A stretch of 64,000 nucleotides of DNA from Acetivibrio thermocellus ATCC 27405 (lineage in GTDB: Bacteria > Bacillota > Clostridia > Acetivibrionales > Acetivibrionaceae). Positions 1 to 64,000 of the stretch are shown in pieces. A program made the translations under genes and the position numbers. Position 1 is the stretch's first letter, and each line of letters opens with the position of its first letter. The stretch covers positions 310,001 to 374,000 of the forward strand of contig NC_009012.1 in NCBI RefSeq assembly GCF_000015865.1, in the 5' to 3' direction. The notes under the pieces were generated by a model, which did no database searches, was not told the DNA's origin, and was given only the letters and a program-made list of their open reading frames with translations.

Positions 1-777
1 TCAAAACTTTATGAAAACAGGATGCTTGAAGGGGAAATCATTAAAATAATTTCATACTTGATGGCCGGATTTTCCGCTTATTTTATGTTTAAAACTCTTT
101 GGCCCGAAAGCAGGTTGGGCAATTTGACTCTCTATTCTTTCATTGTACTTTGTGTTTTTGAGCTTGCATCGTTTGTGGAACTTAGCGGAAACAAAAAAGC
201 TTATGGTGCTACAGGTTGGCTTAGGTCAAACCATGCAGGCAAGTTTTTTGTTGCGTTTGTAACCTTGTTTGTAGTACTGGATTTAAGGAGGATGGTAATG
301 TTTGAATCGGTTTTGGGTGTATGGATTTTTATATTTTTGTTTCTGGTTGTTATTTTTATCATATTTACCATAAAGCTTTCGGCAGCTGCGAATAACAGTC
401 CGGAGGAAAGGCTCGGCAAGCATCTTCAGAGGATAAACTTTGACAAGATAAGGGATATTTCCGACATAACCTCACATATAAATGATTTTGTGTATAATGG
501 AAGCAAAAGCGGACTTATAGCCTGTCTTTTTATCATAATGAACAAAGCCGGCGTTCCGATATTTGCAGCAAAAAGAATAATTGCGCCCGTTGTGGACCAC
601 AAGGATCTTGAAATGCCTTCTTTTATGACCAGAAAGGATTACATGGTTATTGAGGAAAGAAACAAGCAAAGAAGAATGAAAGTTGTGGAAACTGTTATTA
701 AAAATTTGGAAGTATACGGAAGGGGAAGTTATAATGGTTTCGGAACAGGTTCAAGCATTGTGCAAAAATATAATTGA
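1..777 (+). CDS. Membrane protein of unknown function (5' end probably outside window)
   Basis: The reading frame is open to the left edge, so the true start may lie outside; the first in-window ATG is at 22 and has only a weak ribosome site. From that ATG the protein is 251 residues, with hydrophobic segments near residues 5-25, 37-55, 72-90 and 95-118, then a charged cytosolic-looking tail of about 130 residues. I do not recognise the family. It overlaps the start of the MoxR-type ATPase gene by 44 bases, so it is probably the first visible gene of a four-gene operon (this gene, MoxR ATPase, DUF58 protein, membrane protein). Such operons are usually linked to assembly of membrane or secreted complexes; a role here is inference from context only. 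Confidence 0.6.
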   Translation, partial: SKLYENRMLEGEIIKIISYLMAGFSAYFMFKTLWPESRLGNLTLYSFIVLCVFELASFVELSGNKKAYGATGWLRSNHAGKFFVAFVTLFVVLDLRRMVMFESVLGVWIFIFLFLVVIFIIFTIKLSAAANNSPEERLGKHLQRINFDKIRDISDITSHINDFVYNGSKSGLIACLFIIMNKAGVPIFAAKRIIAPVVDHKDLEMPSFMTRKDYMVIEERNKQRRMKVVETVIKNLEVYGRGSYNGFGTGSSIVQKYN

Positions 778-1723
778 TGAAGTGGGAAAGGTATTTGTCG
801 CAGACAATGACGTGATTTTAAGAAAAATACTTTGCGGCTTTCTTGCGGGAGGACACATACTTTTTGAGGACAATCCCGGACTTGGAAAAACCTTGCTTGT
901 AAAGGTTTTTGCGAAGGTTACGGGCTGTGAATGGAAGAGGATACAGTTTACTCCCGACCTGATGCCTTCGGATATTTTGGGTACAAAAATCTGGAAGGGC
1001 AACTCTTCTTCTTTTGAGCTTGAAAAAGGCCCAATATTTACCAATTTCCTTTTGGCTGATGAGATCAACAGAGCGATGCCCAAAACCCAGTCCGCCTTGC
1101 TTGAGGCCATGGAAGAGCGGCAGGTTTCGATAGAGGGCGTAACTTACCAGCTAAAACCTCCGTTTATTGTTATGGCCACGCAAAACCCGATAGAAATGGA
1201 AGGGACATATCCGCTTCCAGAAGCGCAGATGGACAGATTTATAATGAAACTATCCCTCGGGTATTTAGCAAGCGCCGAAAAAGAGTGTGAAGTGCTAAAG
1301 AGAAGGATTGAGTGGAGAAAAGATGATCCAACCTGTGACATAAAGCCTGTAATTACGATGGAGCAGCTTTTGATGCTCCAAAGCGAAGTGGAAAAGGTTT
1401 ATGTGGATGACAATATTCTTATGTATATAACGGAGATAGTAAGAAATACCAGGGTCAATCCAAATATAAGACTGGGTGCAAGTCCGAGAGGGGCACTGGC
1501 TTTGTTGAAGCTGTCCAGAGCCCATGCTCTTGTCAGCGGAAGAAATTATGTAATTCCTGACGATGTCAAATTTATGGCCGTGGATGCTCTTGCCCATCGT
1601 GTTATTTTGCATATTGAGCGTATAATGGAAGGAAGGGTTGCCACGGCAGTGATAAGAAGCATTGTAACCAAGACAGAGGTGCCAAAAAGTTTCACAAGGG
1701 AAAATGCAGGAGGGCTTTTGTAA
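734..1723 (+). CDS. MoxR-family AAA+ ATPase
   Basis: 329-residue MoxR-type AAA+ ATPase, a family thought to act as chaperones that insert cofactors or assemble complexes with von Willebrand A proteins. The Walker A motif reads DNPGLGKT and the Walker B region reads LLADEINRA, followed by a sensor region with ATQNPIEMEGTYPLPEAQMDRF typical of the family (split: ATQNPIE, then PEAQMDRF). The ATG at 734 was chosen over an upstream in-frame start at 683 because it follows a strong AGGGGAAG ribosome site and gives the usual length. It overlaps the preceding gene and is followed, with no gap, by a DUF58 gene, the normal partner of MoxR proteins. Family assignment is firm; the client protein is unknown. 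Confidence 0.93.
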   Translation: MVSEQVQALCKNIIDEVGKVFVADNDVILRKILCGFLAGGHILFEDNPGLGKTLLVKVFAKVTGCEWKRIQFTPDLMPSDILGTKIWKGNSSSFELEKGPIFTNFLLADEINRAMPKTQSALLEAMEERQVSIEGVTYQLKPPFIVMATQNPIEMEGTYPLPEAQMDRFIMKLSLGYLASAEKECEVLKRRIEWRKDDPTCDIKPVITMEQLLMLQSEVEKVYVDDNILMYITEIVRNTRVNPNIRLGASPRGALALLKLSRAHALVSGRNYVIPDDVKFMAVDALAHRVILHIERIMEGRVATAVIRSIVTKTEVPKSFTRENAGGLL

Positions 1724-3064
1724 ATGCCGAAGGGTGTCTCAAAAACGGGTATTGTGTTTTTGTTACTGATTTGTGTGGGTTTTCTTCTTGCCAACAACAT
1801 ACTGATACTTGTTTCCATTATTCCATTTACGTTAATGGCTTTTGGGTATTATTTAAAAATGCCCGACGGTATCAGGGTTGACAAGACTGTGTCCAAAAAC
1901 AGGGTTACGGTCGGAGAACTGCTGGAGGTATCTGTAAGAGTACTGGTAGAGTCGGGATTTGGTTCAATGGAAATATGCGATATTGTGCCCCCGCATTTTG
2001 AACTGGTGGAAGGAACTAATTACTGTGCAGTGTGGAAAGGGTTTGAGCCGAAAGAAATACTCTTAAATTATACTGTCCGCTGTACAGCATCGGGAACTTA
2101 TACATTCAGGACCACTGGCTGGAGAGCCAGACATGCTGTGGGAGCTTTTTCGATAAACAGAAAATATGAGACGGATTTGACGGTAGAAGTGACCCCAAGG
2201 CTTATTGAACTCAAGAAGGTAAGGGGCATGTCCACGGTGTGCAAAGTTCCGATGCCGGAGGGAGCTTTGGCAAGCATGGGAATGACAACCCAGGAATTTA
2301 AGGAACTCAGGCTCTATTCTCCCGGTGACCCGTTTAAGGCGATAAACTGGAAGGTTACGTCGAGAAATTTGGTCAGGGGCAGTATCTGGCCTGTGGTAAA
2401 TGAGTTTGAAAAAGAAGGAAAGAAGTCTGTGTGGATATTTTTGGATACGTCAAAAATAATGTCCTTCGGTTCCAACATAAAAAATGTCAAAGAGTATTCT
2501 GTTGAGGCTGTAAACAGTCTTAGCGACTATTATATAAAACACAACTGCAGTGTGGCTTTTCATACCTTTGGAGGAAGCGATGTCTTTATAAATCCCGGGT
2601 CGGGAAGGCAGCAGCATTACAGGATTTTAAGGGAGCTTATGAAAATAAGGAATTTCACCGGAGTATCCCGGGAAAATTCCGGGGAGCGTCAAAAAAACTC
2701 CAAGGAGCACAAAAAACTGGAAGAGGCAGTGTATTCGTGCAGAAATTATTTTAACGGACTGAGACCAATGTTTATAATTATTACAAGATTTTGCACAAAA
2801 AATTCCGAAGAAATTTTCAAAGGTATAAACCTTATGTCAAAATACACTTCGCTTCGAAAGGGCTATGTTCCCAGCATAATGTTGATAAATATAATGGGGT
2901 ATGGTCTTATGGCTGAAAATGAGAATGAAATGATGGCGGCAAATCTTCTTGAGGCCATGAACAAAGTGCTTTCGGAAAAGATAAGAAAAAATTGTATCTG
3001 GATTGACTGGGACCCTAACAAGGAAAGCCTTACAGGTGCATTATTAAAACAGGTGGTGGGTTAA
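1724..3064 (+). CDS. DUF58 domain protein (MoxR partner)
   Basis: 446-residue protein with two hydrophobic segments at the N-terminus (about residues 5-45), a beta-rich middle, and the DUF58 signature YSPGDPFKAINWK near residue 200, followed by a von Willebrand A-like fold (VWIFLDTSKIMSFG). DUF58 proteins are membrane-anchored partners of MoxR ATPases. The ATG begins directly after the stop codon of the MoxR gene, which implies translational coupling. A third gene with membrane segments follows four bases later. Substrate and process are unknown. Confidence 0.9.
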   Translation: MPKGVSKTGIVFLLLICVGFLLANNILILVSIIPFTLMAFGYYLKMPDGIRVDKTVSKNRVTVGELLEVSVRVLVESGFGSMEICDIVPPHFELVEGTNYCAVWKGFEPKEILLNYTVRCTASGTYTFRTTGWRARHAVGAFSINRKYETDLTVEVTPRLIELKKVRGMSTVCKVPMPEGALASMGMTTQEFKELRLYSPGDPFKAINWKVTSRNLVRGSIWPVVNEFEKEGKKSVWIFLDTSKIMSFGSNIKNVKEYSVEAVNSLSDYYIKHNCSVAFHTFGGSDVFINPGSGRQQHYRILRELMKIRNFTGVSRENSGERQKNSKEHKKLEEAVYSCRNYFNGLRPMFIIITRFCTKNSEEIFKGINLMSKYTSLRKGYVPSIMLINIMGYGLMAENENEMMAANLLEAMNKVLSEKIRKNCIWIDWDPNKESLTGALLKQVVG

Positions 3065-3067
3065 AGG

Positions 3068-3691
3068 TTGAAGGTGTGGACGTTGTCGGCTCGAATTTTG
3101 TTATCAATTGCGGCTTATGTGTTGTCCTATATTCTTTTTGTCTGTTCATCCATTTATTGGGACCTTGTATTTTTATTTAAAACACAGAGCAGAGTTTTTA
3201 TAATAATAAATATTGTAGCTTTTATCATAATCGGGCTGTGTTACAATAAGTTTGAAAAAGCAGTCGGTGTGATATGCATGCTCTTTGCGGCTCCTTCTGT
3301 GTTGGTTCATTCAAAAATGCTCAAAAGTGAGCCGGCAGAGTCAGTATATACGAGATATTTTCCACTCCACTTGACCGCCCTTTTATTTTTGATAATTACT
3401 GTTCTTTTAATGGCGGCAATAAGACTTCAAAAACTCGACAGACAGTATGATGAAATGATATCCGGCGGTGCGTCGGAGGCCGATGTAAAGTTAATAATTC
3501 TTAACAATATCAAAGTGTATTCCGTTTTTCTTGCTGTAATTCTATTCAGCGGATTTGTTCTTGTTGCTTTGGCCTTTGCAATGTCTAAAATCAAAGCAAC
3601 GCGGTTGACTGTAATTATAACGGTAACAACCGGCGTTGTGCTGGTTTTAGGGTGTGTACTGTATTTGTACAGAAAATGGACTAAAAAATAG
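3068..3691 (+). CDS. Membrane protein of unknown function, TTG start
   Basis: 207 residues with about five hydrophobic segments (near residues 8-28, 40-58, 60-78, 98-118, 155-178 and a final one at 182-200), so an integral membrane protein. It starts with TTG three bases after the DUF58 stop codon; the purine-rich stretch AGGTGGTGGG at 3051-3060 is a suitably placed ribosome site. I do not recognise the family. As the last gene of the MoxR/DUF58 operon it probably belongs to the same complex. The roughly 180 bases that follow are AT-rich and hold no gene. Confidence 0.75.
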   Translation: MKVWTLSARILLSIAAYVLSYILFVCSSIYWDLVFLFKTQSRVFIIINIVAFIIIGLCYNKFEKAVGVICMLFAAPSVLVHSKMLKSEPAESVYTRYFPLHLTALLFLIITVLLMAAIRLQKLDRQYDEMISGGASEADVKLIILNNIKVYSVFLAVILFSGFVLVALAFAMSKIKATRLTVIITVTTGVVLVLGCVLYLYRKWTKK

Positions 3692-3875
3692 TAATTTAAT
3701 AACAAGTTTTTGTTATATATATTTTTTTAATTTTATGGTATAACCTTAAAAACTCTGTTTTTATTTTCCGATATACATAATATATTCCGATATGTTCTTG
3801 TGAGTCTTGTGAAATCATTCCATATCACTGAAATAATTCATATACATAATATAATATATTTTAAGGAGAAGCCTT

Positions 3876-6014
3876 ATGAAAAAGCGCAGGACGATTGGTT
3901 TTTTGGTTAACGACATAGATGTAAGCTATTCCAATTTGGTTTACCTTATGACCAAAAAGGCCGCAGAAAAATATGACTGCAACCTTATTGTTTATGAAGG
4001 CAGATCTTTCAACAACCCTTCCATGGCAGACAGCCAGCATCAAATATCCTACAGCTTTGTTGACAATACCCGTTTGGACGGAATAATAATTACAAGTGCC
4101 ACGATTGCGTGCTTTATTTCCGATGAGGAATTTGTAGAATTTTGCAAACGTTATGAAGGAATACCTTTGGTATCGCTGGGAATTGTTGTTCCCCATGCCA
4201 CCAGTATTCTTGTGGACAACAAACCGGGAATGAAAAGCCAGGTGGAACATCTTATAAAAGACCATGGTTTTAAAAAAATTGTTTATATATCCGGTCCTCC
4301 GACAAATACGGATTCGGTCGAACGTCTTGAAGCATACTGTGAAGCGCTGAGGGAAAATGATATTGAGGTAGATGACGGTCTGATATTTTACGGGGATTTT
4401 ATGGCACAATCCGGATATGACATTATAAAAGAGATAATAAAGAACGGCATTGAGTATGATGCGGTTGTTTGTGCAAATGATGAGATGGCTTTTGGAGCGA
4501 TAAAAGGTATAAGGGACTTAAAAGACGCTTATAATCTCGACTTAACCCAAAAAGGTGTGATATGCGGATTTGATGATTCCATAACGTCGCGACTGGTCAA
4601 ACCCTCTTTGACTACGGTAAGACAGCCTATTGAAGAAATGTGTTTTTATGCGGTTGAGGCAATTCTTAAAAAAATAGAAGGAGAAAAAGTTGAAGATGTG
4701 GTGAAACTTCCTTCTGTCCTGGTTAAAAGGGAATCCTGCGGCTGTAAAAACGCGGCCGAAGTGGATTTTGTGAGTGACAGCAGTCTAAGACTTGTTCCCG
4801 GTCAGAGGATACATGAGAATTTGCAGACATATTCCCTGGATGAATTATTTGACTGTATTACCAGAACATTAAAACTGTGTTCCATCAGAAGCTGTTTTAT
4901 TTTCAAATATTGCGGCGGAACTTTGCTGTATGAGGTTGATTCTATTTTCAGAGACGATTTTAGACTGCCTGAGGATTCCGAATTGATATATGCTTACTAT
5001 AATGACGAGAGAATAACCATAGAAGACAGTATTAAATATATAAAAACAAGATGCATTATACCGGACCGGTTCTTTAACGAAGACAGGCGGTTTACATATT
5101 TGGTTAATCCATTGTTTTTTTATGACGAACACTTTGGTTATGTGTGTTTTGAAGTAGCAAATGATGATGTACTGAACTTTGAACCTATCAGGGGTCAGAT
5201 AAGCAACACGTTAAACGGTGCGCTGATGCTCATGGAAAGAGCCAAGATGGAAGAAAGCCTCAGGGAGACGGAACGTCTTGCTTCGCTGGGACAGCTTATC
5301 GGAGGAATTTCCCACAATCTTATGACTCCTATAATGTCCATATCCGGAGCATGCTTTGGATTGGAAGACCTTGTGCATGAATATATGGCATCTATAGAAG
5401 ACCCTTCCGTTACGGTGCAGGACCACAAGGAAATAGCCAGGGACATGCAGGAGTGGATAAACAAACTCAAAGAATACAATTCGTACATGTCGAATGTTAT
5501 TGCAACGGTCAAATCACAAGCGGTCCAGCTTAATTCCGATGCGATTAACGAGTTTACAATCGAAGAGCTTGTAGACAGAGTTAAATTTATAAAAAACAAT
5601 AACCCCCAGATCAGAAAAGCCGTTTTAAACTGCAAAATTGATATTGACGGTAAAACGGCAATTCGAGGGGATATATCCAATCTGGCACAGATAATTGAAA
5701 ATCTCTTGATTAATGCAGTGCAGTCTTATGAAGGAATGGATAATGCCAGTAACATTGTTGATCTCCATATATTGAAAGAAGAAAATATGGTCAAATGTAT
5801 TGTCAGAGATTATGGGAAAGGCATACCCAATGAAATAAGAGACAGGCTGTTTAGGCGAATGGTAACCACAAAAGGTAAAAATGGAACGGGACTGAGCCTG
5901 TTATTGTCCTATTCCACAATAAAGGGCAAGTTCGGAGGGGAATTGTGGGTGGAGTCAAAGGAAAACGAAGGTTCTGCGTTTTATGTAACGATACCTTTGA
6001 CCGACAGGGAATGA
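3876..6014 (+). CDS. Cytosolic sensor histidine kinase with LacI-type ligand-binding domain
   Basis: 712 residues. Residues about 1-285 form a periplasmic-binding-protein-like domain of the LacI/GalR regulator type (starts RRTIGFLVNDID; later ICGFDDSI and LTTVRQPIEEM), but there is no helix-turn-helix in front of it. A Cys-Gly-Cys turn ends this domain. A middle segment (about 300-450) is of unknown fold. The C-terminal third is a histidine kinase: H box ISHNLMTPI with His480, N box ENLLINAVQSY, then DYGKGIP and GTGLSLL. There is no signal peptide or membrane segment, so it should sense a cytosolic ligand, plausibly a sugar, and phosphorylate an unlinked response regulator. The ATG at 3876 follows AAGGAG. 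No regulator gene adjoins it. Confidence 0.88.
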   Translation: MKKRRTIGFLVNDIDVSYSNLVYLMTKKAAEKYDCNLIVYEGRSFNNPSMADSQHQISYSFVDNTRLDGIIITSATIACFISDEEFVEFCKRYEGIPLVSLGIVVPHATSILVDNKPGMKSQVEHLIKDHGFKKIVYISGPPTNTDSVERLEAYCEALRENDIEVDDGLIFYGDFMAQSGYDIIKEIIKNGIEYDAVVCANDEMAFGAIKGIRDLKDAYNLDLTQKGVICGFDDSITSRLVKPSLTTVRQPIEEMCFYAVEAILKKIEGEKVEDVVKLPSVLVKRESCGCKNAAEVDFVSDSSLRLVPGQRIHENLQTYSLDELFDCITRTLKLCSIRSCFIFKYCGGTLLYEVDSIFRDDFRLPEDSELIYAYYNDERITIEDSIKYIKTRCIIPDRFFNEDRRFTYLVNPLFFYDEHFGYVCFEVANDDVLNFEPIRGQISNTLNGALMLMERAKMEESLRETERLASLGQLIGGISHNLMTPIMSISGACFGLEDLVHEYMASIEDPSVTVQDHKEIARDMQEWINKLKEYNSYMSNVIATVKSQAVQLNSDAINEFTIEELVDRVKFIKNNNPQIRKAVLNCKIDIDGKTAIRGDISNLAQIIENLLINAVQSYEGMDNASNIVDLHILKEENMVKCIVRDYGKGIPNEIRDRLFRRMVTTKGKNGTGLSLLLSYSTIKGKFGGELWVESKENEGSAFYVTIPLTDRE

Positions 6015-6136
6015 TTGCATAAGCTTTGGGGTTTGGAAAAAGTACGGATTAAAAAACTTTGTGTTTTATGACGAAAATATATTAGCAGCAAGTCGTCGGA
6101 CTACGCAACATACTTGTTTGGGAGATGATCGCTTTG

Positions 6137-7189
6137 ATGGAGTTGAAGGAAATTTTAAAAATGGGTGTTGATAATAAAGCTTCTGATATACATTTGACTG
6201 TGGGAAGGGCTCCTTCTTTCAGAATAAACGGGAAAATGAAAACGTTTACTGACAATATACTGTCTCCGGAAGATACAATGAGCTATGCCAAAGAGTGTTT
6301 GGACAAGGAAAAGCTTGAGCATCTTATGGCTGTGGGAGAAGTTGATTTTTCAATGACGGTTCCCGGAATTTCCAGGTTCAGGGTGAATGTGTTTTTTCAA
6401 AGGGGCTCTGTGGCAATAGTATTCAGAATACTTGCTTCCACAATACCGACTCTGGATTCTTTGAATTTTCCTGAAGTGATTAAGGACATTTGCAAAATAA
6501 AAGAAGGGCTCATACTTGTAACCGGCCCCACGGGAAGCGGAAAATCCACTACCATGGCTTCAATTATCAATGAAATAAACTCTACCAGGGAAGGGCATAT
6601 ATTGACTCTTGAAGACCCTATCGAATATATTTTCAAGCATGACAAATGTGTCGTAAACCAGAGGGAAATATCCCAGGACAGCAAGTCCTATGCCAGTGCT
6701 TTAAAAGCTGCCTTAAGAGAAGACCCCGATGTGATATTCATAGGGGAGATGAGGGACAATGAGTCTATAAGTATTGCGGTTACGGCGGCAGAGACGGGGC
6801 ACCTGGTTCTTTCAACCCTGCATACTCTGGGTGCGGCTAAAACCATAGACAGGCTTATTGACGTTTTTCCACCCCACCAGCAACAGCAGATAAGGGTCCA
6901 GGTATCCAGTGCGCTAAAGGCGGTTATATCCCAGAGATTGATTCCCGATATTGATAACAAAGGAAGAGTTGCGGCTCTTGAAATAATGATTGTTACTCCG
7001 GCAATCAGCAATCTCATAAGGGAAGGCAGAGTGGCAGGAATTACTTCAATGATTCAGACGGGTGCGGCCCAGGGGATGAAACTTCTCGATAAATCCATAG
7101 CCGAACTCTATCAGCAAGGGCGCATATCAAAAGAAAGTGCATACGAATACTGTGCGGACAGAGAGCTTCTAAAAAGGTTTATAGGGTAG
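6137..7189 (+). CDS. pilT: PilT-type twitching motility ATPase
   Basis: 350-residue hexameric retraction ATPase of the PilT family, which powers type IV pilus disassembly from the cytosolic side of the membrane. It shows the N-terminal KASDIHLTVG motif, Walker A GPTGSGKSTT, Walker B DPDVIFIGEMRD and the His box LSTLHT. I place the start at the ATG at 6137; the ATG at 6125 directly abuts the only GGGAG ribosome site, leaving no spacer. No other pilus gene is present in the window, so it is a solitary locus here. The retraction function is from family knowledge; its pilus partner is elsewhere or absent. Confidence 0.88.
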   Translation: MELKEILKMGVDNKASDIHLTVGRAPSFRINGKMKTFTDNILSPEDTMSYAKECLDKEKLEHLMAVGEVDFSMTVPGISRFRVNVFFQRGSVAIVFRILASTIPTLDSLNFPEVIKDICKIKEGLILVTGPTGSGKSTTMASIINEINSTREGHILTLEDPIEYIFKHDKCVVNQREISQDSKSYASALKAALREDPDVIFIGEMRDNESISIAVTAAETGHLVLSTLHTLGAAKTIDRLIDVFPPHQQQQIRVQVSSALKAVISQRLIPDIDNKGRVAALEIMIVTPAISNLIREGRVAGITSMIQTGAAQGMKLLDKSIAELYQQGRISKESAYEYCADRELLKRFIG

Positions 7190-7318
7190 CGGCGTACAAA
7201 GAGTATTTGGTTGGAATTTTCATAATTGCAATTTTTCATTATTAATAGTATTATTAAAACTGGAATAATATATGTTTTTTTTTATATTTGTATTTGTTTT
7301 TGGGGGGAGATGTTTTTC

Positions 7319-8728
7319 ATGAGAAAGTATGGGTTAAAAAAGATTGTTTGGATGCTTGGCATTTTATGTTTTCTGGTTGTGTCTTTAAATACCTCAATTT
7401 TTGCAGCGGACGGTAAAAATGTGGTTTTAGGCGATGTCAACGGAGATTCCAAAATAAATGCAATTGACGTTTTGCTTATGAAAAAATATATACTCAAAGT
7501 TATAAATGATTTACCCTCCGACGGTGTGAAAGCAGCGGATGTAAATGCTGACGGTCAAATAAATTCGATAGATTTTACATGGCTGAAAAAATATATGTTA
7601 AAAGCTGTTGAGAAATTTCCCGGAGAAGCAAGCAATAATCCTGACGCTGTTATTCAGTTTGAATCCGGTTTTGCCCATTCGGTGCTTTTGAAAAAAGACG
7701 GGACCGTATGGGTTTTGGGAAACAACGGCAAAGGACAGTTGGGACTTCCCGAAGTATCGGCCGTAAATGAGCCTGTCATGATAAACGGTCTTTCAGGAAT
7801 AAAATCGGTGGCTGCGGGAAGGGAGCATACACTGGCATTGCAGGAAGACGGTACTTTGTGGGCGTGGGGAAACAATTACAGCCTTCAACTCATAGAGTAT
7901 ATGGAAAGGGATCCTGATACAAAAGAGAGATTTACAAGTATTCCGATTAAAGTTGAGACTCATTCCGATATCAAATATGTGGCGGCTAAATTTTCACGTA
8001 CCCTCATAGTAAAAAATGACGGTACTGTTTGGCTGTATTCGCTTCCTCCTATAAATACCTCCTCGGATGCCGAGTACATGCCGTGGGAAATAAAAGGCTT
8101 TGGGGATATAAAGATGGCGGATATTGGGACAGGACATATAGTTGCACTAAGAGAAGACGGAACGGTGTGGACCTGGGGTGAAAATGTCTGGGGACAATTG
8201 GGTAACGGTTGGCAGCAGCACCACAACATTCATACTTATATTTATTTTGAGCCCAATCAGGCAAAGAATCTCTCGGATATTGTTTCGATAGCCGCGGGAG
8301 ATGCTCATTCGGTGGCATTGAAGAGTGACGGAACTGTATGGACTTGGGGCAGCAACTTCAACGGCGAGCTTGGAAACGGTACGACTACTTATATTTTGGA
8401 GCCAAAAAAGGTTGAAGGTTTGGAGGATATAGTAGCCATTGATGCCGGAATCGGCCATACGGTGGCGTTGAAGGCTGACGGAACGGTATGGGTGTGGGGT
8501 AAAAACAGCTATGGTCAGCTGGGAAACGGCACAACCATGAGAAGCACTGTTCCGATACAGGTAGAAGGACTTGAAGGAATTGTGGCAATACAAGCAGGTA
8601 TGGAGTGCACGATAGCATATAAAAATGACGGAACGGTATGGGCATGGGGTAAAAATGATTTTGGACAATTAGGTGACGGAACTTTTGAAAACATATTAAG
8701 GCCCGTAAAAGTATTTGAAAGAAAATGA
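7319..8728 (+). CDS. Secreted RCC1-repeat protein with N-terminal type I dockerin
   Basis: 469 residues after choosing the ATG at 7319, which lies about ten bases after GGGGGGAG. A signal peptide (KK-rich start, hydrophobic core, cut after SIFA) is followed directly by a two-repeat dockerin (GDVNGDSKINAIDVLLMKKY and ADVNADGQINSIDFTWLKKY) at residues about 40-105. The rest is a series of RCC1/ATS1 propeller repeats, each with a DGTVWxWGxN core and a GQLGNGT-like end. Dockerins normally dock enzymes onto cellulosomal scaffoldin cohesins, so this should be an extracellular cellulosome component. No catalytic domain is seen; RCC1 propellers usually bind proteins or act as inhibitors. The Ser-Thr recognition pair is altered to Ala-Ile and Ser-Ile. 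Confidence 0.9.
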   Translation: MRKYGLKKIVWMLGILCFLVVSLNTSIFAADGKNVVLGDVNGDSKINAIDVLLMKKYILKVINDLPSDGVKAADVNADGQINSIDFTWLKKYMLKAVEKFPGEASNNPDAVIQFESGFAHSVLLKKDGTVWVLGNNGKGQLGLPEVSAVNEPVMINGLSGIKSVAAGREHTLALQEDGTLWAWGNNYSLQLIEYMERDPDTKERFTSIPIKVETHSDIKYVAAKFSRTLIVKNDGTVWLYSLPPINTSSDAEYMPWEIKGFGDIKMADIGTGHIVALREDGTVWTWGENVWGQLGNGWQQHHNIHTYIYFEPNQAKNLSDIVSIAAGDAHSVALKSDGTVWTWGSNFNGELGNGTTTYILEPKKVEGLEDIVAIDAGIGHTVALKADGTVWVWGKNSYGQLGNGTTMRSTVPIQVEGLEGIVAIQAGMECTIAYKNDGTVWAWGKNDFGQLGDGTFENILRPVKVFERK

Positions 8729-8751
8729 TTGAATCAGGAGGAAATGTTTAA

Positions 8752-9336
8752 GTGAGTTTACAAAATAGATTTAAGAGTTTGCATTATAATTCACCGGTTA
8801 TTCTGACAATGACGCTTTTGTCGCTGGGAGCGTTGATACTTCAGAACATTACCCGTGGCTACACAACTTCGTTGCTGTTTTCAGTCTATCGCAGCAGTCC
8901 CTTCAGTATATTTTTCTATTTCAGGCTTTTTGGACACGTGCTGGGACATGCAAACTGGGAGCATTACATGAACAACTTTCTTCTTATTTTGCTTCTTGGG
9001 CCTATGCTTGAAGAAAAATACGGCTCCAAGAGAATTGCTTTTATGATAGCGGTAACGGCCGTGGTTACAGGAGTTATAAACATACTGCTTTTTCCCAGAA
9101 CAGCCCTTTTGGGAGCAAGCGGAGTTGTTTTCATGTTTATTCTGCTAAGCTCTTTTGTTAATTTTAAAAAGGGAAGAATACCCATAACCTTTATACTTGT
9201 TGTTATAATTTATCTGGGAGGAGAGGTTATGAACGGTATTTTTGTAAAAGACAATATTTCACAGCTAGCCCATTTGGTGGGAGGAATCTGCGGAAGTGTG
9301 TTTGGTTTTAAATGGGCGGAAAGGTCGTCCTGGTAG
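8752..9336 (+). CDS. Rhomboid-family intramembrane serine protease
   Basis: 194-residue polytopic membrane protein with rhomboid signatures: HANWEHYMNN in an early transmembrane helix (the H-x-x-x-N cluster), the nucleophile motif GASG with Ser123, and the catalytic His174 in QLAHLVGG. Rhomboids cut transmembrane segments within the bilayer. It starts with GTG at 8752, placed about nine bases after AGGAGG. It lies 23 bases after the dockerin-RCC1 gene in the same direction and is followed by a clear terminator, so the two may be co-transcribed. The substrate is unknown. Confidence 0.9.
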   Translation: MSLQNRFKSLHYNSPVILTMTLLSLGALILQNITRGYTTSLLFSVYRSSPFSIFFYFRLFGHVLGHANWEHYMNNFLLILLLGPMLEEKYGSKRIAFMIAVTAVVTGVINILLFPRTALLGASGVVFMFILLSSFVNFKKGRIPITFILVVIIYLGGEVMNGIFVKDNISQLAHLVGGICGSVFGFKWAERSSW

Positions 9337-9379
9337 CTGAAAATCGGAAAATAAAATAGAGCTTTTTGTTTGCTTTTGG

Positions 9380-9409
9380 ACCGCCTGACAGGAGAGTGGC
9401 GGTTTTTTT
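9380..9409 (+). terminator. Rho-independent terminator after the rhomboid gene
   Basis: Stem ACCGCC (9380-9385) pairs with GGCGGT (9398-9403), closed by a 12-base loop and followed by seven T residues. Confidence 0.9.
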
Positions 9410-9452
9410 ATGCCTTTATATTGGGGAAATTTGCCATCAGACATTCTGTTGG

Positions 9453-9484
9453 TTGACATTAAAAAACTATTATTGTTAACAATA
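9453..9484 (+). promoter_or_regulatory. Candidate promoter -35 with overlapping perfect palindrome
   Basis: A consensus -35 TTGACA lies at 9453-9458. Where the -10 box would be expected (from about 9476) the sequence is a perfect 14-base palindrome, TATTGTTAACAATA (9471-9484). This could be an operator overlapping a weak -10. It sits 75 bases before the orphan RsgI gene. Confidence 0.45.
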
Positions 9485-9558
9485 TTACTCTAAAAATATC
9501 GGGATTTTTTTCCGAAATAACTAATAGAGTATGTTTATTCGTGAATGGGGGATAAAAT

Positions 9559-11682
9559 ATGAAGATAACCGGAGTCATAGTAAGAATACATAAAGACAGA
9601 GCTATTATTCGGACAGACGATAACAGATTGCTTGCCGTAAAAAGACACAATGACATGATGGTAGGCCAAATAGTAAGCTTTGACGCAAACGAAGTGCATA
9701 AAGTTGAGAGCAAAAAATACAAATATGCAGCTTCGGGCAAACGTATCGAAAAAGTTCAAAAAACCCCCAAGATAAAGAATTTTTCAAGAATAAACAATAT
9801 CAAGGAATTTTCCCGCGTTGACGACATAAAAAATTTCTCACGCGTAGCGGCAACCAAAGAGACTTCACAGGACTCACCGCAGGAGTCAAAAGTGGAGAAC
9901 TTTTCCCGTGTAGTGGACTTTTCACGGGTGATGAACTTCTCACGGGTGTCAAACAGTAAGAAAAACGAAATAAAGAATTTCTCACGTATAAGCAACATCA
10001 AAAACTTCTCCAGAATAGCATCGATTGCGGCCGCTTTTGTGCTGATATTCCTGTTTGGTCGGAATGTGATGCTGAACAATAGTTCAGACAGTGAATATGC
10101 TTATGTCAGCGTTGATGTTAATCCAAGCGTTGAGTTTACGATAAACAGTAAACATAAAGTTATCGTCACATCCGCAATAAATCAAGATGCGTCAGAAGTA
10201 TTGGATGGCCTTGAACTGAAAGAGAAAGACCTGAAGTCTGCTCTTGTGATGGTTCTTGAAAAGGCAGAATCGCTGGGCTATATTTCGGATGATAAGAACT
10301 ATGTACTTGTTTCCATGGCTCTGAATGACAAGAACAAAAAAACCAGGGATAAAAGGGAAGAAAAGATTGATGAGCTGAAAGAGACTATAGAACAGGGAAT
10401 AGAAGCGCTGGACAATGATACTATTGTCCACAGGACAGTGACTGTGGACCTTGAGGAAAGAAATAAGGCTTTGGAAAATGAACTGTCAATGGGAAGATAT
10501 TATCTGTATCTCGAAGCAAAAGAAAAAGGTATGGACATTACTATTGATGAAGTGAAATCTTCAAAGATTTCTGATTTGATAGAAAAAATAGAGGATAATA
10601 CCGAGCTGGCTCCTACGCCAACACCGGTACCACCAGAAACACCGGAGCCGACTCCGACACCTACGGCATCCGAGGCAACACCGTCAAATTCACCGGTTGA
10701 GAGCAAGTCACCGGAAGCTGTGCCCGAACTTGGCTCAAGGGAAATAGAAATCCTGGGTGAAAGCGTGGTTTTGGTAACGGCCTATGACGAGAACAGGAAG
10801 GTTGTTTCCCAGGGCAGCGGTTTTGCTGTCGGAACAGGGTTGTTTGCCACAAACTATCATCTGGTTAAAGACGGTGTGGTTGTTAAAATAACGGCGGGTG
10901 ACGGAAAAGTATATGATGTGGACGGAATTGTAAAATACGACAAAGCGAAGGATTTGGCTTTGCTGAAAACCAGAGTTGAAACTGGTGTGAACCCACTTAA
11001 GCTTGGTACAAAGAAATCTTTGACCAAAGGCAGCAGGATTGTGGCAATAGGCAAGGCAAATGGAGCTAAAAACACTGTGACGAAAGGAAGTATAAAGAGC
11101 CTTAAGGTTGACGGCCTGACCGACGCAATTGAACTTTCGGCTTCAATTTCAAAGGAAAGTACCGGCGGTCCTGTGTTTGACATGAAAGGAAATGTTGTAG
11201 GAATAACTGCTTATGGAATTTCAAAACAAAATGTCAATGCTGTGATTCCGGCAGACTATGTAGCTGACTGGGTAAAAGAGCTTTCGAAACATTCCTTTGG
11301 CAACATCAGAATTGTAAGGAAAACTCTTGTATTTGACAGTGACTTTGAGTTCAATTTTGTGGTTTACAAAATAATAAGGGCGCTGGAAAATGAAGATGCT
11401 GCCACATATTTTGGCTGCATGACCGATGAATTGTACAAGGATGAAACAAGGAAAAATCTGGAAGTACTGTTTACAACTTACGACCTTGCTTATAACATAG
11501 AAAGTATCAATGTTGTTTCAAAGAGTGAAGAACAGGCAAAAGTAAGCTATGTTTATACAATAAACAAAGAAGCCGGTCCGAACTTTAAAAATTACAGAAT
11601 AATCGGAGAATGCAGCCTCATAAAGGTTGACGGCACATGGAAAATCAATGATTCGGAGGAAAAGAAAGAGTATATACAATAG
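9559..11682 (+). CDS. Orphan RsgI-like anti-sigma factor with S1C protease-like and NTF2-like ectodomain
   Basis: 707 residues. Residues 1-60 are the RsgI anti-sigma domain (TGVIVRIHKDRAIIRTDD). Residues about 74-153 hold eight FSR[IV] repeats in a basic linker. A transmembrane helix follows (about 155-175), then the conserved RsgI extracellular segment with the Asn188-Pro189 bond known to undergo autoproteolysis in this family. After a Pro/Thr linker (about 352-385) comes an HtrA-like S1C domain with His434 and Asp465, but Thr535 where the Ser nucleophile should be (STGGPV), and a C-terminal NTF2-like domain. The architecture matches the protein called RsgI9 in the literature, named here from memory. 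No sigI gene adjoins it, unlike rsgI2 in this window. ATG 9559 follows GGGGG. Confidence 0.9.
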   Translation: MKITGVIVRIHKDRAIIRTDDNRLLAVKRHNDMMVGQIVSFDANEVHKVESKKYKYAASGKRIEKVQKTPKIKNFSRINNIKEFSRVDDIKNFSRVAATKETSQDSPQESKVENFSRVVDFSRVMNFSRVSNSKKNEIKNFSRISNIKNFSRIASIAAAFVLIFLFGRNVMLNNSSDSEYAYVSVDVNPSVEFTINSKHKVIVTSAINQDASEVLDGLELKEKDLKSALVMVLEKAESLGYISDDKNYVLVSMALNDKNKKTRDKREEKIDELKETIEQGIEALDNDTIVHRTVTVDLEERNKALENELSMGRYYLYLEAKEKGMDITIDEVKSSKISDLIEKIEDNTELAPTPTPVPPETPEPTPTPTASEATPSNSPVESKSPEAVPELGSREIEILGESVVLVTAYDENRKVVSQGSGFAVGTGLFATNYHLVKDGVVVKITAGDGKVYDVDGIVKYDKAKDLALLKTRVETGVNPLKLGTKKSLTKGSRIVAIGKANGAKNTVTKGSIKSLKVDGLTDAIELSASISKESTGGPVFDMKGNVVGITAYGISKQNVNAVIPADYVADWVKELSKHSFGNIRIVRKTLVFDSDFEFNFVVYKIIRALENEDAATYFGCMTDELYKDETRKNLEVLFTTYDLAYNIESINVVSKSEEQAKVSYVYTINKEAGPNFKNYRIIGECSLIKVDGTWKINDSEEKKEYIQ

Positions 11683-11784
11683 TTGGACAATAAGAAAGCT
11701 ATACCAATGTTGTAATTCAGAGTTATAATTGCTGGAATTCAATTTTATAATTTGCCTGGGTTATAATATTATATAATGTTTTGT

Positions 11785-11813
11785 TTGATAAAGAATACTT
11801 GCTTTGGTATAAT
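11785..11813 (+). promoter_or_regulatory. SigA-type promoter for the HAD phosphatase gene
   Basis: TTGATA (11785-11790), 17-base spacer, TATAAT (11808-11813) preceded by TGG, an extended -10. It lies 33 bases before the ATG at 11846. Confidence 0.8.
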
Positions 11814-11845
11814 CATTAGAAAACCAAGGTTTATAGAGGTGGATA

Positions 11846-12499
11846 ATGATTAAATACAAAGCGGTATTCTTTGATTTTGACTATACGCTGGCAGATTCAT
11901 CTAAAGCTGTTATAGAATGTATTAACTATGCACTGCAAAAAATGGGTTATCCCGAATCTTCTCCGGAAAGTATTTGCAGAACAATAGGACTTACGTTGGC
12001 CGAGGCTTTTAAAATACTTAGCGGGGATACTTCTGATTCCAATGCGGACCTTTTCCGCCAATACTTTAAAGAAAGAGCAGATCTGGTTATGTGTGACCGG
12101 ACTGTAATGTACAGCACTGTTGAATGTGTTTTGAAGAAGCTGAAAAAGGCGGATGTAAAAACAGGAATTGTTTCAACGAAGTACAGATACAGGATAGAGG
12201 ATATATTAAAAAGGGACAAACTTTTACAGTATTTTGATGTAATTGTCGGCGGGGAAGATGTTGCGGCCCATAAACCGGATCCGGAAGGGCTTCTAAAGGC
12301 CATATCGATGGTTGGCTGCCAAAAGGAAGAAGTCCTTTTTGTCGGAGACAGTACGGTGGATGCAAGGACTGCAAAAAATGCGGGAGTGGATTTTGTGGCG
12401 GTTCTTACGGGGACAACCGGGGCAAATGAGTTTTCAGAGTATAATCCTGGTGCTGTGATTGAAGATTTGAGTGGTTTATTGGATATGTTTATGTTATAA
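11846..12499 (+). CDS. HAD-superfamily phosphatase (PpaX / phosphoglycolate phosphatase-like)
   Basis: 217-residue haloacid dehalogenase-fold hydrolase. Motif I is FDFDYTLADSS with Asp10 as nucleophile (DxD with Tyr-Thr), motif II gives IVSTK, motif III is HKPDPEG and motif IV is VGDSTVDARTA. The alpha-helical cap after motif I makes it a type C1 enzyme like pyrophosphatase PpaX or phosphoglycolate phosphatase Gph. The exact substrate cannot be told from sequence. ATG 11846 follows GAGGTGG with good spacing, and a strong promoter lies just upstream. The next gene, proA, starts 58 bases later and might be read through. Confidence 0.88.
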   Translation: MIKYKAVFFDFDYTLADSSKAVIECINYALQKMGYPESSPESICRTIGLTLAEAFKILSGDTSDSNADLFRQYFKERADLVMCDRTVMYSTVECVLKKLKKADVKTGIVSTKYRYRIEDILKRDKLLQYFDVIVGGEDVAAHKPDPEGLLKAISMVGCQKEEVLFVGDSTVDARTAKNAGVDFVAVLTGTTGANEFSEYNPGAVIEDLSGLLDMFML

Positions 12500-12557
12500 T
12501 CAAATATATAGTTTGATTTGAATTGAGAAGTACCTGGTGATGATAGGGGGAAAGTGT

Positions 12558-13853
12558 ATGAGTATCAGTGAAATGGCGTTTCAGGTCAAGGAGGCTTCTA
12601 TCAGGCTTGCGGCAGCAGGTACCGAATTAAAGAACAAAGCCCTTGAGAATATAGCCAGACTGTTAATGGAGAGAAAAGACGAGATTATAAAGGCAAACAA
12701 TGAAGATTTACAGAGAAGCAGGGAGGAAAAGCTTGCAGAACCCCTTCTTAAGAGATTGAAATTTGATGAAGCCAAGATTGTGGATGTGATAGACGGTATT
12801 AACAGCTTGATAAAGCTGGAGGATCCGGTGGGAAAAACCCTTCTTTCCACTGAGCTTGACGAGGGACTTGAGCTTTATAGAGTTACCTGCCCGATAGGAG
12901 TTGTGGGAATAATTTTTGAGTCAAGACCGGATGCCCTTGTTCAGATTTCCACGCTGTGTCTTAAAAGCGGAAACGGTGTTCTTTTAAAGGGGGGTTCCGA
13001 GGCCCGGGAGACCAATAAGATACTTGCCCAAATTATTACCGAGGCCACTGAAGAAGTTGGAATTCCGCCAAACTGGATAAAACTTTTGGAGACTAGGGCG
13101 GATGTAAATGAAATGCTTAAAATGGACAAATATATTGACCTAATCATTCCAAGAGGTTCAAATGAGTTTGTAAGGTATATTATGGATAATTCCAGAATTC
13201 CTGTAATGGGCCATGCGGACGGAATATGCCATTGCTATATAGATGAGGATGCCGACATTGACATGGCAATTCGGATTGTTGTGGATTCCAAAACCCAGTA
13301 TGTTGCTGTCTGCAACGCAACGGAGACATTGCTGGTTCATAAAAATATTGCTCCGAAAGTTCTGCCTGAGCTGAAAAGAGCTTTGGACAGCAAAAATGTG
13401 GAACTGGTGGGCTGCAGTGAAACACAGAAGATTATACCTGTTGCCCCGGCAACGGAAGAGGACTGGAGGACAGAGTATCTTGACTACAAGCTGTCTGTTA
13501 AAGTAGTCGGTGATCTGGAGGAGGCCATAGAACATATCAACACCTATGGTTCGGGGCATACTGACAGTATAATTACAAACAGCAAAGAAAAGGCGGCAGC
13601 ATTTATGTCCCTTGTAGATTCGGGCAATGTCTTCTGGAATTGCTCCACACGCTTTAGTGATGGGTTTAGGTATGGTTTTGGCGCTGAAGTCGGAATCAGC
13701 ACAAGCAAAATTCATGCAAGAGGACCGGTGGGACTTGACGGATTGTTGATTTACAAGTACAAGCTTATCGGCAATGGACATATTGTGGAGGATTATGCCA
13801 AAAGGACAAAAAGTTTCAAACATAATAAAATGAACAAGCAATTCCCTCTATAA
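12558..13853 (+). CDS. proA: Gamma-glutamyl phosphate reductase
   Basis: 431 residues. ProA reduces gamma-glutamyl phosphate to glutamate semialdehyde with NADPH, the second step of proline synthesis. The aldehyde dehydrogenase-like fold is clear: FESRPDALVQI, LKGGSEA, IIPRGSNE, then the active-site cysteine region AVCNATETLL and the conserved end GRGPVGLDGL-like ARGPVGLDGL. The ATG at 12558 was chosen over 12537 because the GGGGGAAA ribosome site lies between them. proB (glutamate 5-kinase), often adjacent, is not in this window. A strong terminator follows. Confidence 0.96.
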   Translation: MSISEMAFQVKEASIRLAAAGTELKNKALENIARLLMERKDEIIKANNEDLQRSREEKLAEPLLKRLKFDEAKIVDVIDGINSLIKLEDPVGKTLLSTELDEGLELYRVTCPIGVVGIIFESRPDALVQISTLCLKSGNGVLLKGGSEARETNKILAQIITEATEEVGIPPNWIKLLETRADVNEMLKMDKYIDLIIPRGSNEFVRYIMDNSRIPVMGHADGICHCYIDEDADIDMAIRIVVDSKTQYVAVCNATETLLVHKNIAPKVLPELKRALDSKNVELVGCSETQKIIPVAPATEEDWRTEYLDYKLSVKVVGDLEEAIEHINTYGSGHTDSIITNSKEKAAAFMSLVDSGNVFWNCSTRFSDGFRYGFGAEVGISTSKIHARGPVGLDGLLIYKYKLIGNGHIVEDYAKRTKSFKHNKMNKQFPL

Positions 13854-13913
13854 TACAGGTCCTTTATCTTTGAACTTCTTTAAGTTTACTGAAAACTTTT
13901 TACAGATTGGGTT

Positions 13914-13956
13914 AAAACCCTGCAAAGTCACTTTATAGTGATGTTTGCAGGGTTTT
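13914..13956 (+). terminator. Rho-independent terminator after proA
   Basis: A 13-base stem, AAAACCCTGCAAA (13914-13926) with TTTGCAGGGTTTT (13944-13956), capped by a second small stem (TCAC/GTGA) and running into a T tract. Confidence 0.93.
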
Positions 13957-14118
13957 TTATATGCAATGTAACAAGTGCAGATAGGTATACATAAAATGTA
14001 TTAGACTTTCAGTTTTTATCCTTTGAGTTTTTGCAAATGTTTTGTTTTTATTTCTGTTTTTAATATTGCTGCTCTATGTGCTGTGTAACCCTTGAAGAAA
14101 TTAAGGGGAGGGGACAAT

Positions 14119-14490
14119 ATGAATTACCAGGAAATAGAGAAATTAAAAGCCGTGCTGACCAAGATGATGAAAAAGGGCTGTATGCTTATGATTCCGGCCT
14201 ATGGAGCAGAAGGAAGAATTGTAAGTATTGGATTCAGGCCTTATTGGACAAATCCCGGTGACTCAAAAATAGAAAAACTTGAGATCAATTTTGTTGACAA
14301 CAGAGGCAGAGTAGTACCCCTTTGTATTTACAGTATTATTGGTTACGAGATTGTTTCTTTTGAGGGAAGAAGTTTGGAAGATGCGAAAAATATCAGTCTT
14401 GACATCCATTCTTATGCCAATGTTAAGGGGAGGAAAGCGGAAAAATATGATACTCTGCATCTTGAAATAGGTGAAATATCCGATGAGTGA
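14119..14490 (+). CDS. Hypothetical protein, 123 residues
   Basis: Soluble-looking protein of mixed alpha/beta character with no signal peptide or membrane segment and no motif I recognise. The ATG at 14119 is preceded by AGGGGAGGGG with a five-base spacer, a very strong ribosome site, which rules out the in-frame TTG at 14092. It stands alone between the proA terminator and a second small gene of possible spore function. Its function is unknown. Confidence 0.75.
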   Translation: MNYQEIEKLKAVLTKMMKKGCMLMIPAYGAEGRIVSIGFRPYWTNPGDSKIEKLEINFVDNRGRVVPLCIYSIIGYEIVSFEGRSLEDAKNISLDIHSYANVKGRKAEKYDTLHLEIGEISDE

Positions 14491-14590
14491 TTTTAAATAA
14501 TGCTGTTTTATATGTAACCATTAAAAATAGATTAACATAATATGTATCAAGGAAACTAATTGAAAATAAAGTGGAAAGGTGGGACATAGA

Positions 14591-15016
14591 ATGGCTGAGG
14601 AAATCAGAGGCTATGGGGATGCAAGCTTGCCTGCTTTGCTGTCAAAGCATATTGGTGAGACTGTAACTATTTTTACAAAAAGTGGAGGACAATCCGGTGC
14701 AGGCTTTACAGGAGTAATTCTCTCCGTAAACGACTGCTTTGTACGCCTTATTACAAGAATTGGGCCTCCTCCGGCATGTTCCCTTGGCAATGCATGTACA
14801 AACTTTAATGTTGACCATGGCTACGATTACAAGAATCCGTTCGGTTCATACGATTGTGGTCATGGTTACGGAAAAGGACATGGTTATATACAGCCTGCCA
14901 GTGAACTTGGAACAGTCTCGGCCGGTGGATGGAACGGATATCCGGTATACACTGTCGGCTCGGTAACTGATATCCCGATATCGGCAATTGTATCTTTCGT
15001 ACACAACGCAGTATAA
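14591..15016 (+). CDS. Small protein with LSKHIGETVTIFTKSGG motif, possibly spore-associated
   Basis: 141 residues. Residues about 15-60 carry a compact beta-rich motif (HIGETVTIFTKSGGQSG, then GFTGVILSV) resembling short clostridial and bacillar proteins of the YxeE/DUF2642 type tied to spores; this link is a resemblance, not a proven match. The middle is rich in Gly, His and Tyr (GYDYKNPFGSYDCGHGYGKG), as in many coat proteins, with several Cys. ATG 14591 follows AAAGGTGGG. A strong terminator follows, so it is probably monocistronic or paired with the hypothetical gene 100 bases upstream. Confidence 0.72.
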   Translation: MAEEIRGYGDASLPALLSKHIGETVTIFTKSGGQSGAGFTGVILSVNDCFVRLITRIGPPPACSLGNACTNFNVDHGYDYKNPFGSYDCGHGYGKGHGYIQPASELGTVSAGGWNGYPVYTVGSVTDIPISAIVSFVHNAV

Positions 15017-15032
15017 TCAGTTTGCTTGAAGG

Positions 15033-15065
15033 AAAACCCGGGGATGGTTTGCTCCCGGGTTTTTT
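15033..15065 (+). terminator. Rho-independent terminator
   Basis: AAAACCCGGGA (15033-15043) pairs with TCCCGGGTTTT (15053-15063), followed by further T residues. Confidence 0.93.
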
Positions 15066-15108
15066 AAGTTTTTACGTGTTATTTTAATATATTAATCCAA
15101 TTTTGTTA

Positions 15109-15137
15109 TTGACAAAAATCTGCCATGTTATTAAAAT
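15109..15137 (+). promoter_or_regulatory. SigA-type promoter for the class V aminotransferase gene
   Basis: TTGACA (15109-15114), exactly 17 bases, TAAAAT (15132-15137). It implies a leader of about 120 bases before the ATG at 15267. Confidence 0.8.
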
Positions 15138-15167
15138 ACTTTTAATCAATCAATACGGTTTTTAAAA

Positions 15168-15219
15168 TGTATCGATACACATTTAAGCATAAAGGGTATC
15201 TGTGTGCATTAATAATGCA
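15168..15219 (+). promoter_or_regulatory. Two palindromes in the aminotransferase leader
   Basis: TGTATCGATACA (15168-15179) is a perfect 12-base palindrome. TGCATTA-A-TAATGCA (15205-15219) is a second perfect inverted repeat. Both fall just downstream of the predicted transcription start, a position suited to repressor binding or leader structure. Confidence 0.4.
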
Positions 15220-15266
15220 AAGCATAAAAATCTAAAAAACAATAATAAAAAGAGAGGTGGATTATA

Positions 15267-16388
15267 ATGAACAAACCGTTAGTAATGACTCCGGGTCCAA
15301 CTTATGTTCATGAGGATGTAAGAAGAGCCATGCAACAGGAAGTGGGAAATCCGGATGTGGAGGAGAGCTTTTTTGAATTTTACAGGGAAACATGTGAAAG
15401 ACTAAAGGAACTTTTAAAAACAAAGAATGATGTAATTATATTGTCAGGAGAAGGAATTTTGGGTTTGGAGGCTGCCTGTGCTTCAGTTATTGAACCGGGA
15501 GACAGAGTTTTGTGTATTGATAATGGCATATTCGGAAACGGATTTGGCGATTTTGTAAAGATGTACGGAGGAGAAGCTACATATTTGAAATTTGATTATC
15601 GCCGGGCTGTTGATGTAAATGTGGTCGAAAATTTTCTTAAGAATGACCACAATTTTAAAGCTGCAACTCTTGTACATTGTGAAACTCCTTCGGGAATAAC
15701 AAATCCCATAGCCGATATTTGCAAAATGCTAAAAAGGTATGGAATTTTATCCATCGTTGATGCGGTTTCCTCAATAGGAGGAGAGCCTTTGGAAGCAGAT
15801 GAATGGGAGATTGATGTTGTACTGGGAGGCTCTCAAAAATGTATTTCCGCACCGCCGGGACTGACTTTTATGAGTATAAGCCGAGATGCATGGAATGCCA
15901 TATTGAAAAGAAAGACACCGATAATAGGTTATTACTGCAACCTGGCAGTATGGAAAAGCTGGTATGAGGACAGGTGGTTTCCATACACACAACCGGTCAG
16001 TGATATTTACGCGTTAAGAGCGGCCGTTGACAGACTCTTACAGGACGACCTGCGAATTGAGAGACATAAAAACATTGCCGACAGGGTAAGGGCTGCTTTG
16101 GCAGACAGAGGGTTGGAGTTGTATCCTGAAAATGGTTTTTCCAATACGGTTACAGCTTTCTATGTACCTGATGGTGCAACTTTTACCGATATATACAATA
16201 TAATGCTCAGTGAACACAATATATTAATTGCAGGCTCTTTTGGTTTTTTGAAGGACAAGGTGATACGAATCGGACATATGGGGGAAAATTGTTATGAAGA
16301 CAAGATTTTGAAAACTTTTGCCGCTTTGGACAAGACATTTGAAAAACTGAATATTGATTTAAGGAACAAATTGCCTGGTTCACGGTAA
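15267..16388 (+). CDS. Class V PLP-dependent aminotransferase (alanine-glyoxylate / serine-pyruvate type)
   Basis: 373-residue fold-type I pyridoxal-phosphate enzyme. It begins with the family's TPGPTYV motif, has the cofactor-binding Asp-Ala-Val in SIVDAVSSIGG, and the Schiff-base lysine in GGSQKCISAPPGL. Relatives transfer amino groups among alanine, serine, glyoxylate or phosphonoalanine; some are lyases. The precise donor and acceptor cannot be assigned. ATG 15267 follows GAGAGGTGG. It is transcribed alone from a well-formed promoter with palindromes in the leader. A separate serC in this window makes a phosphoserine role unlikely. Confidence 0.88.
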   Translation: MNKPLVMTPGPTYVHEDVRRAMQQEVGNPDVEESFFEFYRETCERLKELLKTKNDVIILSGEGILGLEAACASVIEPGDRVLCIDNGIFGNGFGDFVKMYGGEATYLKFDYRRAVDVNVVENFLKNDHNFKAATLVHCETPSGITNPIADICKMLKRYGILSIVDAVSSIGGEPLEADEWEIDVVLGGSQKCISAPPGLTFMSISRDAWNAILKRKTPIIGYYCNLAVWKSWYEDRWFPYTQPVSDIYALRAAVDRLLQDDLRIERHKNIADRVRAALADRGLELYPENGFSNTVTAFYVPDGATFTDIYNIMLSEHNILIAGSFGFLKDKVIRIGHMGENCYEDKILKTFAALDKTFEKLNIDLRNKLPGSR

Positions 16389-16613
16389 TATGTTCCATTA
16401 TGCAATTCTGATTTTAAAAAAGGATTTTTGAGAACGGTGTCGAATATAATTTTCATACTATTGTCAAATTACGAGCGCAGTGATGCAACAGGCATTTTAT
16501 TTTTTATGCATTTCTGTTTCTGTGTGTGCCCATAATCTTTGTCAGGTTGTTTTGCTGACAGAATAGTTTGTTTTGCTAATACCAATTATTTAATGAAAAG
16601 GCAGGTAACGGAT

Positions 16614-18101
16614 ATGAAGGAAATTACTCTGGAAAGTCATGCCAGAAGAGTGAACAAAGTTCTCCTATTTATTTTCTGGGCATATTTTTTTGTGTGTATA
16701 GTTTTAGGAATGACTATCACTGCACCTACTTCCCTGATCAGTATTGAAAGTATTCCGCTGATAATTTTTTTCGCAGGCATGATTACTTCAACAATTTACT
16801 TTGTCAAAAGGAAATATAACGACATTACCGGTCTGATTTTATGTCTGTCAGTTATGGTTTCGCTTGTAGCCACCTATTTTAATCTGAATTCTGTGGTCGA
16901 GGAAACTATGATTCTTGTATTGGTAATACCTGCATGTGCCATGGCTCTGTATTTAAACAAGAGAAATTTTGCGATTTATGCAGTTTGTTTCAATTTGCTC
17001 TGTGTAATTTTTGAGGCAGTATATAAAACAATGGGTATGCAGAAATTTATTTCAGATTTGGTTAAAATTGATTTTATTTTGTTGTTTTTATATTTTTCCG
17101 CCAAATGGGGAAGTGAAATAATCCATCAAATGATAGAAAAAGAGAAGAATTCAAATAATATACTGAATAAACTGGAAGATACCATGGGATTTCTGAGAAA
17201 AAATACTGAAATTTTAAACCGTGACATAATGAATTGCAATATGACTTTAAAAATGATTAAGGAATCGGGCGACAGTGTTGCACTGGCGGTGGAAGAGGTT
17301 GCGAAAGGTATTAGTGAGGAAGCTGAAAGCGTCAGTAATATTAATGTTATGATGTCGGAAGCAGATAAATTAGTGGCTGATACGGCCGCAATTTCAAGGG
17401 AAATGGCTGAAGTTTCCGTTTCAACCGTTCAGATTGTAAATGAAGGTGTTAAAAATATAAATGAAATGAATAAACAAATGGACATTATTAACACTGCGGT
17501 AAATGAATCTTACTCAACGGTACTAAAGCTTCAGGAGAGCATGGACAGGGTAAATGAATTTCTGCAGGGAATTACGGAGATAGCCGAGCAAACCAATATG
17601 TTGGCTTTAAATGCGTCAATTGAGGCGGCAAGAGCAGGAGAATCGGGAAAGGGATTTGCCGTTGTCGCAGATGAAGTCAGAAGGCTTGCGGAACAGAGTA
17701 CTCAAACAGTGGGACTTATCCATCAGGTTATAACGAATATAAAGGACGAAGCAGATGCGATATTGGACAAGGTATATAGCGGAACCGAGGCAACAAAAGC
17801 AGGAGAAGCCATTGTGAAAAAAGTAAGTGAGAGTTATGACCGGATGAACCAGTCTTTTAAGGATATTGACAATTATATTGACAGTGAGTTGAAAATGATT
17901 GAAAACACTACTCTTCTCTTTTCTCAAATACGTAAGGAAATGGAAAGCATAGCCGGAATTTCGCAGGAGCATGCGGCAGCATCCGAAGAAATGGCTGCTT
18001 CGATGCAGGACCAGAAAGATAAAATTGAGAGTATCTTTAATTCTATGAAAGAAATTCAGAAATCAAGTGAAGAGCTTGAAATGATTGTAAAAGACAAGTG
18101 A
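16614..18101 (+). CDS. Methyl-accepting chemotaxis protein with multi-pass membrane sensor
   Basis: 495 residues from the ATG at 16614 (after AAAGGCAGG). The N-terminal 170 residues contain about six hydrophobic helices, without a large extracellular loop, so the sensor is embedded in the membrane. There is no obvious HAMP domain. A coiled-coil signalling domain follows, with the hairpin tip [22 protein letters not shown] and [10 protein letters not shown] (quoted in parts: [16 protein letters not shown]), which binds CheA/CheW. Ligand unknown. No other chemotaxis gene adjoins. It converges on rsgI2 across a shared terminator. Confidence 0.93.
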
Positions 18102-18160
18102 TTGTAAAACACACATAATATTTTTTGTTCTTATTAGGACGTGAATGGCGTAAAATAAAT

Positions 18161-18199
18161 AGGAGCTGCTCTGGTTAATCAAATTAACGGGCAGCTCCT
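18161..18199. terminator. Bidirectional terminator between chemoreceptor and rsgI2
   Basis: AGGAGCTGC (18161-18169) pairs with GCAGCTCCT (18191-18199); T-rich sequence follows on the plus strand and A-rich sequence precedes it, so it can serve both converging genes. Confidence 0.85.
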
Positions 18200-18213
18200 G
18201 TTTGTTTTTATTT

Positions 18214-20229
18214 TTAAGGTTCAATTCCCCAATATAGAGTTCCTGATATATACACTGTAATCTTGTCCCAGACTACAAAATCTGAAGAACTGTTGTTGAA
18301 GGAGTAGTCGGAATTTTGGTCGTACATATAATTCCATTCTGAATAAGGCGGAGTTGCCAGACTTAAAGCATAACTGTTTCCGATTCTGCTGATTATTTCA
18401 ACGTACTCACCGGGATTTAGAACACCGGCACTGTTAGTGAAACCTATTTCAACGTAGCTGTCGGCATTAGGTTTTGGGTTTGACATTTGAACCACAGTTC
18501 CTGTTATTTTGGATGAAGTAATGTTTGACCAGTCGCATGTGTAAATCTCATTGATTACTTGATCCTTTGTATAATAATACCTGATTTTTACCTCAGAGAG
18601 CGTTATTGGCGTATTTCCGGTATTTATCAGCTTGATTCTGGGTTGAAGCTCTTTGGTTTCGGAGGTTCTGATGTGATTGTATGCCTGAAGCTCAATCTTT
18701 GTTAACAAGTCAGTTTCCGTAGGCGCTGGCGATGGAATCGGTGTCGGCGATGATGTGGGCGCAGGTGATGTTGCAGGTGTAAGCGTTGGTATGGACGTAG
18801 GTGTGGATGTATATGCAGGTATTGGTGTGGATGCAGGAGTGGATGTATATGTAGGTATTGGTGTCGATGTAGGTGTGGATACGGGTGCAGGTGTTGACGT
18901 AGGCTTGGGCGTAGATTCCGGTGTAGGCGTTGATGTAGGCTTAGGTGTGGACGCAGGTCTAGGTGTGGATGTAGGTGTTGATATAGGCTTGGGTGTAGAT
19001 ACATGTGTGGGTGTCGATACAGGCTTGGGTGTAGATGCAGGTGTAGGTGTTGATGCTGGCTTGGGTGTGGACACAGGTACAGGTGTAGATTCGGGTGTGG
19101 GAGTAGATGAATATGCAGGTGTTGATACAGGCTTGGGCGTAGATACAGGTACAGGTGTGGATGCAATTGCTACTACATTGGTTGGTACAGGTGTGGATGA
19201 CCCCGTGAAAGTCGGGGTGGTTTTATCGGCAGCCGGAGTGTGCACGATGGCAGGCCCGGATGTATGCGGGATTGACGGAGTTTTTGGCGGTGTGGGAACA
19301 TGTGCCGTAAAACTTGCCGGTGTTGGTGAAGATTTTGGTATATCAACAGGTTGCGCTTCTGTTTTTTCCGGTACAGCGGTATAAGCCGGTGTAACACTTG
19401 GCACAGGTTCAGCCGGAACCGAAATCGCAGGCATAATTCCGGAGTCTTCCGGAGTATCGGAGATGGCGAATTTGCCAATGTTTACTTTGCCAAGAATCTC
19501 GGAGACGCTTAAGTTTCGGGCATCTTCCAGGTTAAGATTGACACCTTCTTCCACAGCTTTTACATATATAGCATACCTTCCCATGGAAAGATTTTGGTCT
19601 AAAGCTTTTTGTCTGTCCTCTTCGGTAGACGGTATAATTTCAAATTTGACTCCTGCATCCTTTGCAACGTCTTTGAGGGTGGATATTATTTCCTGAATGC
19701 CTTTGTCACTTTCGGAAACATTGTTCCGGCCGGAGTTTATTGATGCGGAGAACAGAACAATATTGTCTGCGGAATTTATATATCCGTTTTTCTTTGAAAT
19801 ATCCAGTATTTTCGATAAAGCGTCGTATAACGGCATGTCTTTTGGGGCCGCTTCATCGAGAATCGGTTTTGCGTCATTATTTAAAGGTTTTGCGTCTATA
19901 ACCTTTTCCTTTTTATCAATTACAAGCCCAATGCTTGGATTTATATCAACATCTATATAAGCATATTCCTGGGAAATTGAAACGAATCTCAGACTGAAAA
20001 GTATTACAAGAAAAACTGCAGCGGCAGCGGCAAACGCAGAAAAAGGCATAATGATACTTTTATACCTCGTAATGAGACCGGCTGAATACAAGTCGGATTC
20101 ATCGAAAATAACATGCTGGCCGCGTTGCATGCCGGGTTTGAGCTTCAGTTCCATAAAATCAAGCCCGTCAGTCAATACGATTGCCCTGTCACTTTCCAGT
20201 TTCAAAATGATTCCCGTGTAATGTGACAT
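18214..20229 (-). CDS. rsgI2: RsgI2: cellulose-sensing anti-sigma factor with CBM3
   Basis: 671 residues from the ATG at 20229. Residues 1-55 are the anti-sigma domain (TGIILKLESDRAIVLTDG) that holds SigI2; a transmembrane helix spans about 60-82; the extracellular RsgI core contains the conserved Asn97-Pro98 autoproteolysis bond. A linker of about 200 residues rich in Ser-Thr-Pro repeats leads to a C-terminal family 3 carbohydrate-binding module (about 520-671; IRYYYTKD, NADSYVEIGF, GTLYWG). Binding of cellulose outside is thought to trigger release of SigI2. The ATG lies one base past the sigI2 stop, suggesting reinitiation; in-frame GTG (20259) and TTG (20250) starts inside sigI2 are alternatives, the TTG being well spaced from AGGAGG. 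The linker's hexamer-like DNA repeats make a large open shadow frame on the other strand. Confidence 0.95.
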   Translation of the reverse strand: MSHYTGIILKLESDRAIVLTDGLDFMELKLKPGMQRGQHVIFDESDLYSAGLITRYKSIIMPFSAFAAAAAVFLVILFSLRFVSISQEYAYIDVDINPSIGLVIDKKEKVIDAKPLNNDAKPILDEAAPKDMPLYDALSKILDISKKNGYINSADNIVLFSASINSGRNNVSESDKGIQEIISTLKDVAKDAGVKFEIIPSTEEDRQKALDQNLSMGRYAIYVKAVEEGVNLNLEDARNLSVSEILGKVNIGKFAISDTPEDSGIMPAISVPAEPVPSVTPAYTAVPEKTEAQPVDIPKSSPTPASFTAHVPTPPKTPSIPHTSGPAIVHTPAADKTTPTFTGSSTPVPTNVVAIASTPVPVSTPKPVSTPAYSSTPTPESTPVPVSTPKPASTPTPASTPKPVSTPTHVSTPKPISTPTSTPRPASTPKPTSTPTPESTPKPTSTPAPVSTPTSTPIPTYTSTPASTPIPAYTSTPTSIPTLTPATSPAPTSSPTPIPSPAPTETDLLTKIELQAYNHIRTSETKELQPRIKLINTGNTPITLSEVKIRYYYTKDQVINEIYTCDWSNITSSKITGTVVQMSNPKPNADSYVEIGFTNSAGVLNPGEYVEIISRIGNSYALSLATPPYSEWNYMYDQNSDYSFNNSSSDFVVWDKITVYISGTLYWGIEP

Positions 20230-20230
20230 A

Positions 20231-21037
20231 TTATTTTGTGCTCCGTTCAATGTTGTCACCTCCTGGTTCTGAGATGTCTAGAAAGTCCTTGAGTAAGTTG
20301 AAGTCGTTTCCAAAGATCAAAGCAGCGGCTATGATGAATGTACGGTTTCTCTCAATTGTCTTTTTATTTATCTTGAGTAATTTCAACAGTTCTGTTTTCG
20401 GTATGTTTCGGGTTCTCTCAAGTTTGCTGAAAAGTTCTTTGTTGTCGGCAATTACTTTGGCAATCTTTATACACAGGGATTTTGAATCTTTGTGCTTTGG
20501 TGCGCATTTGGCCAGATGTTCAAGGCTGATTCCAAAATCCCGAAGCTTTTGTTCATATAGCTCGATTTCTCTGCTGATTTCATATGTGTTTTGTAAATCA
20601 ATTTCACTTTTTAAATGTATTTGTTCAAAATAGCTGTTGTTTTTATCTTCAAAATATGTAAAAGGATATACATGGCAATGTTTTTTATTGTGACGAGCGT
20701 AATCGGTAAGTCTTCTTTTTATTACCAAAGTCGAGAATTTAAAGAAAAACATGTTTTTTCCTTCATCAAAGCTGTCAATAGCTTCATTGAAGGCGGCAAG
20801 ACCCACGCTGAACTCATCACTGTTTTCAACATCAACATATTTGCCGGTCAAATTGGAGACTGTTCTGATAATATAAGGTGTATAGCTGTTGATGAACTCT
20901 TCCCTTAATAATTTGTCTCCGGCCTTTATTTTATTTATAATATTCACGATACCGTCCTCGAAGGATTTATCTTTATTAGTTGTACTAACTGTATCTTTTT
21001 TTCCCTTAGGGGAAAACAAATCAATCAAGTAATTCAC
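20231..21037 (-). CDS. sigI2: SigI2: alternative sigma factor for cellulosomal genes
   Basis: 268-residue sigma-70-related factor of the SigI family. The region-2-like block LREEFINSYTPYIIRTVSNLTGKY and the signature AAFNEAIDSFDEGKNMFFFKFSTLVIKRRL (quoted in parts: EAIDSFDEGKN, FFKFSTLVIKRRLTDY) are diagnostic, and the C-terminal domain ends with a helix-turn-helix-like KTELLKLLKINKKTIERNR. It directs RNA polymerase to a set of cellulosome genes when RsgI2 releases it. The GTG at 21037 is used, although the TTG at 21028 is better spaced from AAGGGG. A SigI-type promoter about 150 bases upstream suggests autoregulation. It forms a two-gene operon with rsgI2 and diverges from celA. Confidence 0.95.
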   Translation of the reverse strand: MNYLIDLFSPKGKKDTVSTTNKDKSFEDGIVNIINKIKAGDKLLREEFINSYTPYIIRTVSNLTGKYVDVENSDEFSVGLAAFNEAIDSFDEGKNMFFFKFSTLVIKRRLTDYARHNKKHCHVYPFTYFEDKNNSYFEQIHLKSEIDLQNTYEISREIELYEQKLRDFGISLEHLAKCAPKHKDSKSLCIKIAKVIADNKELFSKLERTRNIPKTELLKLLKINKKTIERNRTFIIAAALIFGNDFNLLKDFLDISEPGGDNIERSTK

Positions 21038-21186
21038 CCCTTGACCACAGCATGTGGTTTTGAATCATCTGGTATGACTGCTGCAAAGAAGAGAACTGTG
21101 TATATTAGAGTATATAGTGATTATAGCACACTAAACTGCTATAAAAAAGGGGCTTGAAAGCACAATCTTTTCTTATTACTAGTTAT

Positions 21187-21213
21187 TTCGTAAAGGGAAC
21201 ATTTTTTCGGGGG
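21187..21213 (-). promoter_or_regulatory. SigI-type promoter for sigI2-rsgI2
   Basis: Read on the minus strand: CCCCCGAAA (21213-21205), 14-base spacer, CGAA (21190-21187). This matches the C-rich -35 and CGWA-type -10 described for SigI promoters, and lies about 150 bases before the sigI2 start. Confidence 0.7.
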
Positions 21214-21570
21214 ATACCAATAAAAAATCTTAAACTAATAAAAAAAATAAAAAAGGATGAAATTTAGTCAATATTACCCTATCAAATAACCCATTCAATT
21301 CGCATTTATTTTAAGGGAGAAAATTAACTGTTTGAAGATTATATATATTTTGAAGATTATATATATATTCTTTTATTTCTGATTTTTAATTCTAATTTGT
21401 ATAAACATGACAAAATAAATATGATATAATGATTGTAAAGGATTGGTTGGCATAACGGAGACTTTAAGGATGTTATTGGTTTGGTAAATGTTTTTGGGTA
21501 ACGATATTTATTTTTATTTATAATTTTTATTTATAAATTTTATATTAAATTTAAAAAGGAGGAAAAAAAA

Positions 21571-23004
21571 GTGAAGAACGTAAAAAAAAGAGTAGGTGTG
21601 GTTTTGCTGATTCTTGCAGTGTTGGGGGTTTATATGTTGGCAATGCCGGCAAACACTGTGTCAGCGGCAGGTGTGCCTTTTAACACAAAATACCCCTATG
21701 GTCCTACTTCTATTGCCGATAATCAGTCGGAAGTAACTGCAATGCTCAAAGCAGAATGGGAAGACTGGAAGAGCAAGAGAATTACCTCGAACGGTGCAGG
21801 AGGATACAAGAGAGTACAGCGTGATGCTTCCACCAATTATGATACGGTATCCGAAGGTATGGGATACGGACTTCTTTTGGCGGTTTGCTTTAACGAACAG
21901 GCTTTGTTTGACGATTTATACCGTTACGTAAAATCTCATTTCAATGGAAACGGACTTATGCACTGGCACATTGATGCCAACAACAATGTTACAAGTCATG
22001 ACGGCGGCGACGGTGCGGCAACCGATGCTGATGAGGATATTGCACTTGCGCTCATATTTGCGGACAAGTTATGGGGTTCTTCCGGTGCAATAAACTACGG
22101 GCAGGAAGCAAGGACATTGATAAACAATCTTTACAACCATTGTGTAGAGCATGGATCCTATGTATTAAAGCCCGGTGACAGATGGGGAGGTTCATCAGTA
22201 ACAAACCCGTCATATTTTGCGCCTGCATGGTACAAAGTGTATGCTCAATATACAGGAGACACAAGATGGAATCAAGTGGCGGACAAGTGTTACCAAATTG
22301 TTGAAGAAGTTAAGAAATACAACAACGGAACCGGCCTTGTTCCTGACTGGTGTACTGCAAGCGGAACTCCGGCAAGCGGTCAGAGTTACGACTACAAATA
22401 TGATGCTACACGTTACGGCTGGAGAACTGCCGTGGACTATTCATGGTTTGGTGACCAGAGAGCAAAGGCAAACTGCGATATGCTGACCAAATTCTTTGCC
22501 AGAGACGGGGCAAAAGGAATCGTTGACGGATACACAATTCAAGGTTCAAAAATTAGCAACAATCACAACGCATCATTTATAGGACCTGTTGCGGCAGCAA
22601 GTATGACAGGTTACGATTTGAACTTTGCAAAGGAACTTTATAGGGAGACTGTTGCTGTAAAGGACAGTGAATATTACGGATATTACGGAAACAGCTTGAG
22701 ACTGCTCACTTTGTTGTACATAACAGGAAACTTCCCGAATCCTTTGAGTGACCTTTCCGGCCAACCGACACCACCGTCGAATCCGACACCTTCATTGCCT
22801 CCTCAGGTTGTTTACGGTGATGTAAATGGCGACGGTAATGTTAACTCCACTGATTTGACTATGTTAAAAAGATATCTGCTGAAGAGTGTTACCAATATAA
22901 ACAGAGAGGCTGCAGACGTTAATCGTGACGGTGCGATTAACTCCTCTGACATGACTATATTAAAGAGATATCTGATAAAGAGCATACCCCACCTACCTTA
23001 TTAG
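21571..23004 (+). CDS. celA: Endoglucanase CelA (Cel8A), cellulosomal
   Basis: 477-residue secreted GH8 endo-1,4-beta-glucanase, an inverting enzyme that cuts inside cellulose chains. A signal peptide ends near residue 32 (VSAA). The catalytic domain covers about 33-395, with the proton donor Glu95 in VSEGMGYG and the base in RTAVDYSWFGDQ. A short Pro-rich linker precedes a C-terminal type I dockerin ([20 protein letters not shown] and ADVNRDGAINSSDMTILKRY) that docks on CipA cohesins. It starts with GTG at 21571 after AAGGAGGAAAA. The 530 bases upstream, shared with divergent sigI2, include a TATAAT at 21425-21430 without a convincing -35. Confidence 0.98.
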   Translation: MKNVKKRVGVVLLILAVLGVYMLAMPANTVSAAGVPFNTKYPYGPTSIADNQSEVTAMLKAEWEDWKSKRITSNGAGGYKRVQRDASTNYDTVSEGMGYGLLLAVCFNEQALFDDLYRYVKSHFNGNGLMHWHIDANNNVTSHDGGDGAATDADEDIALALIFADKLWGSSGAINYGQEARTLINNLYNHCVEHGSYVLKPGDRWGGSSVTNPSYFAPAWYKVYAQYTGDTRWNQVADKCYQIVEEVKKYNNGTGLVPDWCTASGTPASGQSYDYKYDATRYGWRTAVDYSWFGDQRAKANCDMLTKFFARDGAKGIVDGYTIQGSKISNNHNASFIGPVAAASMTGYDLNFAKELYRETVAVKDSEYYGYYGNSLRLLTLLYITGNFPNPLSDLSGQPTPPSNPTPSLPPQVVYGDVNGDGNVNSTDLTMLKRYLLKSVTNINREAADVNRDGAINSSDMTILKRYLIKSIPHLPY

Positions 23005-23031
23005 TGTAATGGGTTTTTGACAGATTTACGG

Positions 23032-23076
23032 AAAGAGTTACTGCAAACTACCTGAATAGGTGGGCAGTAACTCTTT
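23032..23076 (+). terminator. Rho-independent terminator after celA
   Basis: AAAGAGTTACTGC (23032-23044) pairs with GCAGTAACTCTTT (23064-23076), then T-rich sequence. Confidence 0.93.
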
Positions 23077-23150
23077 TTGTTTTCAAGCCTGTTAATAAGA
23101 AATTGTTTTGTAAAGGGTAGCTTGTAATATTTGTATTTTGGAGGTCTCTT

Positions 23151-24605
23151 ATGAAAAAAATACCGTTACTTATGCTGCTGTCAGCAATAATATTTTTATC
23201 TTTACATCCCACACTGTCGTATGCACAGGACGACTCTCTTCCGACAAAAAGGATAGTAGGCTACTTTGCTGAATGGAATATATATCTTGAAAACAATTAT
23301 TATGAAGTTTCAGATATTCCATGGGATATGGTAACGCATATAAATTATGCCTTTGCCAAAATTGAAAATGGAAGGATAGCAATTATTGATAAATGGGCTG
23401 CGATCCAAAAGCCTTTTGGCGACGATACCTGGGATACACCGATAAGAGGCCATTTTGGACAACTGATAAAGTACAAAGAACAGTATCCGCATGTAAAAAC
23501 TCTGATTTCAGTGGGAGGCTGGACCGAATCCAAATATTTTTCGGATGTTGCATTAACGGAAGAATCAAGAAATACATTTGCGGACAGTTGTGTTGAGTTC
23601 ATTCGTACATACCGGTTTGATGGAGTGGATATTGACTGGGAATATCCTGTGAGCGGCGGAATGCCGGAAAATATTAGAAGGCCGGAGGACAAGCAAAACT
23701 TTACTCTTTTGTTAAAATGTCTTAGAGAAAAACTTGATGCCGCAGGTGCTGAAGACGGAAAGCACTACCTTCTTACAATAGCCGCACCGGCGGGAAGCTT
23801 TAACATAAAAAACACCGAGCCTGAGATTTATCATCAATACCTGGATTTTATCAATATTATGACTTATGATTACAGTGGCTCATGGGAAAATGTGGCGAAT
23901 CATTTGGCTCCATTGTATATGAATCCAAACGACCCGTCCTATCCTGAAAGAAAAGAGAAATTCAATGTGGATTGGACGGTAAAGGAATACTTAAGACTTG
24001 GTGTTCCCGCGGAAAAAATAAATGTGGGAGTACCGTATTACGCAGCAGGATGGCAGGAAGTTAACGGCGGTATAAACGGACTTTTCGGAACGTCATCAAA
24101 ACCGCTCAGCAGTACTCAGTTCCACTATATAAATAGTTTGCTTAAGTCACCGGACTTAGGTTTTACAAGATACTGGGACGAGTATGCAATGGTTCCCTAT
24201 CTGTGGAATCCTGAAAGTGCAACGTTCTACAGCTATGAAGATGAAATTTCCCTTAAAAATAAATGTGATTATGTCATTGAAAACAATCTTGGAGGAATAA
24301 TGATTTGGGAATTGAGCGGGGATTACCCGGCGGAAGGAGGAACTACTTTGACATCTGTTATATACGACAGTTTTACATCATTCAAAGATGAAATTTACGG
24401 TGATTTAAACGGTGACGGAAAAGTTAATTCAAGCGATCTTGCAATTTTAAAAAGATATATGCTGAGGGCCATAAGTGATTTTCCGATTCCGGAAGGCAGG
24501 AAACTTGCTGATTTGAACAGGGACGGCAATGTTAATTCCACTGATTATTCGATTCTTAAAAGGTATATACTGAAAGCTATTGACAATATACCTGTTGATG
24601 ATTGA
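23151..24605 (+). CDS. chiA: GH18 chitinase, cellulosomal (ChiA/Chi18A)
   Basis: 484-residue secreted family 18 glycosyl hydrolase. A signal peptide ends near residue 25 (LSYAQ). The barrel carries SVGGWTES and the catalytic [10 protein letters not shown] motif with acid Glu164; later strands read MTYDYSG and [12 protein letters not shown]18 enzymes cleave chitin by substrate-assisted retention. A C-terminal type I dockerin ([20 protein letters not shown] and [20 protein letters not shown]) places it on the cellulosome. ATG 23151 follows TTGGAGG. It is separated from celA by a terminator, so it likely has its own promoter. Chitin is not a carbon source of the organism as far as I know, so its role may be fungal wall removal. 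Confidence 0.96.
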
Positions 24606-24692
24606 CAGTGGATTTTGATGAATGTATCTTTCCTTTAGCGGCAAAATGGGTTGTAGCAGCATGGAACGCAATAGGTTGATACCTTCTTGTAC

Positions 24693-24721
24693 TTGAGTAT
24701 TTGCCGATTAGATAGTATAAT
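24693..24721 (+). promoter_or_regulatory. SigA-type promoter for the CBM3 membrane protein gene
   Basis: TTGAGT (24693-24698), 17 bases, TATAAT (24716-24721). Transcription would start near 24728, leaving about 90 bases of leader. Confidence 0.7.
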
Positions 24722-24750
24722 AGTAGTATTAATCTGGCACAAATTTTTTA

Positions 24751-24837
24751 AGGAGGTAGGAGTTGTATATAGGGCATATGTTGCTGTATTTAAAATGCCC
24801 TATAATTACACAACTTTGCTATGAAGTGGTATTATAA
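24751..24837 (+). promoter_or_regulatory. Hairpin between Shine-Dalgarno and start codon, with overlapping short upstream ORF
   Basis: A very strong Shine-Dalgarno (AGGAGGTAGGA, 24751-24761) lies 59 bases before the ATG at 24821, far too distant to act linearly. Between them is an inverted repeat: TATAGGGCAT (24768-24777) with ATGCCCTATA (24795-24804), extended by GTTGT (24762-24766) with ACAAC (24810-24814). Folding leaves only TTTGCT between stem and ATG. Alternatively the site drives a 24-codon ORF from TTG 24763 whose stop (24835-24837) overlaps the CBM3 start. Confidence 0.6.
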
Positions 24838-25747
24838 ATCAAAGGTAAAAAGACAGGTTATAAAAACTTTGATAACTCTTCCGGTTGTTTTGGTATTGAC
24901 TTCTTTGGTGGTTTATACGTTTTTGACAAACAACAGGTCGGGATCAAGAGATGCTGACGGAACTTTCCCGGACAGTGTCAAAAGTCCTTCCATTGCCATA
25001 AATACTCCTTCGCCCGGGACTGATGCAACTGCATCGGCAGGACTTGTACCTGACAATACATTTTTGACGGAGCACACGAATGCGCCGACTCCAACAGATG
25101 ACATTACGCCTACACCTACACCTACTCTTGAACCAACGCCTGAACCAACTGCTACACCGACATCCACACCAACATTTACGCCGACGTCAAAACCAACGCC
25201 CAAGCCGACTGCCACACCGACGCGAAAACCGACGCCGACACCTACGCACACACCAACACCGAAACCTGCACAAAAGACACCTGAGAAAAAAGGTCCGATT
25301 ATTACAGTGCAGTATAAAAACGGGGATTCCACATCTTCGGTTACTGCAATTTATCCTATATTTAAAATAACAAACAATGGAGACACAAGTGTAAAGCTTT
25401 CGGATATAATTATCAGATACTACTACACCAAAGAAGGAAACGAGAATGAAACTTTCTGGTGTAATGAGTTTACAAGGGACGGTTCCCAAGTGTACGGTAC
25501 TTTTGTAAAGATGAGCAAGCCGAAGGAGAATGCCGACCACTATCTTGAGATTGGTTTCTACGATAAGGCAGGTTCGCTCAAGCCGGGAGAAAGTGTGGAA
25601 CTTAAAGTGGGTTTTGCTAAAAACGGATGGACAAAATACAACCAGTTTAATGACTATTCTTACAACAGGGTGAACAACAGATTTATAAACTGGGATCATA
25701 TTACGGTTTATTTGTCCGGAAAGCTGGTATACGGAAAGGAACCGTAA
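24821..25747 (+). CDS. Membrane-anchored CBM3 protein without enzyme or anti-sigma domain
   Basis: 308 residues. A short basic cytosolic start (MKWYYKSKVKRQVIK) precedes a transmembrane helix (about 15-36), so it is a type II membrane protein. A Pro/Thr-rich linker (about 85-155) leads to a family 3 cellulose-binding module (IIRYYYTKEG, NADHYLEIGF, GKLVYGKEP) very like the one of RsgI2 in this window. No catalytic domain, dockerin or RsgI anti-sigma domain is present. It may tether cells to cellulose or be a remnant of an RsgI-type sensor. Translation signals are unusual: no ribosome site lies directly before the ATG, and an upstream hairpin may bring one close. Confidence 0.9.
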   Translation: MKWYYKSKVKRQVIKTLITLPVVLVLTSLVVYTFLTNNRSGSRDADGTFPDSVKSPSIAINTPSPGTDATASAGLVPDNTFLTEHTNAPTPTDDITPTPTPTLEPTPEPTATPTSTPTFTPTSKPTPKPTATPTRKPTPTPTHTPTPKPAQKTPEKKGPIITVQYKNGDSTSSVTAIYPIFKITNNGDTSVKLSDIIIRYYYTKEGNENETFWCNEFTRDGSQVYGTFVKMSKPKENADHYLEIGFYDKAGSLKPGESVELKVGFAKNGWTKYNQFNDYSYNRVNNRFINWDHITVYLSGKLVYGKEP

Positions 25748-25876
25748 GACATCCTCTTGTACAGGACAAGGAAAACCTGCATTTCGAAAGAATTTTATAT
25801 GGAGCTTTATATTTCAAATGTGGGGGATTTGCCCCCACATTTGAAACAGAAAAAAGAATAGTTTTCGTTAAAATGA

Positions 25877-27031
25877 CTAAAACAGCGATTTAAAGAAGTT
25901 GGCTATGTTTCTTAAAATCATGGCAAAAAATCCAAGACGTTCCGCTTCTTCCGCAGTGGACATGGTTGAGGTTGCAATTGTTTTTCCGTCAAGCTGAACC
26001 TCAACGGTTCCTGCAGGAATATCCAAAGATACCGGTGCATTAAGGAATTCTGCTTTTTTTGATGTCACAATCTGAAGGTCGTTTTCCCTACCGACAGGTA
26101 TTACTGTGGAAATGTCACTGTCCAATTTCAATGAAACTGAAAGTTTTTTACCGTTCTTAACCTCTATGGAATCAACTATTTCACCGGCATTTTTCACTGT
26201 TACCTGTTTAAAGTTTTTAAAACCATAGTTTAAAAGTTCCTGGATTGCTTTCGAGCGTTCTTTTTCACTGCTGGTTTTCAGCACGACACCTATCATTCTT
26301 TGTCCATTTTGCTGGGCTGTTCCAACTATGCAATATCCTGCTTCTTCCGTCCAACCGGTTTTTAAGCCGTCAGCCCCGGGAAAAACTCCTAGAAGAGGAT
26401 TGCGGTTAAACTGCCTTATATTGTTGTAGGTATACTCTGTTGTGGATTCCAGCTCAAGAATTTTGGGATAATTCTGTATTAAGTAACGTGCCAATGTGGA
26501 AATATCTCTTGCACTCATAACATGGCCTTCCGCCGGCAAACCGTTGGAGTTTGCAAAGTTTGTGTTTGTAAGCCCAAGCTCCTTTGCACGAGTGTTCATA
26601 ACCTGAACAAAGGCTTCTTCACTTCCATATAGATGTTCTGCAAGGGCAACACATCCGTCATTGGCTGAGACAACGGATATACCGGTCATTATCTCGCCAA
26701 ATTTAGCTTTGTCTCCTACAAGCAGGAACATTTTGGAGCCTTCCATTCTCCAGGCCTTTTCCGAGATTATTACTTCATCGTCCCATTTTACCAATCCTTT
26801 TTCCAAAGCCTCGAAGCCGAGTAAGAGAGTCATGATTTTGGTTATGCTGGCAGGAGGCATTGGAACGTCAGCATTTTTTTCATACAGCACCTGTCCTGTG
26901 GAGGCTTCAATTAAAATTGCCGATTGGGCGGAAGATTCAAACTGGGCAAAAGCTTTTACCTGAAACATCATTACAAAAAAAGTGATTACGGCAAGAACCG
27001 AGACGGAACGAAAACCTTTTAAATTATACAT
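25877..27031 (-). CDS. Serine-type D-alanyl-D-alanine carboxypeptidase (DacF/PBP5-like)
   Basis: 384 residues from the ATG at 27031, chosen because AGGAG lies just upstream and a signal peptide then begins at once (NLKGFRSVSVLAVITFF, cut near KAFA). An earlier in-frame ATG at 27082 would put 17 odd residues in front. The penicillin-binding motifs are PASITKIM (Ser62, Lys65), SANDG and LKTGWTEEAG. Such enzymes trim the terminal D-Ala from peptidoglycan stem peptides outside the membrane. A C-terminal beta-domain and an amphipathic end (ILRNIANFFKSLF) should hold it on the membrane. It is not clearly in an operon. Confidence 0.95.
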   Translation of the reverse strand: MYNLKGFRSVSVLAVITFFVMMFQVKAFAQFESSAQSAILIEASTGQVLYEKNADVPMPPASITKIMTLLLGFEALEKGLVKWDDEVIISEKAWRMEGSKMFLLVGDKAKFGEIMTGISVVSANDGCVALAEHLYGSEEAFVQVMNTRAKELGLTNTNFANSNGLPAEGHVMSARDISTLARYLIQNYPKILELESTTEYTYNNIRQFNRNPLLGVFPGADGLKTGWTEEAGYCIVGTAQQNGQRMIGVVLKTSSEKERSKAIQELLNYGFKNFKQVTVKNAGEIVDSIEVKNGKKLSVSLKLDSDISTVIPVGRENDLQIVTSKKAEFLNAPVSLDIPAGTVEVQLDGKTIATSTMSTAEEAERLGFFAMILRNIANFFKSLF

Positions 27032-27172
27032 ATTGCATAACACTCCTGTATAATGGAATATAAATACATATGAGAATAACACTATACAATATTATGTTAA
27101 CATTGATTTGCTATATCGGACAAATGTAAAATTTAGCTATACAGGAGTATTTTATAGGGAAAAGGAATTTAC

Positions 27173-28777
27173 CTAAGCTGCTTTAAATTTGCTTTGTATC
27201 AGTTTTACAAATATTTTTACGAGATTGGGATCAAATTGTTTTCCGCATCCGGAGATAATTTCATTGAGTGCATCCTCAGGACTTAGAGTTTTTCTGTATA
27301 CTCTTCTTGTTATCATTGCGGAATAGGAATCTGCCAATTGCAGAATTCTTGCTTCAAAAGGTATGCTTTCTCCTGCGAGTCCGTGAGGATATCCTGTGCC
27401 GTCCCAGTTTTCGTGATGGTATGCTATGCAATTTATAATTTCGACAGGGAGAGATAAATTATTAATTATGTTAAGTCCATAATTTACATGTCCCTTGATA
27501 AGCTCATATTCTTCGGGAGTTAAAGTAGTGCTTTTTCTTATTATGTCGCTGGATATAAGAATTTTACCTATGTCATGGAGCCATCCGGCGGCATAAATGC
27601 GTTCAACCTGTTCATCCGGAAGACCGGCTTCTTTTGCAAGCGCAGCAGCGTACTGAGCAGTGTACCTGGAATGAACGTAAGTGTACATATCCTTTTCCGC
27701 CAGGACATTTAAAAGTTCAAATCCTTCCTTTGGAAGGAGAGGTTTTTTGTTATTTGTAAAGATGTCCAGCCTATGGTTTTTGCACTTGTTATAATACATA
27801 TTTATATCTGCTTTATACAAAAGCTTTTCTATGTCATTTTCTGTGTCGGAAGGCGACGAATTGGCCTGCCCCACGGAAAAAGACAGATTTATCGGATCCA
27901 GTTCCTCGTCAATTACGAACTTCTTCTCTCTTATTGCTTTTGAAAGATGTTCTCCCAAATTTTTTACTCTTTCGTTTTTTCCATCATTTTTTACCACAAT
28001 AATAAACTCGTCGCCACCAAGCCTTCCGATTATTCTTTCAAGACCTTCGGTTTCTTCTTTGAGAAACTCCGAAACTTTTATGAGCACTTTATTTCCCGCC
28101 ACGTGACCGAAAGTGTCGTTAATTTGCTTAAAGCGGTCCATATCGGTAATCAGAATTGAAATATTACCGTTTTGGATCATTTTTTTGGCAGTTTCAATTG
28201 TGTGGGCAAAGGTTGCCACACCTGTAAGTGAATCTGTAATACTCATCTTTTTGTATTTGTTGCGTTCAATAATAACCTTTCCGAATAACTGGTATATGAG
28301 GACAAGTGTAATTGTAAAGCAAATTTGGCCGTTGGCTGTTCCAATTACTTTGCCAATGGGATACAACCCTGCTTTGGCTTCGGGCATAAGCATGAATATT
28401 CTAAGTGCAGGATACAGCCCGGCAATGAGAGGAAACAGTATATTTTCCAGAAGAAGCACATAGCAAATGGTAAGAACGCTCCATTTGTTGACTACGGTAT
28501 AGTACGGATAAGGCAAAGAATGCGAATCCACAACAAAAATAAACAGCACATATGACAATACTGCAAGCAAGTGTTTTAGTGCCTTGTGCCTGATGAAAAA
28601 CTTTGCCGTAATCATCATTGCCGCAAAGGCACTCATATACAGGAATGTTGGAAAAAAATGACCTGTTTCATAGATTATGTATATTACCAATATACCAACC
28701 AAAAATACAAATGAAACATTGAAAAAATGTTTATTAAAAAAGGCTATAGTTTTGCTTCTCTTTTCATCATATTGCAT
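27173..28777 (-). CDS. Membrane GGDEF plus HD-GYP cyclic-di-GMP protein
   Basis: 534 residues. The N-terminal 175 residues hold about six hydrophobic helices. A diguanylate cyclase domain follows (about 180-345) with the active-site motif RLGGDEFIIV, so it could make cyclic di-GMP. The C-terminal HD-GYP domain (about 355-534) shows LHDIGK and HHENWDGTGYPHGL, motifs of the active phosphodiesterase class. Carrying synthesis and breakdown in one protein is common; which dominates cannot be read from sequence. ATG 28777 follows GGGGAG. It is monocistronic or follows the gene to its right only across a terminator. Confidence 0.95.
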   Translation of the reverse strand: MQYDEKRSKTIAFFNKHFFNVSFVFLVGILVIYIIYETGHFFPTFLYMSAFAAMMITAKFFIRHKALKHLLAVLSYVLFIFVVDSHSLPYPYYTVVNKWSVLTICYVLLLENILFPLIAGLYPALRIFMLMPEAKAGLYPIGKVIGTANGQICFTITLVLIYQLFGKVIIERNKYKKMSITDSLTGVATFAHTIETAKKMIQNGNISILITDMDRFKQINDTFGHVAGNKVLIKVSEFLKEETEGLERIIGRLGGDEFIIVVKNDGKNERVKNLGEHLSKAIREKKFVIDEELDPINLSFSVGQANSSPSDTENDIEKLLYKADINMYYNKCKNHRLDIFTNNKKPLLPKEGFELLNVLAEKDMYTYVHSRYTAQYAAALAKEAGLPDEQVERIYAAGWLHDIGKILISSDIIRKSTTLTPEEYELIKGHVNYGLNIINNLSLPVEIINCIAYHHENWDGTGYPHGLAGESIPFEARILQLADSYSAMITRRVYRKTLSPEDALNEIISGCGKQFDPNLVKIFVKLIQSKFKAA

Positions 28778-28960
28778 TTTCTAAAACTCCCCGTTAAACA
28801 ATTTAAAATTTAAAGGAAACCAATAAAAAATTGGCAAACAATTATATCTTTATAATTTTATAGTTATTCTAAATATAAGTTTATACAAAAAGATTCAAAC
28901 TATCAATATAAAAAATATGTTTTCCTGCGCTGATAAAGACTTAAAAGCAGTTAAACCGAA

Positions 28961-28991
28961 AAACAGCCTCTTTTGTGTTTAGAGGCTGTTT
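28961..28991. terminator. Rho-independent terminator after celP
   Basis: AAACAGCCTCT (28961-28971) pairs with AGAGGCTGTTT (28981-28991), with A or T runs on both sides; it ends celP on the minus strand. Confidence 0.9.
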
Positions 28992-29018
28992 TTTGTGGCT
29001 TTTGGAACTCTAATTAAT

Positions 29019-30710
29019 TTAATTTATGATGTTTCCATAGATATCATATTTAACCGGAAATTCGCTAATACTGCGAAGGACATATCTTTTTAGCAATACC
29101 ATGTCACTGGAATTGATTGCACCGTCGCCGTTGGTGTCTGCCGCCGGTATGCGAATCCTTTCATTTTCCTGGTAAGGAAGGACACTTATACTGCGCAAAA
29201 GATACCTTTTCATGTATGTAATGTCTACTGAGTTTATTGAACCGTCAACGTTTAAGTCTCCGACATCACACCATATTAAGGAAGGCGTTGCGGTAGGAGA
29301 CGGGGGTGTAGTGGCTGGAGGAGTGGGTATAACGATATTGCCGTAGTATTTTTCAATAGCAGCCAGAGCGCCCACGAAAGCAGCATTATAGTCAATAGCC
29401 ACTTCCGTAAACTGGAACTGATTGACATCATCGATAAAGTTGTCAGACATATTCGGACCGCCCACCAAAGCACCTAAAAGAAGGTTTTTGGCAGGTTTTG
29501 CATTGTCACCGTTGGCGTAAGTGTAGCCGTTGGCTGCCCTGTGGTGAGGACATTTTGGGTAGTTTGATCCATAACCTATAACATAGGACATGTTGATGGG
29601 ATTGCTGCCAAGTATGTAGTCTATTTGAGATTTTGCAAAGGATTTTAATGCTTCATTTTTGGTAAGCTCGTAGTATCTCATGGCGATAAAGGCCTCGGCG
29701 GCCGCATATCTTAATACTCCCCAGCTGTCAAGATACTTAAGGCCTCCGGGAGTTGTATTAAGGGAATTCATCCAGTAATCGAGATTGTAATTCATTGCGT
29801 CAATGTACTTTTGTTCACCTGTTATCTCTGCAAGTTTGCAGAAGACAGCCATGTACATGTCATCCCAGCACATTGTCCATTTGTTGTTGAAAGGACTCTC
29901 TCCCCAAAGGGTTTTATTTGAAAGATAGCTGTCAATTTCCTTCAGGTAAGTCGGGTCTTTTTCCACTACATAGAGCCAGGTGGCTGCAAAGGAAAGATCG
30001 TCCCAGTAGGAGTGGGAGATGTAAAAAGCATTCTCGGCATAGTAGCCCAAATTGGTTTTTGCCATTGTATAAAGTTCTTTTGCAGCTTTTAAACATTTGT
30101 TGGCATAGTTTTGGTCTATATCCTTGTAGTTTAGGTACATTATCGTAAGAGCGGCGGATGTCAAACCACATACATCAGAAGCCGCATTTGAGGCATTGGC
30201 AACATAGGGTACGGGTCTCGGACCCGGCTGGACTTCCGGCGCACCCCAGTATGTATGGTCTGCCTGACCGTCTCCTACTTGATAGTAGAAGGTATTGGAG
30301 TCCGGATGACATTTTAAAAGATAGTCGGTGAAATATTTGAGAGTGCTGAGCATTTTGGAGGTGTTTCCTGTTGCGTCAAACACTCCTTTGTATTCATAAA
30401 GTGACCAACCCAGTACCGCTGCCGCATAAGCCTGGGGCAAACCGAATTTGACATGGTCTCCGGCATCATGATATCCTCCGGTCAGATCCAGGCCTATTTC
30501 ACTTCCGTCAGTCGTGTGACACGGTCCTCTCCAACTGAAGACATTGTCAACTGCTGCATCCGGACCGCATTTGTTGGCGTCGTAAAATAAAATTGAGTAT
30601 TTTAATGCGGTGGCATAATCATGACTTGCAGCTGCCGATGAAAATGACATTGAAAACAGAGTCGTGACTAAGAACGTCAAAGTAATTAACAATACAGCTA
30701 TTTTTCTCAT
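29019..30710 (-). CDS. celP: GH9 endoglucanase CelP (Cel9P), cellulosomal
   Basis: 563-residue secreted family 9 glycosyl hydrolase, an inverting beta-1,4-glucanase. A signal peptide ends near residue 28 (SSAAA). The (alpha/alpha)6 barrel shows GGYHDAGDHVKFG with catalytic Asp82/Asp85, the His motif CPHHRAANGY, and the acid Glu436 in FTEVAIDYNAAFVG. No CBM3c follows the barrel; instead a short Pro/Thr linker leads to a type I dockerin (GDLNVDGSINSVDITYMKRY and ADTNGDGAINSSDMVLLKRY). It diverges from cbp over a 570-base AT-rich gap; a TATAAT (minus, 30762-30757) is a possible -10. A terminator follows the gene. Confidence 0.96.
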   Translation of the reverse strand: MRKIAVLLITLTFLVTTLFSMSFSSAAASHDYATALKYSILFYDANKCGPDAAVDNVFSWRGPCHTTDGSEIGLDLTGGYHDAGDHVKFGLPQAYAAAVLGWSLYEYKGVFDATGNTSKMLSTLKYFTDYLLKCHPDSNTFYYQVGDGQADHTYWGAPEVQPGPRPVPYVANASNAASDVCGLTSAALTIMYLNYKDIDQNYANKCLKAAKELYTMAKTNLGYYAENAFYISHSYWDDLSFAATWLYVVEKDPTYLKEIDSYLSNKTLWGESPFNNKWTMCWDDMYMAVFCKLAEITGEQKYIDAMNYNLDYWMNSLNTTPGGLKYLDSWGVLRYAAAEAFIAMRYYELTKNEALKSFAKSQIDYILGSNPINMSYVIGYGSNYPKCPHHRAANGYTYANGDNAKPAKNLLLGALVGGPNMSDNFIDDVNQFQFTEVAIDYNAAFVGALAAIEKYYGNIVIPTPPATTPPSPTATPSLIWCDVGDLNVDGSINSVDITYMKRYLLRSISVLPYQENERIRIPAADTNGDGAINSSDMVLLKRYVLRSISEFPVKYDIYGNIIN

Positions 30711-31003
30711 GCTTTTACCCCTTTCATAAAATTTAATTTTATCGTTATCATAAAAAATTATAGACGTTATATTGCTTGCCGGGATATAGTGCTGGGCATT
30801 CGTTGGTGCAAAATGTTCGGAGTAAGGTGGATATTGATTTGCATGTTGATCTATTGCATTGAAATGATTAGTTATCCGTAAATATTAATTAATCATATCA
30901 TAAATTAATTATATCATAATTGTTTTGACGAATGAAGGTTTTTGGATAAATTATCAAGTAAAGGAACGCTAAAAATTTTGGCGTAAAATATCAAAATGAC
31001 CAC

Positions 31004-31032
31004 TTGAATTAATATGGTAAAGTAGATATAAT
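31004..31032 (+). promoter_or_regulatory. SigA-type promoter for cbp
   Basis: TTGAAT (31004-31009), 17 bases, TATAAT (31027-31032). It gives a leader of about 240 bases. The rest of the 30711-31279 gap is AT-rich without a gene. Confidence 0.75.
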
Positions 31033-31161
31033 ATTTTGGTAAACATGCCTTCAGCAAGGTTAGATTAGCTGTTTCCGTATAAATTAACCGTATGGTAAAA
31101 CGGCAGTCAGAAAAATAAGTCATAAGATTCCGTTATGAAAATATACTTCGGTAGTTAATAA

Positions 31162-31203
31162 TAAGAGATATGAGGTAAGAGATACAAGATAAGAGATATA
31201 AGG
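31162..31203 (+). repeat. Three tandem 14-base repeats in the cbp leader
   Basis: Each unit begins TAAGAGATA and continues with five mostly purine bases (TGAGG, CAAGA, TAAGG) at 31162, 31176 and 31190. They lie in the predicted 5' leader of cbp, 77 bases before its start. Confidence 0.85.
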
Positions 31204-31279
31204 TACGAATGTATAAGATGGTGCTTTTAGGCACACTAAATAAAAAACAAATAAACGAAAATTTTAAGGAGGACGAAAG

Positions 31280-33715
31280 ATGAAGTTCGGTTTTTTTGAT
31301 GATGCAAACAAAGAGTACGTTATTACCGTGCCCAGGACACCGTATCCGTGGATAAACTACCTGGGTACAGAGAATTTCTTCTCACTCATTTCGAATACCG
31401 CAGGCGGATATTGCTTTTACAGGGATGCAAGGCTTAGACGTATAACAAGATACAGATACAACAATGTTCCTATTGACATGGGAGGACGTTATTTCTACAT
31501 ATATGACAACGGTGATTTCTGGTCGCCGGGATGGTCTCCGGTAAAAAGGGAGCTTGAAAGCTATGAATGCAGACATGGACTGGGATATACAAAAATTGCC
31601 GGTAAAAGAAACGGAATAAAAGCGGAGGTCACTTTCTTCGTTCCGTTAAACTACAATGGTGAAGTCCAAAAGCTTATATTGAAGAATGAAGGACAGGACA
31701 AAAAGAAAATAACTCTCTTCTCTTTTATTGAGTTCTGCTTGTGGAATGCTTATGATGATATGACCAACTTCCAGAGAAACTTCAGCACCGGTGAAGTTGA
31801 GATTGAAGGCTCGGTTATCTATCACAAGACAGAGTACAGAGAGCGCAGAAACCATTACGCATTCTATTCTGTAAATGCAAAAATCAGCGGATTTGACAGT
31901 GACAGAGACAGCTTCATAGGACTTTACAACGGTTTTGACGCTCCTCAGGCTGTAGTGAACGGCAAGTCAAACAATTCCGTTGCGGACGGATGGGCACCGA
32001 TTGCGTCCCACAGCATTGAAATTGAATTGAATCCCGGGGAGCAAAAGGAATATGTATTTATTATAGGTTATGTGGAGAACAAAGATGAAGAAAAATGGGA
32101 GTCAAAAGGTGTCATCAACAAGAAAAAAGCTTATGAAATGATAGAGCAGTTCAACACTGTTGAAAAGGTTGACAAAGCATTTGAAGAACTCAAGAGCTAT
32201 TGGAATGCTCTTCTTTCAAAATACTTTCTTGAAAGCCACGATGAAAAACTCAACCGTATGGTTAATATATGGAATCAGTACCAGTGTATGGTTACATTCA
32301 ACATGTCAAGAAGCGCTTCATACTTTGAATCCGGTATCGGAAGAGGTATGGGTTTCAGAGATTCAAACCAGGACTTGCTGGGATTTGTACACCAGATACC
32401 CGAAAGAGCAAGAGAAAGGCTTCTTGACCTGGCTGCAACTCAGCTTGAAGATGGCGGTGCGTACCATCAGTATCAGCCTCTTACCAAAAAAGGTAACAAT
32501 GAAATCGGAAGCAACTTCAACGATGACCCGTTGTGGCTGATTCTTGCAACTGCTGCATATATTAAGGAAACCGGTGATTATTCAATACTGAAGGAGCAAG
32601 TTCCGTTCAACAATGATCCGTCCAAAGCCGACACCATGTTTGAACATTTGACCCGTTCCTTCTACCATGTGGTAAACAACCTTGGACCTCACGGATTGCC
32701 GCTTATAGGTAGGGCGGACTGGAATGACTGCCTTAACTTAAACTGCTTCTCCACCGTTCCGGATGAGTCGTTCCAGACCACAACAAGCAAAGACGGAAAA
32801 GTGGCAGAGTCAGTTATGATTGCCGGAATGTTTGTGTTCATCGGAAAAGACTATGTGAAGCTTTGCGAATACATGGGCCTTGAAGAGGAAGCCAGGAAAG
32901 CTCAGCAGCATATTGACGCAATGAAGGAAGCAATTCTCAAATACGGTTATGACGGTGAGTGGTTCTTAAGAGCTTACGACGACTTTGGAAGAAAAGTCGG
33001 AAGCAAAGAAAACGAAGAGGGTAAGATTTTCATTGAGTCTCAGGGATTCTGTGTAATGGCTGAAATCGGGCTTGAAGACGGCAAGGCTTTGAAGGCTCTG
33101 GATTCTGTCAAGAAATATCTTGACACTCCATATGGTCTTGTACTTCAAAATCCCGCGTTTACAAGATACTATATTGAGTACGGAGAAATTTCAACATATC
33201 CACCGGGATACAAAGAAAATGCCGGTATATTCTGCCACAACAATGCATGGATAATCTGTGCTGAAACGGTTGTCGGAAGAGGAGACATGGCGTTTGATTA
33301 CTATAGAAAAATAGCACCTGCTTATATTGAAGATGTAAGTGACATCCACAAGCTTGAGCCTTATGTTTATGCACAGATGGTTGCCGGAAAAGACGCAAAA
33401 CGCCATGGAGAAGCTAAGAACTCATGGCTGACCGGTACTGCGGCGTGGAACTTTGTGGCGATTTCACAGTGGATACTGGGTGTAAAACCTGACTATGACG
33501 GATTGAAGATTGATCCATGCATACCCAAGGCATGGGACGGATACAAAGTTACCAGATATTTCAGAGGCTCAACTTATGAAATCACTGTGAAGAATCCGAA
33601 CCATGTATCAAAAGGTGTGGCTAAAATTACTGTTGACGGCAATGAAATCAGCGGAAATATTCTTCCGGTGTTCAATGACGGAAAGACTCACAAAGTTGAA
33701 GTAATTATGGGATAA
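31280..33715 (+). CDS. cbp: Cellobiose phosphorylase (GH94)
   Basis: 811-residue cytosolic enzyme that splits cellobiose with phosphate into glucose and glucose 1-phosphate, saving ATP. Sequence start ([20 protein letters not shown]) and length match cellobiose phosphorylase rather than the longer cellodextrin phosphorylase. The N-terminal beta-sandwich (about 1-280) is followed by an (alpha/alpha)6 barrel with the general acid in [10 protein letters not shown]. No signal peptide. ATG 31280 follows AAGGAGGACG. It sits beside celP on the opposite strand, joining extracellular cellulose cutting to intracellular use of its products. A perfect terminator follows. Confidence 0.98.
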
Positions 33716-33733
33716 TAAAGCAAGGTATGACAA

Positions 33734-33768
33734 AAAGAAGTTATCCGGGTTTTTCGGATAACTTCTTT
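33734..33768 (+). terminator. Rho-independent terminator after cbp
   Basis: A 14-base perfect stem, AAAGAAGTTATCCG (33734-33747) with CGGATAACTTCTTT (33755-33768), then T residues. Confidence 0.95.
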
Positions 33769-33979
33769 TTTAAAATAGCGGCGGTTAAAACTCTATTCAA
33801 TCCTGCGTTCTTTATTGACAAAAATGATATACCGCATAATGGCAAATGATTGCATGTTTACTGCAATTTACGCAAAATACAAATGATTATATCGTAGAAT
33901 CATCATCATAGTGCTTTCTGAAGCGAAAGGCTGTAATAATTGATATATTGAGAAATTGTTGTATTGGGAGAGATGAAAA

Positions 33980-34939
33980 ATGCTAAAGATATGTGTTTTG
34001 GATGCCAAAACTCTGGGAGATGACGTGGATCTGACGGTGTTTGATAAATTTGGTCCTGTACAGGTTTATGCTGAAACAAAGCCGGAGGAAGTGGTTGAAA
34101 GGATTAAGGATGTCGATGTCGTTATTACCAACAAAGTTGTGCTGAATAAAGAAAACCTTGAAAATGCCTCAAAACTCAAACTGATTTGTGTGGCTGCGAC
34201 AGGAACCAATAACATAGATCTTGAATATGCGGCACAAAAGCAAATTGCCGTAACCAATGTGGCGGGATACTCAACTATGAGTGTTGTACAGCATACTTTT
34301 GCGATGCTGTTTTATTTGATGGAGAATTTGCCTTATTATGACAGGTATGTAAAGTCGGGAGAATATGCAAAGAGCAATATTTTTACTCATCATGAAAGGC
34401 CTTATCATGAATTGGCCGGTAAAACATGGGGTATCATAGGGCTTGGAACCATTGGAAGAGCCGTGGCCAATGCGGCGGAGGCTTTTGGATGCAGGGTGGT
34501 TTACTACTCAACTTCGGGAAAAAACAATAATACTCAGTATGAAAGAGCTGAACTGGAGAAATTGTTGAAAGAGTCTGACATTGTGTCCATTCATGCGCCG
34601 CTCAACAATAACACAAGGGGCTTGATTGATTATGAGCGTTTGCGTATGATGAAGAAAAGTGCCATAATATTAAATCTTGGACGCGGAGGCATTATCAGGG
34701 AGGAGGATTTGGCAAGGGCGCTGGATGAAGAATTGATAAGCGGAGCTGCTCTTGACGTTTTGGAAAAAGAGCCTGTAAATTGTGACAATCCTTTACTTGG
34801 TGTAAAAAACAGTGACAGGCTTTTCATAACTCCTCATATTGCGTGGGCCAGCGTTGAAGCAAGAAAAAGACTTGTTGATGAAATAGCATTGAATATTGAG
34901 GCTTTTATTGAGGGAAAAGAGCGCAACAGAGTATGCTGA
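33980..34939 (+). CDS. D-isomer-specific 2-hydroxyacid dehydrogenase
   Basis: 319-residue NAD-dependent dehydrogenase of the glycerate/hydroxypyruvate reductase type. The nucleotide-binding motif is GIIGLGTIGRA; the catalytic Arg lies in NLGRGG, and the His in TPHIAWAS. Substrates in the family include hydroxypyruvate, glyoxylate and phosphoglycerate; there is no C-terminal ACT domain as in long SerA, and the exact substrate is not assignable. ATG 33980 follows GGGAGAG. It is single, bounded by terminators on both sides; a TTGACA at 33815 has no good partner -10. Confidence 0.9.
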   Translation: MLKICVLDAKTLGDDVDLTVFDKFGPVQVYAETKPEEVVERIKDVDVVITNKVVLNKENLENASKLKLICVAATGTNNIDLEYAAQKQIAVTNVAGYSTMSVVQHTFAMLFYLMENLPYYDRYVKSGEYAKSNIFTHHERPYHELAGKTWGIIGLGTIGRAVANAAEAFGCRVVYYSTSGKNNNTQYERAELEKLLKESDIVSIHAPLNNNTRGLIDYERLRMMKKSAIILNLGRGGIIREEDLARALDEELISGAALDVLEKEPVNCDNPLLGVKNSDRLFITPHIAWASVEARKRLVDEIALNIEAFIEGKERNRVC

Positions 34940-34994
34940 TTGTTGTTTGTTTTTGGAAAAATCGTGATTTTAGAAAGAATGTGATTTTAACAAG

Positions 34995-35028
34995 AAAGAA
35001 GCAGCTTCGGGGGTGAAGCTGCTTCTTT
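34995..35028. terminator. Rho-independent terminator, serving converging genes
   Basis: A 14-base stem, AAAGAAGCAGCTTC (34995-35008) with GAAGCTGCTTCTTT (35015-35028). It ends the dehydrogenase gene and can also end the small minus-strand gene at 35043. Confidence 0.92.
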
Positions 35029-35042
35029 AGACTTTGCTGTAC

Positions 35043-35156
35043 TTACTCTTCTCTGTAGCCGTAGTTTCCGTTAAAGAACAAGAGCAGGAATACGAGAATG
35101 AAGAACAATATTTCGCTGTTGTCTCCGAAAAATCCAAAGCCTCTTCCTTCTGACAT
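35043..35156 (-). CDS. Small 37-residue membrane peptide, possibly sporulation-linked
   Basis: On the minus strand AAAGGAGG precedes an ATG at 35156 that opens a 37-codon frame: a Gly-rich start (MSEGRGFGFFGDNSE), a single hydrophobic segment (ILFFILVFLLLFF) and the end NGNYGYREE. The strong ribosome site, the amphiphilic design and the following terminator support a real gene. It resembles the tiny YjcZ-type membrane proteins that Firmicutes make during sporulation, but that is a similarity of form only. Confidence 0.75.
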   Translation of the reverse strand: MSEGRGFGFFGDNSEILFFILVFLLLFFNGNYGYREE

Positions 35157-35498
35157 TATAAATCCTCCTTTCTGATACTCTGTGGATTATAAATTTGGGG
35201 TTTTATGCCAAATTTATAATCTTTGCAGAACAAAGCAAAAAGTAATGACAAATAACTTGGAGAGGGTCAATACTCCTCGTTTACGGGTCAATATATAATA
35301 TTCATGCTTTTAACAATTTGTTACTGGGTGAAATTTGAGAGCAAGCTTTTGATTCAGTCCATGTTTTTTAATCAAATACATGTTTTTTATTTAAAAAAGC
35401 GAGCAGTATGGTATAATATTTCAAGTGTTTTTGTTGTCGGTTTTTCTATAAATTGAGGCAAAATATATGTAATTGAACTTGAAGACGGAGGTTTTGAC
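35157..35498. other. Intergenic region with extended -10 promoter for the methyltransferase gene
   Basis: No gene seen. TGGTATAAT at 35409-35417 is an extended -10 for the gene at 35499; no clear -35. Two copies of CATGTTTTTTA lie 20 bases apart just upstream (from about 35360 and 35380). A GGGTCAATA pair (near 35266 and 35285) is also repeated. Confidence 0.5.
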
Positions 35499-36374
35499 AT
35501 GATGTTGCTGGCAGATGACTGGAAAGATTATGAGCTTATAGATACGGGAAACGGAGAAAAACTGGAAAGATGGGGAAAATATATACTAAGAAGACCCGAT
35601 CCGCAGATTATATGGCCTATCAGGAATGAGAACGGTCTTTGGAAAAAGGCGGATGCCCATTACCACAGAAGCCGGAGCGGAGGCGGCAGTTGGGAATTTA
35701 AAAGAAAGCTTCCTGAAAGGTGGACAATATCCTATCATGATCTGTCATTTTATATTGAACCCACAGGTTTTAAACATACAGGTCTTTTTCCGGAACAGGT
35801 CGTGAACTGGAAATGGATGATTGACAAAATACGTTCTGCATCCAGAAATATAAACGTGCTGAACCTTTTTGCCTATACCGGAGGTGCGACTGTTGCCTGT
35901 GCCTATGCCAATGCTTCGGTTTGCCATGTTGACGCCGCAAAAGGGATGGTGCAGCGGGCAAAGGAAAACCTTGCTTTATCAGGGCTGGCGGACAGGAGTG
36001 TAAGGTTTATTGTCGATGATGTAATAAAATTTGTGCAAAGAGAAAAGCGGCGCGGACGTCAGTACGATGCCGTAATTATGGATCCTCCTTCATATGGAAG
36101 AGGACCCCGGGGGGAAGTGTGGAAGATAGAGGATGAGCTTTATGGGTTTGTTGAACAATGCATTGACGTTTTGTCTCCAAAACCTTTGTTTTTTCTCATA
36201 AATTCATATACTGCAGGTTTTTCACCTACAGTTCTTGCCAATATACTTAAAATGACAGTGGTGAAAAGATTTGGAGGTGTTGTTACCTGCGGTGAAGTGG
36301 GGATACCTGTTTCATCTTCCGGTATTGTTCTTCCATGCGGCATTTATGCCCGTTGGGAGGCACAGAAAAAATGA
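35499..36374 (+). CDS. Class I SAM-dependent methyltransferase (RlmI/RlmK-like)
   Basis: 291 residues. The S-adenosylmethionine site is NVLNLFAYTGGATVACA and the catalytic motif MDPPSYGRGP is that of N- or C-methyltransferases acting on rRNA bases, like RlmI or the C-terminal part of RlmL. The N-terminal PUA domain of true RlmI is missing, so the target is open. ATG 35499 follows GGAGG. Its stop overlaps the start of the pseudouridine synthase gene by four bases (ATGA), so the two RNA-modification genes form an operon. Confidence 0.88.
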   Translation: MMLLADDWKDYELIDTGNGEKLERWGKYILRRPDPQIIWPIRNENGLWKKADAHYHRSRSGGGSWEFKRKLPERWTISYHDLSFYIEPTGFKHTGLFPEQVVNWKWMIDKIRSASRNINVLNLFAYTGGATVACAYANASVCHVDAAKGMVQRAKENLALSGLADRSVRFIVDDVIKFVQREKRRGRQYDAVIMDPPSYGRGPRGEVWKIEDELYGFVEQCIDVLSPKPLFFLINSYTAGFSPTVLANILKMTVVKRFGGVVTCGEVGIPVSSSGIVLPCGIYARWEAQKK

Positions 36375-37066
36375 GCTCTTGCGGAAACAACGGCATTGAT
36401 ATAATTTTTGAGGACAATCATCTGCTGGTGGTAAAAAAACCGGTTAATATTCCAACCCAGAAAGATAAGTCCAATGACAGCGACATGCTTACTCTTCTCA
36501 AAGAGGACATAAAGAAAAGATACAACAAGCCCGGAAATGTCTATCTCGGGCTTGTTCACAGGCTTGATCGCCCGGTGGGGGGAGTAATGGTTTTTGCCAA
36601 AACCTCGAAAGCCGCATCAAGACTTTCAGACCAGGTACGCACCAGACAATTTAAAAAGGTATATTTGGCAGTTGTTCACGGAATTTTGGACAAGCTTGAA
36701 GGAAGACTTGAGAATTATCTGTTAAAAGACACCAGGAACAATACGGTAAGCGTGGTCAAAGAAGACACGCCGGGAGGCAAGCTGGCGGTTTTGGATTACA
36801 AGGTAGAGGGGATTTATAACGGTTTCAGTTTGGTAAAAGTCAGTTTGCACACAGGACGTCCTCACCAGATCAGGGTCCAACTGGCCAATATAGGTCATCC
36901 GTTGTACGGCGATCAGAAGTACGGCCATGGCGTGAACAAACCCGGACAGCAGATAGCTTTATGGTCAAGTGAAATTGCCTTTGTTCATCCCGTTTTAAAA
37001 CAGGAAATGATTTTTTCATGTGAACCTCCTGAAGTTGAACCGTGGACTTGGTTTAACAGAGTATAG
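36371..37066 (+). CDS. RluA-family pseudouridine synthase
   Basis: 231 residues from the ATG at 36371, chosen for its overlap with the upstream stop and its GGGAGG site; the in-frame ATG at 36335 lies deep in the previous gene. The catalytic Asp is in VHRLDRPVGGVMVFAKT, and GRPHQIRVQLANIGHPLYGDQKYG (quoted in parts: GRPHQIRVQ, PLYGDQKYG) is the family end motif. It has no S4 domain. Family members convert uridine to pseudouridine in rRNA or tRNA; the site is unknown. Co-transcribed with the methyltransferase. Confidence 0.93.
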   Translation: MSSCGNNGIDIIFEDNHLLVVKKPVNIPTQKDKSNDSDMLTLLKEDIKKRYNKPGNVYLGLVHRLDRPVGGVMVFAKTSKAASRLSDQVRTRQFKKVYLAVVHGILDKLEGRLENYLLKDTRNNTVSVVKEDTPGGKLAVLDYKVEGIYNGFSLVKVSLHTGRPHQIRVQLANIGHPLYGDQKYGHGVNKPGQQIALWSSEIAFVHPVLKQEMIFSCEPPEVEPWTWFNRV

Positions 37067-37153
37067 CAGAAGAACATTAACATGACAATTTGTTTTAGTT
37101 GTAAATATTTATTTTAAAACAGAGAGATAATAAAATAAAAAAGGAGGACTGTC

Positions 37154-37372
37154 ATAAAACAATTAACCGCCAGTGAGATTTTGTTTGTAAGCAAACTTCT
37201 TCAGCTCGAATCCGCGGATCTCTCTGTTTTAAAAGCGACTTTGCCGTTTGTTTCGGACAAGGAACTTAAAGAATTGATCAAGACATCCGTAAAAAATTCT
37301 GAGGCGAGAATCAATGGGCTTAGGCAGTTTATCAGCGACAACGATGTTATGGTTGCCGGAGGTGTGCAGTAA
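37154..37372 (+). CDS. Small coat-associated-like protein, apparently starting with AUA
   Basis: A 72-residue frame (KQLTASEILFVSKLLQLES...) starting at ATA 37154, six bases after a strong AAGGAGG (37141-37147). No ATG, GTG or TTG in this frame is near that site; the first is TTG 37181 with no ribosome site and 27 bases later. The protein is helical and precedes a CotF-like coat gene by two bases. Its N-terminus (MKQLTASEI if AUA is read as Met) looks natural. Likely a partner of the coat protein; function unknown. Confidence 0.7.
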   Translation: MKQLTASEILFVSKLLQLESADLSVLKATLPFVSDKELKELIKTSVKNSEARINGLRQFISDNDVMVAGGVQ

Positions 37373-37374
37373 CA

Positions 37375-37683
37375 ATGGCATCTATACTTGAAAACATATT
37401 CGGCCAAAATATGAGCAAACCTACCGATGAGACAATCGCCTACAACCTCATGGCCGGAGCGGCGGCTGCTGCCACGGCTTATCTTACTGCAACTCTTGAC
37501 ACCGTCACACCGGAGCTCAGGAGGCTTTTGAATGACTATACAAACCAGATTATATTGCAGCACGGGACGTTGACGAAACTTGCGGTGGAAAAAGGATGGT
37601 TTTTACCCTATGAAACTCCGATGAAGCAGCTTCAAATTTCGCTTGCCAATACCCAGTCCATAATTGAAAACAATGCTCAATAA
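37375..37683 (+). CDS. CotF-like spore coat protein
   Basis: 102 residues. The helical ferritin-like pattern (YNLMAGAAAAATAYLTATLD, TPELRRLLNDYTNQ, HGTLTKLAVEKGWF) is that of the short clostridial CotF-type spore coat family. It starts with ATG 37375, two bases after the stop of the preceding small gene, with GGAGGTG inside that gene as ribosome site. The pair should be co-expressed late in sporulation. A terminator follows at 37755. Assignment is by pattern; I rate it as likely. Confidence 0.8.
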   Translation: MASILENIFGQNMSKPTDETIAYNLMAGAAAAATAYLTATLDTVTPELRRLLNDYTNQIILQHGTLTKLAVEKGWFLPYETPMKQLQISLANTQSIIENNAQ

Positions 37684-37754
37684 ATATATAAAATTTATAT
37701 AAAAATTTATATAAAAATTTGTATAAACCCATTACAGGAAAAGTCCGATATATT

Positions 37755-37797
37755 AGGCAATATAAGCAAAGTGTTCCGGCTTGTATTGCCTTTGTTT
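37755..37797 (+). terminator. Rho-independent terminator after the coat gene
   Basis: AGGCAATATAAGC (37755-37767) pairs with GCTTGTATTGCCT (37779-37791, one G-U pair), followed by a T-rich run. Confidence 0.88.
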
Positions 37798-37989
37798 TTT
37801 CTTTGGCTTTTTACCAAATACGTACCAATTTTTTTGAACCGATTGACTGTTATGTGTATCATTTATCATATCAATGGATAGATATTATAATATATTTGAT
37901 ATATTTTAAAATATATATTCTTAAAGAAAAAATTTTTTATATACCGACAATTAAACTAACAATAAACTAAATTATTACGGGAGGATGCC

Positions 37990-39432
37990 ATGAAAAAAAT
38001 AAAAGTTCTTTTTGCGTCTTCGGAAGTTGATCCTTTTGCAAAAACAGGCGGGCTTGCAGATGTAGCGTCTTCACTGCCGAAGGCTTTGTGCAAGCTTGGA
38101 CATGATGTGAGGGTGGTAATGCCCAAATACAAGGACATACCTTTTCAGTACGTTGAGAAAATGCAAAAGGTTGGAGAAATAGGTGTCTATGTATCCTGGA
38201 GGAGGCAATACTGCGGGATTTTAAAATTGGAAATGGACAATATTACATATTACTTTATTGATAATGAGTATTATTTCAAAAGAGACGGTTATTACGGGTA
38301 TTATGACGAAGCTGAGCGTTTTGCATTCTTTTCCAAAGCAGTGCTGGAGATACTGCCTGTGATTGGTTTCAAGCCGGATATAATTCACTGCAATGACTGG
38401 CAGACCGGGGTTGTGAGTGCTTTCCTTAATGCATGGTACAAAGGCTTGGATTTCTACAAGGACATAAAGACGGTATTTACAATCCACAACCTCAAATATC
38501 AGGGAATATTTCCAAAAGAAGTTTTTGGCGAAGTCTTAGGACTTCCCTGGGATTATTTCCATGCCGACGGAATAGAGTTTTATGACAAGGTGAATTACCT
38601 TAAAGCGGGTATTGTTTACTCGGATATAATAACAACGGTAAGCAAAACCTATGCCGAGGAGATAAAGACCGATTTCTTCGGTGAAAACTTAAACAATGTG
38701 CTGAGAAAAAGATCGAACGACCTCTATGGTATCTTGAACGGCATAGACATGGAGGAAAATGACCCGGCCGTTGATAACAGAATCTTTGCCAACTACTCGG
38801 TTGACAACCTTGAAGGGAAACTTACGAACAAGCAGATGCTTCAAAAGAGTCTGGGGCTTCAGGAAAGAATTGATATTCCTCTGATAGGGATCATATCCAG
38901 GCTGGTTGCCCAAAAAGGGTTTGATTTGATTGACTATGTAATGGATGAAATTTTAAAAATGGATATTCAGTTTGTGCTGCTTGGGGCAGGGGAATATAGG
39001 TATGAACAAATGTTCAGGTATTATCAGGAAAAGTATCCGGGTAAAATTTCTGTAAACCTGAAATATGATGCTGTTTTGGCTCAAAGAATATATGCAGGTG
39101 CGGATATGTTTTTGATGCCGTCCCTTTTTGAGCCTTGCGGACTAAGCCAAATGTTCAGCCTAAGATACGGTACAATCCCCATAGTCCGGGAGACCGGAGG
39201 ACTTAAGGATACCATAACTCCTTACAATGACATCACCCATGAAGGAAATGGCTTTACTTTTTCAAGATACAATGCCCATGACATGCTTTATGCCATCAAA
39301 GAGGCCGTTCATTATTACTATCACAGGTCAACATGGACGTATCTGATGAAAAAGGGCATGACCACCGATTTCAGTTGGGAGAAGTCTGCAAAGGAATATC
39401 TCGAACTGTATGAAAAATTGGCTGGAAATTAA
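37990..39432 (+). CDS. glgA: Glycogen synthase (GT5)
   Basis: 480 residues, the normal length. GlgA adds glucose from ADP-glucose to the growing alpha-1,4-glucan. The ADP-glucose-binding motif KTGGLADV is near residue 18, and the C-terminal lobe shows SRLVAQKGFDL and PSLFEPCGLSQMFSLRYGTIP (quoted in parts: SLFEPCGLSQM). ATG 37990 follows GGGAGG. No other glg gene adjoins it. In this organism glucose 1-phosphate from cellobiose phosphorylase can feed glycogen. An AT-rich gap of about 190 bases lies before it after the coat terminator. Confidence 0.96.
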   Translation: MKKIKVLFASSEVDPFAKTGGLADVASSLPKALCKLGHDVRVVMPKYKDIPFQYVEKMQKVGEIGVYVSWRRQYCGILKLEMDNITYYFIDNEYYFKRDGYYGYYDEAERFAFFSKAVLEILPVIGFKPDIIHCNDWQTGVVSAFLNAWYKGLDFYKDIKTVFTIHNLKYQGIFPKEVFGEVLGLPWDYFHADGIEFYDKVNYLKAGIVYSDIITTVSKTYAEEIKTDFFGENLNNVLRKRSNDLYGILNGIDMEENDPAVDNRIFANYSVDNLEGKLTNKQMLQKSLGLQERIDIPLIGIISRLVAQKGFDLIDYVMDEILKMDIQFVLLGAGEYRYEQMFRYYQEKYPGKISVNLKYDAVLAQRIYAGADMFLMPSLFEPCGLSQMFSLRYGTIPIVRETGGLKDTITPYNDITHEGNGFTFSRYNAHDMLYAIKEAVHYYYHRSTWTYLMKKGMTTDFSWEKSAKEYLELYEKLAGN

Positions 39433-39509
39433 ATATTCAGAAAGGTTAATTGCTAAAAGAGATTAATTCCACGGAAAACTTAAAAACGAAATCGGACAAA
39501 CAATAAAAA

Positions 39510-39540
39510 CAGGGCTATTGAAGTTTTTTCAATAGCCCTG
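39510..39540 (-). terminator. Rho-independent terminator after the aldo/keto reductase gene
   Basis: A 13-base stem, CAGGGCTATTGAA (39510-39522) with TTCAATAGCCCTG (39528-39540). The T run is on the minus strand, so it mainly ends the reductase gene and perhaps glgA too. Confidence 0.85.
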
Positions 39541-39656
39541 AAATTATGTTCAAGGATTTTAACACTGTAAAAATAATTCAGTAAAAAAGCCAATGCGATA
39601 TTCGGTGTTACAATATACTATCGGTTATTAAAAATGGGTTGTTAATGTATTATTGA

Positions 39657-40604
39657 CTATTGAAGAATGGCTTCAATTTTATTGAGTATTTCATCAGAAA
39701 GATTTATTCCGGATGCTTTAACATTTTCTTCGACTTGTTCGGGCTTGCTGGCTCCAATTAATGCACTTGTAACATTGGGCTGTCTCAAAACCCATGCAAT
39801 GGCCAGCTGTGAAAGGGTGATACCCATTTCATCAGCCACAGCCTTTAGTTTTTCCACCTTCAACAGTTTGTCTTCTTTAAGGAATTGGCCTATATACATG
39901 TTGGAGTTGGGATCGGCTGCGCGGCTGTCCCGTGGAATGTTGCCACCGGGTTTGTACTTGCCGGTGAGTACACCCTGGGCAAGAGGAGAGAAAACAATCT
40001 GGGAAATTCCGTTCTTTTCTCCGAAAGGAATGATTTCTTTTTCTATATATCTGTGGAACATATTGTATTGGGGCTGGTTTACGACTATCCGATCCAGAAG
40101 ATAACGATCGGCAATGTGTAGGGCCTGGGCCATCTGTGCCGCCGTCCACTCGCTTACTCCGACGTAAAGTATTTTGCCCTGGCGCAAAAGGTCGTCTATG
40201 GTTCTCAAGGTTTCTTCAAGCGGAGTTTCAGGGTCGTACCGGTGGCAATAGAAAATGTCTATATAGTCAACGTTAAGTCTTTTCAAACTTGCATGAACCT
40301 GCTCAAAAACATGTTTCCTTGACAGACCTTTGTCGTTGGGACCGGTACCCATCGGCCAGAATGCCTTGGTTGCAAGTATATAAGATTCGCGGGGATATTT
40401 TTTTAAAGCTTCTCCCACAATAACTTCAGCTCTGCCGTTGGCGTATACATTGGCGGTGTCAAAATAATTGATTCCGAGGGAATAAGCTGTGTCTATGACT
40501 TTGACTGCCGTTTCCTTGTCGGTGGAATTGCCGTATGTCAACCAGCTTCCCAAACTGATTTCACTGATATAAAGTCCTGTGCGTCCCATTTTTCTGTATT
40601 TCAT
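39657..40604 (-). CDS. Aldo/keto reductase (Kv-beta-like)
   Basis: 315-residue NADPH-dependent oxidoreductase of the aldo/keto reductase superfamily. The catalytic Asp and Tyr are in NYFDTANVYANGRAE, the Lys in ILATKAFWP, and the His in DIFYCHRYDPE; the cofactor end is SALIGASKPEQVEEN. Closest in form to the voltage-gated-channel beta-subunit-like group. The substrate is unknown. ATG 40604 follows GGGAGG on the minus strand. Single gene. Confidence 0.93.
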   Translation of the reverse strand: MKYRKMGRTGLYISEISLGSWLTYGNSTDKETAVKVIDTAYSLGINYFDTANVYANGRAEVIVGEALKKYPRESYILATKAFWPMGTGPNDKGLSRKHVFEQVHASLKRLNVDYIDIFYCHRYDPETPLEETLRTIDDLLRQGKILYVGVSEWTAAQMAQALHIADRYLLDRIVVNQPQYNMFHRYIEKEIIPFGEKNGISQIVFSPLAQGVLTGKYKPGGNIPRDSRAADPNSNMYIGQFLKEDKLLKVEKLKAVADEMGITLSQLAIAWVLRQPNVTSALIGASKPEQVEENVKASGINLSDEILNKIEAILQ

Positions 40605-40816
40605 CTTTTGTGCCTCCCATCAATTTTATATCACTTAATAGTATACCATTCTGTTTGTATATTTAACACATATTTGTTGCCGTGAACATCGGCAAGGTAT
40701 ATACTTAAAATAATGAAAAAGATAATAAAAAGGATAAACGAAAATGAAAAGATAAGTAGAGAAATAAGTGAAAAAAATTAGAGAAGATAAGTGAAAGCTT
40801 GGATGATGGAGGGATT

Positions 40817-42175
40817 ATGTTGATTAATGTTAATTTCAATGAATTATTGCTTGAGTTGGATTCATTAAGTGTATACAGGAATTTGCTTAATGACAGTGTA
40901 ATAAAAAAATTATATGAACTTGGGGACCTGATTTACAAAAAAGAGCCCGGGACGGACGAATTTATAAAAAAATATAATGAATTCTTCTTTGAGTTGACAT
41001 CAGGTTCAATACAGTCATTGAAGGAGCATATAATAGAGCTGATACTTTTTGATGAGAATCCTTACTCAAGACAGTCAGAAAAATTACCTTTTGAGAATAT
41101 TGATAAAGTATTGATTGACGCAGCCTCAAAAGACTTGGATAGACTCCATGTAATATCAGCTCTTACATCCCGGAAGTTTAAAGATTATGCTTTAGAGAAC
41201 ATCTGCAAATCCGAGAGCGAAAAAAGGTTTATAGACAGCCTTCCGGCATGGGAATTTGACGGCAGAAGCAATCAGGGAAAGAGAAAATTGTCCCAAAACT
41301 GCCAAAAGATGATTGATGTTCTCGTCTCAAGCAACAAATGGGGAGAATGTGTCAAGAACCTTTCCGATTTTTATTTTACCAACGGTTCGGGGATTTTTGC
41401 CCGCTATCATGCTTTTGTTTGGGAACCGTCAGAAAAACCTTCTCTCAGAGGGGTTGAATTCCCCGATCCGATTCGCTTGTCCGATTTTATCGGATATGAA
41501 CAGCAGCGCCTTGAAGTAATAGAAAACACAGAAAAGTTTGTCAGGGGATTGCCGGCAAACAATGTTTTGCTTTATGGAGACAGGGGTACAGGAAAATCTT
41601 CAACTGTAAAAGCCATTGCAAATGAATACAGGGAACAGGGACTTAGAATCATTGAGATACCGAGAAAATATCTTGTGGATTTTCCTGCGGTGTTAAAACT
41701 GATTAAGGGAAGAAGCTGTAAATTTATTATTTTTATTGACGATCTGGCTTTTGAGGACAGTGAAGAAAGTTACACAGTTCTAAAGTCCGTACTTGAAGGA
41801 GGAGTGGAAAACAGACCGGACAATGTGTTAATCTATGCTACTTCCAACAGGCGACATCTTATAAAGGAGAAATTCAGTGACCGGGCAGGCTTTAAATCGG
41901 ACGATCCCGATGATGAAATCAGGGCACAGGACACAATGCAGGAAAAGCTGTCTCTTTCAGAAAGGTTTGGAATTACCGTTGTTTTTTCATCACCGGACAA
42001 AAAACAGTTTTTACAGATTGTTGAAGGCCTTGTGGCTAAAAGAGGGATTAACATTGATAAAGACACGCTCCAAAGAGAAGCTATGAAGTGGGAGCTTATG
42101 TACAACGGACGCTCTGCAAGGACTGCAAGGCAATTTGTTGACTGGCTGGAAGGCAGTATGAAATTGAAAAAGTAA
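40817..42175 (+). CDS. DUF815 family AAA+ ATPase
   Basis: 452 residues from the ATG at 40817 after GGAGGG (an in-frame TTG at 40799 is unlikely). An N-terminal helical region of about 230 residues precedes an ATPase core with Walker A YGDRGTGKSST, Walker B FIIFIDDLAF and a sensor-like IYATSNRRHLI. It belongs to the DUF815 family of Firmicutes ATPases, of unknown role. It is not in an obvious operon. Confidence 0.88.
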   Translation: MLINVNFNELLLELDSLSVYRNLLNDSVIKKLYELGDLIYKKEPGTDEFIKKYNEFFFELTSGSIQSLKEHIIELILFDENPYSRQSEKLPFENIDKVLIDAASKDLDRLHVISALTSRKFKDYALENICKSESEKRFIDSLPAWEFDGRSNQGKRKLSQNCQKMIDVLVSSNKWGECVKNLSDFYFTNGSGIFARYHAFVWEPSEKPSLRGVEFPDPIRLSDFIGYEQQRLEVIENTEKFVRGLPANNVLLYGDRGTGKSSTVKAIANEYREQGLRIIEIPRKYLVDFPAVLKLIKGRSCKFIIFIDDLAFEDSEESYTVLKSVLEGGVENRPDNVLIYATSNRRHLIKEKFSDRAGFKSDDPDDEIRAQDTMQEKLSLSERFGITVVFSSPDKKQFLQIVEGLVAKRGINIDKDTLQREAMKWELMYNGRSARTARQFVDWLEGSMKLKK

Positions 42176-42267
42176 TCTCAAACAACCATGATATTCATTA
42201 TTTTTTTAAGTGAAATATGGCAAAAAAGATATGTTCAAATATTGTACAATTATTACCTAAAAGGAAC

Positions 42268-42296
42268 TTGATAATGGGATGATTTTAATTTAAAAT
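42268..42296 (+). promoter_or_regulatory. SigA-type promoter for icd
   Basis: TTGATA (42268-42273), 17 bases, TAAAAT (42291-42296), giving a leader of about 70 bases before the ATG at 42376. Confidence 0.78.
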
Positions 42297-42375
42297 AATA
42301 GGAGACTTTGATAAATTCATAACAATGATTCACAAAAACATTTAAATATTCAGAGATAGAAGGAGAAGATAAGTT

Positions 42376-43584
42376 ATGAGTAAGATAAAAATGAAAGTTC
42401 CGTTGGTCGAGATGGACGGAGATGAAATGACCCGAATCATATGGAGATTGATAAAGGAAAATCTCTTGGAGCCATACATAGAGCTCAATACAGAATATTA
42501 CGATTTGGGGCTTGAAAACAGGGACAAGACCGAGGACCAGGTTACCATTGACGCTGCCAGGGCTATTCAGAAATATGGTGTTGGAGTAAAGTGCGCGACT
42601 ATTACTCCCAATGCTCAGAGGGTTGAGGAATACAACTTAAAGAAGATGTGGAAGAGTCCTAACGGTACAATCAGGGCGATTCTTGATGGTACGGTTTTCC
42701 GTGCCCCGATAGTTGTAAACAGCATAAAGCCCTTTGTTAAAGGATGGAAAAAACCTATTTCCATTGCAAGGCATGCTTACGGTGACGTATACAAGAATGT
42801 GGAATACTATGTGCCTTCGGCGGGAAAAGCCGAGCTTGTATTTACGTCTGAAAACGGAGAGGTTTCAAGGCAGACCATTCATGAGTTTGACGGTCCCGGT
42901 GTGATAATGGGTATGCACAATACCGACAAATCCATCAGAAGCTTTGCAAGGGCCTGCTTTAACTATGCCCTTGACATGAACCAGGACCTCTGGTTTTCAA
43001 CCAAGGATACCATTTCGAAGACATATGACCATAGGTTTAAAGATATATTCCAGGAAATCTATGAAAACGAGTACAAGGAAAAATTCGAAGCCAAGAATTT
43101 GCAATATTTCTACACTCTGATAGACGATGCTGTGGCACGTATTATAAGATCTGAAGGCGGCATGGTTTGGGCATGCAAGAATTATGACGGTGATGTCATG
43201 TCCGATATGGTGGCTTCTGCCTTTGGAAGTCTTGCAATGATGACGTCAGTTCTGGTTTCACCCGACGGAAAGTATGAGTTTGAAGCAGCACATGGAACTG
43301 TTACAAGACATTATTACAAGCACCTTAAAGGAGAAGAGACATCCACCAACTCAATGGCAACCATATTTGCATGGACGGGTGCATTAAAGAAACGCGGCGA
43401 GCTGGATGGCATAAAAGAGCTTGTTGATTTTGCAACCAAGCTTGAACAAGCATCTGTTCAGACAATAGAAAATGGTGTAATGACAAAGGATCTTGCTTCG
43501 CTTTCAGAAGTTCCGGAGAAGAAAATAGTAAATACTGAGGATTTTCTTAAAGAAATCAGGAAAACTTTTGAAGGTATGGCATAA
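42376..43584 (+). CDS. icd: NADP-type isocitrate dehydrogenase, eukaryote-like (type II)
   Basis: 402 residues. It oxidises isocitrate to 2-oxoglutarate, feeding glutamate synthesis. The N-terminus ([16 protein letters not shown]), [21 protein letters not shown] (quoted in parts) and [10 protein letters not shown] are those of the homodimeric type II enzymes first known from eukaryotes, not of the E. coli type. AHGTVTRHY suggests NADP preference. ATG 42376 follows AGAAGGAG. Expressed alone, between its own promoter and a terminator. Confidence 0.96.
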
Positions 43585-43609
43585 ATGATATTGCATATCA
43601 TGGATTTGT

Positions 43610-43650
43610 TAACCTGGTACGGTATAATCAAAGCCATACCGGGTTATTTT
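43610..43650 (+). terminator. Probable terminator after icd
   Basis: TAACCTGGTACGGT (43610-43623) pairs imperfectly with GCCATACCGGGTTA (43633-43646), then TTTT. Confidence 0.7.
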
Positions 43651-43825
43651 ATTGCAACATATATAACAATAGATATACTTTTATATATATAACATGCCAG
43701 TTTATGAGAAATACAAAAATTACAATACAAAATATACAGCACTGCCAAACAGTTTTTTCCAAGTGATTTTGAGTATTGTGAATTTGTAACGGAGCAACTT
43801 TAGTTTATTTTGAAGGGGGAGAATA

Positions 43826-45100
43826 ATGCAAGAACCGGTATACACAATTCTGATTGTAGATGACAACGAAAATAATTTGTTTTCTTTGAGAACTCTTATC
43901 GAAGAACATATAAATGCAGATGTAAAAGAAGCTAATTCGGGAGAAAAGGCATTAAAAATTTTGTTTAAAGAGAGAGTGGATCTTATCATTCTTGATATTC
44001 AAATGGAAGGAATGGACGGCTTTGAGCTCGCTTCGATAATAAAAAAGAGAAAAAAGACAAGCAGTATACCTATAGTTTTTCTGACTGCTTCCTATATCGG
44101 TGACGAGTTTCAAAGAAGAGGATTTGAGATTGGTGCTGTGGATTACCTGACAAAGCCTATTGACGAATACCAGCTTATTAACAGAATTAATGTCTACCTG
44201 AAAATGATAGAAAAAGAAAGGACTATGAACATACTTCTTGAAAAAAGGGTAAGGGAGCAGACAGAAGAATTAAGGGCTGCAAAAGAAGCAGCAGAAGCGG
44301 CGAATGAAGCCAAAAGCATTTTTCTTGCCAATATATCTCATGAGCTTAGGACTCCCATCAACATCCTGTACAGCACAACACAGATAATTAATTCATATCT
44401 CAATGAGGACAAGGTTCTTGACAGAGAAAAAATTCGAAGTAAGATAGCCATGCAGCAGCAAAACTGCTATCGTCTGTTGAGGCTTGTCAACAATCTCATT
44501 GACATTACCAAAATAGATTCAGGTTATTTTGAACTTAAATTCTCTCGTTGCAATATAGTTGAAGTGGTTGAAAATATTACTTTATTGGTTGTGGAATATG
44601 CCAAAAACAAAGGGGTCTCCCTCATATTTGACACCGATGTGGAAGAAAAGATCATTTCCTGCGACCAGAATGCAATGGAGCGAATAATATTAAACCTTTT
44701 GTCCAATGCGATAAAATTCACGCCGAGGGGAGGATCTATAAAGGTTGAGGTGAAAGACTGCGGCAAGACTGTTGCAATAAGTGTGAAAGATACCGGAATA
44801 GGAATCCAGGAGGATAAACTGGAAATGATTTTTGAAAGGTTCAAGCAGGTGGATAACCTTTTGACCAGAAAAAATGAGGGAAGCGGTATTGGTTTGAGCC
44901 TGGTCAAATCACTGGTGGAACTGCACGGCGGAAAGATCAGTGTAAAGAGTGAGTACAACAGGGGAAGCGAGTTTACGGTTGAACTTCCCGCGGATCTGGA
45001 AAACGGGGAAAATCCTTCAATGGATGCGGCGGACAGAAAAGAAGAAAACGAAAACAAGCAGCACAATGTGCATATAGAATTTTCTGATATATACTATTGA
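43826..45100 (+). CDS. Response-regulator-fused histidine kinase (REC-HK)
   Basis: 424 residues, soluble. Residues 1-125 are a receiver domain (LIVDDNENN, phosphoacceptor Asp in LIILDIQMEG, VFLTAS, TKPID). A coiled coil (about 135-170) links it to a histidine kinase with HELRTPI as H box, NLLSNAIKF as N box, DTGIGI and GSGIGLSL. With the receiver in front, it is a kinase controlled by another kinase, probably the 1160-residue hybrid encoded next door 45 bases downstream. ATG 43826 follows GGGGGAG. Confidence 0.94.
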   Translation: MQEPVYTILIVDDNENNLFSLRTLIEEHINADVKEANSGEKALKILFKERVDLIILDIQMEGMDGFELASIIKKRKKTSSIPIVFLTASYIGDEFQRRGFEIGAVDYLTKPIDEYQLINRINVYLKMIEKERTMNILLEKRVREQTEELRAAKEAAEAANEAKSIFLANISHELRTPINILYSTTQIINSYLNEDKVLDREKIRSKIAMQQQNCYRLLRLVNNLIDITKIDSGYFELKFSRCNIVEVVENITLLVVEYAKNKGVSLIFDTDVEEKIISCDQNAMERIILNLLSNAIKFTPRGGSIKVEVKDCGKTVAISVKDTGIGIQEDKLEMIFERFKQVDNLLTRKNEGSGIGLSLVKSLVELHGGKISVKSEYNRGSEFTVELPADLENGENPSMDAADRKEENENKQHNVHIEFSDIYY

Positions 45101-45144
45101 CTTTTGTGATTGATATTTGTTGCTGATTGGGGGAGGTATTGTTA

Positions 45145-48100
45145 ATGAAACTGCTGAAAAATGTAAGAATTCAACACAGAATGTGGGCATTGTTTGCCGT
45201 TTGGCTTATATTGTATGTCATTTTTGCCGTAGCTGCTTACAGAAATGTAAGTGAGATTGGGCAAGTATCCGAAGACATTTATACCCAGTCGCTGAAGACG
45301 TCAAATGCCGCCAGAGAGGCAAGGGTGGCAATAATGAAAATACAAAGAGGAATAAAGGAGATTTTGCTGTCTGACAATCCTGATAATGTCTATTACGAAT
45401 TGGAAAAAATCAGGGAATTGGATAATCAGGTTTTGGAAAACTTTGAAATAATAAAATCCAATTCCGGCGGTAATGAAGAAATAGAGAAGCTTGTAAATGA
45501 ATCAACAGAAATATTTGACGAATGGAGAAAAACCCGGGGGGAAATTGCGGCTCTGATACAGCAAAACAAACATTTACAAGATACAACTGCTCTTACAGTA
45601 AAAAATAATGAGTTTGTTGAAAAATTGGAGAAATGCCTGGACAGTCTGGATAAAATTGAAGAGGATGAAGCGCAAAATCTTATAGACCGATCCGCCAAAA
45701 TACAGAAATACCATAAAAACAGTATATTCTATTGGACCGGGATAATAGTGTTTACTTCGGTTGTTCTGTTTACCATTGTGATACGGAGCATAATGTGGCC
45801 CGTTTCATATTTGCAGCATATAATGCGAACCAGCGCAAATACCAGAGAGATTATTGAAGCTGAACTTCCCGGGAAAAATGAATTGGTTAACATGGCCAAT
45901 TACTACAACAAGCTTGTAAGAAATCTAAAGGAGCAGTTCTGGATAAAAGACAATTGCAGTGCTCTAAATGAGGAACTTGCCGGCAAATTTGATCTTAAGG
46001 AAATTACGGATAAAGCGGTAACTTTTTTGGCAAGGATTTTGGATGCAGGAAACGGTGTGCTTTATCTTTATAATGATGAGGATAAAAAGCTGTATTTGAA
46101 TTCATCCTATGCCTTTACCGAAAGGGACCGTCTGTCAAACCAATATGAACTGGGAGAAGGGATAATAGGTCAGGTGGCCCTTGAAAGAAAGCCGATTCTT
46201 TTAAAAAATGTCAAAAGGCAGGAAGCACTGATTACCACGGGCACCGTAACTGAAGCACCTCTTAATGTTTATGCCGTGCCGCTCTTATATCAAGGTCATC
46301 TTTATGGCGTCTTGGAACTGTCATCTTTTGAACCTTTTGTGGAATTAAAACAGGAATTGATGAACGAGGCTGCCAAGATTGTATCCACGTATTTATATAC
46401 CGCCGTACAAAATAACAGGATTGTAAACCTCTTGAAAATTACAGAGGCTGCAAAACAAGAGGCGGGCAGGAAAGCAAGCGAGCTGGAAGAGGCCAACAGG
46501 GTGCTGGAAGAGCAGCAAATTCTTCTGCAAAAACAGACTGAAGAGCTTCAGCAAACCAATATCCAGCTTGAATATCAGCAGCAGAAACTTCAGCAGCAGA
46601 GTGAGGAATTGCAGCAGACCAATTCCCAGCTTGAGGAACAACAACAGCTTCTTGAAGAACAGGCAAGGCTTTTGAATATTAAAAATGAAGATCTTGAAAG
46701 AACAACCCGGGAGCTTAGATTAAGAACTGAAGAATTGGAAAAGGTCAATAAATACAGATCAGAGTTTCTGGCCAATATGTCCCATGAGCTCAGGACTCCG
46801 CTCAATTCAATTATTCTCCTTTCCAAAATGCTTGCACGAAAGAAAATAAATGAGTTTGATGAAAAAGATATGGAGAAGATTGAGGTAATCAATAAAGCCG
46901 GTCAGGAACTTTTGCGTTTAATTAATGATGTTTTGGATCTTTCCAAAGTTGAATCGGGCAAAATGAATTTGAATATTTTCACTTTCCATTCCAGTGAACT
47001 GATGGAGGACTTAAGGCAGATGTTTGAAAGCTCTGCAAAAGAGAAAAATATATCCTTTTTTGTGGAGGATTCAATAAACTCCATGTTGGTCGGAGACAGG
47101 GATAAAATTTCCCAGATACTGAGAAATTTCCTTTCCAATGCGTTTAAATTCACTTCAGAGGGTTCTGTAATTTTAAAGGCGGAAATGGACAAGGACAGAG
47201 AAAACGATCTCATATTCTCGGTAACCGACACCGGAATCGGTATTCCTGAAGAACACATTTCTGATATATTCCAGGAGTTTCGGCAGGTGGACGGAACAAT
47301 ATCAAGAAAGTATGGGGGGACCGGACTTGGTTTGTCCATATCAAAGAAACTTGCCGACCTTATGAAAGGAGAAATAGAAGTCCGAAGCAAAATTGGAGAG
47401 GGAAGTACGTTTTTCCTCAAACTGCCCGGTCTTGTTTGCAAAAAAGAGGATGGCAGGGAAAAGGTGACGGTAAAGAAAGACATGGACAGGAAAATCTCAA
47501 CGGATCGAAAAAATGACAAGGTAATACTGGTTATTGAAGACAATGAGAATTTTGCAAAGTACCTGAAAGAAATAAATGACGGCATGGGATTTGACACCAT
47601 TATCGCAGGCAGCGGAAAGGAAGGCCTGGAGACAGCCAAAAACACCAGGGTGGACGGAATTTTGCTGGACATTATGCTTCCTGATATGAGTGGAATTGAA
47701 GTGCTAAGAGAGCTAAAAAGCATTGTGGAGCTTGGAAAAATTCCGGTACATGTAATTTCCGACCTTGAAGAAGATGACGTTTCGCAAATTATTGCGTATT
47801 TGTTGAATTATTCCGCACGGCACCCCGAACGGATTATGATTGTCGGAGGGGATGCAATCTGGCAGAGTACCATCAAAAAGCCGTTTGAAGAAAGAAATAT
47901 AACAACAAAAACGGTATCGACTGAGGAAGAGGTAAAGTTCGAATTTAAAAAGGAAATGTATGATGCTGTGATTTTGAATATGGAATTGGATGACAAAGAT
48001 GTTGCAGGCATTTGCGAATATATAGCTGAGCAAAATGTGGACATTCCTCTGATTGTTTACGCCGAAAAAAGTCTTTCACAAGAACGGCAGAAGGAAATAA

Positions 48101-48627
48101 AAAAATATGCAGATAAAATAATTATTAAGACAGCGGATTCAAAAGAAAGGTTTCAGGATGAACTGACTGCTTTCCTTAAAGGAATTAAAGAAAACATGGA
48201 CAATGGCTGCTATTTGTTTTCGAAAGTAAAAAAAGAATATGCGTTGAATTTGGACGGAAAAACCATTATGATTGTCGATGATGACCACAGAAATGTTTTT
48301 GTCCTGGCAGCGGCTCTTGAAGATTACGGAGCCAACATCATAGCTGCGGAAAACGGTAAAATGGCTCTTGAATTGCTTAGGACCAATAAAGTAGACTTAA
48401 TATTGATGGATATTATGATGCCGGTGATGGACGGATATGAGACTATCAGAGCGATAAAGGGAGATAAAGAGCTAAAAGGTATTCCGGTTATCGCAGTTAC
48501 GGCAAAGTCTCTAAAATCCGACAAGGAAAAGTGCATCGAAGCCGGAGCGGATGACTATATTTCAAAACCTGTGGATTACGATGTCCTGATACGGCTTATA
48601 AAAGCCTGGACAGCCAAAGAAAACTAA
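45145..48627 (+). CDS. Hybrid sensor kinase: 4-helix sensor, GAF, HK and three receiver domains
   Basis: 1160 residues from the ATG at 45145 (after GGGGGAGG). Order: transmembrane helix (about 14-33), four-helix-bundle sensor (AREARVAIMKIQRGIKEI-like), second transmembrane helix (about 195-215), HAMP-like stretch, GAF domain (about 265-425), long Gln-rich coiled coil, histidine kinase (HELRTPL, NFLSNAFKF, DTGIGI, GTGLGLS), then three receivers. Receiver 1 (VIEDNENF, LLDIMLPD) and 3 (IVDDDHRN, LMDIMMPV) are complete. Receiver 2 is degenerate: the acidic pair is replaced by Gly-Gly (IMIVGGDA) and the phosphoacceptor is Asn (VILNMELDD). The layout suits a phosphorelay with the preceding REC-kinase. 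Confidence 0.94.
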   Translation: MKLLKNVRIQHRMWALFAVWLILYVIFAVAAYRNVSEIGQVSEDIYTQSLKTSNAAREARVAIMKIQRGIKEILLSDNPDNVYYELEKIRELDNQVLENFEIIKSNSGGNEEIEKLVNESTEIFDEWRKTRGEIAALIQQNKHLQDTTALTVKNNEFVEKLEKCLDSLDKIEEDEAQNLIDRSAKIQKYHKNSIFYWTGIIVFTSVVLFTIVIRSIMWPVSYLQHIMRTSANTREIIEAELPGKNELVNMANYYNKLVRNLKEQFWIKDNCSALNEELAGKFDLKEITDKAVTFLARILDAGNGVLYLYNDEDKKLYLNSSYAFTERDRLSNQYELGEGIIGQVALERKPILLKNVKRQEALITTGTVTEAPLNVYAVPLLYQGHLYGVLELSSFEPFVELKQELMNEAAKIVSTYLYTAVQNNRIVNLLKITEAAKQEAGRKASELEEANRVLEEQQILLQKQTEELQQTNIQLEYQQQKLQQQSEELQQTNSQLEEQQQLLEEQARLLNIKNEDLERTTRELRLRTEELEKVNKYRSEFLANMSHELRTPLNSIILLSKMLARKKINEFDEKDMEKIEVINKAGQELLRLINDVLDLSKVESGKMNLNIFTFHSSELMEDLRQMFESSAKEKNISFFVEDSINSMLVGDRDKISQILRNFLSNAFKFTSEGSVILKAEMDKDRENDLIFSVTDTGIGIPEEHISDIFQEFRQVDGTISRKYGGTGLGLSISKKLADLMKGEIEVRSKIGEGSTFFLKLPGLVCKKEDGREKVTVKKDMDRKISTDRKNDKVILVIEDNENFAKYLKEINDGMGFDTIIAGSGKEGLETAKNTRVDGILLDIMLPDMSGIEVLRELKSIVELGKIPVHVISDLEEDDVSQIIAYLLNYSARHPERIMIVGGDAIWQSTIKKPFEERNITTKTVSTEEEVKFEFKKEMYDAVILNMELDDKDVAGICEYIAEQNVDIPLIVYAEKSLSQERQKEIKKYADKIIIKTADSKERFQDELTAFLKGIKENMDNGCYLFSKVKKEYALNLDGKTIMIVDDDHRNVFVLAAALEDYGANIIAAENGKMALELLRTNKVDLILMDIMMPVMDGYETIRAIKGDKELKGIPVIAVTAKSLKSDKEKCIEAGADDYISKPVDYDVLIRLIKAWTAKEN

Positions 48628-48750
48628 GCGGGCAAATTTAAAGGACAAATTTAACAAGCAATTTTAGGCTCTTAAATTTAATTCTGATTATTATGAAAAT
48701 TTACTTTAATTATCATAAATTATTATATACGGGGTTTGGGGTGTAGTTGT

Positions 48751-49893
48751 TTGAATATTCATAAAGCCAGAAACGGTCACATAATGCATATTTCGGTTAT
48801 GGGTGAATTGGACTCAAAAGCCGACGTGGACAGGCTGTTGGAGTCTATTGATGAAAACTGTGATTGTGAGATACATTTAACCTTTTTGGATGCAAATGTC
48901 GTTCCGAGGGAAATTGTGGAAAAGATTGTAAAGCTCAAGGAGCATAACAAATGCAAGATATTCGTACTTAAAGCATACCTGTACTCATATTTTTTGTCCC
49001 TTGGCATAAGTTGTTTTTTGGTAAAGAAAAAGTCCATATTGAATAAAGATTTTGAGAGCAAAGAAAAACTAAGTTCCCAGACATTTGAGCCGGAGAAAGT
49101 GGAAAAGTTTCTTTGGGATATTTACGACAAGTATGGATTCGACTTTACAGAATATCGGAAGGATAGTATAATAAGACGAATAAAAATATCAATGTTAAGA
49201 TATTGCATGACAAATTTTGATGAATTCAGCCACCTGGCTCTTACTGATCAGGACGTGTTTGAACAGCTTTTTTTGGATTTTTCCATCAATACCACAAATT
49301 TTTTCAGGGATCCGGAAGTCTTTATGTTCCTGAGGGAAAAAGTATTGCTTTTTCTGGATTCCTATTCCCATATCAGAATATGGTGTGTGGGCTGTTCAAA
49401 CGGAAAGGAGCCTTATTCGCTGGCAATAATTCTAAAAGAACTGGGCATGCTTCACAAAGTGCAGATTTATGCCACTGATATAAATCCTTATGTAATTGAA
49501 GAGGCAAAGAACGGTCTTTATTCTGTAAGCACAATAAACACTGATATAGCCAATTATAAGAAATCCGGTGGTTCAAAAAACTTTACCGACTATTTTGAGG
49601 TAAACGGCAACTACATGAAAGTTAAGGATGATTTTAAAGATAATATTTTGTTTTTTCAGCACAGCGTGATTGAAAAAGGCATACTCAATGAGTTTCAGAT
49701 GATTCTTTGCAGAAACGTAATGATTTATTTTGATATTCCTTTGCAAAAAAAAGTGCTTCGGCATTTTTACAATTCTTTGGATTCCGGAGGATTTTTAGTA
49801 ATGGGAAAAAGCGAAGGAATGCTTCTTAATAACGGATATGAATATTTTGCTGATTATAATGAAAAATATAGTGTTTACAGAAGAAAACATTAA
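48751..49893 (+). CDS. CheR-type protein-glutamate methyltransferase with extra N-terminal domain
   Basis: About 380 residues. I place the start at TTG 48751, eight bases after GGGGT, rather than at TTG 48736. Residues about 110-380 are CheR: the N-terminal helical domain (YRKDSIIRRIKISML), the SAM site WCVGCSNGKEPYSLAI and LCRNVMIYFD. CheR methylates glutamates of chemoreceptors. The first 95 residues (ISVMGELDSKADVDRLLESI, then IHLTFLDANVVP) resemble a STAS-like fold and are not part of CheR. It follows two sensor kinases by 108 bases without CheB or CheA nearby, so it may serve a non-chemotaxis pathway. Confidence 0.9.
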   Translation: MNIHKARNGHIMHISVMGELDSKADVDRLLESIDENCDCEIHLTFLDANVVPREIVEKIVKLKEHNKCKIFVLKAYLYSYFLSLGISCFLVKKKSILNKDFESKEKLSSQTFEPEKVEKFLWDIYDKYGFDFTEYRKDSIIRRIKISMLRYCMTNFDEFSHLALTDQDVFEQLFLDFSINTTNFFRDPEVFMFLREKVLLFLDSYSHIRIWCVGCSNGKEPYSLAIILKELGMLHKVQIYATDINPYVIEEAKNGLYSVSTINTDIANYKKSGGSKNFTDYFEVNGNYMKVKDDFKDNILFFQHSVIEKGILNEFQMILCRNVMIYFDIPLQKKVLRHFYNSLDSGGFLVMGKSEGMLLNNGYEYFADYNEKYSVYRRKH

Positions 49894-49966
49894 TTTTTAA
49901 ACGACCAATAATTATAAAAAATAATTGAGCTGTAGAAATTCATATAATGAAAAAGGTTTGAGTCTG

Positions 49967-52324
49967 ATGAATGAATATAAAAAGGAAATAAAGATATCGG
50001 TAAGGAATCTGGTTGAGTTTGTGTTAAGGACCGGTGACATTGACAGCTCTTTTACCGGAAGCAGCAGGGCCGTCGAAGGTACAAGGCTTCATAAAAAAAT
50101 ACAGAAAACCCAGGGCAAGGAGTATAGCCCGGAAGTGTTTCTGAAAACCACTGTTGAGTTTGACGACTTTTTCCTCACAGTTGAAGGACGGGCGGACGGT
50201 GTAATAAATGAGGACGGCTGTTTTATAATTGATGAGATAAAAACAACAACGGCACCTTTGGAGTTGATAGATGAATTCTACAATCCCCTGCACTGGGCAC
50301 AGGCCAAATGCTACGCATATATCCATGCGTTAAATGAAAATTTGGAGAAAATAAAGATAAGGCTTACCTATTGCCATTTGGAAACAGAAGAGATAAAATA
50401 CCTGGTCAGTGAATTCGATTTTGCAGAGCTTAGCCGGTTTTTCGAGGAACTTGTTGAAAAATATTATGTATGGGCAAAGCTTGCCTGTGACTGGCAGGTT
50501 AAAAGGGACTGTTCGATTAAAGTTCTTGAGTTTCCTTTTGAGAAATACAGAAAAGGTCAGAGAAAACTTGCTGTGGCTGTTTACAAGACCGTTACGGAGG
50601 GTAAAAAACTTTATGTGAAGGCGCCCACAGGTATTGGAAAGACCATTTCAACCCTGTTTCCGGCAGTCAAGGCAATAGGGGAGGGACATGCCTCAAAAAT
50701 TTTTTACCTTACGGCAAAGACCGTTACAGGCGGTGTCGCCAAAGAAGCTTTTGCAAAAATGAGGCAAAAGGGACTTTTATTTAAAACGGTGACTCTCACT
50801 GCAAAGGAAAAAATATGTTTTATGGAAAAAGCCGTATGCAAACCGGAAAAATGCGAGTATGCCAAGGGGCATTTTGACAGAGTGAACGAGGCAATAATGG
50901 ATATACTGACCAATGAGGATGAAATCAAAAGAGAAGTTATAGAAGAGTATGCAAAGGCCCACAGAGTTTGTCCCTTTGAGCTGGCGCTGGATCTTACCAT
51001 TTGGGCCGATGCGGTAATTTGTGATTACAATTATGTGTTTGATCCGAGGGTGTACCTGAAAAGATTTTTCTCCGATGCGGGCGGTGACTATATTTTTCTG
51101 GTGGATGAGGCGCACAACCTTGTGGACAGGGCAAGAGAAATGTTTTCGGCGCAGCTTTCGAAAAAGAGCTTTCTTGAGCTGAAAAAGGCGATGAAAGAGG
51201 AAAGTCCCAAAATATCGAAAACACTGCAAAAGCTTAACACATTTATGCTGGGTATGAAAAAACTTTGCGGCGATAACGACTACTTTGTAAGCAAGGAGGA
51301 GCAAAGTGAAATATACCTGCTTTTAAGAAGACTTATCGGTGAATGCGAAGAATATTTGACGGACAGGGCAAAGAACGGAATTGAAAATGAGGATTTGCTG
51401 CAGCTTTATTTTGATGCCCTTATGTATGTCAGGATAGCCGAGTTTTATGATGACAGGTATGTTACCTTTGTGGAAAAATCCGATAACGATGTTAGAATAA
51501 AGCTTTTTTGTATCGACCCTTCCCATCTTTTAAGCGAAGCTTTAAAAAGAGGAAAGGCAGCGGTTTTCTTTTCGGCCACGTTGCTTCCTTTGAGTTATTT
51601 CAAGGAAGTTTTGGGAGGAGGGCCGGATGATTACACGATGTGTTTGGATTCACCTTTTGAAGTGAATAACAGATGCCTCATGATAGCCGACAGAATATCC
51701 ACCCGTTATCAGGACAGGGGCAAAAGCTGCGATGAGGTGGTGCAGTGCATAAAATCCATCGTTTGTGCCAAAAAGGGAAATTACATTGCTTTTTTTCCGT
51801 CCTATCAGTATATGAACATGATTTATGAATTGTTTGAAAAGGAATGCGGTGATATTAAGCTTTATGTTCAGTCTTCCTCCATGACGGAAAAGGAAAGGGA
51901 GGATTTTCTTGAGCGTTTTAAAGCGGACCCTCAGGAGACGGTATTGGGTTTTTGCGTGCTGGGAGGGATTTTTTCCGAAGGAATTGATCTTAGGGACGAC
52001 AGGCTGATAGGGGCGATTATTGTTGGTGTAGGTCTTCCCCAGATATGTATTGAAAGAGATATCATAAGGGATTATTATCAGAATAAAAACCGGCTCGGAT
52101 TTGAATACTCTTACATGTATCCCGGCATGAACAAGGTTATGCAGGCGGCGGGAAGAGTTATAAGGTCGGAGAATGACAAGGGGGTTATACTTTTAATTGA
52201 TGACAGGTTTACAAACCCAAGTTATCTTGCCCTTTTTCCAAATGAGTGGTTCCCATATATCAGAGTTACGGGGAATAATATATCAGAGCATGTAAAGAAG
52301 TTTTGGAGCCGACATGGGGCTTGA
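49967..52324 (+). CDS. Cas4/RecB-like nuclease fused to XPD/DinG-type helicase
   Basis: 785 residues from ATG 49967 (after AAAAAGG). Residues about 1-160 carry PD-(D/E)XK nuclease motifs of the RecB/Cas4 kind: GTRLHKKI (His), VEGRADGVI (Asp), FIIDEIKTT (Glu-x-Lys) and WAQAKCYAYI (Gln-x3-Tyr). The rest is a superfamily 2 helicase like XPD and DinG: Walker A KAPTGIGKTIST, FLVDEAHNLVD (DEAH), and motif VI QAAGRVIRSENDKG. Cysteines in ICFMEKAVCKPEKCEY and HRVCPFE are spaced for the iron-sulfur cluster of this class. It should unwind 5'-3' and cut DNA. No repair partner adjoins it. Confidence 0.92.
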   Translation: MNEYKKEIKISVRNLVEFVLRTGDIDSSFTGSSRAVEGTRLHKKIQKTQGKEYSPEVFLKTTVEFDDFFLTVEGRADGVINEDGCFIIDEIKTTTAPLELIDEFYNPLHWAQAKCYAYIHALNENLEKIKIRLTYCHLETEEIKYLVSEFDFAELSRFFEELVEKYYVWAKLACDWQVKRDCSIKVLEFPFEKYRKGQRKLAVAVYKTVTEGKKLYVKAPTGIGKTISTLFPAVKAIGEGHASKIFYLTAKTVTGGVAKEAFAKMRQKGLLFKTVTLTAKEKICFMEKAVCKPEKCEYAKGHFDRVNEAIMDILTNEDEIKREVIEEYAKAHRVCPFELALDLTIWADAVICDYNYVFDPRVYLKRFFSDAGGDYIFLVDEAHNLVDRAREMFSAQLSKKSFLELKKAMKEESPKISKTLQKLNTFMLGMKKLCGDNDYFVSKEEQSEIYLLLRRLIGECEEYLTDRAKNGIENEDLLQLYFDALMYVRIAEFYDDRYVTFVEKSDNDVRIKLFCIDPSHLLSEALKRGKAAVFFSATLLPLSYFKEVLGGGPDDYTMCLDSPFEVNNRCLMIADRISTRYQDRGKSCDEVVQCIKSIVCAKKGNYIAFFPSYQYMNMIYELFEKECGDIKLYVQSSSMTEKEREDFLERFKADPQETVLGFCVLGGIFSEGIDLRDDRLIGAIIVGVGLPQICIERDIIRDYYQNKNRLGFEYSYMYPGMNKVMQAAGRVIRSENDKGVILLIDDRFTNPSYLALFPNEWFPYIRVTGNNISEHVKKFWSRHGA

Positions 52325-52348
52325 AACGGAAAATTTTATTGGTATAAT
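52321..52348 (+). promoter_or_regulatory. Promoter for hom inside the end of the helicase gene
   Basis: TTGAAA (52321-52326), 16 bases, TATAAT (52343-52348) with an extended TTGG in front. ATTGGTATAAT occurs again 25 bases later (52363-52373). Confidence 0.6.
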
Positions 52349-52394
52349 ATCAACATAAATAAATTGGTATAATGATTTTCGGAGGAGATTGGTT

Positions 52395-53681
52395 ATGGAA
52401 GAAGTGAAAATTGGTTTCCTTGGTTTTGGAAATGTTGGAACCGGAGCTTATAAAATTATTCGTGATAACGGTAATGATATTTTTCTAAGTGAAGGAGTTC
52501 GGCTGAAAGTTGCGAAAATTCTTGTAAGAGATATTAATAAGAAAAGAAATGTGGAAGTTGACAATTCTATTCTGACGGATAAATTTGAAGAAATAGTAAA
52601 TGACCCCGGAATCTCCATTGTTGCTGAATTCATGGGCGGTGTGGAGCCTGCCAGGGATTATGTTGTTTCCTGCCTTAAGAATAAAAAAACCGTTGTGACT
52701 GCAAACAAAGAGCTTATTGCCAAACATGGATTGGAGCTTCAGGCGCTTGCCAAAGAAAACGGAGTGGGTCTTTATTATGAAGCAAGTGTGGCAGGAGGTA
52801 TTCCGGTTATAAAGATTCTTGCAGAGTCGCTTCAGGCAAACAAAATTGGCGAAATTATGGGGATTATTAATGGTACCACTAACTATATACTTACAAAGAT
52901 GTCCGAGGAGGGAAGAAGTTTCAGTGATGTGCTTGCAGAAGCACAAAGACTGGGGTATGCGGAACCGGATCCTACTGCTGACATAGAAGGCTATGATGCT
53001 ATGTATAAAATTTCCATATTATCCTCCATGGCATTTCATAAAAAGGTGGATGTTGACAAAATCTACAGGGAGGGTATTACCCAAATTACCCCGGAAGATA
53101 TTGAATACGGCAGGGAGCTGGGGTTTGCAATCCGTCTTCTTGCCATTGCCAAAAAGCGCAACAATACCATCGAAGTAAGAGTGCATCCGACATTTATACC
53201 TCTTGACCATCCTTTGGCTGCTGTAAGGCATTCCTTTAATGCAGTGTTCCTTAAAGGGGACGCCGTGGGGAATATAATGCTGTACGGCAGAGGAGCCGGG
53301 GACCTTCCTACGGGAAGTGCAATTGTGTCGGATATAATTACTGCATGCCATCAGAAGGACAAGCACAGATATATCAGTTTTTACAATGACGAAGAAGGCT
53401 CAGCTGAGAAGATAAAATTCAATGATGACTGGGAAAGCGAATTTTTTGTCAGACTTACGGTAAAGGACAAGCCGGGAGTTCTTGCCAAAATTGCCGGATG
53501 CTTTGGCAAACACGGAGTGAGTATAGCATCGGTAATTCAGAAGGACAGGGGAAAGGACGCCGTTCCTTTGATATTTGTAACCCATTTGGCCAAGGAGCTT
53601 TCAATGAAAAAAGCCATATCTGATATTGCAGAAGTTGAGGATGTGTTAATGGTTGAAAATATCATACCGGTTGAGCGTTAA
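52395..53681 (+). CDS. hom: Homoserine dehydrogenase
   Basis: 428 residues from ATG 52395 after GGAGGAGA. It reduces aspartate semialdehyde to homoserine, leading to threonine and methionine. The NAD(P) motif is GFLGFGNVGTGAYKI, the catalytic domain shows YEASVAGGIPVI and INGTTNYIL, and a C-terminal ACT domain (about 350-428; RLTVKDKPGVLAKIA) is the usual site of threonine inhibition. No thrB or thrC adjoins. Three hairpins follow the gene. Confidence 0.96.
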   Translation: MEEVKIGFLGFGNVGTGAYKIIRDNGNDIFLSEGVRLKVAKILVRDINKKRNVEVDNSILTDKFEEIVNDPGISIVAEFMGGVEPARDYVVSCLKNKKTVVTANKELIAKHGLELQALAKENGVGLYYEASVAGGIPVIKILAESLQANKIGEIMGIINGTTNYILTKMSEEGRSFSDVLAEAQRLGYAEPDPTADIEGYDAMYKISILSSMAFHKKVDVDKIYREGITQITPEDIEYGRELGFAIRLLAIAKKRNNTIEVRVHPTFIPLDHPLAAVRHSFNAVFLKGDAVGNIMLYGRGAGDLPTGSAIVSDIITACHQKDKHRYISFYNDEEGSAEKIKFNDDWESEFFVRLTVKDKPGVLAKIAGCFGKHGVSIASVIQKDRGKDAVPLIFVTHLAKELSMKKAISDIAEVEDVLMVENIIPVER

Positions 53682-53722
53682 TTGAGTTATAATATAGTTG
53701 TAAATAAATCTGTAAATAGAGA

Positions 53723-53849
53723 AAGTATCCCTTGGGGCGAGGGATACTTCAAGAAGTGGTAAGATGAACTGTAGATTTTGAATCTACAGTTGATAGCATA
53801 TGCAGATTTAGATGATTTCGTAAGGTATAACTTATTAAGTTATACCTTA
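53723..53849. other. Three consecutive hairpins between hom and the next gene
   Basis: Hairpin 1: AAGTATCCCT (53723-53732) with AGGGATACTT (53740-53749). Hairpin 2: AACTGTAGATT (53767-53777) with AATCTACAGTT (53781-53791), a three-base loop. Hairpin 3: TAAGGTATAACTTA (53821-53834) with TAAGTTATACCTTA (53836-53849), a one-base centre. All are perfect. None has a classic T tract directly after it except a TTTACTTTT after hairpin 3. No coding frame is seen in the 290-base gap. Confidence 0.8.
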
Positions 53850-53972
53850 TTTACTTTTCATTAATACTAATTCGAAATTTTTTTTAATTTTATTGTCGTA
53901 AAAAAATTTTTTTTAATATTTTTACTTTTTTAAATTTGTACTCTATATATAGAATAGTATAGTGCAGTTATA

Positions 53973-56015
53973 CTAACGGTTTAGCTTTTCGCGGAGCAGG
54001 GCGCCGTCAGTAATCGGTTCATGACAGACAAAGTTTTCGCAGACGTAAGCAGTAGGTTTATTTTCAATTGTAGTGTAATTGTCGATAAACGGTATCAGTT
54101 CTTTTAAATCCTTGTGTTCTTCGGAATATAAAATTGAAGTTGTGAAAGGTCTGAAATCTTCACTGAGAATACTGAGCATGTTTTGAGTGTCTTTCTCATT
54201 GCTGCCCACCAGAACAACTTCATTTGATTTGGATTTCGAAAAAAGCATAGCTGTAAGGAAAAAAGCATATCCTTGCGGCATGCTGTCAATTTTGCTTCCA
54301 AAAAGGGCAAACATCTGATGGGCTTTTTCTTCCAACTCCTGCTGCCCTGTCAAACGTGAAAGTCTTAGAAAATTCAAAGCTGCAACCGAATTACCGGACG
54401 GAATGGCTCCGTCGTATATTTCCTTTGGTCTGGTAATGAGTTGCTCACTGTCGCTGCCATATATGAAAAGCCCACCCTTTTTATTGTCCCAGAAATACTT
54501 AATCATGTCATTGGTCAGTTCCATGGCTTTTTTGAGATACATAGGTTTGTAAGTTGTTTCATAAAGCTCAATAAGAGCCCAGATTAAGAATGCATAGTCG
54601 TCGAGATATGCCAAAAATGCGGCTTCTCCGTCCCTGTACCGCGCAAGAAGCCTTCCGTCAGGTCTTACGAGTTTTGAGAATATGAATTCACTGGCTTTCT
54701 CAGCGGCGAGAGTGTATTTTTCAATCCCCAGAACTCTTCCACCGATTGCCAGGGCGGCTATCATAAGACCGTTCCAGGCAGTCAGGATTTTGTCATCCTT
54801 ATGGGGATGCACCCTTTTTTCTCTGTGGTCAAAGAGTTTTTTTCTGCACAATTCGACAAACTCCTTATCTTCGTCAGGTATTGTGCTGTTTATAAGGTTT
54901 GGGATGTTGAGACCTTCAAAATTTCCTTCTTCGGTGATGTTGTAATATTTGCAGAATTTTTCACCGTCGCTTTCTCCCAAGACTTCTTTTATTTCAGTTG
55001 GAGACCAGATGTAGAATTTTCCTTCTTCGCCTTCGGAATCTGCGTCTTCTGCGCTGTAGAATCCACCTTCCGGTGATGTCATGTCTCTTAGCACATAAGT
55101 AAAGATTTCTTTTGCAATATCGGCGTATTTTTTGTTTTTTGTTGCCTGATAGGTTTCAAGATATGCTATGGCCAGCAATGCATTATCATACAGCATTTTT
55201 TCGAAATGAGGCACCAGCCATTTTTCATCAGTCGAATAACGGCAAAAGCCAAAACCTATGTGGTCATATATTCCGCCGCTGTACATGGAGTCAAGAGTTT
55301 TTTCGACCATGACAAGGGCATACTCCTCTTTGGCCTTGTGCCAGTATCTCAGAAGAAAATACAGGTTGTGGGGCATAGGGAACTTGGGTGCGTTCCCAAA
55401 TCCTCCGTAAATGTTGTCAAAGTCATATTTGAACTGCGAAAAGGCATCTTCAAATATGTCTTCTGTAATTTCATCGACAGAATAGTAATAGTCATCATCA
55501 ATTGATTCGCTGATTACACTGACTACCTTGGAGCTGTATTTGGCAAGTGAATCTTTTTCATTTACCCAGGTGTTGTGTACGCTCTTGAGGATGGATATAA
55601 GTCCGGGCATTCCCATACGGTCTTTTTTGGGAAAGTATGTTCCGGCAAAGAAAGGCTTTTTGTCGGGAGTCATAATGATTGTCAGCGGCCAGCCCCCATG
55701 TCCCGTCAGTGCCTGACAGGCAGTCATGTATATGCTGTCTATATCCGGGCGTTCTTCTCTGTCCACTTTGATGGAAACAAAGTTTTTGTTTAGAATTTCG
55801 GCAACTTCTTCATCTTCAAAGGATTCACTCTCCATCACATGGCACCAGTGGCAGGTGGAATAGCCTATGGAGAGGAAGATGGGCTTGTTTTCCCGTTTGG
55901 CTTTTTCAAATGCCTCATCACACCAGGGATACCAGTCTACAGGGTTATATGCATGCTGCAGCAGGTAAGGGGATTTCTCATGGATTAGTCTGTTGGCTTG
56001 TTTATAAGCTGACAT
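53973..56015 (-). CDS. Thioredoxin-domain protein of the YyaL/SSP411 family
   Basis: 680 residues. The N-terminal DUF255 thioredoxin-like domain has [16 protein letters not shown] (CxxC as Cys-His-Trp-Cys) near residue 50 and [15 protein letters not shown]. The remaining 500 residues form an (alpha/alpha)6 barrel like N-acylglucosamine 2-epimerase ([20 protein letters not shown], quoted in parts: [11 protein letters not shown]). Members occur from bacteria to human SPATA20, with no settled activity. No signal peptide, so cytosolic. ATG 56015 lies a little downstream of GGAAGGTG on the minus strand. It converges on hom. Confidence 0.93.
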
Positions 56016-56273
56016 GTGGACTTCACCTTCCTTTCATTTTATTATTCTTTTTACCACTGAAGTATTATTTGAACTTATGTAATTTTGTATGCAAAGTTAA
56101 AGGGTATAGAATGACTATAATAAATCATTTTATTGAGCATGAAAAAAATAATATGATGGAATTGGAAATAAAAAAACTAATTTCGGAGAAATGAAATGGA
56201 ATTGAAATTTTAATGAAAAGTATATATGGTAATGAGTAAATTTTAATGATACTATAAATGACAGTAATGATTA

Positions 56274-57680
56274 TATAAGGTTATAGTCTCAAGTAGTGGT
56301 GTAAATTTCGTGGAGGCTAATTGACAAAAGTAACCACGATATGATTTCTACTTTATTAGGGAAACAAAACAAAACAAATAAAGTAGAGGAGGTCATACCG
56401 TGGCTACTAATAATAGAATGGCACTTTTAGAACAACTTAGCAAGTATGTTGTTGAAAAAGATAAAGATTTTTTAAAAGAAGCATTAACATTACTCATTAA
56501 TGCCCTAATGGATGCGGAAGTTACATCAATAATAGGTGCTGAAAAGTATGAAAGAAATAATAATAGAAACAACTATCGCAATGGATATCGTCTAAGAGAA
56601 TGGGATACTCGAGTAGGAACATTACAGTTAAGCATTCCCAAGTTACGTCACGGAAGTTATTTTCCAAGTCTTTTAGAACCGAGGAAAATGTCAGAGAAAG
56701 CATTATTGAATGTAGTTCAGGAAGCCTATGTTCATGGAGTAAGTACCAGGAAGGTGGATGAACTTGTAGAAGCTCTTGGAATGAAAGGGATTGATAAAAG
56801 CGAAGTATCAAGAATCAGTAAGCAACTGGATGAATTTGTAGAAGAATTTAAAAACCGTAGACTGGAAGGAGAATATCCTTACCTTTGGCTTGATGCCACT
56901 TTCCCCAAGGTTCGGGAAGGAGGCAGGGTATGCAGTATGGCACTAGTTATAGCAGTAGGAGTTAATCAACAAGGTGAACGGGAAATATTAGGTTTTGATG
57001 TAGGGATGAGTGAAGACGGGGCTTTTTGGGAGGAGTTTTTAAGAAGGCTGGTAGCAAGGGGTCTAAAAGGTGTAAGGCTTGTAATCAGTGATGCACATGA
57101 AGGGCTGAAGGCTGCAATAAAGAAGATTTTAACGGGAAGTGCATGGCAAAGATGCCGTGTACATTTTATGAGAAACGTATTAAGCCAGGTACCAAAGCAT
57201 TATCAGGGAATGGTATCATCGATAATACGGACAATATTTGCCCAGAATGATCAGGAATCTGCGAGGGAACAGTTAAGGCATGTAGTAGATGAGCTTAAAA
57301 ATCGTTTTCCAAAAGCAATGAAAATTCTTGAAGAAGCAGAAGAAGAAATCCTGGCATATATGGCTTTTCCCCGTGAGCATTGGGCACAGATACACTCCAC
57401 CAATCCTCTTGAGAGACTTAACCGGGAAATTCGCCGTCGAACGGATGTTGTTTGCATATTTCCAAATCGTGAGGCGGTAATCCGATTGGTAGGAGCAATG
57501 CTCATGGAACAAAATGATGAATGGAAAGTAGGGCGGCGCTATTTCAGTCTGGAATCAATGTCAAAGATTACATCGATAAATGAATTTACATTGACACCAG
57601 TAGCTTTATTACATAAATGAGGTGAAAAAATGATAAAGTAGAAATCATTTTACACCACTTGACAAGACACTATCCTTATA
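56274..57680 (+). mobile_element. IS256-family insertion sequence
   Basis: One transposase gene flanked by inverted repeats. The left end from 56274 and the complement of the right end at 57680 align without gaps over 32 bases: TATAAGG, five differing, GTCT, several differing, then AGTGGTGTAAA. The true edges may be inside this (56286 and 57668). Length of about 1.4 kb fits IS256. No clear direct target duplication is visible at either edge choice. Upstream, 56016-56273 holds no gene except a doubtful 27-codon frame at 56111-56194. Confidence 0.85.
56400..57620 (+). CDS. IS256-family (mutator-type) transposase
   Basis: 406 residues, full length with no frameshift, so possibly active. It starts with GTG 56400 after GAGGAGG. 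The DDE catalytic residues are placed as in the family: Asp in WLDATFPKV, Asp in VISDAHEGLK and Glu in NPLERLNREIRRR. The signature WQRCRVHFMRN lies between the second Asp and the Glu. It catalyses cut or copy transposition of its own element. Confidence 0.97.
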   Translation: MATNNRMALLEQLSKYVVEKDKDFLKEALTLLINALMDAEVTSIIGAEKYERNNNRNNYRNGYRLREWDTRVGTLQLSIPKLRHGSYFPSLLEPRKMSEKALLNVVQEAYVHGVSTRKVDELVEALGMKGIDKSEVSRISKQLDEFVEEFKNRRLEGEYPYLWLDATFPKVREGGRVCSMALVIAVGVNQQGEREILGFDVGMSEDGAFWEEFLRRLVARGLKGVRLVISDAHEGLKAAIKKILTGSAWQRCRVHFMRNVLSQVPKHYQGMVSSIIRTIFAQNDQESAREQLRHVVDELKNRFPKAMKILEEAEEEILAYMAFPREHWAQIHSTNPLERLNREIRRRTDVVCIFPNREAVIRLVGAMLMEQNDEWKVGRRYFSLESMSKITSINEFTLTPVALLHK

Positions 57681-57691
57681 GGAGGGAAATA

Positions 57692-58135
57692 GTGAGAAGG
57701 AAGTTATTAAAGATATTATTGCTAATTCCTTTAATTTTTGTTATATTTGTTGCTTCTGTTATTATTTATTTTATAGTAAAGCCCATTCCGATAGACTTTT
57801 CCAAAGTTAGTAAAGTTGAGTTTTATGAATGTGGAGATATAAGCGAGAAATTTAGATTGCTGTCATTGGAAAATAATGAGGATATTGCTCTGATAAATGG
57901 AATATTCAAAAATGCAAAAGGTGATTGGTATGGCAAGTATAATACTCCTGGATGTTCCTTTGGATTACAAGTGGTATTTTATGAGGGAAATAAGAAAAAG
58001 ATTGTTGAACTTGGAACTGATGACTGTGGACTTATAATTTGTAATGAGGCATATTACCAAATACCTGAAGATGATTTCAAAATTTTGGAAGAATTTTTAG
58101 AACGGCGAGGTATAAATATTCACGAATATATTTAA
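57692..58135 (+). CDS. Hypothetical membrane-anchored protein beside the IS element
   Basis: 147 residues from GTG 57692 after GGAGGG. A basic start (VRRKLLK) and one hydrophobic helix (about 5-27) suggest an N-terminal anchor with a small extracellular domain of about 115 residues, with three Cys (YECGD, GCSFG, DCGLIIC has two). I do not recognise it. The ribosome site begins right at the IS end, so the gene's native promoter has been moved away by the insertion. An IS promoter could now drive it, or it may be silent. Confidence 0.65.
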   Translation: MRRKLLKILLLIPLIFVIFVASVIIYFIVKPIPIDFSKVSKVEFYECGDISEKFRLLSLENNEDIALINGIFKNAKGDWYGKYNTPGCSFGLQVVFYEGNKKKIVELGTDDCGLIICNEAYYQIPEDDFKILEEFLERRGINIHEYI

Positions 58136-58170
58136 TTCCCGATTAATACCTTGAAATGCCAAAGCAAGAG

Positions 58171-58208
58171 CGGGGGACAGTTCAGTAATTTTTAGTGCCC
58201 CGTTTTTT
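58171..58208 (+). terminator. Probable terminator
   Basis: CGGGG (58171-58175) pairs with CCCCG (58198-58202), then six T residues; the stem is short with a long loop. Confidence 0.6.
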
Positions 58209-58349
58209 ATTTTTCCTGTGGCGGAAAAATAATTGCACATTTTGTAACAGCATCATAAAAATTTTTCCCATATTATAAAGTAATCATTGTATATTTATAC
58301 ATTTAATTGTATAATTATTCATATAAACTTTAAAGGGAAGTGAAATCGG

Positions 58350-58795
58350 ATGCCGGTAGATTACAATGCGATATCAAAAATATATGATAAAGTAAGGTCG
58401 GAAAACAAAAGTATTTTGGATTTATTCATTGAAGAGGTCAAAATTACAAACACAACAACAATTTTGGATGCGGCACGGGAAATTACACCAATATGCTGCA
58501 AAGACTTACACAGGCCAAAGCTTACGGCGTCGAACCTTCCGAGGTATGAGGGAGAAAGCAATTGCAAAAAATCCGAATATTACAGTTACAAAAGGTGACC
58601 TTGAAAACATACCTTTTGAGGATAACTACTTTGATTTTGTGTACATGACGGATGCCATTCATCATATTCCTGATATTGAGATGATGTTTAAAGAAATCGG
58701 AAGAGTTTTGAAAAAAGTGGAAACCTTTGCATAGCAACCCAGTCCCATGAACAAATCGACAACAGGTTTTACGTAAAATACTTTCTTATTTGCTT
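58350..58795 (+). pseudogene. Decayed SAM-dependent methyltransferase
   Basis: The frame opens well (MPVDYNAISKIYDKVRSEN after AAAGGGAAG) but breaks at the SAM-binding loop: after ILDAA, the expected CGTGNYT is split by a small deletion. The next stretch, read in a second frame, gives NYTNMLQRLTQAKAYGVEPSE. A missing base near 58545 moves it again into MREKAIAKNP and GDLENIPFEDNYFDFVYMTD. A third loss near 58718 (KKVE instead of KKGGN) precedes CIATQSHEQIDNRFYVKYF. At least three indels make this a pseudogene of a class I methyltransferase. Nothing intact follows up to the serC terminator. Confidence 0.88.
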
Positions 58796-58944
58796 TGCAT
58801 AGCTTTGGCAGTTTTTTTGACGGCAGTTATTTACAGAATATTTAAAAGCTATGGCATTGATTTGATGGAAATAAAAGTATAGCGAAAATCGGGGAAAATT
58901 AATGCTTATCATTTTAGTGAAAATTTCGTGCCGTTAAATTGATA

Positions 58945-58986
58945 ACACCCACCGCAATAGGCATTGAGCCGGCTGCAGGTGGGTGT
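58945..58986 (-). terminator. Probable terminator after serC
   Basis: ACACCCACC (58945-58953) pairs with GGTGGGTGT (58978-58986); the following T content on the minus strand is modest. Confidence 0.6.
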
Positions 58987-58997
58987 ATTTCAGATTT

Positions 58998-60116
58998 TTA
59001 TGAATTTGCGACTTCATTGTATGCCCATTCCAACCATTCGCATAAAATTTCCAGGTCGGATTTTTCAACGGTTGCACCGCACCATATTCTAAGGCCTACA
59101 GGAGCTTCTTTGTATGAAGAAATGTCATAGGCCACTTTTTCCTCGGCGAGCAGGTTAACAAGCATTTTGATTTTATCCTCCGGAAGATCAACGCTCAGGC
59201 AAACGCTTGTATTGGAACGTATGGATTTATCCTTTGCAAGGAAACTTATCCATGGATGCTTTTCAACAAAGTTTTCAATTACCTTTAAGTTTTCCTCACT
59301 TCTCGCAATAAGCTTTTCAAGTCCTCCTATGGATTCCGCCCAGCGGAGAGCATTGAGGTAGTCTTCATTACACAGCATGGACGGTGTGTTGATTGTGGAA
59401 CCTTCGAAAATAGCCTCGTCAAGTTTGCCTTTCTTTTTGAGTCTGAATACTTTGGGAAGCGGCCATGACGGTGAATAGGATTCTATTCTTTCCACTGCCC
59501 TTGGGGACAATATCAGCATTCCGTGAGCAGCTTCACCGCCCAATACCTTTTGCCATGAGAAGGTTGCCGCGTCAATTTTGTTCCACGGAATATCCATTGC
59601 AAAAACGGCGGAAGTGGCATCGCAGAGGGTTAACCCCTTTCTGTCGTCAGGAATCCAGTCTCCGTTCGGCACTTTGACACCGCTGGTTGTTCCGTTCCAT
59701 GTAAATACCACGTCATTGTCGAAGTTAACCTTGCTGATATCGGGCAACTTACCGTAATCGGCGGAAATTATATTGACATTTTCCAGTTTAAGCTCATTTA
59801 CGATGTCATTTGCCCAGCCTTTACCAAAGGATTCAAAGACAAGTACATCAACACCTCTTGCGCCGAGGACATTCCACATAAGCATTTCAAACGCTCCCGT
59901 ATCGGAACCGGGTACTATTCCCACTTTGTAATCTTCCGGAAGTTTGAGTATTTCCTTTGTTTTGACAATGGATTCGTAAAGTTTGGCTTTTCCAAGTTTG
60001 CTCCTGTGTGACCTTCCAAGCGGTGCATCTTTAAGGGCTTCAATTGAATATCCGGGGTGCTTCGCGCATGGTCCGGATGAAAAACAAGGGTTTAAAGGTT
60101 TTCTGGTCGGCTTCAT
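58998..60116 (-). CDS. serC: Phosphoserine aminotransferase
   Basis: 372-residue PLP enzyme that converts 3-phosphohydroxypyruvate and glutamate to phosphoserine, the second step of serine synthesis. It begins with [14 protein letters not shown] and [10 protein letters not shown], typical of the longer SerC type seen in alphaproteobacteria and some clostridia. The Schiff-base Lys is in [14 protein letters not shown]. It lies after a T-box leader, so transcription should rise when serine-tRNA is uncharged. ATG 60116; GAGGAGAG precedes it on the minus strand. No serA or serB adjoins. Confidence 0.94.
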
Positions 60117-60185
60117 TTTATTCTCTCCTCACTTCGTTTTGGTTTTATTTCGATTGTGGTTGAAATAATACATAAAATATATAAA

Positions 60186-60440
60186 CAAAAAAACTCTCAA
60201 CCCTGAAAATGATCAGGGACGAGAGATTTTATCCGCGGTGCCACCCAAATTAGCCGGATATAATAATCCGACTCACTTTTGCGCACAATAACCGGTGCTA
60301 CGGTTTGATTCATCATCAACGCCTCAGGGGTGGAATCAACAAAGCCTCAGGTTGATTTGCACCAAACATCAACTCTCTTATACAGGGCACTTGTCACTTT
60401 CCCCGTCACGGGCTTGTAAAATATTAAACTATCAAATTTT
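60186..60440 (-). ncRNA. T-box riboswitch leader of serC
   Basis: On the minus strand the conserved T-box TGGGTGGCACCGCGG lies at 60247-60233. It is followed by a terminator hairpin (CTCTCGTCCCTGA pairing with TCAGGGTTGAGAG, within 60225-60194) and a T run. Upstream are the AGAGAG...GGTG stem I features (about 60380-60355). A TCC triplet followed by A in the presumed specifier loop (around 60335) would fit serine, in agreement with serC downstream. The element reads uncharged tRNA to allow transcription. Confidence 0.92.
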
Positions 60441-60826
60441 ACCTTCAATATTTACTATAATTTTATTATATTTTGCGTATCAATGCAATAGGGTATGTTA
60501 AATTTTTAACCGGATTTTACAAATAATAAATTCAGAAAAAAGGGATTGGAAATTTAGATAAGTATAGGAATTAAAAAGCAAACTATTTTCGAATAAACTG
60601 TAAACTGTTGAAAGTATACCGAAACTGGAACTTAAAATAAAATTTTCCCGGATAAAAATAAATTTTATTTTCCACTTGATATTGCAAAAAACATATAGTA
60701 ACCTTCTAGTTGAAAGAATTGCAGTATGTCTTTTCTGTTATATTAATCTTGTATTAATCTTGTATTAATCTTGGGTATTGAATGCATGATTAAATGATAC
60801 AATTTTGGCTTTAAGGAGAGAGGGCT
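60441..60826. other. Intergenic region holding an 11-base tandem repeat
   Basis: No gene is seen. The AT-rich stretch separates the divergent serC leader and the gene at 60827. Apart from the repeat at 60741-60773, I see nothing further. Confidence 0.6.
60741..60773 (+). repeat. Three perfect tandem copies of TATTAATCTTG
   Basis: TATTAATCTTG occurs at 60741, 60752 and 60763 without mismatch, 54 bases before the start of the membrane glycosyltransferase-like gene. Confidence 0.97.
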
Positions 60827-62302
60827 TTGAAAAATACTTTTAGATGGACATTGAACAAACTGGTTGTTACAGGAGCATGTGCGTATGTTCTTTTAATTCT
60901 GCTGTTTATGTTAAATTCCGGTTTGGTTCGGGTGTCCGGGAATGTTTTGCTGAATAAGTCTTTGGATGTGTTGTTTTTCACGGTGGCGGCAGTTGTAGGT
61001 TACGGAGTGCTACTGCTCTTTGAAAAAGTTTTAAATTTGCGTATGTTGAATAAGGAGTATGCAAGGATACTGATTGTGGTTTTAATGACCCTGATTACGA
61101 GGCTTGTTTGGATACATATTGTAGATATTACTCCCAAAAGTGATTTTGAGCTGTACAATACTTTGGCGGAGGCATTCTCGCGGGGAGAGGCCGCCGGAGG
61201 CAAGTATGTGGCTCTTTTTCCCCATACATTTGGTTATCCCTTTATACTGGCAACGGTATATCGAATTTTTTCTCCTGACAAGTATTTTGCTTTGCTTTTA
61301 AATATTTTGTTTGAAGCAGGCACGGGTGTTGTTTTATATTATCTTGGGAAGATGGTCTCAAACTGGAAAACAGGTTTCTTTGCAGGCATTATATGTGCTT
61401 TATGGCCTTCCCATGTGTTTTATTCTTCAATTGTTTGCACCGAGCCGCTGTATACATTATTAATGGCGCTTTTGATATTTGTATATTTTAAGGTGTCAGT
61501 CAAAAATAAAAGCTTATTGCATTCCTGCGTTTTGTATCTTTTGCTCGGGTTTTTATGTGCGGCGGCCAATGCGATCCGTCCCATGGGTACTCTGCTTGTT
61601 GCAGTTCTGGGAATAACTGAGGTTGTGAGAATAATTAAGAAAAAGGAGGGGTTAAAACAAAGTTTTGCAGGATTTGTGCCCTTTGCCGTATTCTTAATAG
61701 CATATTTCTCTTTTGTTAATTTGACAGGCATGTATGTTTCCTATAAAATTGGCTACAATACGGCTAAAAATCCCATAGGTTTTAATACTTATGTCGGCGC
61801 CAATATTAATTCCAGCGGGATGTGGAACCAGAGTGATGCCAATGTGCTAATGGATTTTATGAAGCAGGAGCCTTTTGATGCCCAAAAAATACACGAACAG
61901 TTGCTCAATCTGGCAATTCAAAGGGTGAAAAGCCAGGGAACGGGTAATTTGAAGCTTGTAATAAAAAAGAATATGATCATGTGGGGCAGGGACGATGAAG
62001 TTGTAACCTATATGATTGCCGGAAGCGGTGATAAAACCTCATCGTTATTGGAAGTAAAGAACTCTGAAGGTCTTTTGAGGTATATTTGCAACTTCTATTA
62101 CTACATGATAGTTATATTGGCATTTGGTGGCCTTTTGAAGCAGTGTGCTAAAGAGGATAATCCAATCCTTATGGCTTTACTGCTGCTGTTTCTTGGAATT
62201 GGTGCTATACATACCGTTGTTGAGGTACATGGCAGGTATCATTATTCATCTATGGCTGTTTTTGCCATACTTGCCGGAATAAACAATTTTAAAATTAAAT
62301 AG
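60827..62302 (+). CDS. GT-C fold membrane glycosyltransferase-like protein
   Basis: 491 residues with about eleven transmembrane helices. The first loop carries Asp residues (VDITPKSDFELYNTLAEAF) followed by FPHTFGYPF, a layout like PMT/ArnT-type GT-C glycosyltransferases (family 39-like), which use lipid-linked sugars outside the membrane. Donor and acceptor are unknown. It starts with TTG 60827 after AAGGAGAG. It is alone; the chemoreceptor gene follows 80 bases later with its own ribosome site. Confidence 0.82.
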   Translation: MKNTFRWTLNKLVVTGACAYVLLILLFMLNSGLVRVSGNVLLNKSLDVLFFTVAAVVGYGVLLLFEKVLNLRMLNKEYARILIVVLMTLITRLVWIHIVDITPKSDFELYNTLAEAFSRGEAAGGKYVALFPHTFGYPFILATVYRIFSPDKYFALLLNILFEAGTGVVLYYLGKMVSNWKTGFFAGIICALWPSHVFYSSIVCTEPLYTLLMALLIFVYFKVSVKNKSLLHSCVLYLLLGFLCAAANAIRPMGTLLVAVLGITEVVRIIKKKEGLKQSFAGFVPFAVFLIAYFSFVNLTGMYVSYKIGYNTAKNPIGFNTYVGANINSSGMWNQSDANVLMDFMKQEPFDAQKIHEQLLNLAIQRVKSQGTGNLKLVIKKNMIMWGRDDEVVTYMIAGSGDKTSSLLEVKNSEGLLRYICNFYYYMIVILAFGGLLKQCAKEDNPILMALLLLFLGIGAIHTVVEVHGRYHYSSMAVFAILAGINNFKIK

Positions 62303-62381
62303 TAAAAAATCAGACTTGGCACTCCGATAAGTTATATAAGTCGTGCAATACAAAAAATGATTTAAGGAGTTGACTAAGTCT

Positions 62382-64000
62382 ATGCTAAAGAACATGACCA
62401 TAAGAACTAAACTGTTGACGATCGTATCCATTACAGTTGTGGCACTTCTGATAGTAACAGTCCTGTCCACCATCACAATCAACGGTATTTTCAAGAGAGT
62501 AAAGACCACTATTTTTGATGAGCTTTTCTGGTCGATGTCTATGATTTTAAATGCTGATAGAGATATGTACCAGGCCTATGTGGCAATGAGGGATATTCTT
62601 AGTTTAGATGAAAACAGTGAAGAATATGATGAGTTACTTGAGAATTACGAAGAAAATATAGATCAGGTTAAACAACGAATATCTGAGACAAAAGAAATGA
62701 TAGAAAAAAAACAGGGAGAATTGGGAGGAGACAAGAGACAGCCAAAGTGGAAGAACAGTTTTTGAGTTTTTTGCGTCTTTTGAAAACGATTTTAATGAGT
62801 GGATTGCGGAAGGCAGCAAGGTGATTGAGACTAAAGCTGTATCCCAGGTCTGGAACGAGAAATTTGAAGTGGCCAGAAATGACCTGGACATAATTGGGGG
62901 ATTGATTGAGCTTAATGCAAAAAATCAAATATCTTCGATTGAACATACAAAAAACAGCATGGTCGTGCAAATAGTGTTAATTGATGTTTTGGCCTTGATT
63001 CTTGCGCTGGCAATTTCATTTATCTTCTTAAGAATTATAGGGAAATCTCTTGGAGAATTGAGTGAAGCAGCTGAGAAAATAGCTTTGGGAGATATAGATG
63101 TCAAACTGGACATTGCTTCGAAGGATGAAATAGGGAAACTTGCCGACAACTTTAAAATAATGACTGATAGTATAAAGGAGAAAGCGGAAGCTGATGAAAA
63201 AATATCTAAAGGATATCTTGATACTGATGTTACTGTCAGATCGGACAAGGATATTTTATCCAGGAGTATGAAAGCCATTATTGAAAATTTGAAACATCTT
63301 GTGGATGAAACGGGAATTCTTACAAAAGCCGCTTCCGAAGGAATGTTGAAAACAAGAGGAAAGGAAGATAAGTTTGAGGGTGGCTACCGTGACATAATTG
63401 TAGGTATTAACAATACCCTTGATGCTGTAAATGCACCTGTTTTGGAAATTCAGGAAGTTTTAAAGAAGGTATCTGAAGGACACTTGAATGTGAAAGTTAA
63501 AGGGGATTACAAAGGGGATTATGCAGAACTTAAGAATGCATTGAACAACACCATTGACACATTGCACTCATATATTGAAGAAATATCCAGGGTACTTACT
63601 GAAATGGCAAAAGGAAATCTGGATGTAAGTCTGTCTGAAAAATATCTGGGTGACTTTGCACATATCCATGAAGCCCTGGACACCATTATTGTATCGCTAA
63701 ACGGAATGATACGTGAAATTTCTGTTGCGGCAGGACAGGTGGCGGCAGGCTCAAGGCAGGTGTCGGATTCAAGCCAGGTTCTGTCCCAGGGAGCTGCAGA
63801 GCAGGCAAGCACTATTGAGGAGCTTACGTGTTCCCTTGAGGAGATTGCAAAACAGACAAAACAGAATGCGGCTAATGCAAGCAATGCGGACAAAATGGCT
63901 CTGACTGCAAAAAACAATGCCATAGAAGGCAATAAAAAAATGAGTGAAATGCTCAAAGCGATGCAGGACATAAATGATGCATCAAATAATATATCAAGAA
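62382..64000 (+). pseudogene. Methyl-accepting chemotaxis protein with an early frameshift, cut by window edge
   Basis: From ATG 62382 the frame encodes a transmembrane helix and part of a four-helix sensor, then hits TGA at 62763-62765. The next frame (+1) runs open from there to 64000 and gives the rest of the receptor: end of the sensor domain, second transmembrane helix (IVLIDVLALILALAISFIF), HAMP (AEKIALGDIDVKL, DEIGKLADNF), repeated HAMP-like segments (EGHLNVKVKGDY, KGNLDVSLSEKY) and the start of the signalling coil. The switch must occur between 62704 and 62763; a run of eight A at 62704-62711 is the prime site. It could be mutation, a sequencing error or programmed slippage. Confidence 0.85.

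Follow-up and report, generated by a model that had tools for sequence, protein, structure and literature searches.

Eight FSR[IV] motifs, a candidate docking strip, in the cytosolic linker of the orphan anti-sigma-I factor RsgI9

The cytosolic linker of the orphan anti-sigma-I factor RsgI9, ~105 residues long, contains eight FSR[IV] motifs (nt 9781-10017 of the window, the 64,000-nucleotide stretch of Acetivibrio thermocellus ATCC 27405, here C. thermocellum, that was analysed). Judged from sequence, there is about an even chance that these repeats form a multivalent docking strip of short linear motifs, disordered, grown by duplication and held by selection. RsgI9 is the only C. thermocellum RsgI without an assigned sigma partner, and a defined conserved motif in its linker is a concrete handle for pull-downs and mutants. 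Papers are cited below by PMC number, from parts of their texts.

Architecture of rsgI9 and its linker array

The rsgI9 gene (Cthe_0260; 9559..11682, plus strand) encodes a 707-amino-acid orphan anti-sigma-I factor and was assigned from its ORF, Pfam domains, PDB chains and promoter string. The RsgI_N anti-sigma domain covers residues 3-42 (9565..9684, plus strand; PF12791, 33.3 bits, cut-off 25), and the predicted membrane helix starts with residues 154-170 (10018..10068, plus strand), where AlphaFold2 gave a low-confidence helix at residues 150-173. The self-cleaving periplasmic domain RsgI_M, with the Asn188-Pro189 site, covers residues 180-318 (10096..10512, plus strand; PF23750, 109.8 bits; 8u9o_B), and a trypsin-like (S1C) ectodomain covers residues 419-549 (10813..11205, plus strand; PF13365, 82.9 bits). 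Two PDB entries with chains named RsgI9 were matched, 7sjy by the ectodomain (E 1e-201) and 8u9o by the periplasmic domain (E 5e-89); the first residue of chain 8u9o_B is residue 189 of RsgI9, which fits the cleavage site. The string upstream of 9559-11682 is that of the rsgI9 row (Clo1313_1969, Cthe_0260) in Table 2 of PMC4711584.

The C. thermocellum genome has nine RsgI_N genes, rsgI9 among them. With RsgI1-8 of cellulosome clostridia, RsgI9 has in common RsgI_N, the membrane helix, the self-cleaving RsgI_M and a sensory ectodomain; it differs from them in the length of the gap between RsgI_N and RsgI_M (137 residues against a median of 44, n=113), in the FSR array and in the absence of a neighbouring sigI. 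The RsgI_N of the A. mesophilus RsgI9 ortholog scored 22.5 bits by hmmscan, below the cut-off of 25, and 27.2 bits in the genome search.

The array lies between RsgI_N and RsgI_M, in the part that comes before the predicted membrane helix and faces the cytosol. Its motifs are at residues 75, 84, 93, 115, 121, 127, 141 and 150, with spacings of 9, 9, 22, 6, 6, 14 and 9; the residue just before each F is, in turn, N, E, N, N, D, N, N and N. Three blocks are seen, all on the plus strand. Block A (9772..9846) has three units at a 9-residue step (IKNFSRI, IKEFSRV, IKNFSRV), block B (9892..9948) has three overlapping units at a 6-residue step (VENFSRV, VVDFSRV, VMNFSRV), and block C (9970..10017) has two units at a 9-residue step, both IKNFSRI, the last of which adjoins the membrane helix. 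The Ser codons of the units are TCA (five) and TCC (three), and the Arg codons AGA, CGC, CGT and CGG are each used twice.

An earlier note on this DNA had described eight FSR[IV] copies between the anti-sigma domain and the membrane helix, and the count, the domain positions and the shuffles bear this out. When the 105-residue linker was shuffled, none of 20,000 sequences reached eight copies and the maximum was two. F[ST]R[IV] occurs eight times in all stop-to-stop frames of at least 200 amino acids in the window (19,345 residues), which equals the number in RsgI9 itself. The varied Ser and Arg codons are as the note had claimed, and RsgI2 of the window indeed lacks the array; the form IKNFSRI, which it had called frequent, is found exactly in three of the eight units.

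The array in related genomes

A search with the linker only gave matches in 6 of 14 family genomes. The orthologs of A. straminisolvens (G005) and A. mesophilus (G001) each have eight copies, laid out as 3+3+2 and 4+2+2; thus the layout varies (3+3+2 in two species, 4+2+2 in one) yet the copy number stays at eight. No array match was found by this search in G002-G004 of the same genus, so that the motif, sought among RsgI homologues as the earlier note had proposed, recurs in two close relatives and goes unmatched in three other members of the genus. An RsgI of G006, from another genus, shares the trypsin-like ectodomain of RsgI9 and has F[STN]R[IV] eight times. Seven copies were found in an RsgI of G010, six in one of G011, whose ectodomain is truncated by the contig end, and three in one of G029. 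The sensor domains behind the arrays are trypsin-like in four proteins, galactose-binding-like in G010 and CBM3 in G029, indicating that the motif belongs to the cytosolic side.

Matches at E 0.01 were obtained in 10 of 58 genomes of the order, seven of them readable arrays (G000, G001, G005, G006, G010, G011 and G029). The partial genome G012 has a broken array gene with one FSRV followed by a frame break, and G009 has one degenerate copy, IKNFAKISAIAAAF. The G031 match was false, an FtsX-like protein by eye, and two more weak matches, to second genes in G006 and G005, covered the helix end only. A sample of 391 genomes of the class gave four matches, all already found in the order, and a sample of 398 genomes of the phylum gave one, the genome of the window itself; both samples were drawn from larger groups. 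Among the genomes searched, arrays are confined to one order. A profile scan of 84,980 species genomes yielded the best 80 of 105 relatives. In the loci examined, 117 distinct RsgI-like frames were compared; 108 lack the motif, two have a single copy and seven have at least three.

The seven readable proteins provided 48 units, collected with a pattern that demands F, so that the degenerate KNLTRL (G006) and RGFSSI (G029) were left out. Their consensus is [IV]-[KVE]-[NGD]-F-[ST]-R-[IV]-S-[GN]. Residue -3 is hydrophobic in 47 of the 48 units and residue +3 in all of them, the latter being demanded by the search pattern itself; position +1 is Ser or Thr in 46 (31 Ser, 15 Thr). In all seven proteins the last unit adjoins the membrane helix.

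In trees of periplasmic domains, the seven array proteins as sole members of a clade were rejected (p-AU 1e-61). Array proteins constrained together with other orphans were not rejected (p 0.09), which is still compatible with a single origin and later loss.

Selection on the motif and history of duplication

When C. thermocellum was compared with A. straminisolvens, 14 of the 24 F-S-R codons were identical, 10 differed synonymously and 0 nonsynonymously, against 23, 16 and 32, respectively, of the 71 codons elsewhere in the linker (Fisher p 1e-4 for changes and 1e-5 for the nonsynonymous share). In this pair the F-S-R residues have an amino acid identity of 1.00, as against 0.55 for the remaining linker and 0.77 for the periplasmic domain; the N-domain gave 0.43, from 21 alignable residues of a cut A. 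straminisolvens frame. The comparison of C. thermocellum with A. mesophilus yielded, in the same order, 0.96, 0.56, 0.73 and 0.53. A. straminisolvens and A. mesophilus, which are similar over their entire linkers, show a weak contrast (F-S-R 0.96, other linker 0.87; synonymous and nonsynonymous changes 6 and 1 in FSR, 8 and 5 in the rest). The lone nonsynonymous FSR change in each of the two comparisons with A. mesophilus comes from gap placement. The claim that the motif is kept by selection on protein therefore stands, with this weak contrast in one pair.

The Ser codons of all 31 Ser units in the seven proteins are TCN and none is AGY, which indicates that the units descend from one another by duplication. 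In C. thermocellum, unit-to-unit identity over the F-S-R codons is 0.73 against 0.66 expected from codon usage, which suggests that the duplication there is old. The copies of G010 have an identity of 0.86, several with identical or near-identical DNA, indicating that array growth is continuing there. The earlier note had denied a recent DNA duplication; this holds in age for C. thermocellum, although the units do stem from duplication, which is recent in G010. When the eight units of C. thermocellum were compared with those of A. straminisolvens, four found their single best match at the same position, one was tied there and three matched another position better, so some turnover of units is possible.

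A possible docking strip beside the ClpXP site

According to PMC12203970, the RsgI path runs from periplasmic self-cleavage through an RseP cut to ClpXP, which acts on the XAA end of the N-terminal fragment. The array would probably have originated in the juxtamembrane cytosolic segment of an RsgI anti-sigma factor. We infer that the strip would gather a soluble cytosolic partner where signalling ends, beside the RseP/ClpXP cut site; the earlier note's proposal of a protease or the sigma factor bound several times over is possible and comes close to this. IAA at residues 156-158 of RsgI9 would give an XAA end almost directly after the last FSRI; residues 150-158, FSRIASIAA, are the eighth unit plus XAA.

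Tentatively and by analogy, the partner may be the N-domain of ClpX, our first guess with the chances well against it; a SigI is the second. ClpX comes first because it is already the last actor in the path, because of the substrate contacts of its N-domain and because of a likeness to lambda O. Lambda O is recognised through its N-terminus. This N-terminal stretch contains I-x-N-F-G-R, which resembles I-K-N-F-S-R over few positions, and the likeness may be chance; [ILV]xxF[STGNA]R occurs 11 times in the 19,345 residues of the window frames, three times outside RsgI9. In PMC3983244 the ClpX N-domain takes contacts from substrates, lambda O needs this domain, and the disordered linker of FtsZ holds a second ClpX site. 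E. coli FtsZ is like our reading of RsgI9 in having one ClpX contact in a disordered linker and one near the C-terminus, but the sequence of its linker site differs from the FSR units. The FtsZ-type C-terminal peptide (Pro375, Phe377, Leu378) was rejected as a model of the unit: in 0 of 48 units is Phe preceded by Pro at -2, and in 0 of 48 is it followed by Leu at +1. As in two-site substrates such as FtsZ, a set of weak tethers next to a single engagement site would speed degradation of the released fragment by ClpXP. If the strip docks ClpX, signalling would run via tandem protease tethers beside an intramembrane cut site.

ClpXP degrades an RsgI6N chimera carrying RsgI9 residues 150-158 (PMC12203970), and the XAA end alone explains this degradation, the chimera having one unit only. 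The same paper reports that seven RsgI fragments are degraded by ClpXP and that RsgI2's own is not, that for RsgI2 and RsgI9 degradation was seen for chimeras only, and that the RsgI9 fragment, made in E. coli, stayed insoluble, was not helped by an SMT3 tag and could not be purified. Since seven array-free RsgIs are degraded, the array is not needed for that step, and since the RsgI2 fragment is not, ClpXP may not act on every RsgI. Ordinary RsgIs can have single F-S-R-like stretches, such as LAFYSRIAAGIAA before the helix in a paired C. thermocellum RsgI, so the last copy of RsgI9 may be plain membrane-boundary sequence. The insolubility of the RsgI9 fragment means that the strip may simply be sticky.

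A further reading, which we consider improbable, is that orphan RsgIs are no longer plain anti-sigma factors: once freed by self-cleavage and the RseP cut, the FSR strip would itself carry the signal, as a soluble multivalent adaptor that directs ClpXP, or some other partner, to sigma factors or RsgIs belonging to other pathways. If this were true, one sensor could reset several SigI circuits.

Long linkers, missing sigI genes and a candidate sigma partner

RsgI9 is termed an orphan RsgI in PMC12203970, where its SigI is still to be found. The word orphan, also used in the earlier note, is fitting: no sigI-type match, including any to TIGR02895, lies within 2 kb upstream of rsgI9 on the same strand. 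In 14 related genomes, 126 RsgI_N and 118 RsgI_M hits were obtained together with at least 118 SigI hits, the strongest 118 of which were used. The gap between RsgI_N and RsgI_M could be measured in 113 RsgIs; the median is 44 residues and 11 exceed 60. A sigI within 2 kb upstream is absent for 10 of these 11 long-linker RsgIs and for 2 of the 102 short-linker ones. The Fisher p of 1e-11 is uncorrected for kinship and overstated, because the 11 long-linker proteins make up about three ortholog groups. One of the two short-linker orphans (G012) is a broken copy of the array gene of G010 and G011. Altogether 17 of the 126 RsgI_N hits have no upstream sigI, five of which lack a gap value and stand outside the test. 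An upstream sigI is usual, not defining, for RsgI anti-sigma-I factors. The association of long linkers with a missing sigI in these 14 related genomes is new here. Arrays are absent in five of the ten long-linker orphans, four of one group and the G009 protein with its single degenerate copy, indicating that the link is primarily with long linkers and only second with arrays. In G029, outside the family, no sigI-like frame was seen by eye in 3.8 kb upstream.

The sole exception among the long-linker proteins is that of G006, an array protein paired with an adjacent sigI. This sigI lies directly upstream of rsgI9, with 54 nt between the domain hits; its product has sigma-70 region 2 by Pfam and reaches 182 bits with TIGR02895, just below the curated 185. 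Its best matches are SigI1-type genes; identity is 54% to the one at 90 kb in C. thermocellum, taken here from gene order to be sigI1. It grouped with the SigI1 genes at 99/100 in a larger tree and 100/100 in a smaller one. Its branch is long (1.37) and monophyly of the 17 SigI1 genes without it was not rejected (p-AU 0.26), so the G006 SigI may sit inside or just beside the SigI1s. A single clade (100/98) unites the RsgI9 periplasmic domain of G006 with those of the three close species, and this clade groups with the RsgI1s at 78/84. C. thermocellum has eight strong SigI genes, all paired; with no unpaired SigI gene, this line seems to have lost the gene that partnered rsgI9. From the SigI1-type sigI beside rsgI9 in G006, RsgI9 has probably lost such a partner in the C. 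thermocellum line, and the kinship of the G006 neighbour names SigI1 as the first sigma to try.

These relations bear on a second explanation, in which the array itself would bind sigma, capturing SigI1 or several SigIs in addition to or in place of RsgI_N, with the orphan sequestering foreign sigmas. We consider it fairly unlikely. The SigI1 grouping of the G006 neighbour and the joining of the RsgI9 periplasmic domains to the RsgI1s speak for it, as does the N-domain of RsgI9, which is less conserved between C. thermocellum and A. mesophilus than the periplasmic domain (0.52 and 0.72 in the comparison with paired RsgIs). In the eight paired RsgIs, N-domain identity is 0.41-0.91 and lies above the periplasmic value in six. 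However, the paired RsgI 2990k is more extreme than RsgI9 (N-domain 0.41), which leaves weak support for a freed RsgI9 N-domain. Moreover, array and adjacent sigI coexist in G006, indicating that the array was not born to replace a lost sigma, and G002-G004 carry SigI1-type genes and have no matching array.

Linker shape and membrane affinity

AlphaFold2, run with a six-row alignment, gave residues 52-152 a pLDDT below 50, with ~30 over most of the stretch and a whole-model mean of 49.5. It predicted no folded structure in the linker, and the AlphaFold analysis in PMC12203970 likewise calls the RsgI9 linker disordered. Readings of the linker as a beta-helix or an alpha-helix were set aside, as neither was predicted. 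No solved structure matched the linker; two matches with E 0.15 and 0.16 were taken as chance.

The earlier note had proposed that a basic, aromatic repeat at this place could bind membrane. The units would then be patches on the inner membrane face that tether the anti-sigma domain or the released fragment. The arrays carry a net charge between +5 and +11, each unit contributes one Phe, the last unit adjoins the helix and the fragment of RsgI9 came out insoluble from E. coli (PMC12203970), all of which would suit such a role. On the other side, the interfacial transfer energy of the 7-residue cores is positive (unfavourable) in 46 of the 48 units, the two negative values being -0.3 and -1.5. 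In the four stretches tested, hydrophobic residues recur at every third position, with a moment of 0.70-0.76 at 120 degrees and 0.02-0.18 at 100 degrees, and the spacers have a net charge of -6 to +1 in six of the seven proteins. The energies, the absent alpha-helical moment and the spacer charge are evidence against a membrane-lying helix, and the Ser or Thr at +1 in 46 of 48 units is left unexplained by it. The proposal is weakened accordingly, and we hold membrane binding to be improbable.

The same hydroxyl raises the question of modification. Each unit would be a modification site, with the +1 hydroxyl or the invariant Arg phosphorylated and the whole array acting as a graded multi-site switch. 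Ser and Thr interchange while R and the flanking hydrophobic residues are fixed (F was demanded by the pattern), and an arginine phosphorylation degron is listed for McsB in PMC8138137; from sequence we nevertheless give this a small likelihood. That the repeat is a passive spacer, or is decaying, and serves no sequence-specific purpose is very improbable and largely refuted. The ready expansion in G010, the disorder, the divergence of most spacers and the imperfect same-position matching between C. thermocellum and A. straminisolvens, by which units turn over or converge, would fit it, but nonsynonymous changes number 0 among the 24 FSR codons and 32 among the 71 others of the linker, and the motif is common to proteins whose periplasmic domains form no clade by themselves.

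Earlier descriptions and the promoter of rsgI9

A ~100-residue extra disordered stretch of RsgI9 is reported and left open in PMC12203970. In the main text of that paper 'FSR' is absent and 'repeat' occurs once, for assays; selection, relatives and the link with orphans were not met in the parts drawn on. The repeats are unnamed in the parts used of PMC12203970, PMC4711584 and PMC7471329; the structural papers on RsgI9 lie outside this scope, so an earlier description is possible. A log2 change of 3.16 for rsgI9 in a xylose-using strain is given in PMC7471329, and Cthe_0260 is also listed in PMC3478167.

A sigma-I promoter is predicted for rsgI9 in Table 2 of PMC4711584, with the -10 element CGAAATAACTA at 9513..9523 on the plus strand. 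CGAAATAACTA occurs twice in the window, before rsgI9 and before sigI2, against 0.05 expected by chance. The -35 part of the rsgI9 promoter is weak. The start of the A. straminisolvens gene was looked for and not located. In A. mesophilus the matching promoter stretch, compared by eye, is altered and lies farther upstream.

Genes and shared sequence upstream of rsgI9

A rhomboid protease gene (8752-9336, + strand) lies directly upstream of rsgI9, a position that it also holds at the corresponding loci of A. mesophilus and A. straminisolvens. By eye, a terminator-like stem comes after the rhomboid gene, which argues that it and rsgI9 are probably not one operon. The gene at 7226-8728 (+ strand) encodes a protein of RCC1 repeats, which is likely a cellulosome component of an unusual kind because it carries a type I dockerin. 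Identical copies of the 11-mer CGAAATAACTA precede rsgI9 (9513-9523, + strand) and sigI2 (21180-21190, - strand), which suggests that both genes share control by sigma-I.

In A. straminisolvens (locus L041, genome G005), the first ~25 codons of rsgI9 are missing in phase from its frame and a match to the anti-sigma domain RsgI_N falls in a different frame, therefore indicating a frameshift or an assembly error.

Other arrangements of RsgI in related genomes

A second group of orphan RsgIs was observed at loci L162-L165 and L166 (genomes G011, G013, G012, G010 and G009). The upstream gene resembles, by eye, a papain-type peptidase. The linkers of this group exceed the usual length by ~30 residues, and the FSR array is absent from them.

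A SigI-type sigma factor and RsgI_N were matched in one reading frame at L172 417-2036 (G008:C116), G006:C8:210959-211714, G007:C1:2373799-2374563 and L161 (G013:C65:61026-61817), and in two copies in G010, the SigI parts scoring below the curated cut-off of the SigI profile TIGR02895. In the L172 fusion, a hydrophobic stretch comes after the two domains, then an ectodomain that is rich in Pro and Thr and lacks the self-cleaving domain RsgI_M; such a fusion is apparently a single-chain, membrane-tethered sigma/anti-sigma protein. Shorter fusions in G007, G008 and G011 have RsgI_N in frame with the second half of SigI only.
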